The notes under the pieces were generated by a model. That model saw nothing but the letters and a program-made list of their open reading frames with translations, searched no databases and was not told the origin of the DNA. DNA of 48,651 nucleotides, taken from positions 1 to 48,651 of the IMG/VR virus record IMGVR_UViG_3300032242_003441; one strand, given 5' to 3'. This DNA comes from a virus. Both the position numbers and the translations under genes were made by a program. The first letter of the stretch is position 1. Every line of letters begins with the position of its first letter. This document shows, one piece after another, positions 1 through 48,651 of this stretch.

Positions 1-102
1 CTTCGTGTGGCCTCCCTTATTATCGGTATCCTTGTGGGGCTTGCCTCGTTTTCCAAGTTGATCTACGACATCTGGGCAGATCACAAGAATAGGAATAAAT
101 GA
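1..102 (+). CDS. Small membrane protein, 5' end missing
   Basis: The frame is open from the first base and ends at TGA 100-102, giving 33 C-terminal residues. A hydrophobic segment (about residues 4-19, ASLIIGILVGLASF) is followed by a polar, Lys/Asn-rich tail, as in the last helix of a small holin or antiholin. Its stop overlaps the ATG of the next gene (ATGA), and it lies directly ahead of the spanin, holin candidate and endolysin, so a lysis role is likely but inferred from position only. Confidence 0.6.
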   Translation, partial: LRVASLIIGILVGLASFSKLIYDIWADHKNRNK

Positions 103-470
103 AATCTCTACAAATCATTGCAGGAATTGCAATGTTGTTTTTTGTGGGATGCGCTCACCAAGAAAAACAAACCTATGCGGCACCTTCTGTTGTTGCGGTT
201 AGGACTTCCGTGGAGAAGTTAAAACCTTTGATAAAACCGGAAGGTCAGAAAGCGATCAGCAATTTAGAATCTGCAATTACTGCCTATGAAGTGCAGGTTG
301 ACCAGCAGGCAAAAGATTTAGCCAAGGCACAGAATGATGTTGTTTATTGGCACGACAAACAAGAGAAAGCACTAAAGGAACTTTGGTTCTGGAGAGGTAT
401 TGCTATTGTCTCTATCCTATGCGTTGTGGGGTATGTTGGATTCAAAACCGCATGGCGCTTCGCTCTCTGA
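99..470 (+). CDS. Putative unimolecular spanin (u-spanin) lipoprotein
   Basis: The 123-residue protein starts with a lipoprotein signal (positive N-terminus, hydrophobic stretch, lipobox FVGC with Cys18). Residues 35-95 are charged and helical, likely coiled coil. A transmembrane helix lies at about 98-116, followed by a short basic tail. An N-terminal lipid anchor plus a C-terminal inner-membrane helix in one chain is the u-spanin architecture known from phage T1 gp11, which joins the outer and inner membranes at the last step of lysis. The gene overlaps its neighbours on both sides inside a lysis cassette. The fold differs from T1 gp11, so this call rests on topology and context. It implies a diderm host. 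Confidence 0.6.
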   Translation: MKSLQIIAGIAMLFFVGCAHQEKQTYAAPSVVAVRTSVEKLKPLIKPEGQKAISNLESAITAYEVQVDQQAKDLAKAQNDVVYWHDKQEKALKELWFWRGIAIVSILCVVGYVGFKTAWRFAL

Positions 471-826
471 TTGAAAAAAAGCTGGATCAGCCAGCTTCCA
501 AAAGCAAAAAAGCCCTGTACGCAGGTTTGGCAGGGCTGGGGGTCATCGTGGTATATGCGTCCACGGTTTTCTTGATCCACGGCCACGCAGAGGCTTCCAA
601 AGAGATTGTGGAGGTAGCCAACACCGCGGTGATGGCATTTATGGCGCTGGCCATGACGCTCATCACGGGTCAAGCTGCGTTTGACTGGAAAGCTGTATCT
701 GCCCTGCAGCACATAGACGTGGACGAAAGCCACCACGAGACAATCGAAAGCAATCAACCAATCAATAGCGTCGATATTTCACACGGCAGGAGCCCAAAAG
801 ATTTTTTACGTGACTCCACGTTTTAA
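452..826 (+). CDS. Putative holin, two transmembrane helices
   Basis: The 124-residue protein starts at MALRSL. An upstream extension to 347 is open but overlaps the spanin gene and is unlikely. Two hydrophobic helices are visible, about residues 21-43 (LYAGLAGLGVIVVYASTVFL) and 56-73 (NTAVMAFMALAMTLITG), with a basic N-terminus and a long acidic/His-rich C-terminal tail, which fits a class II-type holin. It overlaps the spanin gene by 19 nt and the endolysin gene by 17 nt. Holin is inferred from topology, size and context; there is no sequence signature. Confidence 0.55.
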   Translation: MALRSLIEKKLDQPASKSKKALYAGLAGLGVIVVYASTVFLIHGHAEASKEIVEVANTAVMAFMALAMTLITGQAAFDWKAVSALQHIDVDESHHETIESNQPINSVDISHGRSPKDFLRDSTF

Positions 827-1301
827 CGCTTTCATACCGTTCATCCTGAACCACGAGACGGCCTATAAAAAAGGTCACTGGGGAGACGACCGATATGTTG
901 TGACCGAACGTGATCCGAATGACCCGGGGAGTACGACTCGTTACGGAATTGATCTCGGAGAGCATCGAGAATCCCCGTGGAATATGACCGACGCCATGAT
1001 TGACCAGCTCTCGAAGTCCCAAGCAGTCAGCATCTATTGGCGTCATTGGCAAATCGACGGGATTGAAAACATGCCAAAGCAAGTAGGCGAGTGTTATTTT
1101 AATTGCGCTACGATGAGCGGAAGATCTCAGGCAAATTTGATCTTGCACCGTACCGTCGGGGCAAAACAATTCATGGAAGACGAGATCAACGTATTCAAAA
1201 AAATTGTGGAAAAACGACCTGCCTCAAAAATATATCTTGACGGGTGGACTAATCGTATTGTAGATGAAGCGCGATTCTTCGGTATCAACCTCAACACATA
1301 A
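810..1301 (+). CDS. Endolysin, glycoside hydrolase family 108
   Basis: A 163-residue peptidoglycan hydrolase. The GH108 N-terminal pattern is visible: a helix ending in HETAY, with Glu16 as the expected catalytic acid, then RDPNDPGSTTRYGI at 34-47, matching the family's DPxDPGGxTxYGI. The pattern SIYWRHW and a C-terminal GWTNRIVDEA resemble the family's second domain. About ten extra residues (GHWGDDRYVV) sit between the catalytic Glu and the DPGG motif. The start is GTG; no in-frame ATG precedes Glu16. An AGGAG at 788-792 is 17 nt upstream, too far to be a strong ribosome site. It would cleave the glycan backbone once the holin opens the inner membrane. Confidence 0.8.
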   Translation: MTPRFNAFIPFILNHETAYKKGHWGDDRYVVTERDPNDPGSTTRYGIDLGEHRESPWNMTDAMIDQLSKSQAVSIYWRHWQIDGIENMPKQVGECYFNCATMSGRSQANLILHRTVGAKQFMEDEINVFKKIVEKRPASKIYLDGWTNRIVDEARFFGINLNT

Positions 1302-1305
1302 AACA

Positions 1306-2298
1306 ATGAAAAACCTAAAACAACTGGCAGAAGACCTCATCCGTAGATTCCCCGACAGCCCCTCACTCACGCTTGCGAGGCGTCTGTTTTCCGATTATCC
1401 CGAAAGGTTTTTGACGCTTGAGTCCGCTCGCGGAACCGTTCGGACTGTTCGCGGAGCCAACGGAAAAGCAAAAGCAAAGCTGGCTACTATTCCTCGTGAG
1501 CACCAAAAGCCAAACAATCCGCTTGGCCTTCCGGAAAGTGATGAGTCCGTCTGGGAGCCGTTTATTATTGAAGGATCCGGCACGGCTGGAATTTTTGGGG
1601 ATGTACACATTCCTTATCACAGCATTGCCGGATGCACGGCTTATTTCCAGTGGCTCAAAAAGCGGAACCCTGACCTGATCCTCATCAATGGAGATCTTGT
1701 TGATTACCATAGCCTGTCCCGGTTTGTTCGTGACCCCAAAGCCCGTAGCCTAGCCGGCGAGCGCAACGCTACGCTTGAGTTCTTCACGGTTCTTCGGAAG
1801 CTGTTCCCAAAAGCCCGTATTGTTTGGAAATTGGGGAACCACGAGGAACGCCAAGACATCTACTTGTCTTTGAAAGCCCCAGAGTTACTGGACTTAGACG
1901 AGCTCGGGTACGAAAGCATTTTCAAGCTTGCTAATTTTGGTATCGAGCTTGTGAAGGACAAACGGATCATCAAGCTGGGTGGTAAATCCGGTCTGTCGGT
2001 CATCCACGGACATGAATATCCGACGCCTGTGCTTGGTCCGGTCAATGCTGCCCGCGGTTTGTTCCTTCGCACCAAGGAAACAGCGCTGGTCAATCACCAT
2101 CACCAAGTATCAGAGCACACCGAAAGCACGCTTTCAGGGGAGATGATCACCTGCTGGTCACTTGGGTGCCTCTGCGAGCTTCACCCGGCATACGCCCGAC
2201 TGAATAAATGGTCGCACGGAGGAGCCGCGGTTGAGTTTTCGGGGGATGGAAGCTTTCACGTACACAACAAACGAATCCTTGACGGGAAGCTGCTGTAG
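1306..2298 (+). CDS. Calcineurin-like metallophosphoesterase
   Basis: A 330-residue protein starting at MKNLKQ, 4 nt after the endolysin stop. The phosphoesterase metal motifs are in order: GDVH (about 98-101), NGDLVD (128-133), GNHEE (177-181) and HGHE (234-237), with a further NHHHQ. The N-terminal ~60 residues (including LARRLFSDYPERF and SARGTVRTVRG) look like the small helical, DNA-binding-like domain that precedes this catalytic domain in many phage members. Substrate is unknown; phosphodiester or nucleotide hydrolysis is the family's chemistry. An upstream in-frame ATG at 1264 lies inside the endolysin gene and is less likely. Confidence 0.8.
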   Translation: MKNLKQLAEDLIRRFPDSPSLTLARRLFSDYPERFLTLESARGTVRTVRGANGKAKAKLATIPREHQKPNNPLGLPESDESVWEPFIIEGSGTAGIFGDVHIPYHSIAGCTAYFQWLKKRNPDLILINGDLVDYHSLSRFVRDPKARSLAGERNATLEFFTVLRKLFPKARIVWKLGNHEERQDIYLSLKAPELLDLDELGYESIFKLANFGIELVKDKRIIKLGGKSGLSVIHGHEYPTPVLGPVNAARGLFLRTKETALVNHHHQVSEHTESTLSGEMITCWSLGCLCELHPAYARLNKWSHGGAAVEFSGDGSFHVHNKRILDGKLL

Positions 2299-2354
2299 AA
2301 ATTGCTTTACAACGGCTGACAAACAAAGCACCTTAGCCCAAACTTTTACTGCCT

Positions 2355-3416
2355 ATGTCTTGCGGATGCAATAATTCTTATTCTGATGGAAATGCTTACT
2401 ATGGCGCTTGCTGCCCTGATGTTCCGTACCCTCAGGTATCCCACGAGTCTGTTCCTTCGCTGATTGACAACCTGACGACCGCTCTCTACGGGGCGTTTTA
2501 CAACCCCTCGACCCAGACCGGTTTTATTACTAAGACTGTTGTCAATGGCCGCATTGTTTGGAATATCGCCTGCGACCCTAACAACACTGCACAGATTACA
2601 GGGTTACCCAGAAACACGGGTGAAGGTCTTCTTTGCTATTTAATCCGTGCTTTTAATTATCTTGAGGGAACCCAGATTCCTACTTTTGTAACTTTGACAG
2701 GTACACAGACCCTGACAAATAAAACTTTAACTGCCCCTACCCTTACGGGGATCACTACGTTTCCAAACGGAACTATTGACGCCAGCGGAAATATCACGAC
2801 TACAGGCGATCTTTCGGGCACAAACCTTACGGCTACCGGAACGGTTACCCTACCCACCGGATCGGTTTCAAATGACGCCCTTGCCGGAGCTCCCGCAACG
2901 GCTAACACGGCTTCCACGATTGTGCTGAGAGACGCATCGGGCAATTTCTCAGCCGGAACCATTACAGCTGCGCTTTCTGGCAATGCTTCTTCCGCCACGA
3001 CTGCAGCAGCTTGCTCGGGTAATGCAGCGACTGCCACGACTGCAGCAGCTTGCTCGGGTAATGCAGCGACTGCCACGACTGCAGCAGCTTGCTCGGGTAA
3101 TGCAGCGACTGCTTCTGCAGCCCAAGCTTCCTCTACACTGGCCGGACTTTTGCCAAAATCCTTTGCCAACGTTTCCGCCGCAGGCGTTGTATCCAACAAC
3201 GTCGGTCTCACTATCACTGGCGGATCTCCTACCAGTGGTGTTTTTACACTGACCTGCACTGGAGTTTCAGCATCCAACGTGGTACTGGTTACCCCACAGG
3301 CTCCTACGACTAGCGGATATGCTGCTACCGGGGTTCCTACGACGAACACCATTACGGTTAGAACGTTCAGCGGATCCGCTGCAACCGCGGAACCTTTTAG
3401 TATTGTAATTTTCTAA
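2355..3416 (+). CDS. Repeat-rich virion/fibre-like protein
   Basis: A 353-residue protein. The N-terminus is Cys-rich (MSCGCNN, then ACCPD) and ends in a compact domain to about residue 105. The remainder is Thr/Ser/Gly/Ala-rich beta structure: TLTGTQTLTNKTL, GNITTTGDLSGTNLTA, then three 13-residue copies of TAAACSGNAATAT around 216-252. The C-terminus is a beta-rich domain ending in FSIVIF. Such composition is typical of phage fibre or appendage proteins. It starts the virion block and has no Shine-Dalgarno sequence. The exact location in the virion is unknown. Confidence 0.6.
   Translation: MSCGCNNSYSDGNAYYGACCPDVPYPQVSHESVPSLIDNLTTALYGAFYNPSTQTGFITKTVVNGRIVWNIACDPNNTAQITGLPRNTGEGLLCYLIRAFNYLEGTQIPTFVTLTGTQTLTNKTLTAPTLTGITTFPNGTIDASGNITTTGDLSGTNLTATGTVTLPTGSVSNDALAGAPATANTASTIVLRDASGNFSAGTITAALSGNASSATTAAACSGNAATATTAAACSGNAATATTAAACSGNAATASAAQASSTLAGLLPKSFANVSAAGVVSNNVGLTITGGSPTSGVFTLTCTGVSASNVVLVTPQAPTTSGYAATGVPTTNTITVRTFSGSAATAEPFSIVIF
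3001..3112 (+). repeat. 39-bp in-frame tandem repeat, about 2.9 copies
   Basis: Units at 3001-3039 and 3040-3078 are identical, and 3079-3112 repeats the first 34 bases. Each begins CTGCAGCAGCTTGCTCGGGT. The unit is 13 codons, so copy-number change keeps the frame of the fibre-like gene. Identity at the DNA level indicates recent expansion. Confidence 0.95.
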
Positions 3417-3441
3417 AAACCAACTACAAATACCGCCACTT

Positions 3442-3876
3442 ATGGGATACGAAACCGAAAATCAAGACGTGCCAGAGGGTTTTACGCACCTCGGTGAAGA
3501 CATGAACCACATGCACGGAATGCACGCCGTTGACGCTGCTTCCGCCGCTAACAAAAATCACGAGACCCCCAAGGTTTATTATCCTGAGCTTCACTTTGAG
3601 GGAGAGCACGCCAAGCATCTCATCAAGCATCTTGCCAAGCACGGTACGGCTCACATTCACTTCAAGAAAGTTTCCGAGAGCACCCATCACGAGACTCGTC
3701 ATGGAAAAAATGAGACCCGCCACAAGGTCGGCATTCAGATCCACGGAATCAAACCCATCACTGAAGCACAGAGCGAGGAGAAAATGACTCGCGACGTGGC
3801 TAAGGAAAACCCAGAAGACTCAATCGAGAAGGGACTTCTCGCCGCAGAATCCGAAACCCCAGAAGACAAAGCATAA
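3442..3876 (+). CDS. His-rich hypothetical protein of the virion block
   Basis: A 144-residue protein, not recognised. It is rich in His and Lys (MNHMHGMHA near residue 30; LHFEGEHAKHLIKHLAKHG at about 50-68) with an acidic C-terminal third (ENPEDSIEKGLLAAESETPED). No transmembrane or signal segment. It sits between the fibre-like gene and a Pro/Ala-rich small protein, just upstream of the tail adaptor, and no Shine-Dalgarno precedes it. A structural or assembly role is inferred from location only. The His-dense segment could bind metal. Confidence 0.55.
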   Translation: MGYETENQDVPEGFTHLGEDMNHMHGMHAVDAASAANKNHETPKVYYPELHFEGEHAKHLIKHLAKHGTAHIHFKKVSESTHHETRHGKNETRHKVGIQIHGIKPITEAQSEEKMTRDVAKENPEDSIEKGLLAAESETPEDKA

Positions 3877-3880
3877 TTTT

Positions 3881-4234
3881 ATGGCAAACGACCCTACCAT
3901 GCCTCCTTCCGAGCAGGCTGCAACCACCCCAACTAACAACAGCCCCGCAATGTCCCCTGACATGGCCGGAGGTGACGCCCCCGCCGCTCCTGCTGGTGAC
4001 CAAGACGGTTCTGTCATGGTCAACATGCCCAAGGCTGCCTTTGACGCAATTCATCAGCTCGTGACTCAGCTCGCCCAAGGTCTTGACCAACTCAAGCAAG
4101 GTGTCGAAGCTCAGGCTAAAGGCGGGGAAGCTCCTGCACCTGCCGCAGCTCCCGAACAAGCCCCTGCCGCTCCCGAGGGACCTAGCGACGATGATTTCCT
4201 AAAAGGTATTGCCGAGGAAGGAAATAAGAGGTAA
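3881..4234 (+). CDS. Pro/Ala-rich hypothetical protein
   Basis: A 117-residue protein. A single predicted helix (VMVNMPKAAFDAIHQLVTQL, about 46-65, continuing to about 78) is flanked by disordered Pro/Ala-rich segments. The C-terminus (SDDDFLKGIAEEGNKR) is charged. The start lies 4 nt after the previous stop. The disordered-helix-disordered layout resembles small scaffolding or accessory proteins, but no family is recognised. Confidence 0.55.
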   Translation: MANDPTMPPSEQAATTPTNNSPAMSPDMAGGDAPAAPAGDQDGSVMVNMPKAAFDAIHQLVTQLAQGLDQLKQGVEAQAKGGEAPAPAAAPEQAPAAPEGPSDDDFLKGIAEEGNKR

Positions 4235-4243
4235 AAACACCTC
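4228..4243 (+). promoter_or_regulatory. Small hairpin abutting a start codon
   Basis: GAGGT (4228-4232) and ACCTC (4239-4243) form a 5-bp stem with loop AAAAAC. It ends immediately before the ATG of the 1170-residue adaptor gene and includes part of the preceding stop codon. It could tune translation of the large gene by coupling it to the upstream gene. Chance occurrence cannot be excluded for so short a stem. Confidence 0.3.
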
Positions 4244-7200
4244 ATGTTCGTCTCGCAGATATTTGACGAGGCTTCTGAAATCCTTGGGACGACTGACCAG
4301 AGCAAGGTTTTTCGTAAGCTTACGCAAGCAGTACAGGCTCTTATGGAGTCTGGTCACTGGTTTCATACCCAAGCCGAAGTCGATGTTTGTACCGGCTGGG
4401 ATGGCTGCACAATAACTCTGCCTCGGGGAATCGAAGTTCCTCTTGCCGTCAACATTGACGGGTCCCCATTGTATTTCCGGGGACGTTTGTTCCAATACAA
4501 CGTCAACAAGGGTGGCATGTACAACACCGTTGGATGGTGCTGGGACGACCGCGGGTTTGTTGCCACCCAGATGGACATCCGCCAGCCCGCTCAGGTTATT
4601 GCGGTTGCAGAATCTGACGCTGACGTAGGAAAGACGCTTCGTTTGGTGGGTACGGATACCAACAATCGAGAACTTCGCACACAGCTTCCTGATGGAACCG
4701 GTGTTGACGGTCTGCTTGTTCAGGTACATAGCCAGTCTGATTTCCAGCTCGGAACAATTGTTCCGGATGGGAACACAATCGTAACCCGGGACGCAGCAAT
4801 TACTCCGTTTAACGAGTTTTCTTCTTCTACCCCACATCAATTAGAATCTGGTCAGGCAATGATCCTGAGTTCGGCTACTGGCACTGTGCCAACAGGGCTT
4901 ACCGTTTCTGATCAATACTACGTTGGCGTCGTTAACCCTACCACCATCCAGCTATACAAGGATCCCCTGTACGCTCAGAGCGGAGAATACCCCATCAACT
5001 TGACCAGCATTGCCGGCGCAGGGACACTGACCCTTACCGACCAGCGAAACGCTAGTTTGGTAACCGCGGTTCAATTATCTTCGGCGCCTACAATCACGCT
5101 TAGCTCTGGTAATGAAGTTGTTTTCTCAGGGAGCACCCTTCCCTCGCCTTTAGTCGCTGGGGTTACGTACTTTGCAAACGTTCTTGACTCAACACATCTG
5201 CAAATTTTCTCAACAATTGCAGACGCTCAAAGTCAAACCAACCCAATTTATTTAACAGGTAGTACGTCTGCATTTAACATACAGCTGCGTAAGACGATTG
5301 CCCCGATTACGAAGATTAAATTTAATCTACCTCATCTTTTTGCAACCGGTGATGTAGTTCAGGCTTACACAAACGGAGGGACCCTTCCCCAGCCTTTGGT
5401 AATTTCCCAAAATTATTACGTACAGGTATTAGACTCGTTGACCATCGTTCTGCATACCTCAGCCGCCGATGCAACCAGTGGCAATAATCCAATCATACTA
5501 ACCACTTCGGGGTCTGGACAGAATACCCTCAACAAGTTAATCCCAGCAACAGCACAGACTGGTAAAACTAGCCAGATTACCGCTCCCGGGTTTTCATTGC
5601 CTACCGCTACCGGTTCGGGGGCTACAATAAATGCCGTTGTCTCAGGCCCAGTTACGTCTTTAACAATTTCCAATGTAGGCAGTGGGTATACCTCAGCCCC
5701 CACCGTTACGATTACCGGTGGCGGGGGATATGGAGCAACAGCACACGCAATTGTAGGAACCGTTTCCGGTACTTCTCAATATCAGACCGTTATTGCTGTA
5801 GTTCTTGACCAGCCCGGACAAGGTTACACCTCTACGCCAACCGTAGTTTTCTCTGGTGGCGGGGGTTCTAACGCTGCGGCCACTGCTAGCGTTACCTATT
5901 CTTTTGTAACTCAGTACAACATCGTAAACGGGGGAAGCGGATATACGGTACCTCCCTCAATTTCTTTCCCGACAGTTTCCCCGGGCCAAACGGTTCCCGT
6001 GGCCACTACGGGAATCTCTGACGGAGCGATAAACCACATCACCGTTTCTAACGGTGGCACTGGGTATACAACCGCTCCCACAATTTCTTTCACAAATGGA
6101 GGAGGTGGGACAGGAGCTTCGGCAACCGCTTCAGTTTCTGGGGGAGTCGTTACGGCAATTTATATCACTAACGGAGGTTCGGGATATACTTTGGCACCGA
6201 CCGTTAACTTTGCTGGTGGAGGCGGAGCGAATGCAGCCGCATATTGCACGATTGCGAATGGCGTAGTCAGCTCGGTTACGATTGTTTCCGAAGGCACCGG
6301 ATACAACGTTGCCCCCGTAGTGACGGTTACCCCTTCAACAGGTATTCTTGTTTCTTTTTCTACGACAGGAACCCTTCCCGCCCCTCTTCAGGATGGGGTT
6401 ACTTATAGGGCAGAAGCTCCCAGCTCCACCAATACCTTTACCTTGGTCAACGATGACTATAGCCCTCTCACCTTAACCAGTGTTGGCAGCGGGCAGCTTT
6501 ATCTAACTATTAGCCGTAGCTTTTATATTGGGTTTACCAATACGTGGTCGGGAGACTTTTCCGGAGTCGCCAGCGGGGATGGGATTTATTTTGGCACTGA
6601 TTATTTGCTGCCTATTACTTCCCCCACGATTGACAATGGTATTACTCAGTTTTACATCAAGCCTCTTACCAGCACGACCGCTCAAATTTATTCGGACGCA
6701 GGTCTAACGACTTTGGTTACTGTCAGCCAACTTGGTACAGGACAGTCCTATTATGCAATTAAACAAACCGTTTATGCGGTAAGCTACAACAATTTGGTTT
6801 CTTTGAGCTCTCTGCAATATCTGCAAAACGGTGAGACGGTTCAATTTGCTACCACAGGGACATTACCGGATCCGCTCACGGCTTCTACAAATTACACAAT
6901 TCAAATCAACGGGTCGTATGTTCAGGTGTATGATTCCACGGGGACTACCTTGCAGGCATTCACTAGCTTAGGGGTAGGACAGCTATCTTTGGAAGTAATT
7001 CGTCAAGTTACTCCAGTATCCCCAAACACCATTACTTTGGCAAATGCGTTTTTCTCAACAGGAACCGCTGTCGTACCTCGTCCCGTTACCGGAGATATTC
7101 TTGACCCAAACTTGACCGCCGGTACGACTTATTACGTAAGACTGATTGACCCTAAAACAATCCAATTGTTTGACACGTTGGCTCACGCAAACAATATCGT

Positions 7201-7756
7201 AAACCACGTGCCAAATAACACGGGGTTAATTACCTTCACAACGGTAGGAAATACCAGCACAAGTACATTTATACTCGATGCGGTTGAGGATCCCACCTTT
7301 GTAAAGGCTGTTTATCACGTGGATAAGCCAGTCACCCAAGGGTATGTCAGCCTCTACGCGTATGATTATGGTCGCAGCAACGACATGGCGTTGATCGGTC
7401 AATATCACCCAAGCGAAACCAACCCAATGTATCGCCGCATCCGCGTCGGTCAGAAGTGCGCTTGGGCTAGAATCATCTACCGTGTCAAATACCCGACCAT
7501 TACTAGCATTTACGACTACATCCCAGTCGAACAGGAGCGGGCTATCTTGGCCGCGGTACATGCTATTGATCTTGAAGACAAAGATTTTAGCGAGCAGGCC
7601 ATGAAATACTGGCAGTTAGCGTTTGGCTACCTGCGTAACCAGCAGACCAGCATGGATGGGCACGCAATCGAGCCTATTCAGGTAAATAATCTGGTATATG
7701 GAGACAAATCTGACCCCGTCATTGAGTCTGGGTGGGGTGGGTACGATTATTACTAA
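4244..7756 (+). CDS. Tail adaptor-like protein with large repeat insertion
   Basis: A 1170-residue protein. The N-terminus (about 1-180: helix with DEASEILGTTDQSKVFRKLT, then beta strands) and C-terminus (about 1030-1170: VPVEQERAILAAVHAIDLED and AMKYWQLAFGYLRNQ) are helical and resemble podovirus tail tubular A/head-tail adaptor proteins, normally near 200 residues. Between them lie two repeat families. About 75-residue units carry a GTLPxPLxxGxxY core. Six shorter glycine-rich units (GGSGYTxAPTVxFxGGGG) fall at about 470-700. It precedes a nozzle-like gene, the usual adaptor order. The repeats may project from the tail as decoration or receptor contacts. The adaptor call comes from ends and context. 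Confidence 0.55.
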   Translation: MFVSQIFDEASEILGTTDQSKVFRKLTQAVQALMESGHWFHTQAEVDVCTGWDGCTITLPRGIEVPLAVNIDGSPLYFRGRLFQYNVNKGGMYNTVGWCWDDRGFVATQMDIRQPAQVIAVAESDADVGKTLRLVGTDTNNRELRTQLPDGTGVDGLLVQVHSQSDFQLGTIVPDGNTIVTRDAAITPFNEFSSSTPHQLESGQAMILSSATGTVPTGLTVSDQYYVGVVNPTTIQLYKDPLYAQSGEYPINLTSIAGAGTLTLTDQRNASLVTAVQLSSAPTITLSSGNEVVFSGSTLPSPLVAGVTYFANVLDSTHLQIFSTIADAQSQTNPIYLTGSTSAFNIQLRKTIAPITKIKFNLPHLFATGDVVQAYTNGGTLPQPLVISQNYYVQVLDSLTIVLHTSAADATSGNNPIILTTSGSGQNTLNKLIPATAQTGKTSQITAPGFSLPTATGSGATINAVVSGPVTSLTISNVGSGYTSAPTVTITGGGGYGATAHAIVGTVSGTSQYQTVIAVVLDQPGQGYTSTPTVVFSGGGGSNAAATASVTYSFVTQYNIVNGGSGYTVPPSISFPTVSPGQTVPVATTGISDGAINHITVSNGGTGYTTAPTISFTNGGGGTGASATASVSGGVVTAIYITNGGSGYTLAPTVNFAGGGGANAAAYCTIANGVVSSVTIVSEGTGYNVAPVVTVTPSTGILVSFSTTGTLPAPLQDGVTYRAEAPSSTNTFTLVNDDYSPLTLTSVGSGQLYLTISRSFYIGFTNTWSGDFSGVASGDGIYFGTDYLLPITSPTIDNGITQFYIKPLTSTTAQIYSDAGLTTLVTVSQLGTGQSYYAIKQTVYAVSYNNLVSLSSLQYLQNGETVQFATTGTLPDPLTASTNYTIQINGSYVQVYDSTGTTLQAFTSLGVGQLSLEVIRQVTPVSPNTITLANAFFSTGTAVVPRPVTGDILDPNLTAGTTYYVRLIDPKTIQLFDTLAHANNIVNHVPNNTGLITFTTVGNTSTSTFILDAVEDPTFVKAVYHVDKPVTQGYVSLYAYDYGRSNDMALIGQYHPSETNPMYRRIRVGQKCAWARIIYRVKYPTITSIYDYIPVEQERAILAAVHAIDLEDKDFSEQAMKYWQLAFGYLRNQQTSMDGHAIEPIQVNNLVYGDKSDPVIESGWGGYDYY

Positions 7757-9891
7757 TGAAATCCCCCAACATAACTGCGGGACGGCAAGAAAAAATTACA
7801 GCGGGTTGGCTACACGGGATAAACTCGGTACGAAACCCTTGGAATCTTCCTGCTGATCAACTCAAGTGGGGTGTTAATGTCGCCATCCGCGGGGGTATCG
7901 TACAGACTCGCCCCGGCCAAGGAATGAAATTGTCTTTACCTCCCGGCAACTTGCAGGGCGGCATTTTCTTCTCTGCCAACCGTCAATACAAAGCTTCCTC
8001 TACGACGGTAACCTCTGGGGGTACCTCAGCAAACCAAGCTACGATCTACAACTATGACGGGACGCCCTCTTTCGCCAGCGAGTTGCCTTATGTTGTGTTT
8101 GCGGTAGGCGGATCTGTTTATTTTGCCCCGTTTCCACTTACCCAGCCAGCCGATTGGGAAAACTATAAGCTCTCCGACATACAGCTAGATCCAAACGCAA
8201 CAGAGGTTGTGTTTACGATTGCTACCCAAACAGCTTCACTTAGCGCCGGGGGAAATGTTACGGTGACCCCAGCAAATCGTCTTTTGGTTGTTCAGGATGG
8301 GGTTAGCAAACCGGGGTATTGGGACGGAAGCGATAAACTCGGCGGTCAATCTCCCGATATGCCGATTGGATATTGGATGTCCTTCTCCGGAAATCGACTT
8401 TGGGTATCAAGCGGAAACATTGTGTACGCTTCTGACCTTGGAAACCCCCTTGGGTGGGCTGAAAGAAAGTCTGGGTCAGGCCGCGGAGACTTTACTTTCC
8501 CTCGTCCGGTAACGGGCATGGTAGATTATGTTGGGCAGAATAACGACACACGACTTGTAGTGTTTTCAGATAGGGCTACTTACTCTCTTGCTAGTGGGGT
8601 TTTTGATAGAGCTCAATGGGTTACTACTTCCAATTTCCAAAATACTCTTTTCCCAACGGTTGGCTGCGTTGCCGGCAAATCAATCACTTTCCAAGCCGGA
8701 CTTCTGTGGTGGTATTCGCAGGGCGGTCTTGTAAACGCCAACGTTGCGGCTTCTTCTTACCTGTCTTCGCAGGTTCTGTACAAGGACGTCGAAATGGCAA
8801 AGGTCAAGCGGTTTACCCCGAGTAACTTGACCGGAATCTGCTCCGCTGCTTTTGAAAACTATCTTTTGGTATCCGTTCCCTATCTCGAACCGATCCCTAG
8901 CGTCACAATGGTGCTTGATTATGCCCCCGCCAGCGAGCTGAGCCAGCAACAGGTACCCGCTTGGTCTGGTGTCTGGACTGGAACGAGGCCAATTGAGTGG
9001 ATTAGTGGTATCGTTGATAAACAGCCCCGACTTTTCCACCTGTCGGTTGATTATGTCTCTACCAACGACGGATCCTTCAACCATCTGTGGGAATCTTTCT
9101 TGCCCGACCGCGTTGACAGCTATCTGCAGATCAACCCCGATGACACTACAACTACAAAGTATAGCAGAATTTATTGCCAAGCGGAAACCGGTCTTTTGGG
9201 CGATGGAATGGACGTCAAACAGCTAAAGTATGCCGAAGTGGAATGCACACAGCTTGGCGGAACTTGCGACGTCCGGGTTTCCTACAAAGGAAGCAAAGGG
9301 GCATACCAACAGATCCTAAACACCCGACTGCTTGCGGTTACTGATGCCTATCAATATGAAAACACCCCACTCTCGGGGCAGATTTCAAATTACGGAATCC
9401 TTCGTACCCAATACCGTCGATTGATCACGGAAGAAATTCAACGCAAATCTAACGTTTTCTCGTGCGAATCAACTTATTCTCCCGACATCGACAAAGCGTT
9501 TGGTTTTTTAATTGAGTGGTGCGGAGAATTAGGTATTGAAGCTGTGCGTTGCTTCATGGATCCGTATCAAGAAAAGTCAACGGGTAAGCCAGAGGCTAAT
9601 GAAACGGTATCCTGTGTTATTGCTGAGGATGGCAGCAGCGATTCTGTTGACTTGCTACCGAGCCCATACGAGCAGCCTGACTATAATCAACAATCTTGGT
9701 ACGCTACCGAAACACGGACAGTTACTAACTCTTGTGGAGCTGGGAGTAGCGTTTTTGATGTATCGGCAACCGCAACAGCTTCTGCCCAATCCTTTGTTTC
9801 TTTTGCTAACGCCCAAGAGCAGGCAGCTACTTTAGCCAGCCAAGCCGCTTCCGCTGCCGTAACAAAGTACCGCCAAACTAATCCCTGTTAA
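7756..9891 (+). CDS. Tail tubular protein B/nozzle-like protein
   Basis: A 711-residue protein starting at MKSPNITAGRQ. Its A overlaps the previous TAA (TAATG), indicating coupled translation; an ATG 24 nt upstream lies inside the adaptor gene. The N-terminal segment (NPWNLPADQLKWGVNVAIRG followed by RPGQ) matches the start seen in podovirus nozzle proteins, where a region naming the model strand and RPG follows. Repeated beta segments (NRLWVSSGNIVYASDLGNP, TRLVVFSDRATYSL) suggest a propeller. The C-terminal ~50 residues are Ala/Ser-rich helix (about 660-705). Position after the adaptor and before ejection proteins fits T7 gp12. Function is by analogy. Confidence 0.6.
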   Translation: MKSPNITAGRQEKITAGWLHGINSVRNPWNLPADQLKWGVNVAIRGGIVQTRPGQGMKLSLPPGNLQGGIFFSANRQYKASSTTVTSGGTSANQATIYNYDGTPSFASELPYVVFAVGGSVYFAPFPLTQPADWENYKLSDIQLDPNATEVVFTIATQTASLSAGGNVTVTPANRLLVVQDGVSKPGYWDGSDKLGGQSPDMPIGYWMSFSGNRLWVSSGNIVYASDLGNPLGWAERKSGSGRGDFTFPRPVTGMVDYVGQNNDTRLVVFSDRATYSLASGVFDRAQWVTTSNFQNTLFPTVGCVAGKSITFQAGLLWWYSQGGLVNANVAASSYLSSQVLYKDVEMAKVKRFTPSNLTGICSAAFENYLLVSVPYLEPIPSVTMVLDYAPASELSQQQVPAWSGVWTGTRPIEWISGIVDKQPRLFHLSVDYVSTNDGSFNHLWESFLPDRVDSYLQINPDDTTTTKYSRIYCQAETGLLGDGMDVKQLKYAEVECTQLGGTCDVRVSYKGSKGAYQQILNTRLLAVTDAYQYENTPLSGQISNYGILRTQYRRLITEEIQRKSNVFSCESTYSPDIDKAFGFLIEWCGELGIEAVRCFMDPYQEKSTGKPEANETVSCVIAEDGSSDSVDLLPSPYEQPDYNQQSWYATETRTVTNSCGAGSSVFDVSATATASAQSFVSFANAQEQAATLASQAASAAVTKYRQTNPC

Positions 9892-9894
9892 GCT

Positions 9895-10530
9895 ATGCCT
9901 ACAATAGCTGACGCTAGTGTTGCGGTAAAAAACTATCCCAACAAATTTGTAAGCCCTTACGGAAACGACGGAATTGTACCGCTATATTCTTCAATGCCCT
10001 TGAAAAGCCCGGTTGAAGGATGCCTCGATTGTATTGTGTGCGGGGATTCAATTGTCCGTACTGAAAGTATTTCCAACGCCACACAAAACAGGCGTGACAT
10101 AAACGGAGTAACTATTACCCCCGGCACTCTTCCGGGATACCCATATTTTAGCGGTTTTGTTAACCCAGCAAATAAATACTCTACCGTCGTGGTATTTGAT
10201 TGGGATAGTTGTTTGTTTAGCTCTGGGATAATAGATTATTCAATTGTTCCCATCCTTGTAAGTGGTACTCCCCATACTTCACCTCCGTGGCCGGTTGATG
10301 GGCACTATAAAGCAATCGCAACAGGCCCCAACATCGGCATTATCGTGGAATCTACAGGGGGTTACGCTGCCCCTAATCGTTACCCGATTGGAAAAGTCAC
10401 AACTTTAGATCAATTTGTAAACCCCATTACTTTACCTAACGTAATTGATGACACGCATAGGTATTACCGCCCAAATTCCTTTTGCTCAAACCCCACAGGG
10501 GCTTGGATTCAAGCTGTACTTTTAAAATAA
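9895..10530 (+). CDS. Virion-associated protein, paralogue 1
   Basis: A 211-residue protein, no known family. The first ~65 residues are nearly shared with the next gene: YPN, SPYGNDxIVPLYSS, PLKSPVxGC, then a CxxC-type cluster (GCLDCIVCGDSIVR). The rest diverges completely and is beta-rich. It follows the nozzle gene by 3 nt. A constant N-terminal module with a variable C-terminal part is the pattern of attached tip or receptor-binding proteins; this role is an inference. Confidence 0.6.
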   Translation: MPTIADASVAVKNYPNKFVSPYGNDGIVPLYSSMPLKSPVEGCLDCIVCGDSIVRTESISNATQNRRDINGVTITPGTLPGYPYFSGFVNPANKYSTVVVFDWDSCLFSSGIIDYSIVPILVSGTPHTSPPWPVDGHYKAIATGPNIGIIVESTGGYAAPNRYPIGKVTTLDQFVNPITLPNVIDDTHRYYRPNSFCSNPTGAWIQAVLLK

Positions 10531-10541
10531 TTTTCTAAAAT

Positions 10542-11300
10542 ATGCCATCCATAGCCACGGCTTCTACTTCGGTTCCATATTACCCAAACGAGTATTCTTC
10601 TCCGTACGGTAATGATCAGATTGTTCCGTTGTATTCCTCCGTTCCGCTTAAAAGCCCGGTTACTGGGTGTTTGCCTTGTGTGGTGTGCGGGGATTCAATT
10701 GTCCGTAATGAAATTATCGCAAATTCTAGTCAAAAAAAGCTTGGAAGTACCGATGTTAAAATAACCGTAACCCCTCCTTTTTATTTTTCCGGAAACAATC
10801 TTTTGTTCAAGTTTCCTTGTTTCGATAATCCGTTTAACTACATTTGTCCGTGCGATTCAACTTATCAAGATTCGGGCACAATTATATCTTCTAAATCGGG
10901 AATTTTTAATGTTACCTTTAGGGTACGCGGTGTTGCCGAACCTTGTGCAGATTACACAGATCCCGGAACTCCTGTTTCCGGTAGTCCCTATGTACGGAAA
11001 AATCCTTCGGGGTACACAGGTCCTTACAACACCTATCAATTACAAGTCGGCAGTGACGTGTATCTTTTAAATTACGATACGGACGGTTTAATGTTCGCCT
11101 TTGATTATCATATTACGCTTCCGATACCGACCAACACTACGTATACTTTATACGCAAATTCTTACGACCAAGCAGAGCAAGGAAACCAATACTCCTTGGT
11201 AGCTACCGATGACGATACTTTACGCCCAATACAAGTGCAGCAACCTTACGGTGGGCAATTTATGCAGCTGGACATTATTAGCTTTGTATACGAAGGATAA
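10542..11300 (+). CDS. Virion-associated protein, paralogue 2
   Basis: A 252-residue protein, paralogous to the preceding gene in its first ~65 residues (SPYGNDQIVPLYSSVPLKSP, then GCLPCVVCGDSIVRNE) but unrelated afterwards. The variable part is Tyr/Asn/Pro-rich beta structure with Cys pairs (FPCFDNP, CPCDSTY). Base composition is AT-richer than its neighbours. It starts 11 nt after paralogue 1. See paralogue 1 for the role proposed. Confidence 0.6.
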   Translation: MPSIATASTSVPYYPNEYSSPYGNDQIVPLYSSVPLKSPVTGCLPCVVCGDSIVRNEIIANSSQKKLGSTDVKITVTPPFYFSGNNLLFKFPCFDNPFNYICPCDSTYQDSGTIISSKSGIFNVTFRVRGVAEPCADYTDPGTPVSGSPYVRKNPSGYTGPYNTYQLQVGSDVYLLNYDTDGLMFAFDYHITLPIPTNTTYTLYANSYDQAEQGNQYSLVATDDDTLRPIQVQQPYGGQFMQLDIISFVYEG

Positions 11301-11303
11301 TTT

Positions 11304-11690
11304 ATGAAACCAACCATAACCTACAGATACGTCACCCCAAACACCCAAGAGTTCCAGCAGCTCCAGACGTTTGCGGAGTCGTTTGACCACAAAATCCACG
11401 CACACCCGAGTATCAACGTATATGCTCACTATCGGGACGATACCTGCTTTGGGTATTCGGATCATGTCTTTGTGCCCACAATCTACCCAGCCTTTCACCC
11501 CGCGCTCACAAGACCGCAGGATGTTTTGCAGGTGATGAACGACTGGCGTGCCCACTGCCAGCTATCCGGAAAACCCGGGTATATCGGCGTGCCGCTCGAG
11601 TCAAATCCACACCGGCAGAATTTCCCGGAAAAAATTATGCAAAAACTAGGTCTTGCAAGACATTACAGAGAGCTGTATACGTTGGCGTAA
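11304..11690 (+). CDS. Small protein, GNAT-like C-terminus
   Basis: A 128-residue protein lying 3 nt after the paralogue pair. The C-terminal half (GYIGVPLESN, then FPEKIMQKLGLARHYRELYT) resembles the last part of GNAT acyltransferases, where a 'MxKLGF' helix is followed by a Tyr strand. The acetyl-CoA-binding (R/Q)xxGxG/A loop is not evident, so catalysis is doubtful. Located between tail and internal virion genes; role unknown. Confidence 0.5.
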   Translation: MKPTITYRYVTPNTQEFQQLQTFAESFDHKIHAHPSINVYAHYRDDTCFGYSDHVFVPTIYPAFHPALTRPQDVLQVMNDWRAHCQLSGKPGYIGVPLESNPHRQNFPEKIMQKLGLARHYRELYTLA

Positions 11691-11694
11691 TTCT

Positions 11695-12507
11695 ATGGGC
11701 GGATCAGCACCACAAGTTCAAACACCTAACCCTTTGCCATCAATGATGGCACTTCAGGGTCAAGAGCAGGCAATCAGCAATGCCGAGCAGGCTCGCGCAG
11801 AGATGCTGAAGAATGCGGCCAACATAACCCCCTACACCTACACCCCTGACATCTGGGGGCAGGCCGGAGCCTACAACACAGCAAAGGATACCGCCTATCT
11901 CAACGCGGTAAACTCTCAGGCTCTGCAGCAGGCTGTAGACCCGCTCGGGGCAAAGATTCGTCAGAATACCGAGCAGATGACGGCCAATATCACAGATCCA
12001 GAAACCCTCAAAAAGGCTTCTCAGCAGGAATTTGCTCAGCGTACGCTTCCCGGTATGTACGGAACGGGTCTCAACCCCAGCAGCACAATTTACGGGAGTG
12101 CCTTATTTGACAAGAATACGTTGGCCGGCATCCAGCTCCAGCAGTCGCTTGCTCAACTCGGCCAGCCCTACCAAAACCTACCTCAGACGGGACTTAACCC
12201 GGGAATGGCCGCCTCGGCACCTATGCAGGCCGGCGCTCAGGCCGCGGCACAAGGAAATGCCTTCCTGCAGGGTATTCTTGGTCAAACTGGACAACTTCAG
12301 CAGAGCGTTGAACAGGGGGCAAACAGCCTCTACAACAACATGGGGCAAGATATTAACACGATTCAGGCAAATCAGCTCGCTGCACAGCAGGCCAACCAAG
12401 CTTCTCAAGCTCAGCAAAATGCGGCACTCTACCAAGGTCTAGGGTCGCTCGGGGGCGGGTTGCTATCTTCGGCAAGATTACCCCTTGGTGGGGGCTTCGC
12501 TCTTTGA
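11695..12507 (+). CDS. Gln/Ala-rich internal virion protein candidate
   Basis: A 270-residue protein starting at MGGSAPQV (an ATG at 11653 lies in the previous gene). Helical and Gln/Ala-rich throughout (AQAAAQGNAFLQGILGQ; ANQLAAQQANQASQAQQNAA) with a glycine-rich C-terminus (GSLGGGLLSSARLPLGGG) that could insert in a membrane. Position after the tail tube genes and before larger coiled-coil proteins parallels T7 gp14-type ejection proteins. Assigned by composition and order only. Confidence 0.5.
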   Translation: MGGSAPQVQTPNPLPSMMALQGQEQAISNAEQARAEMLKNAANITPYTYTPDIWGQAGAYNTAKDTAYLNAVNSQALQQAVDPLGAKIRQNTEQMTANITDPETLKKASQQEFAQRTLPGMYGTGLNPSSTIYGSALFDKNTLAGIQLQQSLAQLGQPYQNLPQTGLNPGMAASAPMQAGAQAAAQGNAFLQGILGQTGQLQQSVEQGANSLYNNMGQDINTIQANQLAAQQANQASQAQQNAALYQGLGSLGGGLLSSARLPLGGGFAL

Positions 12508-12582
12508 GGTTGCAAAACAAAAGATTTTGACCTAAAAGACAGCTCAACTTTAACCAACACAAACCACTAACCAACTACGATT

Positions 12583-13098
12583 ATGGGAGGACACGGAGGA
12601 GGCGGTGACAATAGTTACGCCATTCAACAACAGAATCAACGGATGATGGAGATGCAGCAGCAGATGCAGGCTCAACAGGCCGCTGCTCAAGCCGCCGCTC
12701 TCCAAGCTCAGCGCGACGCAGCCGCTCAGGCTCAGGCAAACACTGCCCAACAGCAATCCACTGCCGGAAATACCGCCGCTCAGCAATCTCTCGCCCAGCA
12801 GTCACAGGTACAAGCTGCTAAGGATCTCGCAGCCGCCCAAGCAGCCTCTCAGGCCGCTACCTCCGGCGGGAATACCGCAGCTGGTGGTTTCAACCTTGCA
12901 AATGCCAAGCAGCAGGCCGTTTCCAATCTCGGTGCCGCTCAGGGAACCCTCCCCGGCACGGGTGCCAATACCGCAGGCGGTGGCGGGTCTACGATGAACC
13001 CAGCCGCTACCACGGCAGCCGCAGCTCTCAACAAGACGGGATCCGGTACCAATCAGTACATGCCTTCGACGCAGGGAATCACTTTCGGAGGCTACTAA
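12583..13098 (+). CDS. Gln/Ala-rich low-complexity virion protein candidate
   Basis: A 171-residue protein. After MGGHGGGGD comes a Gln/Met/Ala-rich helix (residues ~12-60, e.g. MEMQQQMQAQQAAAQAAA), then Ala/Ser/Thr/Gly-rich disorder. No domain is recognised. A 75-nt gap containing only A-rich sequence separates it from the previous gene. The position in a run of internal virion proteins suggests it is packaged in the capsid or ejected. Confidence 0.5.
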   Translation: MGGHGGGGDNSYAIQQQNQRMMEMQQQMQAQQAAAQAAALQAQRDAAAQAQANTAQQQSTAGNTAAQQSLAQQSQVQAAKDLAAAQAASQAATSGGNTAAGGFNLANAKQQAVSNLGAAQGTLPGTGANTAGGGGSTMNPAATTAAAALNKTGSGTNQYMPSTQGITFGGY

Positions 13099-13111
13099 AC
13101 CCCGAAAGTAG

Positions 13112-14938
13112 ATGGCCTTTGACACTTCTGGCTTTAACATAGCAATCCCGCAGGCGCCGATTGTAACGCCTGCGCTTACTAATCTTGCGCCGCTGAACAT
13201 CAGCGCCCCCGGGGTGGCGATGCAGCCGGCCAAGATCCAGACCCCTAGCACTGCGGCGTCTGAAGGCATTGCTTTGGGTCTGGGAGCTATCGGCAAGGGT
13301 ATTACTGCCGCTTACCAGAATACGCAGGCGGAAAAGAAGGCAAAGGCTGATGCTGAATATCGACAGCAAGAGCTGCAGCTCAAACAGCAAGAGCTTGCGG
13401 CAAATAAATCTGCTAAGCTGCAAACTCTTGGCATGGAACAGGCAAAGTTGGGACTTGAAGCGGAAAGAATCAAGAATGAAAAAGATTACAAAAAAGGACT
13501 TTTGGATAGGGCATCCTCACTCCCCTTAAAATATAGGACGGTTGATTTTGGTTCCTCTACTGAAGGGTTAAATGATTCTCAGAAAAGCTATTTACAAAGT
13601 TTATCTACGGGGGAGTCTAGCGATCAGACTCCGTTGCCCGGGGAGGATCCACTTTTGAGTCCCGACACGAACGGTATTGAGTTAGACAATTCTCCCCTCG
13701 GTAGTTTGACGGCTCCTGTCCCAGCGTTTCCAACAACCCCTTCGCTGAAACCGGAAGAGTTGCCACAAATGATGGCTCAGATCCCGGCCAGCGATCTTTC
13801 TGCGTCAACGTCAAGTCTACCCCCTATGGCGGACTTGAAAGCACCTATAGATTTTTCTAACCCTAACGCTGCCAAGAATGCCCTTGGTAATTTGAGCTTT
13901 GACAAAATTACCGCTTCCCTGACCCCTACTCGAGGGGCAAAACTTGACGCAGCCCTCGCCTCCACCTCCCCTGTAGCAGAAGCTGCCCCAAGCCACCCAC
14001 TTAAACACGCTTTCAAGACCGAAGAAGAAGCTTGGCGGGAAGCTACAAGAGATATTCCGGGTTGGCAGCAAGGAGACGTTGAGAAAGTTGACGGAATTGA
14101 CCCAACTACTGGAAAACCAACTATCGGGTACGTCGCCAAACGTAAACAGGTTGATCCTCGTCTTGCCGCTACTGAAGCGTACCGTAAAACTACCGAAGGT
14201 CTACGAAAAGAGCAGATGGGTATTCGACAGCAAAACGTTTTGAATAACGAGCGCAGTCAATTTTATGCCACTCCGCAGATAAAACTTTTCTTAGGCCCCA
14301 ACGGCATGCAGCAAAGTTTTGCCCGTTTCATGGCGGATTACGACAAGGTTACTCCGGGGTCCCCGGGCGCGGGAATAAGCCAAATTGGTCTGCTAGACAT
14401 GTTTGCTCGCGCCGAAGCCGGAGGGCGTGTTACTCAGGCTCAGGCAGATCTTGCCTTGCAAGCCCGCACCCTCAAAGAAAAATGGGAAACCCTGTTTAAC
14501 ACCAAGTTTGGTGGGGGCGATGTCCTTTCAAAGGATCAGATGGAGCAGATGCGTAACGTCATGCAGGAAGATTTTGTCAAGCAGGCAAAATTTGCTAATC
14601 AAGCGGTGGCTGGACATCGTTCCGTGTTAGAAGATCAAGGGGTCTCGACACTCCCAACAAATTTCATTTTGCCAATATCCCGCGAGGAAGGGGAGAATAC
14701 GGTTGATTGGTACAAAACCGAAATCCCCAAGCTAAAAGCCCAATACCAAGAGGCTAAAAACAAAGGCGACAAACAAACCGCGGATCAAATCGAAGCCCAG
14801 CTTAGCCAGTATGGATCTGCAGCCCTTGAGCTACGTAAAAAAATCGACAAATCCAAGTCTTCAATCATAAACTTGGATGATATGGAAGACATTCCACAAG
14901 GATGGTTTGGATCCGCTGCTAAAAAGAACAAACAATAA
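13112..14938 (+). CDS. Coiled-coil internal virion protein candidate
   Basis: A 608-residue protein. Residues ~50-70 are hydrophobic Gly/Ala-rich (GIALGLGAIGKGITAAYQ), followed by a long charged coiled coil (~70-130: KKAKADAEYRQQELQLKQQE). The middle is Pro/Ser/Ala-rich and disordered; the C-terminal half is helical (~380-600). Layout and place just before the giant gene resemble T7 gp15-type ejection proteins. The next gene starts 7 nt after its stop. Confidence 0.5.
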   Translation: MAFDTSGFNIAIPQAPIVTPALTNLAPLNISAPGVAMQPAKIQTPSTAASEGIALGLGAIGKGITAAYQNTQAEKKAKADAEYRQQELQLKQQELAANKSAKLQTLGMEQAKLGLEAERIKNEKDYKKGLLDRASSLPLKYRTVDFGSSTEGLNDSQKSYLQSLSTGESSDQTPLPGEDPLLSPDTNGIELDNSPLGSLTAPVPAFPTTPSLKPEELPQMMAQIPASDLSASTSSLPPMADLKAPIDFSNPNAAKNALGNLSFDKITASLTPTRGAKLDAALASTSPVAEAAPSHPLKHAFKTEEEAWREATRDIPGWQQGDVEKVDGIDPTTGKPTIGYVAKRKQVDPRLAATEAYRKTTEGLRKEQMGIRQQNVLNNERSQFYATPQIKLFLGPNGMQQSFARFMADYDKVTPGSPGAGISQIGLLDMFARAEAGGRVTQAQADLALQARTLKEKWETLFNTKFGGGDVLSKDQMEQMRNVMQEDFVKQAKFANQAVAGHRSVLEDQGVSTLPTNFILPISREEGENTVDWYKTEIPKLKAQYQEAKNKGDKQTADQIEAQLSQYGSAALELRKKIDKSKSSIINLDDMEDIPQGWFGSAAKKNKQ

Positions 14939-14944
14939 CTCAAT

Positions 14945-17900
14945 ATGTCAACGCCCTCTGTGGTGACGGATACCGACAAGTTTTTAGATCTCTTGTCACC
15001 AAAGAAAACAGAAGAGGCTACGCAAACCGCGGAAGCTACTTCCCAGCCTGATTCTGCCCCGGAGGCTACCCCAGCCCCCGCAGCACCAAAGCAAGACGAC
15101 GCTACAAAAGATTTTTTTGAGACCCGACAAATTACAGGTGGCTATCCTTCAGCTACCCCTTCCGAGCTGAGTGCAGAGTTAACGGGGGCTCCGTCCCCAC
15201 ACCCCGAATTATTGAAGAAAGCGCAGGAAGGTTTGGAACCTTTGGCGCCTAATCAAAAAAATTCATTGCTGAACGATACGGATAACTTTCTTTCGCAATT
15301 AGCCCCCAAAGACAAAAGCGGTGAAAATGAATATGCGTATCTCGAAAATTCAGTAGCTTCCCGGGATCCAGCATTGCCATTAAATTCTCAAGAAGAATTT
15401 TTCTTACGCAGCTTGCCCGAGGAAAAGCGTCATAGCTTTATTGAAGCTCATCCTGAGGTTGAGTTGCCTTCTGATTTACATCGTAGCCATTACGAATATC
15501 GCAATCGCAAATCCGCACAGGGGCAATCCTTCGTCGAACAGGCCAAAGGGCTCGGTAAAGGGTTAGCCCAGTTTGGGCAAGAAGTTGCCGGAACCGTTGG
15601 TAAAGTAGTTGGAGACATAAACAGCCTTGACCCTACCGCAGGTGCTGAGATTGATTACGACAAGTGGACGGCTGCAGCTCAGGAAGCTAAAAAGAAAGGG
15701 TTACCGGTACCTAATCCCGGTCAGTTTAGGAAAGCTGCGGTACCGTACGGCCAGAGACTGGCAAACACAGGTACCGATTTGATCTCTGCCGGCGACGAGC
15801 TTCTTTCTATCCCAGAAGCATTCAAAGACATTTACCAAGTAGCCTCCAAAGGTGGATGGGATTGGCTTGATAAAAAGAAAGAAGAGCATGGTTGGCAGAC
15901 TCCTGAGCAGTCTTACCAAAACGATCTCGTACGTACCAAAATTCTACGTGAGCAGGCCCGTAAGAAAATTTATGCTCCCACCGCGTCACTTCGCACTGGG
16001 GCAGAAATCCTAAAAGGAGCGCAGGAGCTGAAAGAAGCTGGATGGTCGCCCGGAGCCGATGCGATTCAAGCTCTATATGGCGTGCATCTCACCGAGACGG
16101 CTGCCGAAAAGATGGCAAAGGATCCAAACCTTACCGAAGAGCAAGCCAACGCCGAAGTTTTCAAGGATTCGTCCAATTTACTCAAGCAACGGATGCAGAA
16201 AATTGCACCTGAGTTTGTGACCAAAGGTTATACTGAATACGGTAGCCCTGAGATCCGTTTTGCTCCCGTTCTTATGACCGGAGGTGAATTCGGGGTGCTA
16301 GGTAAAGGACTTGGCATGCTGGGGTCTACGGTTGCCCGCGGTGAAAAATTCTTGAGCAACGTAGGCCGTAACCCCGAGGCTATTTCGGCAGCCAATCTTA
16401 AACGTTTGCAAGCTGCCGAAGCTGAAAGAGGGCTGGTTGGACAGATGGAGACCACGCCGGGTTATACCACCGTTTTAACCAAGCCCTCGGTGCCCGGGGA
16501 AGTACCAAAGCCTTTACTAAACATACCAAGAGTTGGAACCGTTGCCGGTGCCGCTGGAAACTTGGCAAACGCCGTGGACAAAGCCATTGGCTATGCCACT
16601 TTACCGCTCGCTGCTACCGGACTAGGGGCGGCAACCGGAGGAGAAGGACATCGCGCCCAAGGAGCCTTTGAGGGGCTGGGATTGGGGCTTGGGCTGAAAG
16701 GTATCCAGATGGGTGCAGGCGTAATTCGAGACCTAGATCAAGCTGCCGAGCTATTCGGCGGCAAGGCAGTTCTCCCTTCTGACCTTATGAAAGCCGCCGG
16801 CAAGGCAGAGCAGGCGGCAAAGACAACTAAAGCCCTGTTCGGAAGTGACACTTTCCTAAAAGCTCTTGGCCGTGATGGAGCAGACTTCATCGCTAAAAAT
16901 GCGGTACCTCTGGCGCTCAAAGGTGTGCACGGGGGAACGCTTGCCTACGCAATGGGACTGCTTAATGACACCCCTTCGGAAGATATGCCTCAGTATGTTG
17001 CGTTTGGTACCCTGCTGTCATTAACTCCCGGGCTGCTTGGGCACGGTCTGCATGAGGATCCCGCAGAGATTAAATTACGTGCGGCTAAAGAAGCGAAGGA
17101 GACCAACGAATTTGATAACACGCTTGATCAGGATTCCCGCAACAACATCAGCGCATCCCGCCTCTGGCAGATGCACCTTGCAAAGCTTCGTAAAAACGTT
17201 TTCCGAACCCAACAGCAAACTTCCGATCTGCAATCCGATGCCAACGACCCAAGTTTGACCCCTGAGGAACGTGCTAAGCGTGCCAAGGCTGCAGAAGAAA
17301 GCCAAAAGGTAGTTGACTTCCACAAGGGTCGTCTAAACCAAGCTTTGACGACAAATATCGACACAATGGCTGAGTTTGGTCGCCAATTTAAGCTCGCGGC
17401 TTCACGGCTAAATTCATTCCTGAACGGAATGCAGAAATCTGGTCAAGACAACGTTGCAATGAAGTTTTTGACCACGGCACAGATTGCCGACAGCATTTAC
17501 AAAAACTCTCCCGACCTGCAGATGATGGCTGCTCGCGGGCAAGAGGCAGAAGCCCGTCAGCGGGCAATGGTAACGGCTCAGCAGAGAGGTTTCGTCACCG
17601 ATCCGGAAGGAGGTGTGCGTATTGACCCGTCGCGCCCTACGTTAGTTGTCAACATTGATAACTTGATGAACAACCCCCGCAGCGTGATTGAGACAATGTA
17701 TCACGAAGCGGGAGAGGCAGCTCAAAAGATTCCGCAGGTGTGGAATGCGATACAAAAGTCTGGGGTGCCGGAAATGCTTTTCAAGCGCACAATTAAAGAC
17801 GCTGCCGGCAATACGCTAAGGGAGACTCGGGGTCTTTTGAACGAGGCTGATCTGTACCAGATGTTCATTCACAAGTACGTCTACGGAATGACTGCCCCTG

Positions 17901-20900
17901 AGATTATCCAGTTGGGTAAAGAAATGGGCGTATTAGATGACCAGAACCCTAATCTACTCGATCCTAAAAAAGTGGTCGAAAAGATGAAAGGCGAAGTCAT
18001 CGCCGATACGCTAGGCGAGGGCTTTGAAAAGTCTTTTGTCAACGGAAGGCCGGCATTTGAAAATGTACGCCAATGGGCTCGTACCAAGATTGAGTCCGAG
18101 CGGGTAAAATCGTTGATTTTGAAGGTGCTCGGTAATGGGGGAGAGGATCCCCGCAACGTCCTTTATTCTCATCCTGCTTCCGGGGTAGGCGAGAGCCTTA
18201 CGCCAGAGGTACGCGCTTCAGTTTCCGAGGCAGTGCAGGCAATGCGTGATCTTGGCGGAGTCACTTCTTCCGTTGACGAAACAGGAGCTGTGCCGGGGGA
18301 GACTACCGGCGCCCGTAAGATGTCAAAGAAAGAAGTTACCAGCAATTCGTTGCTAGTAGACCGATACCTCAAAGATTCTGGCCTCGTTAAAACTCAGCTC
18401 CGTGCTGTTGTACTGGATGCCAACGGGAACCCAATATCCAAACCCGTTGACGTCAATTCCCCTAATTCTTTCGAGGGTACATGGGAAGTTCAGCCCGATG
18501 GAAGCGCTGCTCGCACGACAGGTTATGGGAATCTTCCTCCTGAGCTTTCAGGGGTAACGATCCCTCCGGGCGGTAAGGTAATCGTTGAGCATCAAGTCGT
18601 CACGGAACCGGATGGAGTAACCCCAGTCTGGAATGACCGAAAAGAGGTAAAGAAGTTACTCAAGAGCCGGTCGCAGATGATCCGCGACGCAATCACTAAC
18701 GCCTACAAAGGCGAGCCGGGCGGTATGCAGGCGTATAGCGCCGATAATCTCAGTTTCCGCGGCACGCTTACTCCCGACCAGATTGCAGCAATCCAAGCTC
18801 TTCCGGAAAGCATTGTTCCGCTCAAGATTAAGAATCACATCTTTGCTATCAACGATGCCATTAAAAAAGGGCAGCGGGTGAACATTGATTACTCGACCCA
18901 CGTCGGAAAAAACGGGGAGTATGTTTCCTCAGCCCCAACAATTCGTGACGTGCAATGGATCGGAATGCACTTCTCTAAGGATGGTAATTTTACGGGGACA
19001 GCCCTTTCTTGGAATGCTCTCCACAACAAATTCCGTCTATGGAAGCAACGCCTGCCGGGGCGTTTTGCCCTGTGGAACAACGATCCGCAGGCAATGTATG
19101 ATCAGTTCATTAACGAATATCTTCCTAACCAAGCCGCCGGCATAAAGAACGATACGGCTTTGGATGATGACCCCGAGATTTCCAGAAAGAAGCGGGACGT
19201 CTACAACGACTTTTTGAACTTTGTCAACGCAGGTAACCGTGAGATCAACCCCGATCGAACTATGGTTCCTACCAAACGCGGAGAGAAACGCGGTGCGGCA
19301 GACAATGCACTTCGCTCGTTCCGACTCGATGCAATTATGGACATGGCGGACTCTCCGGTTCCCGGGGTTAAGCTTAATCCGGATGCCATTTATGCGAATT
19401 TCTTGCCTAAAGAGACAAGCAAACAAATCCCCACCCAAAAAGCTCCTGCTCAGGATGAAACCAACCCGATTCTGAAAGCTCTGGGAGTGGCACAGCGTAC
19501 GCCCTATGCCCAGCCTGCAAAGAACGCTAACCAAGACGTCCAACGTATTTCCGAAGATTACGTAAAAAATGCCGGTATGGAATACCGCCCGCACGGTCAG
19601 GCCGTTTCGGTAAATGAAGAGCTTGCCAAGCGTATCGCCGATCATTACGAGGAAGCCAAGAACGATCCGAGTCATCCTGAGGTCAAGAAGGCTTACACGG
19701 CGCTTGCAAACGAAGTTGTCGATCAGTGGAAGGCATTCGAGAAGGCCGGCTATACGGCCACTCCTTGGACTGGCGAAGGTCAGCCATACGCCAACTCGGC
19801 TGAGATGATGAAGGACGTGCGGGACAATAAGCACCTGTATTACTTCCAGACCAAGGAAGGATACGGAGAGTCTGGCATAACGGACAAGATGCGTGCGGAG
19901 AACCCGATGCTGCAGGACTCAGGGGTAAATTTCAACGGTGAAGAGAACGTACCGGTCAACGACGTATTCCGCGTTGTGCACGACATCGTGGGTCATGGGG
20001 CAAATGGTTACGAGTTTGGGCCGAAGGGTGAGTTCAACGCCTATTTGGAGCACAGCCGCATGTTCTCAGATGCCGCCAAGCCGGCGCTGGCCGGCGAGAC
20101 TCTGGCACAGAATAGCTGGGTCAACTTTGGGCCGCACCTGCGTGACGAAGAGGGCAACATTGCCAAGAAGGGCGAGAAAGGCTACGTGCCTGTCACCGAA
20201 CGTCCGTTTGCTGAGCAGAAGAACATTGCACTTCCTCAGGAGTTAATTGACGCAGCCGAGAAAGAGGCCCAAGCCGGGACCAAGGCGGGACCAAGTTACT
20301 TGCCTGCCAAAAAACTCACCGTCCAGCACTCTTCCAAGGAAAAAGAAGGCAGCGTCGGTGGGGAGCTCGATCTCGTGCATTTCGGTGCCCACGGCCTCAA
20401 ATCGGCAGATCCAAGCAAGTTCGGCAAAGGCGCTGCTACCCCGGGAGATCTCCGCGGTGCCCCAAAGACCTACTTCTACCTGAACAACGATCGGAATTAC
20501 GAAGGAATCATGCGCGGTCGTACCCCGTACGTGGCCAAGGTTGACGGAAATAGCATTTATGACCTCGAGAAGGATCCGCTCGGTGTCGCCGGCATGTTGA
20601 ACCGCGAGAAGATGGACAACATGATCGAAGACGCTGGTTATGCCGGATACTTCAGCCCCAAGTCATACAACGGTGCCTTCGATGCCGTGGCAATGTTCAA
20701 GAAGACCAAGCTTACCGAGGTGCAACAGGGTCGCGAGATCTTCAAGACGCCAAAGACCTCAAAGTATTTTGGGGTGAATTATCTGCCAGCAGAAAAAGGC
20801 GTTGACGAGGGAACCCAAACCAACGAATCTTTACCCACTGATGAACAACAAACTGAAAGTGACACCCAAGCTGAAAGAGCTGGCATCCAAGCTGGAGGCC

Positions 20901-22570
20901 AAAGCGAAGACGACCGGAATCGACTTCTCGGCGGGCTTGCGTCTGTCGCCAGAGGAGCGCAAGGCTCAGGTGCAGAAGGTGTACAGGGAGCCTCGGGAAG
21001 CGCTTCTCGGAAAGAGGTAGAAGAGGCCGCTCTCCGCAAGCATGCGGAAGAGAACGGTCTCATGCGGGATCCAGAGCCATTCCACAAGCAATGGCAGCTC
21101 GATGGCTCTGAAGCCGGAGGTGAGCACCAAGTGTCGTTCCCTCCCGGGCCTGACGTCGTAAAGCGCACTCCGAACCCTTACTACCCGACGTGGGCGGACT
21201 ATTTTGACTCGCTGCAGATCCATAACACGCTATTCCCTAAAGCTGCCCTGACCTTCCGCGGCCTGCAGGATGTACAGAATGCCGGTACCGACATTGACGG
21301 CACCAAGTGGCCTTCTGGCCTCTACTCCGAGGTGTCGCAGCCGTTCCTGAAGATCAAGCGTGGCCTCAGCGTTCCCGAGACCGATGCAATGATGAAGGAA
21401 ATCGGCTTCCGTCGCACCCTGCCGATGGAATACGTCAACGACGATCTCGGTATCAAGATCAAAGACTTACACGGCATGAACGCCGTCATGCTTGAGGACG
21501 AGAATGGCAAGGAGTTCCCTTACGTTATCGACTCGACAATCGTACCAACCGAAGCCAAGGAAGAGCAGCCACGGGTCAGGCTTGATGGACACGTTGTCGT
21601 TACCAACCCCGAGGCTGACTTTGTCGCTAAGCCCAAGATTCTTGTCAACTTCCTGCCGGCCTCACAGCGCATCAATCTCGAGGATTATGCCGACAGCCCG
21701 ATGTTTGCCTTGCCCGCCGACCGCATGGGCGTAGGAACCAAGTATGTAGGACCGACCGGTGACAAGAAAAAGCTCAGCGTAGAAGCACAGGGCGGACCTG
21801 AGCACATGACCTTGCTCAACAAGGGCGTCTGGGCATTCACCAACGAGGGACCTGCCTCTACCTTTGTCAACCGCGTCAACAAGCTGGCTGAAAAGCATGG
21901 CACCGACAGCGTACTCGTCGCCGTCACCCTGCAGAGCCCGATCAATCACCTAAAGAACCCCACCGGTCAGCTCGGATACGTTGAAGCTATGGAGCAAGCC
22001 CGCGACACCAAGCATGTCACCCAGAAACAGCTGGATGCCCAGATCAAGGAGATGTCCAGTGCTATCGTGAATAGTTCTAAGAAAGACATGGACGAAAACG
22101 TCCGGGCTAAATGGAAGCAGATCACTTCTTTCAGCAAATTCGCAGACGCTGTCCGCGGCAAGAAGCTTAACTTCGGTGACATGGAGCCATTCCTCGGTCA
22201 AATGCAGCGCAGCAAGCTCCCGATAAGCTCCAAAGAGCTGGCAGCAATGGGTCTTTTGCCTCACGACATCGCCCGCGACCTATCCACCGATTGGATCTTT
22301 GACCTGCCAAACGACACGGTAGTCGGTCTGTTCGAGGTAAAGAAGGGCACCCGTCCAACTCAGGACAACACCCATTATTCCTATCCTTGGAGCGTTGCCG
22401 GAAAGCCGATCGGATTCTTGAAGGACATCTACCATGTCAAGGGTTTGACCACGCACGAGGGCATCCAGAAGTCTACCAGCCTTGCATGGCCTCTCCAGAG
22501 GGCTCTCCCTGAGCTGGACAATCTAAAGAAAGCCCTAGCTGACCTACCCCCGGTCGTCAGGTATCGCTAA
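14945..22570 (+). CDS. Giant polyvalent virion/ejection protein
   Basis: 2541 residues. After a Pro/Ala linker come helical regions and Gly-rich hydrophobic stretches (~440-460, 548-600, 655-700) that could cross a membrane. Then: a degenerate zincin-like HEAGE (~919-923); a domain with FRVVHDIVGHGANGYEFG (HDxxGH ~1679-1684) ending in QNSWVNFGPH; an ADP-ribosyltransferase-like polyvalent domain (~1811-1925: VHFGAHGLKSADPSKFGKG, GYAGYFSP); a kinase-like polyvalent domain (~2093-2201: HNTLFPKAALTFRG, EVSQPFLKI); and a C-terminal polyvalent-associated domain (~2239-2530). Short [NS][FY]LP[AK] linkers separate modules near 1486, 1787, 1946 and 2237. Known polyvalent proteins enter the host with phage or plasmid DNA and act on it at once. 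Catalysis is not shown. Confidence 0.65.
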   Translation: MSTPSVVTDTDKFLDLLSPKKTEEATQTAEATSQPDSAPEATPAPAAPKQDDATKDFFETRQITGGYPSATPSELSAELTGAPSPHPELLKKAQEGLEPLAPNQKNSLLNDTDNFLSQLAPKDKSGENEYAYLENSVASRDPALPLNSQEEFFLRSLPEEKRHSFIEAHPEVELPSDLHRSHYEYRNRKSAQGQSFVEQAKGLGKGLAQFGQEVAGTVGKVVGDINSLDPTAGAEIDYDKWTAAAQEAKKKGLPVPNPGQFRKAAVPYGQRLANTGTDLISAGDELLSIPEAFKDIYQVASKGGWDWLDKKKEEHGWQTPEQSYQNDLVRTKILREQARKKIYAPTASLRTGAEILKGAQELKEAGWSPGADAIQALYGVHLTETAAEKMAKDPNLTEEQANAEVFKDSSNLLKQRMQKIAPEFVTKGYTEYGSPEIRFAPVLMTGGEFGVLGKGLGMLGSTVARGEKFLSNVGRNPEAISAANLKRLQAAEAERGLVGQMETTPGYTTVLTKPSVPGEVPKPLLNIPRVGTVAGAAGNLANAVDKAIGYATLPLAATGLGAATGGEGHRAQGAFEGLGLGLGLKGIQMGAGVIRDLDQAAELFGGKAVLPSDLMKAAGKAEQAAKTTKALFGSDTFLKALGRDGADFIAKNAVPLALKGVHGGTLAYAMGLLNDTPSEDMPQYVAFGTLLSLTPGLLGHGLHEDPAEIKLRAAKEAKETNEFDNTLDQDSRNNISASRLWQMHLAKLRKNVFRTQQQTSDLQSDANDPSLTPEERAKRAKAAEESQKVVDFHKGRLNQALTTNIDTMAEFGRQFKLAASRLNSFLNGMQKSGQDNVAMKFLTTAQIADSIYKNSPDLQMMAARGQEAEARQRAMVTAQQRGFVTDPEGGVRIDPSRPTLVVNIDNLMNNPRSVIETMYHEAGEAAQKIPQVWNAIQKSGVPEMLFKRTIKDAAGNTLRETRGLLNEADLYQMFIHKYVYGMTAPEIIQLGKEMGVLDDQNPNLLDPKKVVEKMKGEVIADTLGEGFEKSFVNGRPAFENVRQWARTKIESERVKSLILKVLGNGGEDPRNVLYSHPASGVGESLTPEVRASVSEAVQAMRDLGGVTSSVDETGAVPGETTGARKMSKKEVTSNSLLVDRYLKDSGLVKTQLRAVVLDANGNPISKPVDVNSPNSFEGTWEVQPDGSAARTTGYGNLPPELSGVTIPPGGKVIVEHQVVTEPDGVTPVWNDRKEVKKLLKSRSQMIRDAITNAYKGEPGGMQAYSADNLSFRGTLTPDQIAAIQALPESIVPLKIKNHIFAINDAIKKGQRVNIDYSTHVGKNGEYVSSAPTIRDVQWIGMHFSKDGNFTGTALSWNALHNKFRLWKQRLPGRFALWNNDPQAMYDQFINEYLPNQAAGIKNDTALDDDPEISRKKRDVYNDFLNFVNAGNREINPDRTMVPTKRGEKRGAADNALRSFRLDAIMDMADSPVPGVKLNPDAIYANFLPKETSKQIPTQKAPAQDETNPILKALGVAQRTPYAQPAKNANQDVQRISEDYVKNAGMEYRPHGQAVSVNEELAKRIADHYEEAKNDPSHPEVKKAYTALANEVVDQWKAFEKAGYTATPWTGEGQPYANSAEMMKDVRDNKHLYYFQTKEGYGESGITDKMRAENPMLQDSGVNFNGEENVPVNDVFRVVHDIVGHGANGYEFGPKGEFNAYLEHSRMFSDAAKPALAGETLAQNSWVNFGPHLRDEEGNIAKKGEKGYVPVTERPFAEQKNIALPQELIDAAEKEAQAGTKAGPSYLPAKKLTVQHSSKEKEGSVGGELDLVHFGAHGLKSADPSKFGKGAATPGDLRGAPKTYFYLNNDRNYEGIMRGRTPYVAKVDGNSIYDLEKDPLGVAGMLNREKMDNMIEDAGYAGYFSPKSYNGAFDAVAMFKKTKLTEVQQGREIFKTPKTSKYFGVNYLPAEKGVDEGTQTNESLPTDEQQTESDTQAERAGIQAGGQSEDDRNRLLGGLASVARGAQGSGAEGVQGASGSASRKEVEEAALRKHAEENGLMRDPEPFHKQWQLDGSEAGGEHQVSFPPGPDVVKRTPNPYYPTWADYFDSLQIHNTLFPKAALTFRGLQDVQNAGTDIDGTKWPSGLYSEVSQPFLKIKRGLSVPETDAMMKEIGFRRTLPMEYVNDDLGIKIKDLHGMNAVMLEDENGKEFPYVIDSTIVPTEAKEEQPRVRLDGHVVVTNPEADFVAKPKILVNFLPASQRINLEDYADSPMFALPADRMGVGTKYVGPTGDKKKLSVEAQGGPEHMTLLNKGVWAFTNEGPASTFVNRVNKLAEKHGTDSVLVAVTLQSPINHLKNPTGQLGYVEAMEQARDTKHVTQKQLDAQIKEMSSAIVNSSKKDMDENVRAKWKQITSFSKFADAVRGKKLNFGDMEPFLGQMQRSKLPISSKELAAMGLLPHDIARDLSTDWIFDLPNDTVVGLFEVKKGTRPTQDNTHYSYPWSVAGKPIGFLKDIYHVKGLTTHEGIQKSTSLAWPLQRALPELDNLKKALADLPPVVRYR
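20841..21020 (+). CDS. Possible overprinted gene inside the giant gene
   Basis: Reads in the +1 frame relative to the giant gene: 59 residues from MNNKLKVTPKLKELASKLEA to YREPREALLGKR. It looks like an ordinary charged helical protein, while the giant gene's own frame here is low-complexity (Gln/Gly/Ala/Ser). Either it is an overlapping gene, or two compensating frameshifts once turned a helical segment into a linker. No ribosome site is visible. Confidence 0.3.
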   Translation: MNNKLKVTPKLKELASKLEAKAKTTGIDFSAGLRLSPEERKAQVQKVYREPREALLGKR

Positions 22571-22611
22571 ATCACTTGTCACACAAGGTAAAATAACCTA
22601 CATTTCCGCCC

Positions 22612-22764
22612 ATGCCTCTCAAAACATCGACGTCGAAGGAAGCTTTCAAGTCAAACATAAAGACTGAGATTGCTGCCGGTAAACCCCCAAAACAAGCCGT
22701 AGCTATTGCCTACGCACAGAAACGCAAAGCAAACATGTTACACGGCATGCGGAAGAAGAAATAA
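22612..22764 (+). CDS. Short basic protein (DUF6496-like)
   Basis: A 50-residue, strongly basic protein beginning [20 protein letters not shown] and containing [17 protein letters not shown]. The pattern 'xNIKxEIxxGKPxKQAxAIAYxxxRK' is a recurrent family of very short phage proteins of unknown role. It lies between the giant gene and the ATP-grasp gene, 4 nt before the latter. Confidence 0.7.
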
Positions 22765-22768
22765 CTTT

Positions 22769-24079
22769 ATGGCCACTGACCTCTCCCAGATTAAGGATCC
22801 CTCTGACGTTGTTGCCCTTGTGGTAGACAACGGTCTATTTGTTGAGATCGCAATCAAGCTCGCTAAGACGTACAAAAAAGTCTATTATTACGTCCCTTGG
22901 GAGTCGGCTTTTGCCAAGATGAACCTCGGTATGATCGGTGTCGGGCTCGAAAATATCGAGGTCGTTGATTCGATCTACGGACCTCACTTTGATGAGGTGG
23001 ATGTCTTTGTATTCCCTGACATTTACTTCGGATACGAGCAGGAGATGCTTGAGAAGATGGGAAAGAAGGTCTGGGGCAGCCGCACTGGGGAGTGCCTCGA
23101 GCTCAAGCGCGAAGGGATGAAAGAGATCCTGAAGGCTCTTGATATGCCGGTCGGCAAGTTCACCCATATCAAGGGGATGGCCAATCTCCGCGCTTTTCTC
23201 AAAGAGAACGAGGATGTCTACGTCAAGATCGACAAGTTCCGCGGCACCTTTGAGACCTTCCACAGCGCCAATTACAAAGAAGTCGAGCCCAAGCTCGACG
23301 AGGTTGAGTTCAATCTAGGTGCCTTCAAACACACCATTGAGTTCACCGTCGAGGAGTCTCTGCCCGATTGCGCCGAGGTTGGAACCGATTGCTGGGTCAT
23401 TACTGACGACGCCGGCGAGGCTCACTACCCTGAACACACAATCTCTGGTATTGAAATCAAGGACGTAGGATTTGCTTCCATCTTCAAGAAGTACGAGGAC
23501 ATCCCCGAGGTCGTGACCCGTTTCAACGAGCGCATGAAGCCCGTATTCGCTGCCTATAACTGGCGCGGGTTTATGTCCACCGAGGTTCGCGTAGGAAAGG
23601 ACATGAAGCCCTACATGATTGATCTCTGCGGACGTGCCCCCTCGCCCCCAAACGAGCTCTACCAAGAGCAGTACGAGAATCTGGCAGAGTGCGTCTGGGC
23701 AGGAGCTAACGGGATCGTTGTCGAGCCCAAGGCTGTCGCCAAGTACGGTGCCGAGATCATGCTGCACAGCAGCTGGGCAGATAAGGGCTGGCAGCCTGTC
23801 AGCTTCCCGCCTGAGCTCCGTGACCGCGTCAAGCTCCGTAACGCTACCTGCATTGATGGCATCTACTACGCAATCCCTCAGGCTTGCGGACTCCCCGAAG
23901 TCGGTGCCGTCATCGGCCTCGGAGATACCCTGCAGGAAGCTCTCGACGACGCCGTTGAGAATGCCGAGCAGGTCACCGGTTACTACCTAGAGGCAAAGAT
24001 GTCTGCCATCGACTCGATCAAGGAAGAGTGTGAGCGTCTGGAAGAGCTCGGACTCAACATGTTCGACGAAGAGGCATGA
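22769..24079 (+). CDS. ATP-grasp family ligase-like enzyme
   Basis: A 436-residue protein starting at MATDLSQ, 4 nt after the small basic gene. Residues ~1-100 look like a pre-ATP-grasp Rossmann-type domain. The middle carries lid-like strands (VYVKIDKFRGTFETF). The metal/ATP site segment STEVRVGKDMKPYMIDLCGR (~270-290), followed by APSPPNELYQEQ, parallels the 'E-x-R...D-x-N-x-R' end of ATP-grasp enzymes such as GAR synthetase and carbamoyl-phosphate synthase. These join a carboxylate to an amine using ATP. The substrate cannot be read from sequence. Codon use is GC-rich like the late half of the giant gene. The last codons overlap the HExxE gene (ATGA). Confidence 0.65.
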   Translation: MATDLSQIKDPSDVVALVVDNGLFVEIAIKLAKTYKKVYYYVPWESAFAKMNLGMIGVGLENIEVVDSIYGPHFDEVDVFVFPDIYFGYEQEMLEKMGKKVWGSRTGECLELKREGMKEILKALDMPVGKFTHIKGMANLRAFLKENEDVYVKIDKFRGTFETFHSANYKEVEPKLDEVEFNLGAFKHTIEFTVEESLPDCAEVGTDCWVITDDAGEAHYPEHTISGIEIKDVGFASIFKKYEDIPEVVTRFNERMKPVFAAYNWRGFMSTEVRVGKDMKPYMIDLCGRAPSPPNELYQEQYENLAECVWAGANGIVVEPKAVAKYGAEIMLHSSWADKGWQPVSFPPELRDRVKLRNATCIDGIYYAIPQACGLPEVGAVIGLGDTLQEALDDAVENAEQVTGYYLEAKMSAIDSIKEECERLEELGLNMFDEEA

Positions 24080-24468
24080 AGATAACCCTCAAGACCCAAG
24101 CACCTGAGTGCTTGCGGTACCCCACCTGTGGAGATTGGCTGTTCAACGAGGACGGCCATCTCCACGTGACGGTGGCGGAGCATGAGAAGAACGACCGCAG
24201 TGCCTTCCTAGTTGCCCTGCACGAGATGGTCGAAGCCTTTCTCTGCAAAGAGGCCGGCATCGAGGAGGAGGCCGTATCCCAGTGGGATATTGACAACCCA
24301 AGCCTCGAGGAGCCCGGCGACCACCCGGATGCCCCTTACCACAAGCAGCATCTCATTGCCACTCAGGTAGAAAGGATAGTTGCCGAGGCCCTGAACCACG
24401 ATTGGGATGATCACAATGATTGGGTGCAGGCATCCGGAGATGCGGTAGAGGAAGCACTTTCTGATTGA
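24076..24468 (+). CDS. HExxE-motif protein of unknown function
   Basis: A 130-residue acidic protein, translationally coupled (ATGA) to the ATP-grasp gene. A helix AFLVALHEMVEAFLCKEAGI (about residues 44-63) carries HEMVE, followed by a conserved-looking YHKQHLIATQVERIVAEAL (~95-113). Phage proteins with 'ALHExxExxLC' are widespread and uncharacterised. The motif is zincin-like but has Glu in place of the second His, so proteolysis is not established. Coupling suggests it works with the ligase. Confidence 0.6.
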   Translation: MKITLKTQAPECLRYPTCGDWLFNEDGHLHVTVAEHEKNDRSAFLVALHEMVEAFLCKEAGIEEEAVSQWDIDNPSLEEPGDHPDAPYHKQHLIATQVERIVAEALNHDWDDHNDWVQASGDAVEEALSD

Positions 24469-24500
24469 CGGGATAGCCTCGGTTGTCTTACGTTTCAACT

Positions 24501-24785
24501 ATGCGCTACCGCCACGACTCATTTTTCTCCCCCGACACTCAGTATCGCCTTCAAAAGCGCATCCTGAAGCCTTACTCCGTTGTCAAGGGGGTTCAGGTCT
24601 ACAATGACACGCTGGCCAAGAAGTATTGCTTCTTCACCGACGAGCTAGGTCGTATCGAGCGTGGCTACACCAAGTATGCCCAACTCGTAGTTGACGTAGC
24701 CACGTATCTTTCGCGTGCTGCAAATCATTACCCCACGGGTGTGAATTATTTGAATGCTGCTCACGCGGGTTCAAGCGCCTCCTAA
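24501..24785 (+). CDS. Small hypothetical protein
   Basis: A 94-residue protein starting at MRYRHDSFF (a TTG 18 nt upstream is less likely). Tyr- and Lys-rich, no recognised domain. It is the last plus-strand gene before the minus cluster, and its TAA overlaps the TAG of the convergent primase-helicase gene by the shared bases CTAA, so no terminator lies between the two transcripts. Confidence 0.55.
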   Translation: MRYRHDSFFSPDTQYRLQKRILKPYSVVKGVQVYNDTLAKKYCFFTDELGRIERGYTKYAQLVVDVATYLSRAANHYPTGVNYLNAAHAGSSAS

Positions 24786-26893
24786 GGGTTCTTTTTGATC
24801 CTCCAGATCTTGTTTCGGTTGCGGTAGTTGATGGTCTGGACAAACCCGTCGCCCTTGGCTTCGAGCTTTCCGAGCTGAATGCTCATCCAGCGGGCACGGT
24901 TGCTGCCGGCACCCCCAAGGAGTAGCTTGTTGGTGTCCTCGATGTAGAGCTGCTGCAATAGTTCAACGGCAGTGCCCTCGAAGTCGCGGGGATGATCCAC
25001 AAGGAATTTTTGGATAATCTCGCGTACCGTGGACGCATCCTGAGACTCACCGGCGGCCTGCTTGAGGAACGGGTGGTGATAGCGGGCGACTCCATAACGT
25101 GGGTCTGGGTCAAGTACCTGCTCAGGCGGATTGTAGGACACCAGATAGGCTGCAAGGTGCGGAAGCTCACGGCGTACGATTGCCTCCAGCTCGTGCTTTT
25201 CTGGGAAGTGCGATACCCGAGGGGCTGCCTTGAATAGGAGCAGCTTGTCGAGGATCGAGGTGTCGAGATCAGGGATGATACGCAGGGAGTCCGCATCGAG
25301 GTTACCGGTGACCATGACTCGGCCACTCCAAGCCACCTGACAGGCGTCACGGAACTTGGCATGAAACTCGAACATGTTGTTTGCGGTAACCCGCTTGATC
25401 ATTGTACCGAATGCCTTGTGATCTTGGTTATTGTCGCCCGGCAAGGCATCGTCCACTGTCCAAAATGGCTTGTGGAAGAGATCCTTGTTAAAGTTGGTCT
25501 TGCCCATCAAATACTGCGAGGCATCGGCATGGCCGCCGACTAAAGCCCCGACAATACGGTTGGAGAAAAACGTCTTTCCGCGGCCTGTATCGCCGGCAAG
25601 GAATACCGCCTGACCCTGCAGCAGCTTGCCCTCACGGGCGCTGCAATAGAAACGCTTGAGCCAAGCGAGCATAAATTCAAGCTGACCGTCCGGCTCGAAT
25701 AGCTGTGTGAGGAAGTTACCGACCCAAGGGAAATTCTCACCCCACTCACCGGCCTCTTCCGCGGCAGGGAGAACCTTGACGTTGGAGATGTTGAGAATCC
25801 TCTCGCCCATGAAGTCGATGGGACCGGGTGGCTGGAAGATAAACGGGGCGGCACCTCCCACCCTGCAATTCTGGCCAATCAAATGCAGAGCCTCGTCCAC
25901 CTCGCTAAAAGTCTTGCCCTCGATACGATCGGCGGAGAGGCCGTTAAACACCTTGAGGTGACGCGACATCTCTCGCTCGGCATGCGGCTCCCACTTACCC
26001 GTAGGGCTCTGGATCCAATAGTTGTCGCCGTCGTAATAGATGCCCTCGAGCATCTCCCCGAGCTTGCGGGAAGATACCTTCTCGACAAACCCGCGTCCAA
26101 AGATTGCAGACCACGGGACAAATGGCTCGAGCCCCGTAAAGCACTGCATTCCGGTCGGGCGTACAATGGCAGCAGTCGGATTGTCACCGGTTGGGTCCCA
26201 GAACCTGCAGCCGCGGGCACCCTCGACAAACTCTCCCTGCCAGCGCCCCGGGAACCGGTCGGCTACCTCGGCGGCAAGGATCTCGATAGGCACGGTATCG
26301 CCTGACCACTTGGCTTTCTCGGAGACCTTGACAAGCCAGCCGCAGGCATCGACCCAAGGGATCGGATCACCTCCGGCTTCGAGCCATGAGTGACCGACAT
26401 CGTAATAGAGGTTAGCATTCTCGAATGCCTGATCGTCATATCCGGCAAGTAGGCTCTTTGCGTGGAGATACTTTGCAGCAGCCTTTAAGAACCGCTTGGC
26501 TACGTCATAATTGGGCAGCAGGAGAGGTCTCTCAAGCAGCCAGATCAAGCGGAAACCCCCGGAGGTAGGTGTCCGGTGAACGATTGTCGGCGTGTAATAC
26601 TTGCTTGCCTGCTTGAGACCTTCGGTCAGCCCTTCGTCGCTGATCGGCGCGTCGTAGTCGGCAATGATGGCACGAATCTCGCGGGGTGGGTTATTCTCAG
26701 AGACCCTAATAGTAGGCGCCTGTCCGACGATTCCGCTGTAGAACAGGTGCTCGGTATTGGGCTGCTTGCGCCATGTTTTGTAGGCATTGGCGTTCTCGGT
26801 TGAAAAAGGGTTTGCTTGATAAAGCCAAGGGCATTCTTCATGCGTGTCGGTCTGAGCTAGGTTCTTGAGGCAGGGAAAAAGGACTGCGTTCAT
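24782..26893 (-). CDS. AEP primase-SF3 helicase fusion
   Basis: A 703-residue replication protein. The N-terminal archaeo-eukaryotic-type primase region shows IIADYDAP (~75-82, the metal-binding DxD) and TPTSGGFRLIWLLE (~109-122). The C-terminal superfamily 3 helicase has Walker A AGDTGRGKTFFSN (~430), Walker B-like FWTVDDALP (~476) and sensor MVTGN (~524). It would prime and unwind DNA at the fork with the adjacent family A polymerase. The start is 4 nt from the polymerase stop. No Shine-Dalgarno precedes it. Confidence 0.85.
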   Translation of the reverse strand: MNAVLFPCLKNLAQTDTHEECPWLYQANPFSTENANAYKTWRKQPNTEHLFYSGIVGQAPTIRVSENNPPREIRAIIADYDAPISDEGLTEGLKQASKYYTPTIVHRTPTSGGFRLIWLLERPLLLPNYDVAKRFLKAAAKYLHAKSLLAGYDDQAFENANLYYDVGHSWLEAGGDPIPWVDACGWLVKVSEKAKWSGDTVPIEILAAEVADRFPGRWQGEFVEGARGCRFWDPTGDNPTAAIVRPTGMQCFTGLEPFVPWSAIFGRGFVEKVSSRKLGEMLEGIYYDGDNYWIQSPTGKWEPHAEREMSRHLKVFNGLSADRIEGKTFSEVDEALHLIGQNCRVGGAAPFIFQPPGPIDFMGERILNISNVKVLPAAEEAGEWGENFPWVGNFLTQLFEPDGQLEFMLAWLKRFYCSAREGKLLQGQAVFLAGDTGRGKTFFSNRIVGALVGGHADASQYLMGKTNFNKDLFHKPFWTVDDALPGDNNQDHKAFGTMIKRVTANNMFEFHAKFRDACQVAWSGRVMVTGNLDADSLRIIPDLDTSILDKLLLFKAAPRVSHFPEKHELEAIVRRELPHLAAYLVSYNPPEQVLDPDPRYGVARYHHPFLKQAAGESQDASTVREIIQKFLVDHPRDFEGTAVELLQQLYIEDTNKLLLGGAGSNRARWMSIQLGKLEAKGDGFVQTINYRNRNKIWRIKKNP

Positions 26894-26897
26894 CGGT

Positions 26898-28679
26898 TTA
26901 TTTTTTATAGTAATCGGATTCCTCGGCTTCGCTATCGAGCGGAACGTCTGGCATCCAGTCTGGATTTATTTTGATGATGTCTTGAACTTCATGGGTTGTA
27001 ACGGATCTATCCACCTCGAGGATCACCTCGTCGTGGACGGTAAAGATACTCGTCATCCCGTGGGCTTCAAGTCTTAAAAGACACTCGCAGAAAACGTCAC
27101 GGGCAATTGCCTGAATGACATTCTCGGCAATCTTGGAGCCCCACGTAAAACCCCAGCGGCCTCCGTTCATGCGGGCTTTGACGTTAGTCTTTCCTGTCGA
27201 GGTCTTTGCATAATGGCAGTCGCGGTAAACCAAGTCTCGACCTGAGGGGAGAGGTACAAAGTAATCCTCCTCCCTACGGGCACTGAGCTTGAGGTCTTCG
27301 TCGAGCTGATTCCAGAAATCAACGACTCGATATTCTTTTGTACGAAAATCGTTGACAGTCTTCTTGGCCTCCTGAGGGGTCAGATTGACGCCGTAGATTT
27401 TAGCAAACTCGCGGAAGGTCGTAGGCCCGGAGCCATAGCCAAGACCCAGAACACGTGCCTTTGCGAGGGCGTACATCTCGGGGTTCTCTTTCTTGAGCAC
27501 ACCGCCTGTCCATCCAAGCGTAAGACGTGCGTGTGCCTCGTATACGGATTGCGTACGGCAAATCTCTAGGAACGGCCAGTCGCCTACGACCCAAGCAAGT
27601 ACCCGCGGCTCGATCTGGCTAAGATCGGCGATGATGAGCTTTTTCGAGGGATCCTGCACGCAGATGACTCGGCGCTGATTGGCACCGTGAAGGGTCTCCT
27701 TGGTCAACCCCTGAACATTGAGCTTGGTATCTCCAGACCAGCGACCGGTGTGAGCGCCAAAGTATTTGACACCGAAGTGGATCCGGCCATCGTCGCGGAT
27801 ACGATCTTTCATGGTCAGCAGCTTGGTACGCAGGAGGTTTGCCCGCAAGTAGGTGCGGCGGTCAGCAATCCAGTTGATTTCCGGGTGCTGTTCTTCCCAG
27901 TCCAATGCCTCGAGGCTTCCCTTGGCCTTGCTGCGCGGGGGTTCAATGCCAAGCTTACGGCATTCCGCGGCAAACAAGATGTCCGATAATGCCTTTTCCT
28001 CATCCCCATCCGCCCAAGGCAAACGGTGCACGGCCTCGAATGCAGCCACCGACAGGTTCTGAATGCTCGCGTTCAGATAATCCTGATCGCAAGGCAGACC
28101 GCGGCGGACTTGGTGCATAGTCAAGGCACTTAGTTCCTGCTCTCGGGCTGGCCACTGGTCTTTCTTCGCCATCCAGAGGGCATAGCAGACCTCGGCGTCA
28201 CGCAGGGCATAGCTCTTGACCTCTTCGTGGAAAGCCTCGTCCCTGCGGATGTCGTCCCAAGTTTTCTTGTTCATGGCGTCACGCACGTCCTTGCTCAGGT
28301 CGAGACCCAAGTGCACGCGGGCAGCGTCAGCAAGATTGCGCTCGCTGGCACCAAAAAACGCCGTCATGTTGGCGCTGCAATGCCACTTGCGTGGCATCCA
28401 GTCGGGGGCTAACTCAAGTTCTTGAAGCCGGATGTAGACTTCTTGATCGAAAGCTGCGTTGTGGGAAATCCACTCGCAATCACGTATGCTTTCAAAATCA
28501 AAATCAGCAGGGTGACCCACAAAAGTTCCAGCTTCCGTAAAAACAGAGACCATGTAAATGGTGCAGCGAGGATGGCGTAGGTAATGCCATACTCCCAGTG
28601 AACCAATGTCAACTTGGCCTTTGTGATATGTAGTTTCAAAGTCGATTGCAGCATATTTTATAGTCGTTTGAGCACCCAT
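26898..28679 (-). CDS. Family A DNA polymerase with 3'-5' exonuclease
   Basis: A 593-residue replicative polymerase starting at MGAQTTIKY. Exonuclease motifs: AIDFETT (Asp13, Glu15), SHNAAFD (72-78) and YALRDAE. Polymerase motifs: A DLSQIEPRVLAW (~350), B KARVLGLGYG (~405) and C VHDEV (~546). Motif A has Pro where Leu or Ala is usual (IEPR rather than IELR). There is no 5'-3' exonuclease domain, as in T7-type phage enzymes. The start overlaps the upstream gene by 22 nt. Confidence 0.9.
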   Translation of the reverse strand: MGAQTTIKYAAIDFETTYHKGQVDIGSLGVWHYLRHPRCTIYMVSVFTEAGTFVGHPADFDFESIRDCEWISHNAAFDQEVYIRLQELELAPDWMPRKWHCSANMTAFFGASERNLADAARVHLGLDLSKDVRDAMNKKTWDDIRRDEAFHEEVKSYALRDAEVCYALWMAKKDQWPAREQELSALTMHQVRRGLPCDQDYLNASIQNLSVAAFEAVHRLPWADGDEEKALSDILFAAECRKLGIEPPRSKAKGSLEALDWEEQHPEINWIADRRTYLRANLLRTKLLTMKDRIRDDGRIHFGVKYFGAHTGRWSGDTKLNVQGLTKETLHGANQRRVICVQDPSKKLIIADLSQIEPRVLAWVVGDWPFLEICRTQSVYEAHARLTLGWTGGVLKKENPEMYALAKARVLGLGYGSGPTTFREFAKIYGVNLTPQEAKKTVNDFRTKEYRVVDFWNQLDEDLKLSARREEDYFVPLPSGRDLVYRDCHYAKTSTGKTNVKARMNGGRWGFTWGSKIAENVIQAIARDVFCECLLRLEAHGMTSIFTVHDEVILEVDRSVTTHEVQDIIKINPDWMPDVPLDSEAEESDYYKK

Positions 28680-29197
28680 TCCGGTGCAGTTATTGTTGGG
28701 TCGTACATTGTCTCGTTGCATAGTTTGTATCCTAGTAAGCGGGTCTCCGGGTATTGATTTTCAGCGCAAAGTTCGTTAAGCAAATTTTGAAAAGTTTCTA
28801 TTTTTGTTTCAATTCTAAGGGTGAACGGGAGTTCGATGAATGGTGTGAGTAGCGTGAAAGCCATGTGTTTATGGGCTCCCATAAGGCGCAACCATTCTCC
28901 GCGTTCGGTCATTTGATCAAATGCCATGTCCCAGCACCGGTCAGCTTCATCTTTGAGGCTTCGTAAACCGGGTTGATCTGAGTGCGTTGGCATTTCGGTG
29001 TTGAGTGGCTCATTGACTGCAGCCGGCCAAAATGATGGCCTGCCGTAACCGATGTCCACGTCGGCGTAGGTAATCTGCGCTCCCGCTTTGGAGAGTGCAG
29101 GGAAAGCCCAGAGGAGGGCAGGGGATAGGACCCTGCACTCCCAATAGCCTCGCACCTCACCCCGAACTTGTGAAAAGCTGGAGAGGGTGACGTTCAT
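28658..29197 (-). CDS. Hypothetical protein between polymerase and recombination genes
   Basis: A 179-residue protein starting at MNVTLSSF, 1 nt after the upstream stop. Helical second half (DRCWDMAFDQMTERGEWLRL; GAHKHMAFTLLTPF; TFQNLLNELC). A faint resemblance to the ThyX thymidylate synthase C-terminus was considered, but the RHRxxSxxxxSxR signature is absent. Location between polymerase and ssDNA-protein-like genes implies a DNA metabolism role. Confidence 0.55.
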   Translation of the reverse strand: MNVTLSSFSQVRGEVRGYWECRVLSPALLWAFPALSKAGAQITYADVDIGYGRPSFWPAAVNEPLNTEMPTHSDQPGLRSLKDEADRCWDMAFDQMTERGEWLRLMGAHKHMAFTLLTPFIELPFTLRIETKIETFQNLLNELCAENQYPETRLLGYKLCNETMYDPTITAPEWVLKRL

Positions 29198-29198
29198 A

Positions 29199-30137
29199 TT
29201 ACCAAGCGAGGTCGCTGACGGCCTTGACAAACTCCTCGGAGTGCATGCCGGCGAACTTGATGACGGGAACCGTCACGGTGTTCACCTTGAGCTTTGCACG
29301 CTCGCAGGAGTAGTTCCAGATTCCGCGGTGCAAACCCTTGCCGAGGATGCCTGAGGCCGCCGTGAGGACGGTCTTGGCAGCACGGCTGTAGGCAGCGCCA
29401 TCCCAGCGGAGCTCGGCGATCGCGTACAGGTTGCCCTGCACCTCGAGACCAAAGGCTTCGCATCCCTCGACGTAGTCTGGCTTCTGGATCAGAGCCACAC
29501 AGGTCAAGCGTGGGAAGACTGGAGGCGGGGTGTTGTCGTACCACTCGGTGTGGAGACCGGCTGCCTTCACTTCCTGAGGGGAGTTGAAGATGCGCTGCTC
29601 CTGACCGCTGCCGTAGGGTACGTCCTCGATGAACTGCTTGCGCGAGGCGAGCAGGGTGATCTTGAGGGGATCGTATCCGTCAGCCCAGATGGCGTGCTCC
29701 TTGGCCAGAACAATCTGACCGGGGGCAAAGCCTGCTTCCATGAGCGGTCCCACAGATTGTGAGAGCTCAAGGCGTGGGCGGTAGATGTCGCTCTGGTCGA
29801 TCGGACCGGACACCTGACCTAGCACAAAAGCGGGGGCAGCTGCAGAGGCTACGACGAGCGGAGCTTCCTCGCGAATTACGAGCTCAGTGCCGGCAGGGAT
29901 GATTGCCTCTGCTACCTGAATCTTCTCGCCATCCTCGGTGACGGCCTCGATGTCATTCACAATGATCTCAGCTTCTACAAGGGGTTCTGGTGACTTCTTG
30001 AGAGGTGCTCCCAAGGGTTGGAGGCCAGTCTTAGCGACGGGCTTGACTTCCCCCAACTTGCGGGGTGCGGGTGCTGCCTCGGAGGAGGCTGCAGGGGTCT
30101 GGGGCTTGCCCAGTGGTTTTAGTTCTGTACGTGCCAT
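29199..30137 (-). CDS. Putative ssDNA-binding/recombination accessory protein
   Basis: A 312-residue protein with a disordered Pro/Ala/Lys-rich N-terminus (~1-60) and a beta-rich C-terminal domain (~100-305) containing GQIVLAKEHAIWADGYDPLK and PRLTCVALIQKPDYVEGCE. Adjacent to a PD-(D/E)XK nuclease and the polymerase, where many phages keep a single-strand binding or annealing protein. No family signature is recognised, so the role is by neighbourhood only. Confidence 0.5.
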   Translation of the reverse strand: MARTELKPLGKPQTPAASSEAAPAPRKLGEVKPVAKTGLQPLGAPLKKSPEPLVEAEIIVNDIEAVTEDGEKIQVAEAIIPAGTELVIREEAPLVVASAAAPAFVLGQVSGPIDQSDIYRPRLELSQSVGPLMEAGFAPGQIVLAKEHAIWADGYDPLKITLLASRKQFIEDVPYGSGQEQRIFNSPQEVKAAGLHTEWYDNTPPPVFPRLTCVALIQKPDYVEGCEAFGLEVQGNLYAIAELRWDGAAYSRAAKTVLTAASGILGKGLHRGIWNYSCERAKLKVNTVTVPVIKFAGMHSEEFVKAVSDLAW

Positions 30138-30158
30138 ATTACTATGTTTGTTTAGGTT

Positions 30159-31358
30159 CTACTTTGTTTTTGTTGCCTTGCGCTTCAAGTAACTGCCGCC
30201 TTCCTGCCGGAGGATCAGGCCGCTGTCGGAGAGAGCCTCTACGACTGCCTCCGCATGTTTGGCCTTGTCACCTCGCGGCGCCTTGGAAGACACCAGCGTC
30301 TTGAGCTCAGTTAATGACGGCTTCATCGTCCCGATGATCTCGTTGGGGGTCAGGTCGAATTTCTCCGACACTACCTTTACAACATCAACGGGGCTGATGA
30401 GCTCGCTTTTCCCAGCCGTGGATACGACTGAAAATCCGGGTAGCTCGCCTACTTGGTTATTAACCTCGAGGGCGAACTTTTTAAACTTGGATAGGAATGC
30501 CTCGAAGGCCGGCACACAGGCTAGGAATTGTGCGACGCGGACAGGGTCAGCGCTCGTTACGTCCCAGCTCTGGTTGATCAGATCGGGGATCATCCCGGGG
30601 ATCAGCTGGTTCTTAGGCTCCTCGTACTTGGTGAGGCTGTTCTCGTTGACTACCTCGGCGGTAGCGATGCCGAGCTCATGCCACTTGGGGCAGCTGCCTT
30701 GATGGCGGCAGCGCTCGCAGTTGATGGGGTCAACGTTAAGCAGGCTCAGATCTTTGGTGCGCTCGAAGGCAACAACTTCATCGTGCACCTGCTTGATAGA
30801 CTCGTGCAGGAAGGGTACGTCAGCGCGGGTGAAGGTGTGCTGGTCAACGACGTTGAGCTTCGGCTGCACCATGTGGACGTTGATCGTCTGGACATCGGGC
30901 ATGTTGGCGAACAGACCGAGGGCGTAGATGATGAATTGATCATTGCCTTCGACATCGTCAATGGCACCCCAGCCAAACTTGTAATCAACCATGTGTATGG
31001 TATCAGCGCTCTGGATCTTGATCAGATCGGCGGTACCGAAGTCCATGCCCTCGAAACCGAGCGGAGTCAGGTTGACTTTGTACTCGGTCAGCTGTGCGCT
31101 TGATGGAATGTTGCGGACATACTCGAGTGCGGTGTTAACCCACTCCCACTCCTCGGGGGTCAGGTCTACCCACTGCTTGCCCTTGTTCTTGAGGTATGAG
31201 GCTGCTGCTGCCTCCTCATCACCGTCGTGCTCGCATACAGCGTGCAGGCGGTCTCCCTGCTCGCTGGCTTCGCTGCTGCCGGGCATACCGCGGTGACCGC
31301 GGCAGATGCGCCGGTTCTTCGCCCCAGAGGGGCCGTATTTGGCGTGTGCTGTTTCCAT
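30159..31358 (-). CDS. PD-(D/E)XK nuclease, DUF2800/RecB-like
   Basis: A 399-residue nuclease. The DUF2800-like N-terminus (HAKYGPSGAKNRRICRG, then ASEQGDRLHAV) precedes the catalytic set: GTAD (Asp111), DYK (Asp125/Lys127) and NDQFIIYALG (~139-148), matching RecB motifs II-IV. A CERCRHQGSC cluster (~213) could bind a metal or iron-sulfur unit, as in Cas4/AddB relatives. It probably resects DNA ends together with the neighbouring putative single-strand protein. Confidence 0.75.
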   Translation of the reverse strand: METAHAKYGPSGAKNRRICRGHRGMPGSSEASEQGDRLHAVCEHDGDEEAAAASYLKNKGKQWVDLTPEEWEWVNTALEYVRNIPSSAQLTEYKVNLTPLGFEGMDFGTADLIKIQSADTIHMVDYKFGWGAIDDVEGNDQFIIYALGLFANMPDVQTINVHMVQPKLNVVDQHTFTRADVPFLHESIKQVHDEVVAFERTKDLSLLNVDPINCERCRHQGSCPKWHELGIATAEVVNENSLTKYEEPKNQLIPGMIPDLINQSWDVTSADPVRVAQFLACVPAFEAFLSKFKKFALEVNNQVGELPGFSVVSTAGKSELISPVDVVKVVSEKFDLTPNEIIGTMKPSLTELKTLVSSKAPRGDKAKHAEAVVEALSDSGLILRQEGGSYLKRKATKTK

Positions 31359-31360
31359 GA

Positions 31361-31543
31361 TTATTTACGGGATTTTATCGCCTCTACCGCGGCCTCGAAG
31401 TTGGTGTAGTATCCCACCTCGTATTCGACGGTGAAGAAACCATCTTCGTCAACCTTGATGACGCCAACCGGGACGTTGTTAGCATTAGCCACCGAACGCA
31501 GTAGTTCAAGCTGTTCGATTTTGTCGTTGGTCTTGTAGTCCAT
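31361..31543 (-). CDS. Small hypothetical protein
   Basis: A 60-residue acidic protein starting at MDYKTNDK. Pattern of helix, then strands (VGVIKVDEDGFFTVEYEV), then helix FEAAVEAIKSRK. Its A overlaps the stop of the upstream gene (TAATG); the codons for EEKI upstream provide an incidental GGAG. Unknown function. Confidence 0.6.
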   Translation of the reverse strand: MDYKTNDKIEQLELLRSVANANNVPVGVIKVDEDGFFTVEYEVGYYTNFEAAVEAIKSRK

Positions 31544-31971
31544 TATATTTTCTCCTCGAAGTTGATGTTGGCCCGGAAGTAGGTGCTCCGGAACAAGGTG
31601 TAGTTGTCCTCGGGCTCGGTGAGCGGGAAAGCCCATTCGATAACGGGGTGGCAGGAGCCGTCCTGATAAACGAGACCCTTGTTAGTGAGAACCGACTCCT
31701 GCCCGTAACGCTTGGCAAGATCGGCAGCGCCGTCGCGGGATACCGGGAGAGGCGTGAAGAGAATGATTCCATCCTCGTAATTGCCGCTATAGCGGCCGCA
31801 AACGGTTTCAAAAGGAATGCCGGCTTCCCGGTAGCTCTGGACAAGTTGGCGGTGCAGCGAAGCGTTTTCCTTTTCGCTAAGTTTCTTGGCGTCGGGGTTT
31901 TGAGCCGTAAAGATAACCCAGTAAGGGCTCTTCAGGATGTCAAGGATCTCGGTGTTGTCGTAATTGCTCAT
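31543..31971 (-). CDS. DUF3293-like protein
   Basis: A 142-residue protein. VIFTAQNPDAKKLSEKENAS (~19-38) and RYGQESVL (~88-95) match the 'xITAxNPxxxxxSxxxN' and 'FGQxAV' blocks of the DUF3293 family, short proteins of unknown function common in bacteria and phages. It lies 11 nt downstream of an 83-residue gene under the promoter at 32283-32311. Confidence 0.55.
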   Translation of the reverse strand: MSNYDNTEILDILKSPYWVIFTAQNPDAKKLSEKENASLHRQLVQSYREAGIPFETVCGRYSGNYEDGIILFTPLPVSRDGAADLAKRYGQESVLTNKGLVYQDGSCHPVIEWAFPLTEPEDNYTLFRSTYFRANINFEEKI

Positions 31972-31982
31972 GGTAATAGGTA

Positions 31983-32234
31983 TTAAGCAAGATCAGCGTA
32001 GGCTTTGGCTCGCTGGGTTTGGGTGAGGGGTTTCTTGACGCCGGCAGCCTGCTGGCAACGAGCCCACTCGGCGCGGACTCGGGCGTTGATTTGGGATGCG
32101 TCACCGAAGGTGATGAGTTGATTGTTCTCAAGCTGCCACTCGCGGACAGCGTCGGTCTCGTCCCCGCAGAAATCGCGGGCGGTGAGGATAAGGTCAACGA
32201 CCTCGTCAATTTGTGAATCAGTTAGGTAGCTCAT
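31983..32234 (-). CDS. Small hypothetical protein
   Basis: An 83-residue helical protein (MSYLTDSQIDEVVDLILTAR; QRAKAYADLA at the end). First gene after the operator-type promoter at 32283-32311. Its leader is A/C-rich (CCCATACACACATACATCC just before ATG) with no Shine-Dalgarno sequence. Function unknown. Confidence 0.6.
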   Translation of the reverse strand: MSYLTDSQIDEVVDLILTARDFCGDETDAVREWQLENNQLITFGDASQINARVRAEWARCQQAAGVKKPLTQTQRAKAYADLA

Positions 32235-32282
32235 GGATGTATGTGTGTATGGGTTGTATATTTTGTTTGACTGTCTGGGAAT

Positions 32283-32311
32283 AAATTATGCCTACCGGCT
32301 AGGGAGCACAA
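32283..32311 (-). promoter_or_regulatory. Sigma70-like promoter with embedded operator
   Basis: Read on the minus strand: TTGTGC (32311-32306), 17-bp spacer, TAATTT (32288-32283). The spacer holds inverted halves CCTA-GCCGG-TAGG, a diverged version of the CCCAAG-N3-CTTGGG element seen in sister promoters. An A-tract (CAAAAAAGTA) lies upstream, and CCAGACAGTC follows the -10, as at 44.7 kb. Confidence 0.6.
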
Positions 32312-32353
32312 GTACTTTTTTGAAAAAATTTTCATGCCCCCTAGACCAAGGAT

Positions 32354-33073
32354 TTATGCGGCTGCAAGGGCTGCTGGCTCAAATCGACGCTCGTAGATTG
32401 TCTTCCAATCGTAGCTGCCGATGGTCACCCGCTCTACCTCGATTTCGTAGGGATCCTCACCGTTGTCGCTGAGCGCCCACGTCTTTGCGTCCCGGACAGC
32501 TTCCTCCCGGGAGCTGTAGTAGTGGACGTCGTAAGCGTCGCCGTCTTTGTCCTTGAGCCGGATCGTGTACTCGACGCGAGGGCCGCGGAGCCAAGGACGA
32601 GGCTTTGGCTTGTGCACCGGTACCTCGACCTTGCGGCCGTTGTAGGTGGCCTGCACAATTCGGTACGCCTCGACGATGCGGACGAGGTCACCGTTGTGCT
32701 GCCAGTCCTTGACCACACCGTCAACTATGGCGAAAGCGTGCCGGCTGGACGCGACGTAGAAGCTCCCGGTCGGATTGAGCTTCACAAACTTCTGCACCGT
32801 CCACGAGTGGTTCTTACGGATGCGGGTGAGCTTCCGGGAGCGGCAGCCGAAATGACCTGCGGTCTTGAGTACGAGCTGAGGCCAGTGACCTTTACCGCGT
32901 TTGCGGCCGGACTGAGCTGCGATGTCGTGGCAGAGATTCCAATCCCACCCGGTGCTGTTGGCCAGTGCGTTGACTGTGCATGAATTGGTGTCGTTGTGCG
33001 CCTTGTCGGCGGCAGAGCGGCCAGCGTCGCTGTACGTACGCTTGACCGGTGATGTGGTGTCGGTATTGCTCAT
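32354..33073 (-). CDS. Papain-like cysteine peptidase-fold candidate
   Basis: A 239-residue protein starting at MSNTDTT. HNDTNSCTVNALANSTGWDW (26-45, Cys32) resembles the 'DCxVRALAxAxGxxY' helix of phage papain/C39-like proteins. GRKRGKGHW follows, then SSRHAFAIVDGVVKDW gives His112 and Asp123 in the right order for a Cys-His-Asp triad. The C-terminal half is a separate basic beta-rich region (PKPRPWLRGPRVEYTIRLKD). Activity is not proven. It is preceded by a 9-bp GC hairpin 19 nt upstream of ATG rather than a promoter. Confidence 0.5.
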   Translation of the reverse strand: MSNTDTTSPVKRTYSDAGRSAADKAHNDTNSCTVNALANSTGWDWNLCHDIAAQSGRKRGKGHWPQLVLKTAGHFGCRSRKLTRIRKNHSWTVQKFVKLNPTGSFYVASSRHAFAIVDGVVKDWQHNGDLVRIVEAYRIVQATYNGRKVEVPVHKPKPRPWLRGPRVEYTIRLKDKDGDAYDVHYYSSREEAVRDAKTWALSDNGEDPYEIEVERVTIGSYDWKTIYERRFEPAALAAA

Positions 33074-33092
33074 GGATTTATTTATGGGTGGT

Positions 33093-33117
33093 GGCACCGG
33101 GGGTCGGACCCGGTGCC
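33093..33117 (-). promoter_or_regulatory. Stable leader hairpin upstream of a start codon
   Basis: GGCACCGGG (33117-33109 on the minus strand) pairs perfectly with CCCGGTGCC (33101-33093) around a 7-nt loop. No U-tract follows, so it is not an intrinsic terminator. The hairpin ends 19 nt before the ATG at 33073, and the spacer is purine-poor (ACCACCCATAAATAAATCC). One of four such elements in the minus cluster. Confidence 0.65.
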
Positions 33118-33126
33118 GGTGAGTTG

Positions 33127-33657
33127 TTACCGGGAGGACCGCTTGGCCTTGCGCTTGGCAGCGCGGTCGGCGGCCTTGTCCCGGGCGATCTTGAGGCAGC
33201 GGTTGCGCTGCGCCCAAGCGTAGACGTCGCTGAGCGCGACCAGCTCGGCCTGACGACGTCCGCTGGGGCGGAGGATCAGGTCTCCGCGAGGAGTGATCGT
33301 GACGATCAGCTCGCGGTTGTAGTCGCGACCGGTGGCGTGTGCAGCCACCTTGCGGGTGACTGGCTTGGCAGCGCCGACCTTGAGCTCATTCCTGAGCTCG
33401 AAGCGGATGCCCTGCTTCCGGAGAGCGAGGAGTGTGCTGCGGGCTGCTGCAGCGATTTTGGAGTCGGACTCGGTGAGGCAGATGTCAGCGAACCGGACGA
33501 ACGAAGCAAGCTTCGCGTCGTTGCGGTCGATGACGTACTGGCGGCCCTTACCGATCGAGCGGATTTCCTGCTCGACGGGAACGACGTGGTTGAGGCTGAC
33601 CGCGATCTCGTAGAAAGCGGCGGGGATTGTGATGTCGGTGTTGTTTGTATTGCTCAC
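33127..33657 (-). CDS. Basic hypothetical protein
   Basis: A 176-residue protein using GTG (MSNTNNTDITIP). This start matches the MSNT- start of its neighbour and lies downstream of the promoter at 33704-33731; longer in-frame starts would fall upstream of that promoter. Helical, with a strongly basic C-terminus (ARDKAADRAAKRKAKRSSR) suited to nucleic acid binding. No family recognised. Confidence 0.6.
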   Translation of the reverse strand: MSNTNNTDITIPAAFYEIAVSLNHVVPVEQEIRSIGKGRQYVIDRNDAKLASFVRFADICLTESDSKIAAAARSTLLALRKQGIRFELRNELKVGAAKPVTRKVAAHATGRDYNRELIVTITPRGDLILRPSGRRQAELVALSDVYAWAQRNRCLKIARDKAADRAAKRKAKRSSR

Positions 33658-33703
33658 TGTATGGATGGGTTTGATGTTTAGTTTGAGTTGACCGTCAAGT
33701 GAG

Positions 33704-33731
33704 ATATTACCAAAGCTACTTGGGAGTGCAA
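33704..33731 (-). promoter_or_regulatory. Sigma70-like promoter with embedded operator
   Basis: Minus strand: TTGCAC (33731-33726), 16-bp spacer, TAATAT (33709-33704). The spacer TCCCAAGTAGCTTTGG carries an imperfect inverted repeat (CCAAG...CTTTGG). Upstream A-tract AAAAAAAGTTC is shared with the promoter at 44.7 kb. It faces the basic protein gene 47 nt away. Confidence 0.65.
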
Positions 33732-33776
33732 GAACTTTTTTTAACTTTTTTTCATACCCCTCAGAGCCAGTGTTTA

Positions 33777-35141
33777 TCAGCCTCCGAAGGCCGACACCCA
33801 TTCACCGTCGTTGAGCGCCCGGATATTTTTCGCCTTCCCTTCGACGACTTTGTAGACCTTCTGCTCGATCGTACCTTCGGCAAAAATAATGCGTTGTATT
33901 ACAGGGCTCTTTGCTCCGAATCGCACAGCGCGGCCAAGCATCTGGATCATCGTCTCCGCATGATACGTCGGGCTGATAAATGTCATCCGCGGACGACCGC
34001 CGACAATGTCATGCAAATCAATACTGGCGCTGCCGGCAGCGCTCTGCAAGATCAGCACCCGCAGCTCGCCCTTCATAAAGTCTTCCCGGTCCACCTCGCG
34101 CTTCCACTTGTCACGTCCGTCAAACACGCCGACGGAAATCTTTTCCGACTGCAGCATTATCTTGAGCGTGTCCACCGAGGCCGTGAAATTCAGGAACACC
34201 GGGCAGTACATCCCGCCCTCGACTGCGGCTTTGATCTCAGCCACCAGCGGCACCAGCCTACGCAGCTCGGCCTCCTGCCGATCACGCATCTGCTCCACAG
34301 CCCCGGGAGTCCCATCCTCGTGCTTCAGCAAGTCTTCGTCGCGGGTATGCTCGAGGCGATCCAGCGCATCCTGCACAAACTTGGTGGGAGATCCCACGTC
34401 CCAGAGCTCGATCTCTACGGTCTCCTGAGGCAGGTATTCACTCACCGTATCCCGGCAGACCCTCACACCATACGGCGCCAGAGCATCGCGCAGCTTCGGG
34501 ATAACCCACTTGCTTTGATTCGGCTTGAAGTAAAGCTGATTGTACCCGAACGGAGACTTGCCGCAGCCGTGGTCCATTGCCCAGCCGTAGAAGTTGCTCA
34601 AGTTGTGGAGGCCGCACAGAAAGCCAAGGGCCTTGAGCTTCAAAGGGCTGTCGGCGACCGTGGCGGATAGACATATAGCGTAGGTCTTGCTGGATCTTCC
34701 GACGCCTATGAGCAGCTGGCTGTTGAGCGACGTCTGTCCACCAGCGTCCTGCACCTCGTCAAAAATAATAACCGTAGGGGCTGCAGGATTCCACGAATAA
34801 GACGTGGAGCGACCGGACGCCTGTCTTGTGACGATCTCCCGGTGATTACGTCCATTGGTAAACCGCTGCCACGAATCCACGGCCAAGCAGTTTTGGTGAA
34901 GATCAAAGTCCCGCACCGCCTGTTCCCATTTATGGCGCGACGAAGCGCGGCAGATGACCACGAAGGGCACGTCAAAGCTCTTAACAGCTGCGAGGGCATG
35001 AAACGTTTTTCCCAGTCCGGTGTCACTCAGGTCAACGGCTACGCCGTGCTTTTGCAGGGCGTCCGCAAGCTTTCCCGCTGCCTCCGTTTGATACGGTCGC
35101 AGATTGATGATTCCAGACGATGTCGTCAAAATTTTTGTCAT
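33777..35141 (-). CDS. Superfamily 2 DNA/RNA helicase
   Basis: A 454-residue helicase starting at MTKILTTSS. Motifs: LRPYQ (14-18), Walker A DTGLGKT (40-46), Walker B FDEVQD (127-132), SAT in LSATVADSP (~160), and motif VI QMLGRAVRFG (~400). It resembles SNF2/DEAD-type phage helicases that unwind or remodel recombination intermediates. The DEVQ box replaces the common DEAH. The start overlaps the preceding small gene by 110 nt. Confidence 0.85.
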   Translation of the reverse strand: MTKILTTSSGIINLRPYQTEAAGKLADALQKHGVAVDLSDTGLGKTFHALAAVKSFDVPFVVICRASSRHKWEQAVRDFDLHQNCLAVDSWQRFTNGRNHREIVTRQASGRSTSYSWNPAAPTVIIFDEVQDAGGQTSLNSQLLIGVGRSSKTYAICLSATVADSPLKLKALGFLCGLHNLSNFYGWAMDHGCGKSPFGYNQLYFKPNQSKWVIPKLRDALAPYGVRVCRDTVSEYLPQETVEIELWDVGSPTKFVQDALDRLEHTRDEDLLKHEDGTPGAVEQMRDRQEAELRRLVPLVAEIKAAVEGGMYCPVFLNFTASVDTLKIMLQSEKISVGVFDGRDKWKREVDREDFMKGELRVLILQSAAGSASIDLHDIVGGRPRMTFISPTYHAETMIQMLGRAVRFGAKSPVIQRIIFAEGTIEQKVYKVVEGKAKNIRALNDGEWVSAFGG

Positions 35142-35229
35142 AAGTTGATTTATTGATTGGACGAGGATCGGAGCCTTTTCCACCGCCCCACGAGCCTTTC
35201 CATTTATTAGAGTCGATCTTTTTTTGCAT
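35032..35229 (-). CDS. Small protein overlapping the helicase gene
   Basis: A 65-residue basic protein in another frame, with MQKKIDSNKWKGSWGGGKG and STYDKNFDDIVWN, segments that look natural and resemble short phage proteins ending in 'YDxNFDxIxW'. Its first 23 nt overlap the stop of the upstream membrane peptide gene, continuing a chain of overlapping genes, which supports translation. The last 110 nt overlap the helicase start. Function unknown. Confidence 0.4.
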   Translation of the reverse strand: MQKKIDSNKWKGSWGGGKGSDPRPINKSTYDKNFDDIVWNHQSATVSNGGSGKACGRPAKARRSR

Positions 35230-35326
35230 CGTCTTCAGGTATTAGGCAGAGGAAAAAGAAAACAATGATTAGCACGCACAGGAAAGCAATGAAGCCTCCT
35301 ACAATTTTAAGAACGGTCAGTATCAT
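35207..35326 (-). CDS. 39-residue single-span membrane peptide
   Basis: Starts MILTVLKIVGGFIAFLCVLI, continues with IVFFFLCLIP and ends EDDAKKDRL: one long hydrophobic helix with an acidic/basic cytoplasmic-type tail. Overlaps the genes on both sides by about 20 nt. Small phage membrane peptides of this kind can be superinfection or lysis regulators; nothing here decides which. Confidence 0.55.
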   Translation of the reverse strand: MILTVLKIVGGFIAFLCVLIIVFFFLCLIPEDDAKKDRL

Positions 35327-35423
35327 TCGGATCTTTTTGTTTGTGGGTGAGTAAGTCAATTCCGTAAATAAGGCCATAGCCCAAAGCTAAGGCAACGGCA
35401 AGGGTGGTGAGCAGATGGGTCAT
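35307..35423 (-). CDS. 38-residue single-span membrane peptide
   Basis: Starts MTHLLTTLAVALALGYGLIY, then GIDLLTHKQKDPNDTDRS. One transmembrane helix (~4-25) with a charged tail. The A of its ATG overlaps the stop of the gene before (TAATG), and its own end overlaps the next membrane peptide by 20 nt. Function unknown. Confidence 0.55.
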   Translation of the reverse strand: MTHLLTTLAVALALGYGLIYGIDLLTHKQKDPNDTDRS

Positions 35424-35620
35424 TACCAGCTCCTCCCGTGGCGTACGGCGTTGGCTTTGATGCCGGCCATTCGGCGTGCAAGGGATCCAGCCCCACGCAG
35501 CCCCCCTAGCTCACTGGCTAGTTTTCGGCGCTCTATAGGGTGTAGATCCTTTGACTTCATTGCCTTTGTTATTTCTTTGAGCCGGCTGGCTCGTGATTCA
35601 GGTGTGTGTTTTGTACTCAT
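35423..35620 (-). CDS. Small basic hypothetical protein
   Basis: A 65-residue, Arg/Lys-rich helical protein (ASRLKEITKAMKSKDLHPIE; LARRMAGIKANAVRHGRSW). Coupled by TAATG to the following membrane peptide. Charge suggests nucleic acid or membrane binding; no family recognised. Confidence 0.6.
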   Translation of the reverse strand: MSTKHTPESRASRLKEITKAMKSKDLHPIERRKLASELGGLRGAGSLARRMAGIKANAVRHGRSW

Positions 35621-35629
35621 AGGGTTTGA

Positions 35630-35806
35630 TCATGCTGGATACTGCGATGCGTAGCTATCGGCGGCGCGGTTCAGCACCCAAGCAAGATACTCCTCATTGG
35701 TAGAGAAAGGAGCATCCGACTCGGATGGAGGGTTAGCGTTGTGAGCTTCCCGTGCGGCGGTGATGCCTCGGATCTGCTCTGGCGTGAAATCAATCGTTAG
35801 TTGCAT
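35630..35806 (-). CDS. Small hypothetical protein
   Basis: A 58-residue protein starting MQLTIDFTPEQIRGITAARE and ending NEEYLAWVLNRAADSYASQY-PA. The 'Tpe Q...G...AR...N' plus 'EYL..vl...a.sya.qy' layout is common in short phage proteins near tail fibre or lysis genes. Overlaps the preceding gene by 17 nt. Confidence 0.55.
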   Translation of the reverse strand: MQLTIDFTPEQIRGITAAREAHNANPPSESDAPFSTNEEYLAWVLNRAADSYASQYPA

Positions 35807-35960
35807 CGGATTCGGGTTTAGGGGCTACGATTTCTGCGAGGGTTTCGAGTGCCTTTTGGATGGCGATGAAGCCAGCTCGGGAGATGGAGTTGATATTCCG
35901 AGGCTCCAAAGCATCGGATAAGAGTTGGAGGGCTTCTTGTGGGGTCATGGTGTTGTTCAT
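35790..35960 (-). CDS. Small hypothetical protein
   Basis: A 56-residue helical protein (MNNTMTPQEALQLLSDALEP; FIAIQKALETLAEIVAPKP). An internal ATG four codons in is an alternative start. Begins 3 nt after the fibre-like gene stop, so it is probably co-transcribed with it. Function unknown. Confidence 0.55.
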   Translation of the reverse strand: MNNTMTPQEALQLLSDALEPRNINSISRAGFIAIQKALETLAEIVAPKPESDATND

Positions 35961-35963
35961 AAA

Positions 35964-36857
35964 TTAGACTAGGATGGTTGAAACCATTGTTCCTGCGTTG
36001 TTTACCCACAGGCGAACGACTCCAGTTGTGGTGTTGCGATAAACAGCACAAGTCCCAGCCCCGTTGTTGAATGGGGACGTGGCAGTTGTTGGATCTCCTG
36101 CGCCTGAATAATACCTGTAATTTACTGAAGTGAAAAAAGTTACTTGGCTGACAGAAATACTTGCCATTCTGCTAGTTGTCCCTGCGTAAATATCTACCGA
36201 CTCGGAACTAACAAGATTTAGTCGTCTCGCTGTTCCCGTTCCCCCCGCCTCGGTTCCTATTTCAAGGACGTTGGAGTTCCAGCGCATGAATCCACGCTCG
36301 TAGTTGGAAGCGTCCGTGTAGGTGTTGTAGATGCGCTTTGTCTGTGCATTCGTGCCGTTGCGCTGAGCAAGCGTGTTTGCCGCATCGCGGTAAAGGTAAG
36401 TGTCGTAATTCCACAATAGCGGTTGCGTTGCGGAGTTAATAGCGATTAGGTTGCTAGTGACAATTTGCCCACTTGCAGAAATCTGTTGTGTAGTAAGATT
36501 ACCAAACTTATCAACTTTAGTAAAACTTGTTCCTCCCCTTTGCAGATCTAGCAAAAGCGAAGTGGAGGCACTTGCAGTATCGGTGATATTGAGCTTCAAC
36601 CCAGTAACAACTCCCGTTGTGTTCCAAGTTCCCGATAGATTCAGCAACGGCGTCGTATTGGCTCCCGTGACCGAGTAGGAAGCCGTCAGGGCAGATGTAT
36701 TTGCGGCGGCGGTGATCGTCTGCCCTGCGGTAAAAGTATTTGCTGAAGCAATCAGCGGGACATTAGAACTTAAACGCGCATCTGCAAGCGTTCCACTCGT
36801 CAAAAGTGAAGCATTCGTTGTCGGAGGCGAAGCGTCTGAAAAGGGAAGAAGCGGCAT
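35964..36857 (-). CDS. Fibre-like structural protein on the minus strand
   Basis: A 297-residue protein. Ser/Thr/Ala-rich beta repeats at the N-terminus (GQTITAAANTSALTASYSV), a central TKVDKFGNLTTQQISASGQI, then YLYRDAANTLAQRN and YERGFMRWNSNVLEIGTEAG, a pattern common in phage fibre shaft/tip domains. It ends with a beta-rich domain. Its AT-rich composition differs from flanking replication genes, and its strand is opposite to the main virion block, suggesting acquisition as a cassette with the next gene. Confidence 0.55.
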   Translation of the reverse strand: MPLLPFSDASPPTTNASLLTSGTLADARLSSNVPLIASANTFTAGQTITAAANTSALTASYSVTGANTTPLLNLSGTWNTTGVVTGLKLNITDTASASTSLLLDLQRGGTSFTKVDKFGNLTTQQISASGQIVTSNLIAINSATQPLLWNYDTYLYRDAANTLAQRNGTNAQTKRIYNTYTDASNYERGFMRWNSNVLEIGTEAGGTGTARRLNLVSSESVDIYAGTTSRMASISVSQVTFFTSVNYRYYSGAGDPTTATSPFNNGAGTCAVYRNTTTGVVRLWVNNAGTMVSTILV

Positions 36858-36863
36858 AATTTA

Positions 36864-38135
36864 TTAGCTTCCAATAAAGGAAATAATGTCACCAGCCGTC
36901 CCGTTGATCCAAATAAGATTCGTGTTGGTGGCGGCAATGGATTTAGTGCTTCCAGCAGGAAGGATTGCTCCGTTACCTGTTCCGTCAACAGTGTTGGTAA
37001 GACCTGAGCTAGTTCCAATCGTAATGCTTGCGGCATTTGTTGATAGTGAGGAAATTAAAACTCCTTGGGTTAATACATTGCTTCCAATCTGAACCGCTGT
37101 TCCAGTTATGGCAATTTTCGCTTGTCCAGTTTTAAATGAGGATGGAATGATGATACTAGCTGTCTGAGTTCCATCAGACATTTTTGTGGCGCAAGTCGCA
37201 AGGTTTCCACCAGACTCAAGTGCTAAGGCTGATGTGTTAAGATTTGTACCTGCGTTGGCTGTAAATGCAGTATTGGTAATACTTCCAATAGAATTGGTTC
37301 CTGCATTAAGACCAACCGTTCCAATAGAGTTAGTTCCAGTAGGAGTAGCGGCGGTATTTTGAACTGCAAATGTTCCAGCATTTGTAACTGGATGCGATGG
37401 AACTGATGCAAGAGAAACAGGCTGTGTGTCTTGATAAAATGTTCCGGAGACTGGTACCGTTTGATCGGAGGCAATGTTTACAGGTGTTGAGTTTGCTATT
37501 GTAGCTGTTCCTTTAGATGGAATCTTGCCCGTATTTGTGGCAATGGTGGAAAGGTTGCCACCGGTTTCGAGCGCTAACGCAGACGTGTTGAGATTGGTGC
37601 CAGCATTGGCCGTAAAAGCCGTATTGCTAATTGCCCCAATCGTATTGCTGCCAGTAGCTAGAGAAGGAAGAGAGGCAAGGGAAACAGGCTGTGTGACTTG
37701 ATAAAATGTACCAGAGACAGGGACCGTGCCACTAATACCTACTGTTCCAGAAACAGGCTGTGTGGCTTGATAAAACGTACCAGTAACAGCTACTCCGCTG
37801 GTTAGCTTAGCGAGTATGCTTGCAAGGTTTCCACCTGTCTCGAGCGAATAATTGGTTGGTCCAGAGCTACCCCCGCCGGCAATCACGTTGACATCTAATC
37901 CCTGCTTTCCACTTACGTTGGTGGAAGTAATAGCCGTTCCCGATCCGTCTTGGTTCTTGGAGCCTACCGACCAAGTTCCCGACTGAGTCACCGCAAGGGT
38001 AGTAATCAGCTTCGCATAGATGGCTGCTAAGTTTCCCCCAGCTTCGAGAGCAAGCGCAGACGTGTTGAGATTTGTTCCAGCATTGGCAGTAGTGCTGTTG
38101 CTGGTAAGCGGGGGTGCGGCAAAGTATTCGCTCAT
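36864..38135 (-). CDS. Repeat-rich fibre-like protein on the minus strand
   Basis: A 423-residue low-complexity protein. NAGTNLNTSALALExGGNL occurs three times (a partial GGNLASILAKL adds a fourth), and VPVSGTFYQxTQPVS recurs three times. No Cys clusters or signal peptide. Beta-helical or shaft-like structure is expected. It sits 6 nt upstream of the other fibre-like gene and overlaps the dNMP kinase stop (ATGA). Confidence 0.55.
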   Translation of the reverse strand: MSEYFAAPPLTSNSTTANAGTNLNTSALALEAGGNLAAIYAKLITTLAVTQSGTWSVGSKNQDGSGTAITSTNVSGKQGLDVNVIAGGGSSGPTNYSLETGGNLASILAKLTSGVAVTGTFYQATQPVSGTVGISGTVPVSGTFYQVTQPVSLASLPSLATGSNTIGAISNTAFTANAGTNLNTSALALETGGNLSTIATNTGKIPSKGTATIANSTPVNIASDQTVPVSGTFYQDTQPVSLASVPSHPVTNAGTFAVQNTAATPTGTNSIGTVGLNAGTNSIGSITNTAFTANAGTNLNTSALALESGGNLATCATKMSDGTQTASIIIPSSFKTGQAKIAITGTAVQIGSNVLTQGVLISSLSTNAASITIGTSSGLTNTVDGTGNGAILPAGSTKSIAATNTNLIWINGTAGDIISFIGS

Positions 38136-38653
38136 AGGAAGGTCTCTAATTTCTCGCAGAGTTCGGTGATGGTCTCGTTGTTCAATAACGTTGCATCGCA
38201 GGAAAAGTCAATGATCTCGGAGATGTGTGAGTTTTCCGCAATTTGATTTTGCTGCGGTCTGAAGACTTCAAATACGTATCCGTTGAGCTTCCATATTGCC
38301 TCAACCTCATTGCCAAACCGTATGTCATCGCATACGACTTTTCCGCCGGATTGCAGCACAGCGTTTGTGCGGCGATACCAAGCGTCAATCCAGATCAGCG
38401 GGTACATCGTCTCCCTTCCCCATTCGGTTCCCAGCGTCTGCATGGCGTACCGCGGAGTCTTGCCTCCTAAAAGGTAGCAGGGTTCTTCTTTACCGGCGCC
38501 TTCGATCTCGCGGTCTGTTAGCCCGAGCACACGAAGCATGTCCTTGATGACATCAGCAAACTTCACAAGCGTGTACCCGTGATTATCCACGAGATACTTC
38601 GACAGCGTGCTCTTACCCGATCCGGCTTTACCTGCAAAGGCGATTAGTTTCAT
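38132..38653 (-). CDS. Deoxynucleoside monophosphate kinase-like
   Basis: A 173-residue P-loop kinase starting at MKLIAFAGKAGSGKSTLSKY (Walker A 8-15). CDDIRFGNEVEAI (~97-109) matches the 'DxRFxNEh' segment of T4 gp1-type dNMP kinases; a GTEWGRE segment precedes it, as in that family. It would convert host-derived dNMPs to dNDPs for phage DNA synthesis. Overlaps both neighbours by 1-4 nt. Confidence 0.75.
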   Translation of the reverse strand: MKLIAFAGKAGSGKSTLSKYLVDNHGYTLVKFADVIKDMLRVLGLTDREIEGAGKEEPCYLLGGKTPRYAMQTLGTEWGRETMYPLIWIDAWYRRTNAVLQSGGKVVCDDIRFGNEVEAIWKLNGYVFEVFRPQQNQIAENSHISEIIDFSCDATLLNNETITELCEKLETFL

Positions 38654-38838
38654 CAAAAATTTGGTTTTGCGAGTGTGTCGCGCTTTGGGATCCACTTCTT
38701 AATCTTCTTTTCAATTCCCCCGGTTTCCTCGCTGGCGCCTTTAGGAGCTTTTTTCCCGTGGTGTTTCCGAGGGCTGTGAACATGATGAGCTTCAGGATTT
38801 GCCGTGATCATGCTTTTGAGATGTACAGGAATTTTCAT
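38653..38838 (-). CDS. Small basic hypothetical protein
   Basis: A 61-residue Lys/His-rich protein (MKIPVHLKSMITANPEAHHV; GIEKKIKKWIPKRD). TGATG overlap couples it to the kinase. First gene of its sub-operon, preceded by the hairpin at 38858-38890. Function unknown. Confidence 0.55.
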   Translation of the reverse strand: MKIPVHLKSMITANPEAHHVHSPRKHHGKKAPKGASEETGGIEKKIKKWIPKRDTLAKPNF

Positions 38839-38857
38839 AGGGATTTAGGCTACCGTC

Positions 38858-38890
38858 CCCCGGCGGAGGGGTCAATGTCCTCCACCGGGG
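38858..38890 (-). promoter_or_regulatory. 12-bp leader stem-loop
   Basis: On the minus strand CCCCGGTGGAGG (38890-38879) pairs with CCTCCGCCGGGG (38869-38858) around a 9-nt loop. All 12 pairs form only in minus-strand RNA, because one is a G-U wobble that becomes A-C on the other strand. No U-tract follows. The gap to the ATG at 38838 is 19 nt. Confidence 0.7.
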
Positions 38891-38939
38891 TTAGGTTTAC
38901 GAGGGGCGTATGTTTGTGTTGGCGATGGTTTGGGACCAA

Positions 38940-39464
38940 TTAGCTGACTGCCTGATCGCTCGAGGCAGCGGGCTCGGTGGCTTCGGGGGCGGGGATTACA
39001 ACCTTAGCCTTCAGGATGGCATGCACTTCGTTCGTTACGGCCTCGTCGGCATAGCGAAGGAAATCAAATGCCTCTCCCTTGAGACCAAAGGAATCGCGGA
39101 TGATCATTTGCTCAAACAGCTTGGCAGAAAGAAGCAGCTTGAAAGCGTACTCCTGCGTGTTCTGGAAGAGCTCGTGAACGATGTCGTGATGGCTAACGGT
39201 GTTGATGTCAACGTTGCTAATCACGTGGTTCACCGCATCCTGAATGTTGTTGATGGTGGGCAACCCGGTGGGTTCGGCAGCAGGGGTCGCTGACGCATCC
39301 GTAGAAGCAGCCTGTGGGTTTTGCTCGGTAGCTAAAGATGCCTCGGCTGCGGGGGCTGCTGGCGTCGTCTCCGAGGCTGGCGTAAAAGGGACTACGTTCT
39401 CCGGTGCCGAAGTTGCAGCCACTGTTGATGTTTCTGAGGTTGTCTGTGTTGTATCGTCTGACAT
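38940..39464 (-). CDS. Acidic Pro/Ala-rich hypothetical protein
   Basis: A 174-residue protein starting MSDDTTQTT. Residues 1-75 are disordered Ala/Thr/Pro/Glu; ~78-160 is a helical domain (NIQDAVNHVISNVDINTVSH; LLSAKLFEQMIIRDSFGL; EAFDFLRYADEAVT), followed by another Pro/Ala tail. Not recognised. It could be a scaffold or regulator; no evidence decides. Confidence 0.5.
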   Translation of the reverse strand: MSDDTTQTTSETSTVAATSAPENVVPFTPASETTPAAPAAEASLATEQNPQAASTDASATPAAEPTGLPTINNIQDAVNHVISNVDINTVSHHDIVHELFQNTQEYAFKLLLSAKLFEQMIIRDSFGLKGEAFDFLRYADEAVTNEVHAILKAKVVIPAPEATEPAASSDQAVS

Positions 39465-39487
39465 GGTGTTGTGTTGTTGGTGGTTTA

Positions 39488-39685
39488 CTAGCGGAAGCAA
39501 AAGATAGTGAAGGCAACCAAAGTGAAAACAGATAGCGAAGCTGCAAACCAGAGTTCTACATAATCCTCGGGCTTGGGTTTTTCGCCTTTAAGTTTGGCCA
39601 AGGTGAGGTAATCCCAGACATCAAAAAATTCTTTCATCGAAAAAATGATGTTCAGAAAAAAAGTTACGGCGAGTAGTGGGTGCAT
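39488..39685 (-). CDS. Small two-span membrane protein
   Basis: A 65-residue protein starting at MHPLLAVTFFLNIIF. Hydrophobic segments at both ends (1-16 and LWFAASLSVFTLVAFTIFCF at 45-64) flank a charged middle (KLKGEKPKPEDY). TAATG overlap with the resolvase gene. Function unknown. Confidence 0.6.
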   Translation of the reverse strand: MHPLLAVTFFLNIIFSMKEFFDVWDYLTLAKLKGEKPKPEDYVELWFAASLSVFTLVAFTIFCFR

Positions 39686-40239
39686 TATTTTACAAGGATG
39701 TCGCCAATCGTGGCTCCGTGCAGGGCGATGAGCGCTGCGTCGGCTGCCCACCGTGGCAGGGTTTTACTGTCGGAAAAAAATTCAGACATCGCCATAGCGT
39801 GAAGATATTTCTTGCGGGTGTTGTAGGTCATCACTTGCCAATCTTTGGCAAGGAGACGGTAAGGTTTCATCCAGACTTGCGGTACGACTTGGTGTACGGT
39901 AACGCCGCGGCCTTCGAGGTATCCCACGATATACCGGTAGTTGGCAAACAACGTGGCTACGCTGGCGCCGGATTGATTTTTGCCGGCAAACTTAGGGATA
40001 CGCTCGATCCAGACTTCGCTGCGGTTTTTGTTGTCAACAATCATGCTGAGCTCTGCGGCCAAGTCTTCATCGGCCTCAGGCATCTTTACAACTTCCTTGA
40101 GCTTGGCCTTGCTGTCGATCAGAACGATCGCTCCAGACTTTCCGGGGTCAATTCCGTATACGTACATGACGTTGGTGGTCTTAGGTGTTTTCGAGACGAG
40201 CTTAAATTTTGGCTTAGGCTGTTCCGAAACGGTTTTCAT
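39685..40239 (-). CDS. RuvC-like Holliday junction resolvase
   Basis: A 184-residue RNase H-fold nuclease: YGIDPGKSGAIVLID (28-42, Asp31), SEVWIERIP (second acidic strand) and AADAALIALHG near the C-terminus (third acidic position). The pattern fits poxvirus/phage-type RuvC resolvases that cut branched replication products before packaging. The ~25-residue N-terminal tail is Lys/Pro-rich. Coupled on both sides (ATGA, TAATG). Confidence 0.8.
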   Translation of the reverse strand: MKTVSEQPKPKFKLVSKTPKTTNVMYVYGIDPGKSGAIVLIDSKAKLKEVVKMPEADEDLAAELSMIVDNKNRSEVWIERIPKFAGKNQSGASVATLFANYRYIVGYLEGRGVTVHQVVPQVWMKPYRLLAKDWQVMTYNTRKKYLHAMAMSEFFSDSKTLPRWAADAALIALHGATIGDILVK

Positions 40240-40475
40240 TTATTGGCGTAGCGCTCCAAGCGTTCCTGCATGAGGTGTTCGGCGATGTCGTACGCTTCCT
40301 CGGCAACTTGATGCGGAGGCATCTCGGATTGCGAAAGACCTACGGTTGCGACACCGGCAAAGAAATCAAGCATGGACATGCCTGAGTTACCGCGCACGGC
40401 TTTGTTGATCTGGTCCCCGGGGTGAGGGGTTACGGGGAAAGCAGGGTGGTCTTTGATGGTTTTATTTGTGGGCAT
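40236..40475 (-). CDS. Small phage protein of the 'GMSxxDxFA' type
   Basis: A 79-residue protein starting MPTNKTIKDHPAFPV. NSGMSMLDFFAGVATVGLSQ resembles the 'GMTLRDYFAAxAL' helix, and EEAYDIAEHLMQERLERY the matching C-terminal helix, of a common uncharacterised phage family. A longer start (MHLFLKH) is possible but would lie inside the upstream gene. Confidence 0.65.
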   Translation of the reverse strand: MPTNKTIKDHPAFPVTPHPGDQINKAVRGNSGMSMLDFFAGVATVGLSQSEMPPHQVAEEAYDIAEHLMQERLERYANK

Positions 40476-40632
40476 GGCGTTTAGATGTTTTAGAAAAAGG
40501 TGCACTAGGTTTTACCGTGCTGTAAAATTTTGGAGCTTTATCAATAAAATATGAATTGTCCGGGAAAAGCTTGGCCAAGAACAAAGGCCACCAGACAAGT
40601 GGCCGATCTCCGTAATAATTTTGTGCGTTCAT
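40462..40632 (-). CDS. Small hypothetical protein with MNAQ start
   Basis: A 56-residue protein starting MNAQNYYGDRPLVWWPLFLA, with an aromatic-rich middle and a basic end (FSKTSKRHAHK). The start and codons match the other MNAQ gene at 42055 (ATGAACGCACAA in both). Both genes follow a GC-rich structured leader and an 'ATAAATA' spacer. Overlaps the next gene by 14 nt. Confidence 0.5.
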   Translation of the reverse strand: MNAQNYYGDRPLVWWPLFLAKLFPDNSYFIDKAPKFYSTVKPSAPFSKTSKRHAHK

Positions 40633-40652
40633 TATGTATTTATGACGAATGT

Positions 40653-40684
40653 GCGGGGGCCGAGCATGAGCTCCCGACCCCCGC
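40653..40684 (-). promoter_or_regulatory. 13-bp bulged leader stem-loop
   Basis: On the minus strand GCGGGGGTC (40684-40676) pairs with GGCCCCCGC (40661-40653), with one G-U wobble present only on this strand. After a 2-nt bulge (GG), GAGC pairs with GCTC around loop TCAT. No U-tract follows. The gap to the ATG at 40632 is 20 nt. Confidence 0.7.
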
Positions 40685-40692
40685 TTCACCCA

Positions 40693-40899
40693 TTACTGAC
40701 AATCTTTTTCTGGTGCCAAAGCTTTCTTGGTGGGTTTCTTGTGATCGCAGCACTTCTGGACTTGCTCATTTTTGCCGGCCTCAGAAGCTTTCACCTTGGG
40801 CTGGTTGTCCTGATAGTTCTGGTTGATTTGTTTGCCGCCACCCTTGAGGTGGGCAACGGTCTGGATGTACTCCTTGGAAGCAGCGCTGGTGCGGTTCAT
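40693..40899 (-). CDS. Small Lys/Gln-rich hypothetical protein
   Basis: A 68-residue protein starting MNRTSAASKEYIQTVAHLKG, hydrophilic and basic, with a Cys pair (VQKCCDHKK) and a terminal Cys-Gln. The start overlaps the preceding gene's stop (ATGA). Longer reading of the frame gives a His/Asn-rich, unlikely protein. Function unknown. Confidence 0.5.
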   Translation of the reverse strand: MNRTSAASKEYIQTVAHLKGGGKQINQNYQDNQPKVKASEAGKNEQVQKCCDHKKPTKKALAPEKDCQ

Positions 40900-41024
40900 T
40901 TGGAGACTCCGCGGGTTGCGTTGATGCGCTCTTGGATCACCTGTTGAGGTGTCTTGGACGCAGCCTTGGTGGCAAGTTTCTTGGTGGTGTAGTTTCCGAT
41001 TACAATTCCGTGTAGGTCTTTCAT
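40896..41024 (-). CDS. 42-residue basic protein
   Basis: MKDLHGIVIGNYTTKKLATK, then AASKTPQQVIQERINATRGV: basic with one helix. It is the first gene downstream of the operator-type promoter at 41078-41106, with an A/C-rich leader (CCAACCCAACACCCACTACC before ATG). Its size and place right after a regulated promoter would suit a small regulator, but no motif supports this. Confidence 0.5.
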   Translation of the reverse strand: MKDLHGIVIGNYTTKKLATKAASKTPQQVIQERINATRGVSK

Positions 41025-41077
41025 GGTAGTGGGTGTTGGGTTGGTTGTTGTATGTATGTCCTTTATGGACGGGTTGA

Positions 41078-41106
41078 GAAATAATCCCAAGCGCCTTGGG
41101 CGTCAA
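41078..41106 (-). promoter_or_regulatory. Sigma70-like promoter with perfect operator
   Basis: Minus strand: TTGACG (41106-41101), 17-bp spacer, TATTTC (41083-41078). The spacer contains the perfect inverted repeat CCCAAG-GCG-CTTGGG. The -35 overlaps the stop codon of the upstream gene (41103), so it starts an internal sub-operon. Confidence 0.65.
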
Positions 41107-41348
41107 GAATTATTTTTCGGAAATTCATATTCTAGTTCGATTGAAGGCACGCCTTCTTTCCCGAATAAAATAAACTTTGCATAAGTTGCCCCTTTAGAAA
41201 TTGCATATTCATTAAAAGCTTCTGCAAACTCATATAGCTCTTCGTCATTCTTTGGCACTTTTCCCTCCTGTATTTCTATGTCAATTGGTAAATCACAGAC
41301 GACCCAGACAGCGTTCGGTTCAGGGGTAAAGTTTGGTTCATCACTCAT
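41103..41348 (-). CDS. Small acidic hypothetical protein
   Basis: An 81-residue acidic protein (MSDEPNFTPEPNAVWVVCDL; ELYEFAEAFNEYAISKGATY; SIELEYEF) with alternating strands and one helix. The ATGA overlap couples it to the upstream membrane peptide. AT-rich relative to neighbours. Unknown function. Confidence 0.6.
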   Translation of the reverse strand: MSDEPNFTPEPNAVWVVCDLPIDIEIQEGKVPKNDEELYEFAEAFNEYAISKGATYAKFILFGKEGVPSIELEYEFPKNNS

Positions 41349-41497
41349 TTATTGTAAGCTTTACGTTGACGCTTGCCGGCCTTGCGTGCCCGCTTACGCA
41401 TCTTTCTCATACCTTTGGCGATCTGCCACAGGAACAAGCAAAATCCTATCACAAGGAATAAGGACGCTGCGTGTCCTATGGCTTCGATCGTGCTCAC
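41345..41497 (-). CDS. 50-residue membrane peptide with basic tail, GTG start
   Basis: GTG start overlapping the preceding stop (GTGAGC). One hydrophobic helix (~10-25: AASLFLVIGFCLFLWQ) followed by a tail rich in Lys and Arg (MRKMRKRARKAGKRQRK). Coupled downstream by ATGA. The basic tail fits the positive-inside rule. Confidence 0.55.
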   Translation of the reverse strand: MSTIEAIGHAASLFLVIGFCLFLWQIAKGMRKMRKRARKAGKRQRKAYNK

Positions 41498-41688
41498 TGA
41501 GTGTTCTCGTTGGGAACGTAGCACTCAAGCTCCCGGGGGTTTGCGAACTGTGTGATGGGTACATCTTTTCCTCCCCACCAGCGCTCTGCCTGATCTCTAA
41601 TTTCCTTGGTCAGTGAGCGCTGGCAGTCCACTGCAAAGCGCTTGCAGCCGTCTCCGGTGCAGAATGTGCGGTCGTCGTAGCCGATCAT
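41494..41688 (-). CDS. Small Cys-containing protein
   Basis: A 64-residue protein: MIGYDDRTFCTGDGCKRFAV, then DCQRSLTKEIRDQAERWWGG and LECYVPNENTQ. The C-x4-C-x6-C spacing and the 'lTxExxxxAxRWW' helix recur in short phage proteins that may bind zinc. Overlaps both neighbours by 4 nt. Confidence 0.6.
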   Translation of the reverse strand: MIGYDDRTFCTGDGCKRFAVDCQRSLTKEIRDQAERWWGGKDVPITQFANPRELECYVPNENTQ

Positions 41689-41852
41689 TTTCCGTAGAGC
41701 TCTTCTTTGAGCTTGGTTAGAAGTTCAACTGAGCGCGTGTGGAAGAAATGCTTGTCCTTGGTGACATCGCCATCATTGACGATAGACCAATTCTTGGTAA
41801 GCCTTGCTTGTCTTTCGTGATAATCAATCAGGTCGAGTAGGTCGTGTTTCAT
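41685..41852 (-). CDS. 55-residue hypothetical protein
   Basis: MKHDLLDLIDYHERQARLTK, then NWSIVNDGDVTKDKHFFHTR and a C-terminal helix ending KLKEELYGK. Helical, His-rich, coupled by ATGA overlaps at both ends. Not recognised. Confidence 0.55.
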   Translation of the reverse strand: MKHDLLDLIDYHERQARLTKNWSIVNDGDVTKDKHFFHTRSVELLTKLKEELYGK

Positions 41853-42055
41853 GTTGTTTGGTTCAGGTGGTTGCGGAAAAAATTGTCCCGGCGGGTACGC
41901 TCCATCTCACGTTCAAGCTGCAATAGCTTTTCGTAAGCGTTGGTAGCGCCGGCATTGTATGCGGTTTTGACTCGTTCCTCAATTGAGGGAATGTGATTGT
42001 CGTAATCAAGTAGGAGTCGAGCTCCTTCTTTGTTCCAGTATTCTTGTGCGTTCAT
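41849..42055 (-). CDS. Small hypothetical protein with MNAQ start
   Basis: A 68-residue helical protein starting MNAQEYWNKEGARLLLDYDN; second helix YEKLLQLEREMERTRRDNFF. The start matches that of the gene at 40632. The leader contains the three-way-junction element ending 16 nt upstream, so expression may depend on that RNA. Confidence 0.55.
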   Translation of the reverse strand: MNAQEYWNKEGARLLLDYDNHIPSIEERVKTAYNAGATNAYEKLLQLEREMERTRRDNFFRNHLNQTT

Positions 42056-42071
42056 ATATTTATTAAGTGTC

Positions 42072-42150
42072 CTCGACCCGCTTGCCCTGTGCTTTTCCCC
42101 AGTCGTCATAACCGACACAGGGCTGACCTCACTCGAGGTCACGGGCCGAG
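42072..42150 (-). ncRNA. Three-way-junction structured leader RNA
   Basis: In minus-strand RNA, P1 pairs 42150-42142 (CTCGGCCCG) with 42080-42072 (CGGGTCGAG), 9 bp including one G-U. P2 is TGACCTC/GAGGTCA (42141-42135 with 42130-42124), tetraloop GAGT. P3 is GCCCTGTG/CACAGGGC (42123-42116 with 42091-42084), loop 24 nt. Only three junction bases (AAG) are unpaired. The single non-Watson-Crick pair works only on this strand. It is not followed by a U-tract. No known riboswitch or ribozyme signature was found. Confidence 0.65.
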
Positions 42151-42160
42151 AACAAAGTGG

Positions 42161-42400
42161 TTAATTACAAAAGGTGATTGATAGTTGAAGGTTGGGGTTA
42201 CCTTGTGGTTTGAGCAGGATCACGTTTCCGAGATCTTTGCTTGTCGTCTTGACGTTGTCCCAGCCCAGCGCTTTCTTGGCGCTGCTGATGATCGTACGCA
42301 AGTGTGTATGCTCACCGATCTCGATCTCCACTGGCTTGTGGGTCGATACCGGATGCCCGCGAAACAGGCGTTTGGTTTCGATTTTGTATTTATATGTCAT
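42161..42400 (-). CDS. Small hypothetical protein
   Basis: A 79-residue basic protein (MTYKYKIETKRLFRGHPVST; LRTIISSAKKALGWDNVKTT; QLSITFC). Strand-rich ends with a central helix. ATAACG-N5-CGTTAT at 42399-42415 forms a short hairpin at its start codon. Unknown function. Confidence 0.55.
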   Translation of the reverse strand: MTYKYKIETKRLFRGHPVSTHKPVEIEIGEHTHLRTIISSAKKALGWDNVKTTSKDLGNVILLKPQGNPNLQLSITFCN

Positions 42401-42418
42401 AACGCGTAACGTTATAGG

Positions 42419-42730
42419 TTATTCTTCGATGAAGTATTCTTCGAGGCCGTAGATCCGGATGATGTCGTTCTCCGCGGCTGCAAGAATGTCAAGCAGGTGG
42501 TCAACAAGCTCGATTGGCAAGATGACGTTGTTTAGGCCCTGAAGCTTTGCTGTTAATTTGGCAGACAGCGTAGGGATTGCAACCTTACGCAGGCCGTCAA
42601 TGGCGCTCAGGGCGAGCTCTTTGGCGGTCGGGTCTTTCTGGTTAAGCTTCTGCTTTACCGGTTTCTTGATCGGTGGCTTTGGCTTGAGGTCAGTAGGTTT
42701 CTTGGCTTTTGATGTGGTTTTCTTTTTCAT
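42419..42730 (-). CDS. Hypothetical protein with Lys/Pro-rich N-terminus
   Basis: A 103-residue protein. Residues 1-33 are a Lys/Pro tail (KKKTTSKAKKPTDLKPKPPI), followed by a helical domain (ELALSAIDGLRKVAIPTLSA; LPIELVDHLLDILAAAENDI) and an acidic end. A/C-rich leader (ACCCCAACACAC before ATG). Could bind nucleic acid through its tail. Confidence 0.55.
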   Translation of the reverse strand: MKKKTTSKAKKPTDLKPKPPIKKPVKQKLNQKDPTAKELALSAIDGLRKVAIPTLSAKLTAKLQGLNNVILPIELVDHLLDILAAAENDIIRIYGLEEYFIEE

Positions 42731-42741
42731 GTGTGTTGGGG

Positions 42742-43128
42742 TTAAAAGGGATTGCTGTAGACATCCTCGAGGATCTCGCGGACGTAGGGGTCAAGGTGGT
42801 CGGCTGCGTGGTCTGCCAGCTCGTGCTGCTCGGCGCTGTAGAAGTCTGCAACGCTCAGACTGAGGCAGAACAGATCGTCCTTGCGGTTGAGGCTGAGCTC
42901 GAGCGAGGGCACCTTCGAGGTACGCACGACGCTGATGACGTTTGCCACCTGATCGTTGCTGATCTCGAACCAGTAGTCCGCGGGCTCAAAGTATTCGAGC
43001 TCACGATTGATGAGTGTCCGGATGCACTCGCAGATAACGTCCCAGTGGTCCGGGCCGTGGAAGGTACGTTTGAAGTACCAGCTACGGACGTTGTGGAATG
43101 GGATTCCAATGTGTTTATTGTTGCTCAT
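42742..43128 (-). CDS. Hypothetical protein
   Basis: A 128-residue protein starting MSNNKHIGIPFHNVRSWYFK, with alternating strands and helices (DVICECIRTLINRELEYFEP; LSLSVADFYSAEQHELADHA) and acidic C-terminus. No family recognised. It is 2 nt after the previous gene in the same sub-operon. Confidence 0.55.
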   Translation of the reverse strand: MSNNKHIGIPFHNVRSWYFKRTFHGPDHWDVICECIRTLINRELEYFEPADYWFEISNDQVANVISVVRTSKVPSLELSLNRKDDLFCLSLSVADFYSAEQHELADHAADHLDPYVREILEDVYSNPF

Positions 43129-43130
43129 GG

Positions 43131-43355
43131 TTATTGGATGTTGTGGATGGCGTCGAGGCGGCTATGGAATGAAGGAACCTTGGGCGTAGGCTTCTCCAGT
43201 GACTTGCGGGCGATCACGATCTCACGGTGGATTTCGCGGACGCGGGCTGTGCTGATACGGATCTCACTGAGGCCGTGCCGGTCCGCCTGCCTCAAGCAGA
43301 CGTAGAGGAGTGGCTCGAGTGAATTGAATAGGATGGATTTGATTGATGTATTCAT
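43131..43355 (-). CDS. Small hypothetical protein
   Basis: A 74-residue protein starting MNTSIKSILFNSLEPLLYVC, then a basic helix (ARVREIHREIVIARKSLEKP). The start is chosen because it lies just downstream of the promoter at 43364-43393; the frame stays open further upstream but without a protein-like sequence. Transcription start would fall within a few bases of the ATG. Confidence 0.5.
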   Translation of the reverse strand: MNTSIKSILFNSLEPLLYVCLRQADRHGLSEIRISTARVREIHREIVIARKSLEKPTPKVPSFHSRLDAIHNIQ

Positions 43356-43363
43356 AGGTTGGT

Positions 43364-43393
43364 AGGTTACGTAGGTACTTGGGAATGTGTCAA
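43364..43393 (-). promoter_or_regulatory. Sigma70-like promoter with operator half-site
   Basis: Minus strand: consensus TTGACA (43393-43388), 18-bp spacer, TAACCT (43369-43364). The spacer contains CCCAAGTACC, one half of the operator found in the sister promoters. With the likely initiation site ~7 nt downstream, the message would be almost leaderless. Confidence 0.5.
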
Positions 43394-43866
43394 GCGGCTT
43401 GTATGCGTTCGTATACTGACTCTCCGTTGCTGAAGGTTCCGACCTTGCGAAGAAACGAGTCAGGAAATGCTTGACGCAGGAGCTCATTGAAGTATGGCGC
43501 TGCGTGCTCGCATGCGTGGCGATGGGTTGGATCCTCAGGGTCAATAGGCGCGAGGCAGACGGCAGCAATGCCGGCGTACTCGCTGATGCTTATCTCGGTG
43601 AGCTCGCCAAGAAGAATCACGGTAACCTCGTTGTGGCGAGGATCATCTGCCCACTCGTACCCGTCGAACCCGGTAAAGGGTTTGCCGTTGACGAGCAGCC
43701 TTGAGTCAACGCCGGCCACGCCTGTCAGGACGTTGCGGATGTCGTCGATGAACTCAAGCCAGATTTGTTTCTCAAGCGAGTAATCGTACTCATCTTCGAG
43801 GTACTCGGGTGCGTACAGGTAGACGGTTGCGATTGCGTTACGGTGTGTTAATACGGAGCGGCTCAT
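43390..43866 (-). CDS. Hypothetical protein
   Basis: A 158-residue acidic protein starting MSRSVLTHRNAIATVYLYAP, with a helix (LEKQIWLEFIDDIRNVLTGV) and a strand-rich centre (EVTVILLGELTEISISEY). A Cys/His pair (HRHACEHAAP) is near the end. Unknown family and function. Confidence 0.55.
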   Translation of the reverse strand: MSRSVLTHRNAIATVYLYAPEYLEDEYDYSLEKQIWLEFIDDIRNVLTGVAGVDSRLLVNGKPFTGFDGYEWADDPRHNEVTVILLGELTEISISEYAGIAAVCLAPIDPEDPTHRHACEHAAPYFNELLRQAFPDSFLRKVGTFSNGESVYERIQAA

Positions 43867-43869
43867 GGT

Positions 43870-44103
43870 TTAGTATAGTTGTGCGTTGATTGCTTTTAAT
43901 TCGTAGATGATGCGGTCAGCGTATCGGTCGCCATCAAATTTTACTTTGGAATTGTAACGTTTGCGGGCGGCTTTTGCTTTTTCTGATTGATTGTATCGGC
44001 GTCTAGCGGCTTTGCCGGCTTCTGTGCTGTTGTACCAGCGGGTGTATTCCGGGTTGACGCTGCCGTCGGGTAATAGTGACTTGGGTTTATTTGTGGTGCT
44101 CAT
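43870..44103 (-). CDS. Basic protein with repeated 'KAARxRYN' motif
   Basis: A 77-residue protein. RWYNSTEAGKAARRRYNQSE and KAKAARKRYNSK contain three near-repeats of 'YNxSExxKAARxRYN', a pattern seen near HNH/AP2-type phage proteins and likely to contact DNA. The end KFDGDRYADRIIYELKAINA is a separate helix. Overlaps the upstream gene by 17 nt. Confidence 0.6.
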   Translation of the reverse strand: MSTTNKPKSLLPDGSVNPEYTRWYNSTEAGKAARRRYNQSEKAKAARKRYNSKVKFDGDRYADRIIYELKAINAQLY

Positions 44104-44344
44104 CTTTGATTGGTGGTGGGATGAGGGAATCTTTGACGGGGTCAGCGACCGGCTGCAGAGGGGTCTGTGCGTACTCGTCGTTCCAGTGGTAGCTGGTGAT
44201 GCCCCAGCTGTTCACCTCGAAGTGAGCGGCGTGGTGGGTGATTGCGACATGCTGCCAGTATAGGCTGGTTGCGATGCTGTCGATGGCGCCGATGCTGAAG
44301 ATGATTGCGGCGATGGTTAGGTTTTGGATGGTTTTGGTGTTCAT
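44087..44344 (-). CDS. Small membrane-anchored protein
   Basis: An 85-residue protein with one hydrophobic helix (~8-28: NLTIAAIIFSIGAIDSIATS), a His/Trp-rich middle (YWQHVAITHHAAHFEV; YHWNDEY) and a Pro/Lys tail. The leader ends CCCATACACAC before ATG, with no Shine-Dalgarno. Function unknown. Confidence 0.55.
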   Translation of the reverse strand: MNTKTIQNLTIAAIIFSIGAIDSIATSLYWQHVAITHHAAHFEVNSWGITSYHWNDEYAQTPLQPVADPVKDSLIPPPIKDEHHK

Positions 44345-44362
44345 GTGTGTATGGGTTGTGGG

Positions 44363-44647
44363 TTAGGCTGCGATTGATTGAATGATGTTATACTCGGGAG
44401 TATCCTTGAGGAACACAGCGCGGTCTTGCTCGAAGTAATCGGTGCGGCTGTCGCTGTCGTTGATGGGTTGGAGGCCGGCGGGCAGGGGCTTGTAGTCACG
44501 GGCGTAGATGGTGACTGCTTCGTAGGTGCTGCCGTCGGGGCGGATGCGGCTGCCGAAGTTGTACCAGCATGGAGTGTAGGCTCCGGTAGCAATGTCGCGC
44601 ACGCCTTTCTTGAGGATCTTTGCGCCGTTGATGATGTTGTTGCTCAT
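44363..44647 (-). CDS. Small hypothetical protein
   Basis: A 94-residue protein (MSNNIINGAKILKKGVRDIA; TYEAVTIYARDYKPLPAGLQ; DYFEQDRAVFLKDT). First gene downstream of the promoter at 44696-44724, with an A/C-rich leader. Not recognised. Confidence 0.55.
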   Translation of the reverse strand: MSNNIINGAKILKKGVRDIATGAYTPCWYNFGSRIRPDGSTYEAVTIYARDYKPLPAGLQPINDSDSRTDYFEQDRAVFLKDTPEYNIIQSIAA

Positions 44648-44695
44648 TGTATTTATGGGTTATATGTGTGGGTGTGGTTTCGACTGTCTGGAGAC

Positions 44696-44724
44696 ATGAT
44701 GTGCCAAGTTGCTTGGGAGATCAA
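44696..44724 (-). promoter_or_regulatory. Promoter with embedded operator
   Basis: Minus strand: TTGATC (44724-44719), 17-bp spacer, CATCAT (44701-44696). The spacer includes CCAAG-CAA-CTTGG. The A-tract upstream (AAAAAAAGTTG) and the downstream CCAGACAGTC match the sister promoters. The -10 is weak, so an activator or a different -10 register is possible. Confidence 0.5.
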
Positions 44725-44781
44725 CAACTTTTTTTAATTATTTTTTAGTCGCATAAACACTAGCTCCGCGGGCAATTTGTC

Positions 44782-45399
44782 TTACGCCGTAAGCTCTTTT
44801 ATGATTTCTATCCTACGCTCGTTATTTGTGGCCGTGAGGTGGGCAAGGAAGTCTCCGGGCTTCCACGGAATCACTATCGGCTTTGCTTCGCTCCAGCACT
44901 CACACTGCAGCGGTACAGCATTCAAAATGTTCTGCGGGTGAATCGTGAAAAGGCTCGGCCATTTCTTTTTTACTTCGTTCATCGTCTGCTGCTCCTGACA
45001 CGGGTGATCAAGGAAAGCTTCTTTCTCGTCGTAATAAACCATCTCAAGGTACGAGTAATCCGGACGGATGATAAAGTTTCCAGTAGAAAAATACCCTTCC
45101 GGTCCCTCGGGCGACCAATCAAGACTTGCAGTAAAAGAAGTCTCGCCGGCCACATCCTCAATCCTCACGTCTTGGTTTGTGATGACCGAGTCGCCGTCAA
45201 TCCAAAAGGTCATGTCGTAGCCGTGACTCACGTCGAAGGCACGTTCCAACCTAGCAAAGCCAAGGTGGTGGACCGAAGTGAAGGTGATGTCGATAAAGTC
45301 GTAGCCATGCTTCGCTGCGTAGGCACGCTTGCTGGGCATTGTAGCATCCAACACCGAGCGAAACTCCGCGGTGGACCCTGTCACAACGGCTATTTTCAT
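44782..45399 (-). CDS. Glycosyltransferase, GT34-like
   Basis: A 205-residue protein. The Rossmann start (MKIAVVTGSTAEF), a conserved FWIDGDSVITN with DxD at 68-70 (metal/nucleotide-sugar site) and STGNFIIRP (~105) fit the GMA12/MNN10-type galactosyl/mannosyl transferases. No signal peptide or membrane segment, so it acts in the cytoplasm on phage DNA, a phage protein or a host glycan precursor; the target is unknown. Coupled to the upstream gene by ATGA. Confidence 0.65.
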   Translation of the reverse strand: MKIAVVTGSTAEFRSVLDATMPSKRAYAAKHGYDFIDITFTSVHHLGFARLERAFDVSHGYDMTFWIDGDSVITNQDVRIEDVAGETSFTASLDWSPEGPEGYFSTGNFIIRPDYSYLEMVYYDEKEAFLDHPCQEQQTMNEVKKKWPSLFTIHPQNILNAVPLQCECWSEAKPIVIPWKPGDFLAHLTATNNERRIEIIKELTA

Positions 45400-45632
45400 T
45401 GCTCAGCGTCCCACAGGGGTTTGTCAGGTCTTGCACATGGCTCGGTGGCAAGCCAGCACTTCACAGCCATCTTGCAACCGCAGTGTTTGCAGCTTCCATT
45501 CTGCAGGTCAGGACAATTGCTGCAGATGTACATCCGGCGGTCATACGTGGCTTGGTCAACAATGGGCATGCCGGCCAAGATCCACGTATGAGCGCTTTCA
45601 GCGAAGCCTTTCAGCTTGTCGAGGAGATTCAC
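45396..45632 (-). CDS. Small zinc-ribbon-like protein, GTG start
   Basis: A 78-residue protein. ICSNCPDLQNGSCKHCGCKM (~36-55) followed by KCW and ATEPCARPDKPLW gives CxxC...CxxCGC...C, as in short phage/bacterial zinc-binding proteins. The start is GTG, overlapping the stop of an 18-codon gene (GTGA). Sits directly before the glycosyltransferase. Confidence 0.65.
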   Translation of the reverse strand: MNLLDKLKGFAESAHTWILAGMPIVDQATYDRRMYICSNCPDLQNGSCKHCGCKMAVKCWLATEPCARPDKPLWDAEQ

Positions 45633-45685
45633 AGGTAATCGTAGTCATCTACCCACCAAGGCTGTGGGCGTGGGTTAGGCTTCAT
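45629..45685 (-). CDS. 18-residue micro-gene
   Basis: Encodes MKPNPRPQPWWVDDYDYL. Its start overlaps the stop of the 14-codon gene (ATGA), and its stop overlaps the GTG of the zinc-ribbon gene, so it fills the interval exactly. Composition (Pro/Trp then Asp/Tyr) is unusual. Either a true micropeptide or a relay keeping ribosomes on the message. Confidence 0.35.
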   Translation of the reverse strand: MKPNPRPQPWWVDDYDYL

Positions 45686-45726
45686 ACGTCCTCGTCGTCT
45701 TCATCCATGAATGGTTTGGCGCTCAC
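45682..45726 (-). CDS. 14-residue micro-gene, GTG start
   Basis: Encodes MSAKPFMDEDDEDV. The GTG overlaps the stop of the 29-residue membrane peptide, and its TGA overlaps the next ATG. Too short to judge by sequence; supported only by the unbroken stop-start overlaps on both sides. Confidence 0.25.
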   Translation of the reverse strand: MSAKPFMDEDDEDV

Positions 45727-45812
45727 TTGTCGCGGAAGAACAGCACACGCATGAGCGTGGCGATGGACAAGCCAAGCGACAGGCTGATGATGGCAATCTC
45801 GAGATGTTTCAT
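45723..45812 (-). CDS. 29-residue membrane peptide
   Basis: MKHLEIAIISLSLGLSIATL, then MRVLFFRDK: one hydrophobic helix with basic C-terminus. Its ATG overlaps the stop of the upstream gene (ATGA). Function unknown. Confidence 0.5.
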   Translation of the reverse strand: MKHLEIAIISLSLGLSIATLMRVLFFRDK

Positions 45813-46045
45813 TTGCGTGCGGAGCGACCTCCGATACAAGCCCATTTCTTGCGGCTGAGGCGCAGAGGTGAGTTTGGATCCTTGGCTGCTGCCGGATGAT
45901 CCTTCATCTGGCCTTGGCTTCGGGCGCAGTAGCTGTCGCCTTTGGCCGTGCCGGGCTTGATGCTCGATCCCTTCTGGCCGTAGCGGACCGTGTTGGTCTT
46001 GCCGGTATCGGGGTTCTTTACGGTTTTGACGAATTTCTTTTCCAT
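45809..46045 (-). CDS. Basic phage protein of the 'TVRYGxKG...SYCARS' family
   Basis: A 78-residue basic protein. GKTNTVRYGQKGSSIKPGTA, then KGDSYCARSQGQM and NSPLRLSRKKWACIG, match a recurrent short family found in phages, usually near the next gene. Two conserved Cys could bind metal. Unknown role. Overlaps both neighbours by 1-4 nt. Confidence 0.65.
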   Translation of the reverse strand: MEKKFVKTVKNPDTGKTNTVRYGQKGSSIKPGTAKGDSYCARSQGQMKDHPAAAKDPNSPLRLSRKKWACIGGRSARK

Positions 46046-46260
46046 TATTTGAGGGGCTTGAGCTTACCAAGGGGCTTCGTATTCTTGGCGGGCTTTTTGG
46101 TTGGTTTCTTTGCGGTCTTCAGGCTGTCCTTGAATGCCTTAGCCGTTGGTGCTCCCTTGCTACCGGGCTTACGCATGTGCTCTCCCGATCCATGCTTGAT
46201 ACGCTCGCGTTTAGCGTTGATGTTGGCATAGAGGCCGGGCTTGGTTGCTTTCTTTTTCAT
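46045..46260 (-). CDS. Basic phage protein of the 'GLYANIxAKRxRI' family
   Basis: A 71-residue strongly basic protein: KPGLYANINAKRERIKHGSG, then EHMRKPGSKGAPTAKAF, followed by a Lys/Pro tail. This motif set is widespread in short phage proteins of unknown function and commonly neighbours the family encoded next door. TAATG overlap. Confidence 0.7.
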   Translation of the reverse strand: MKKKATKPGLYANINAKRERIKHGSGEHMRKPGSKGAPTAKAFKDSLKTAKKPTKKPAKNTKPLGKLKPLK

Positions 46261-46322
46261 GGTGTGGGTTGGTTGTTGGTTTGTTTTAGCTTCTGGATCT
46301 CGTTGTCGTTGCTCGTTGTCAT
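46257..46322 (-). CDS. 21-residue gene, truncated paralogue
   Basis: Encodes MTTSNDNEIQKLKQTNNQPT-P. The NEIQKLK segment and its DNA are a copy of part of the next gene upstream (19-bp direct repeat). The stop overlaps the ATG of the following gene (ATGA). May be a decaying duplicate kept for coupling. Confidence 0.4.
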   Translation of the reverse strand: MTTSNDNEIQKLKQTNNQPTP

Positions 46323-46391
46323 GTGTTGGGAATTAACAAGATTGTTACTGATTGGCGAGTGGGGTTGCCTCCTTTAGCTTCTGGATCTCGT
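46285..46391. repeat. 19-bp direct repeat in adjacent small genes
   Basis: TTTAGCTTCTGGATCTCGT occurs at 46285-46303 and 46373-46391. Both copies encode (D/N)EIQKLK in the same frame in neighbouring genes, showing a partial gene duplication. Confidence 0.9.
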
Positions 46392-46500
46392 CTCGTAATT
46401 CCGAGACGCTACTGGTGCAATCACGATGCTCGCAAATCTCAATCGCTCGGTTCAGAAGCTCACGGAGCCTTGCTAGCTCGTTGGTTTTCTCGATTGTCAT
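46345..46500 (-). CDS. Small coiled-coil protein
   Basis: A 51-residue protein: MTIEKTNELARLRELLNRAI, then EICEHRDCTSSVSELRDEIQ and KLKEATPLANQ. Two helices with heptad Leu/Ile around a Cys/His centre (CEHRDC). It begins directly at the stop of the upstream 296-residue gene. Unknown function. Confidence 0.55.
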   Translation of the reverse strand: MTIEKTNELARLRELLNRAIEICEHRDCTSSVSELRDEIQKLKEATPLANQ

Positions 46501-47391
46501 TTATTTACGGGTTGTTGTCTTTATTCTGAGCCGCTTGATGAGCGATTCGCGGTTAATGAATATCTCTGAGATCTCCTTGTCAATCTCTTCTTCGGTCTTG
46601 GGCTGGATTTTCCGCGCCCACGTCGGCGTAAAGTCAACGCGCAGGCTGCTCGGCTTTGCTTCCGGGTTCCGCGGAGTGTTCAGGGTCAGGACGTGGTAGT
46701 GCTTCTTCTTCGGCCCCTCGTCCTTCACGCGCCACGTGCCCATCTTGAAGTCGGTATCGGCGCCGGTGACGGGGAAGCCGAACTTGGTCAGGGTCGAGGC
46801 ATACAGCTCGCGGTGCTTGAGGATTTTGTGGATCGAGCAGCCCTCGAAGCTCGTCTTAATCGTGCCAGTCGTGTAGTTAACGACAATCTTGACGAGCCCC
46901 GGGAGTATGTGAGCCACCGCCTGCCTCGCATTCCGCAGCTGCAGGCGCTTTCCCTTGCGCTTGATCAGCTCCTCAGGAGTCGCCTCCTCAGGCTGCTCGA
47001 TTGAGAGCTGGTTGTAGTTGCCCGAGATCTGTGGGGAGTCGAGCTGTCTGAGTCTACGGGTGCGGATGCCGAGTTTTCCGATTTTGGCAGCGTAGTGTGG
47101 AACATCTGTGGAACCCTCGGGTATCCAGAAGACCAAGAGGGCTGAGTTGTTCACCGGGTTATGGTAGAGCTCCCGATGGCTGAGCTCCCTGCAGCCGGCA
47201 GAGGCTGGGTGAAATGTCTCTAGGGCAGCGGTCAGCTGGCGAATGGTCGCGGGTGAGGGGTTGGGGGCGAGGGGTAGCTTGGCGATGAGCGCGTCCTTGG
47301 AGCGGATGATCAAACTGGGTTTGAGGTTGCCGCGGAGGCTCGGAAGCCAGACTTCGGTGAGGGCGATGGGCAGGGTCGGTGGCGTTTTCAT
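46501..47391 (-). CDS. First minus-strand gene, hypothetical
   Basis: A 296-residue basic protein, first gene leftward from the divergent control region. Mixed alpha/beta; segments LKIVVNYTTGTIKTSFEG-like strands, ATPEELIKRKGKRLQLRNAR (basic helix) and a basic end (ESLIKRLRIKTTTRK). No recognised motif. Position suggests an immediate-early product, possibly a DNA-binding regulator or a host-takeover protein; this is inference. Confidence 0.55.
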   Translation of the reverse strand: MKTPPTLPIALTEVWLPSLRGNLKPSLIIRSKDALIAKLPLAPNPSPATIRQLTAALETFHPASAGCRELSHRELYHNPVNNSALLVFWIPEGSTDVPHYAAKIGKLGIRTRRLRQLDSPQISGNYNQLSIEQPEEATPEELIKRKGKRLQLRNARQAVAHILPGLVKIVVNYTTGTIKTSFEGCSIHKILKHRELYASTLTKFGFPVTGADTDFKMGTWRVKDEGPKKKHYHVLTLNTPRNPEAKPSSLRVDFTPTWARKIQPKTEEEIDKEISEIFINRESLIKRLRIKTTTRK

Positions 47392-47432
47392 GGTTTTATG
47401 GTTTTGGGTTTGGTGCGGTGATGTGGTGGGTC

Positions 47433-47481
47433 AAAAAGTGTAAAAAAACGAATAGGGTGATGTCAGATTTCTACACTTTTT
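47433..47481. repeat. 10-bp inverted repeat near the leftward start
   Basis: AAAAAGTGTA (47433-47442) and TACACTTTTT (47472-47481) are perfectly complementary with 29 bp between them, 42-90 bp upstream of the first minus-strand ATG. The distance and symmetry suit a regulator site. The outer half overlaps the left arm of the larger inverted repeat. Confidence 0.6.
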
Positions 47482-47705
47482 TCTATTTGCCATTGAGCAG
47501 TCAAGAAGAAAGTTCGGAATTACGAATAGAAATGACGATTTTCGGAAAAGTATTCAAACTGGGCGATATTCACGATATTTTCCGACATACAACAAATAGA
47601 ACCCTATATTTCCTTATATTTAGAACTTTTTATTTTTATCAATTGTATTCGTAATCTTATACTTTTCTCTGTAGTGCTCAATGGCAAATAGGAAAAAGAG
47701 TGAAG
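47469..47705. repeat. 67-bp imperfect inverted repeat, divergent
   Basis: Left arm 47469-47535 and right arm 47639-47705 align without gaps when inverted, 50 of 67 bases identical. Two blocks are perfect: CTATTTGCCATTGAGCA (47483-47499, complement at 47675-47691) and ATTACGAATA (47519-47528, complement at 47646-47655), at fixed spacing. The 103 bp between arms are AT-rich and include TCGGAAAA/TTTTCCGA (47542-47549, 47578-47585). The arms point away from each other toward the two gene clusters. Confidence 0.8.
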
Positions 47706-47841
47706 TACCCTCAAAAGTCCATGTAACGGAGGGGTTTTGGGTCTGAAAATCGTTAACCCCCGGCCTCTTTGGGAAGCGCGGGGGTTGAGAGCAGCGTGGG
47801 GTGACCTTGTCTGTGGTTTGGGGTCGGAAGGTACCGGCTAC

Positions 47842-47873
47842 GGGGTGAATTGTAACGGGTTTGGGGTTGGGGG
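47842..47873 (+). other. G-quadruplex-forming motif
   Basis: Four G-runs on the plus strand: GGGG (47842-47845), GGG (47857-47859), GGGG (47863-47866) and GGGGG (47869-47873), with loops of 11, 3 and 2 nt. It sits in a ~160-bp G-rich noncoding stretch. Confidence 0.5.
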
Positions 47874-47891
47874 TCGAGATTAGAGTTTGCA

Positions 47892-48020
47892 CTGGGATTC
47901 CCCTCATGGGTGATTATTTATGCGCGAGTTAATGAAGCGTGGATTCATCTATTGCCAAAATCCTAAACACTTGTATGCAAGTGCAGAGGTTTTGTAAGGT
48001 TCGCACTCCCTTAATCCCGG
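47892..48020 (+). ncRNA. Possible multi-helix RNA, plus strand
   Basis: Closing stem CTGGGAT (47892-47898) with ATCCCGG (48014-48020), 7 bp with one wobble. Inside are GGATT/AATCC (47941-47945, 47959-47963), CACTTG-TATG-CAAGTG (47968-47983) and TAAGG/CCTTA (47995-47999, 48009-48013), the last stacking directly on the closing stem. A T-run follows at 48041-48046. Weak stems and no known family; tentative. Confidence 0.25.
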
Positions 48021-48104
48021 ATATGTCTGCGCTCGTGAACTTTTTTGGGTAGTGCTCGATCGTTTACTATTCTGGCGTAATAATTGACGGTTACGCCTCG
48101 TAGG

Positions 48105-48152
48105 TAATAAACACAAAACCCCCGACCAGCGCATCAGGATGCTGGCCGAGGG
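48105..48152 (-). terminator. Strong Rho-independent terminator, minus strand
   Basis: In minus-strand RNA CCCTCGGCCAGC (48152-48141) pairs along all 12 positions with GCTGGTCGGGGG (48130-48119), two of them G-U, around a 10-nt loop, followed by UUUUGUGUUUAUU. On the plus strand the downstream bases (CTTTGCAG) are not a U-tract. It would stop leftward transcription entering from the terminase side. Confidence 0.75.
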
Positions 48153-48307
48153 CTTTGCAGAGAACAATCAACGTGCACCGCGGAGACGGGGTTGACGTTG
48201 TGTGTTGTACAGGGATTGCCTTCAGCGTGCAAGGGCTCTGTGTGTCATAGAACTTTTGTGGAACAATTACTCTATTTGCGTAAAAAGTCTCCGTAACAGA
48301 TTTATAT

Positions 48308-48337
48308 TTGACATTGTGTCTCCTTTGCGACTATTTG
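48308..48337 (+). promoter_or_regulatory. Sigma70-like promoter facing terminase
   Basis: Consensus TTGACA (48308-48313), 17- or 18-bp spacer, and CTATTT (48331-48336) or TATTTG (48332-48337). Transcription would begin near 48344, giving a leader of ~36 nt without Shine-Dalgarno before the terminase ATG. The strong -35 with a poor -10 is compatible with late or activated expression. Confidence 0.55.
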
Positions 48338-48379
48338 TCTCACAAATCTAAGTCGAACCTATAAAGCTGCCCCTCATTC

Positions 48380-48651
48380 ATGCCTGTTCTTTCAAATCCG
48401 CGCTACGAAAAATTTTGCATCCTGATCGCCGGCGGTAAGAGCCCCGCGGAAGCGTACAAGATCCTGTACCCAAACAACAGCTACCCGCATCAGTCAGCAT
48501 ACAAGCTGTCGCGAGACCCGGAGGTCGAAGCCAGAATTGCAGAGGTGCGAGAGGAAGTAGCCTTGAGGTCTGTGATGGACCTGTCGAGAAAGCGCGAGGT
48601 GCTGAGGCAGATGGCAGAGGGCATGATCCCGACCAAGACGTTCAACAAGGA
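48380..48651 (+). CDS. terS: Terminase small subunit, 3' end missing
   Basis: The first 90 residues are present; the gene runs off the window. RYEKFCILIAGGKSPAEAYK (9-28) is the helix-turn-helix region typical of phage small terminases ('SPxxAYxxxY'), followed by QSAYKLSRDPEVEARIAEVR (38-57), the usual 'L...peV..RI' helix. It would recognise packaging sites and load the large subunit, expected just beyond the window. Preceded by the promoter at 48308. Confidence 0.7.
   Translation, partial: MPVLSNPRYEKFCILIAGGKSPAEAYKILYPNNSYPHQSAYKLSRDPEVEARIAEVREEVALRSVMDLSRKREVLRQMAEGMIPTKTFNK

Follow-up and report, generated by a model that had tools for sequence, protein, structure and literature searches.

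A conserved three-way-junction RNA between genes of uncultured phages

The window, by which we mean the whole stretch of viral DNA that was analysed, comprises the 48,651 bases of one IMG/VR record. On its minus strand, a gene encoding a 79-aa product that we call the P2 protein (42161-42400) is followed by a small gene of 68 aa (41849-42055) and then by a 55-aa gene whose product begins MKHDLLDL (41685-41852). The first and third of these genes are kept in all three phages discussed below, and the small gene is present in one relative of the window (L001) and absent from the other (L005). The gap of 105 nt between the upstream stop codon (42161) and the ATG of the small gene (42055) is mostly filled by an RNA element of 87 nt (42068-42154, minus strand), whose extent and three-way-junction architecture were derived from its predicted fold together with comparison to its relatives. 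The structure predicted for the upstream protein from a three-sequence alignment has a pLDDT of 79.5, and its fold matches are weak and too low to interpret (best Z 5.5, with AcrIE2 among those near 5.4).

The minus-strand transcript of this gap is a real structured RNA that forms a seamless three-way junction. The 79 nt at 42150-42072 have a minimum free energy of -44.6 kcal/mol, compared with -25.95 +/- 3.47 kcal/mol for 200 dinucleotide shuffles (z -5.37), none of which was as stable. When 25 kb of the minus strand was scanned, the lowest z of any scanning frame coincided with the element, reaching -6.7 at one offset. The closing stem, P1, extends outward by an additional 4 bp (UGUU/GACA), in the relatives as well, such that the element spans 42154-42068. 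Its 14 bp join a 5' strand at 42141-42154 to a 3' strand at 42068-42081. The P2 hairpin (42125-42140) carries 6 bp, formed by 42135-42140 with 42125-42130, and a GAGU tetraloop, whereas P3 comprises 9 bp between 42115-42123 (5' strand) and 42084-42092 (3' strand). The helices are separated by a single A between P2 and P3 (42124) and by two A residues between P3 and P1 (42082-42083).

An earlier note on this DNA had already recognized three helices, three junction bases and the P2 tetraloop, all of which stand, but its helix lengths of 9, 7 and 8 bp and its total of 79 nt give way to 14, 6 and 9 bp and 87 nt. The seventh P2 pair that it proposed (U-A) is unsupported, as L005 has G and A there, and an alternative P1 pair that changes from U-G to G-C is supported. 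Similarly, the window copy contains four G-U pairs rather than one, and once P1 is extended the distance from the end of the element to the ATG at 42055 is 12 nt rather than 16 nt.

To look for relatives, both DNA patterns and the proteins of neighbouring genes served as scan queries. The RNA is present, in a single copy per record, in two other IMG/VR phages: IMGVR_UViG_3300032677_000031 (L001 and L004), whose DNA is approximately 94% identical around the element, and IMGVR_UViG_3300006120_000023 (L005), whose upstream protein is 75% identical to that of the window. Besides these two relatives, three DNA patterns run against IMG/VR and one run against GTDB contigs returned chance matches only, and no noteworthy result came from blastn against the phages of INPHARED or the plasmids of PLSDB. 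Five remoter phages, reached through a Holliday-junction resolvase that is 64-72% identical, carry neither the flanking genes nor the RNA, also with filters off.

No family of Rfam 15 matches the RNA, either with the window searched at the gathering score or with the local 451 nt searched up to E=10, in agreement with the earlier view that it resembles no known riboswitch or ribozyme. ARAGORN detects no tRNA or tmRNA in the window, and no description of the RNA was found among open-licence papers. One large screen of candidate structured RNAs reportedly covers viral genomes, and an unnamed entry for the RNA may exist in such large screens. Large comparative-genomics screens of this kind have been published (Fremin and Bhatt 2021, PMC8040213). 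Taken as a set rather than motif by motif, the candidates of that screen resemble our RNA in being intergenic, supported by covariation and free of an assigned function, with some near phage genes, and differ from it in that our RNA is known from three IMG/VR phages only. We conclude that the RNA is a genuine new family of small known range whose structure is well supported, new with respect to the families of Rfam.

Both relatives bear on whether the fold is maintained by selection. The L001 copy of the element departs from that of the window by four substitutions, all of which fall in stems and all of which keep standard pairs on the minus strand (29 of 29), an outcome that is weak when taken alone (P 0.27). 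The L005 copy differs from the window at 17 of 58 paired positions and at 3 of 30 unpaired positions. In a structural alignment that was fitted by hand, and which favours structure, with a one-base slip (a bulged U) and without one of the P2 pairs, every one of the 28 comparable L005 pairs is standard and six of them are changed on both sides. When substitutions of the same number and kind were placed at random, none of 20,000 trials kept as many pairs. P1 retains 14 of 14 pairs in L005 around the bulged U, with four pairs changed on both sides; P3 shows a two-sided change from U-A to C-G; and P2 has 5 bp and a GUGU tetraloop. With a plain MAFFT alignment, 96.5% of cells pair, compared to 32-48% when the partners are slid, and two two-sided changes are seen. 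Pair-preserving changes therefore exceed chance, as expected of a conserved structured RNA, and the compensatory changes implied by the earlier model are indeed found in homologous phages.

If read as the complement strand, the same copies retain only 23 of 29 (L001) and 24 of 28 (L005) standard pairs. This loss of four to six pairs indicates that selection acts on the minus-strand RNA, which bears out the earlier statement that pairing is preserved only in the expressed strand, and selection for the DNA itself or for the complement strand is rejected on the basis of the G-U changes. In the upstream gene, 50% of third codon positions agree when L005 is compared with the window. The RNA is conserved as RNA where neutral sites have largely diverged.

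Several protein-based explanations for the conservation were considered and rejected. First, a coding role for the element is contradicted by L005, wherein a net length difference of one base and different stops leave the frame unkept. Second, the upstream and small genes of the window lie in one frame that stays open across the RNA, which begins 6 nt past the stop codon, raising the possibility of stop-codon readthrough; in L005 this frame is broken by a stop and the small gene is missing. Third, a short frame through the core (VGYxDWGK) is without a conserved start or end.

The most conserved part of the element is the interior of P3, a feature that was missed in the earlier note. Here, a 22-nt apical core, CGGUUAYRACGACUGGGGAAAA (42093-42114, minus strand), is invariant at 20 of its 22 positions in the three phages. 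The nucleotides CGGUUAUGACGACUGGGGAAAA above P3 are predicted to form a short inner stem of 4-5 bp and a one-sided bulge rich in G and A. Several alternative inner pairings lie within 2-3 kcal/mol of each other, and covariation cannot choose among them because the core hardly varies. The loop UAYRACG matches the general pattern U-N-N-R-A and thus may be T-loop-like, a lead that comes from the sequence alone. T-loops often take up intercalated bases, including in the interdigitated T-loops described previously (PMC4810234), and the GGGG adjacent to the loop could provide intercalating bases for the predicted T-loop. The combination of drifting stems with a fixed apical core would be characteristic of a recognition site. 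No complement to the core of at least 11 nt occurs in the minus-strand transcript of the window, and hence no antisense target was recognized in the phage itself.

The placement of the RNA between genes is also constrained. Its start is fixed at 6-7 nt past the stop codon of the upstream gene (7 nt in L005). In L005, the MKHDLLDL gene begins 18 nt past the RNA, whereas in the window this gene comes after the small gene. Because the small gene is missing from L005 and yet the RNA is kept, we concluded that the RNA is tied to the position after the upstream gene, and its earlier description as the leader of the small gene does not hold. Consensus scans revealed no promoter-like site just upstream of the RNA and no terminator-like site in 42056-42160, and the nearest box of the promoter-like family described below, at 44724, is 2.6 kb upstream. 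The final stem is followed by GACACUUAAUAAAUAU, and the U-tract typical of an intrinsic terminator is absent, as had been reported. The fixed place after the upstream stop and the lack of a promoter-like site just upstream indicate that the RNA is an intercistronic element inside an operon.

We tentatively favour the hypothesis that the RNA is a cis-acting intercistronic element in a polycistronic transcript of the replication-gene arm, which would present its apical core to a protein and most likely set a boundary for mRNA processing or stability. The long P1 stem and the seamless junction would serve as a rigid scaffold that displays the invariant 22-nt core of P3, and this core might be the recognition site for a trans-acting protein of phage or host origin. 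The boundary would most likely separate the upstream gene from those further down, and the RNA would leave the A/U-rich region at the start of the next gene free of pairing. We favour a cis role at gene boundaries because of the fixed place of the RNA after the stop codon and because other conserved GC-rich hairpins occur in the gaps of this region. Phage mRNAs have intercistronic processing or stabilizer stem-loops, such as the RNase III sites of T7 early mRNA. Those sites likewise consist of a stem between the genes of a polycistronic phage mRNA and have no U-tract, but each is a simple long hairpin, in contrast to the present three-way junction with its invariant apical core.

The main rival explanation is that a stable small RNA is released from the operon transcript by cleavage to act in trans, for example by binding a host or phage protein. 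An excised small RNA would account equally well for an autonomous 87-nt fold that does not depend on the downstream gene: the fold is self-contained, is closed by a 14-bp stem, ends just outside both neighbouring genes, and is retained where the downstream gene is absent. We nevertheless consider this explanation rather unlikely, given that the RNA has neither its own promoter-like site nor its own terminator-like site and that the transcript offers no complement to the core of the length given above. A phage RNA built on a three-way junction is known in the phi29-type packaging RNA. The RNA described here differs from it in that the P2 tetraloop is not complementary to the P3 loop, and thus a kissing-loop ring would not form, in that the replication module has a DNA polymerase of the A type, and in the lack of an Rfam match.

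Three further proposals appear improbable to us, in equal measure. One is that the RNA might act on RNA polymerase as a nascent antiterminator by analogy with HK022 put, an RNA of approximately 70 nt whose two stem-loops lie just below or approximately 270 nt below early promoters (PMC9378689). Among documented phage RNAs of comparable size, HK022 put comes closest, and it is similarly phage-encoded, compact, structured and carried in the transcript of non-structural genes, here a replication-side operon. However, put consists of two adjacent stem-loops with a triplex near early promoters (PMC9378689), whereas our RNA is a three-way junction far down an operon, where the closest promoter-like box of the family lies approximately 2.6 kb upstream; no sequence match was found between the two, and no terminators that would need to be overcome were identified. 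Another proposal is a ligand-sensing riboswitch for the downstream gene or genes, as the earlier note had suggested among other roles. An invariant apical core within a scaffold of variable sequence is indeed aptamer-like, but no expression platform is visible: there is no terminator, the start-codon region of the small gene is unpaired in the predicted fold of the window with no occluded start detected, the downstream gene is not conserved, and Rfam offers no match. The remaining proposal, in which the RNA is a general structural 3' element that forms a strong block protecting the upstream mRNA or ending transcription without specific recognition, would be consistent with a position 6-7 nt past the stop codon and with the other GC-rich hairpins without U-tracts in similar gaps, one of which has a conserved stem and a freely varying loop. 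Such a passive block would not need a 22-nt core that is invariant at 20 positions amid drifting stems. Finally, a self-cleaving ribozyme is very improbable despite the three-way junction, the invariant internal core and the phage genome, because the conserved bases are apical rather than at the junction, no known core is recognized, and no Rfam ribozyme matches the local stretch up to E=10.

Beyond the cis-acting element that we favour, it is conceivable, though doubtful, that the RNA represents a class of phage RNAs that is new: a seamless three-way-junction scaffold would show a compact apical module (a T-loop-like heptaloop UAYRACG and a GGGGAAAA bulge), and this module would capture a small molecule or a host factor during infection, whether the RNA is free or still part of the mRNA. 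What has been verified is a structured RNA of uncultured phages that had not been classified before and whose well-defined 22-nt core is directly testable, and this structured RNA, missing from Rfam, was found by reading one raw sequence. Should the core recruit a host factor, it would offer a new and compact entry point into post-transcriptional control in phages.

Other gaps on the same strand also carry structured elements. A second conserved intercistronic RNA (40636-40692, minus strand; 9450-9496 in L035) is a 12-bp GC-rich hairpin just past a stop codon, with an invariant octaloop, AGCUCAUG, and an invariant 5' flank, UGGGUGAA. All three of its differences in L005 keep pairing and, as for the three-way junction, the following gene differs in L005. 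A third intercistronic hairpin, CCCCGGUGGAGG / CCUCCGCCGGGG (38839-38939, minus strand; 11274-11356 in L035), has a conserved stem and a loop that is not conserved, and in the remote phage L038 the corresponding gap holds an unrelated strong hairpin.

Genes on the minus strand show some unusual starts. The motif AUAAAUA is found 2-7 nt before several gene starts that have no Shine-Dalgarno sequence (for example at 44656, 42063, 40643 and 33085), which suggests a host with SD-independent initiation. We rejected the motif as a late promoter, as it is too close to these ATGs to be the promoter of the same gene. The unrelated genes that begin at 42055 and 40635, below the two conserved RNAs, share the start AUAAAUA...AUGAACGCACAA, and L005 lacks both of them, as though genes were gained and lost just below these RNAs.

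The promoter-like boxes, TTGnnnTCCCAAGCnnCTTGG then CAGACAGTCAAAC, are dispersed through the genome (44724, 33731 and 32311 on the minus strand; near 5110, 13849 and 14552 in L035), and their palindromic spacer suggests an operator. Elsewhere, the window encodes a polyvalent protein of 2541 aa on the plus strand (14945-22570) with a kinase domain (Pfam Kinase-PolyVal, E 7e-20), and near its right end, in an AT-rich gap, it carries a 63-nt inverted repeat that is 78% complementary (47473-47701).
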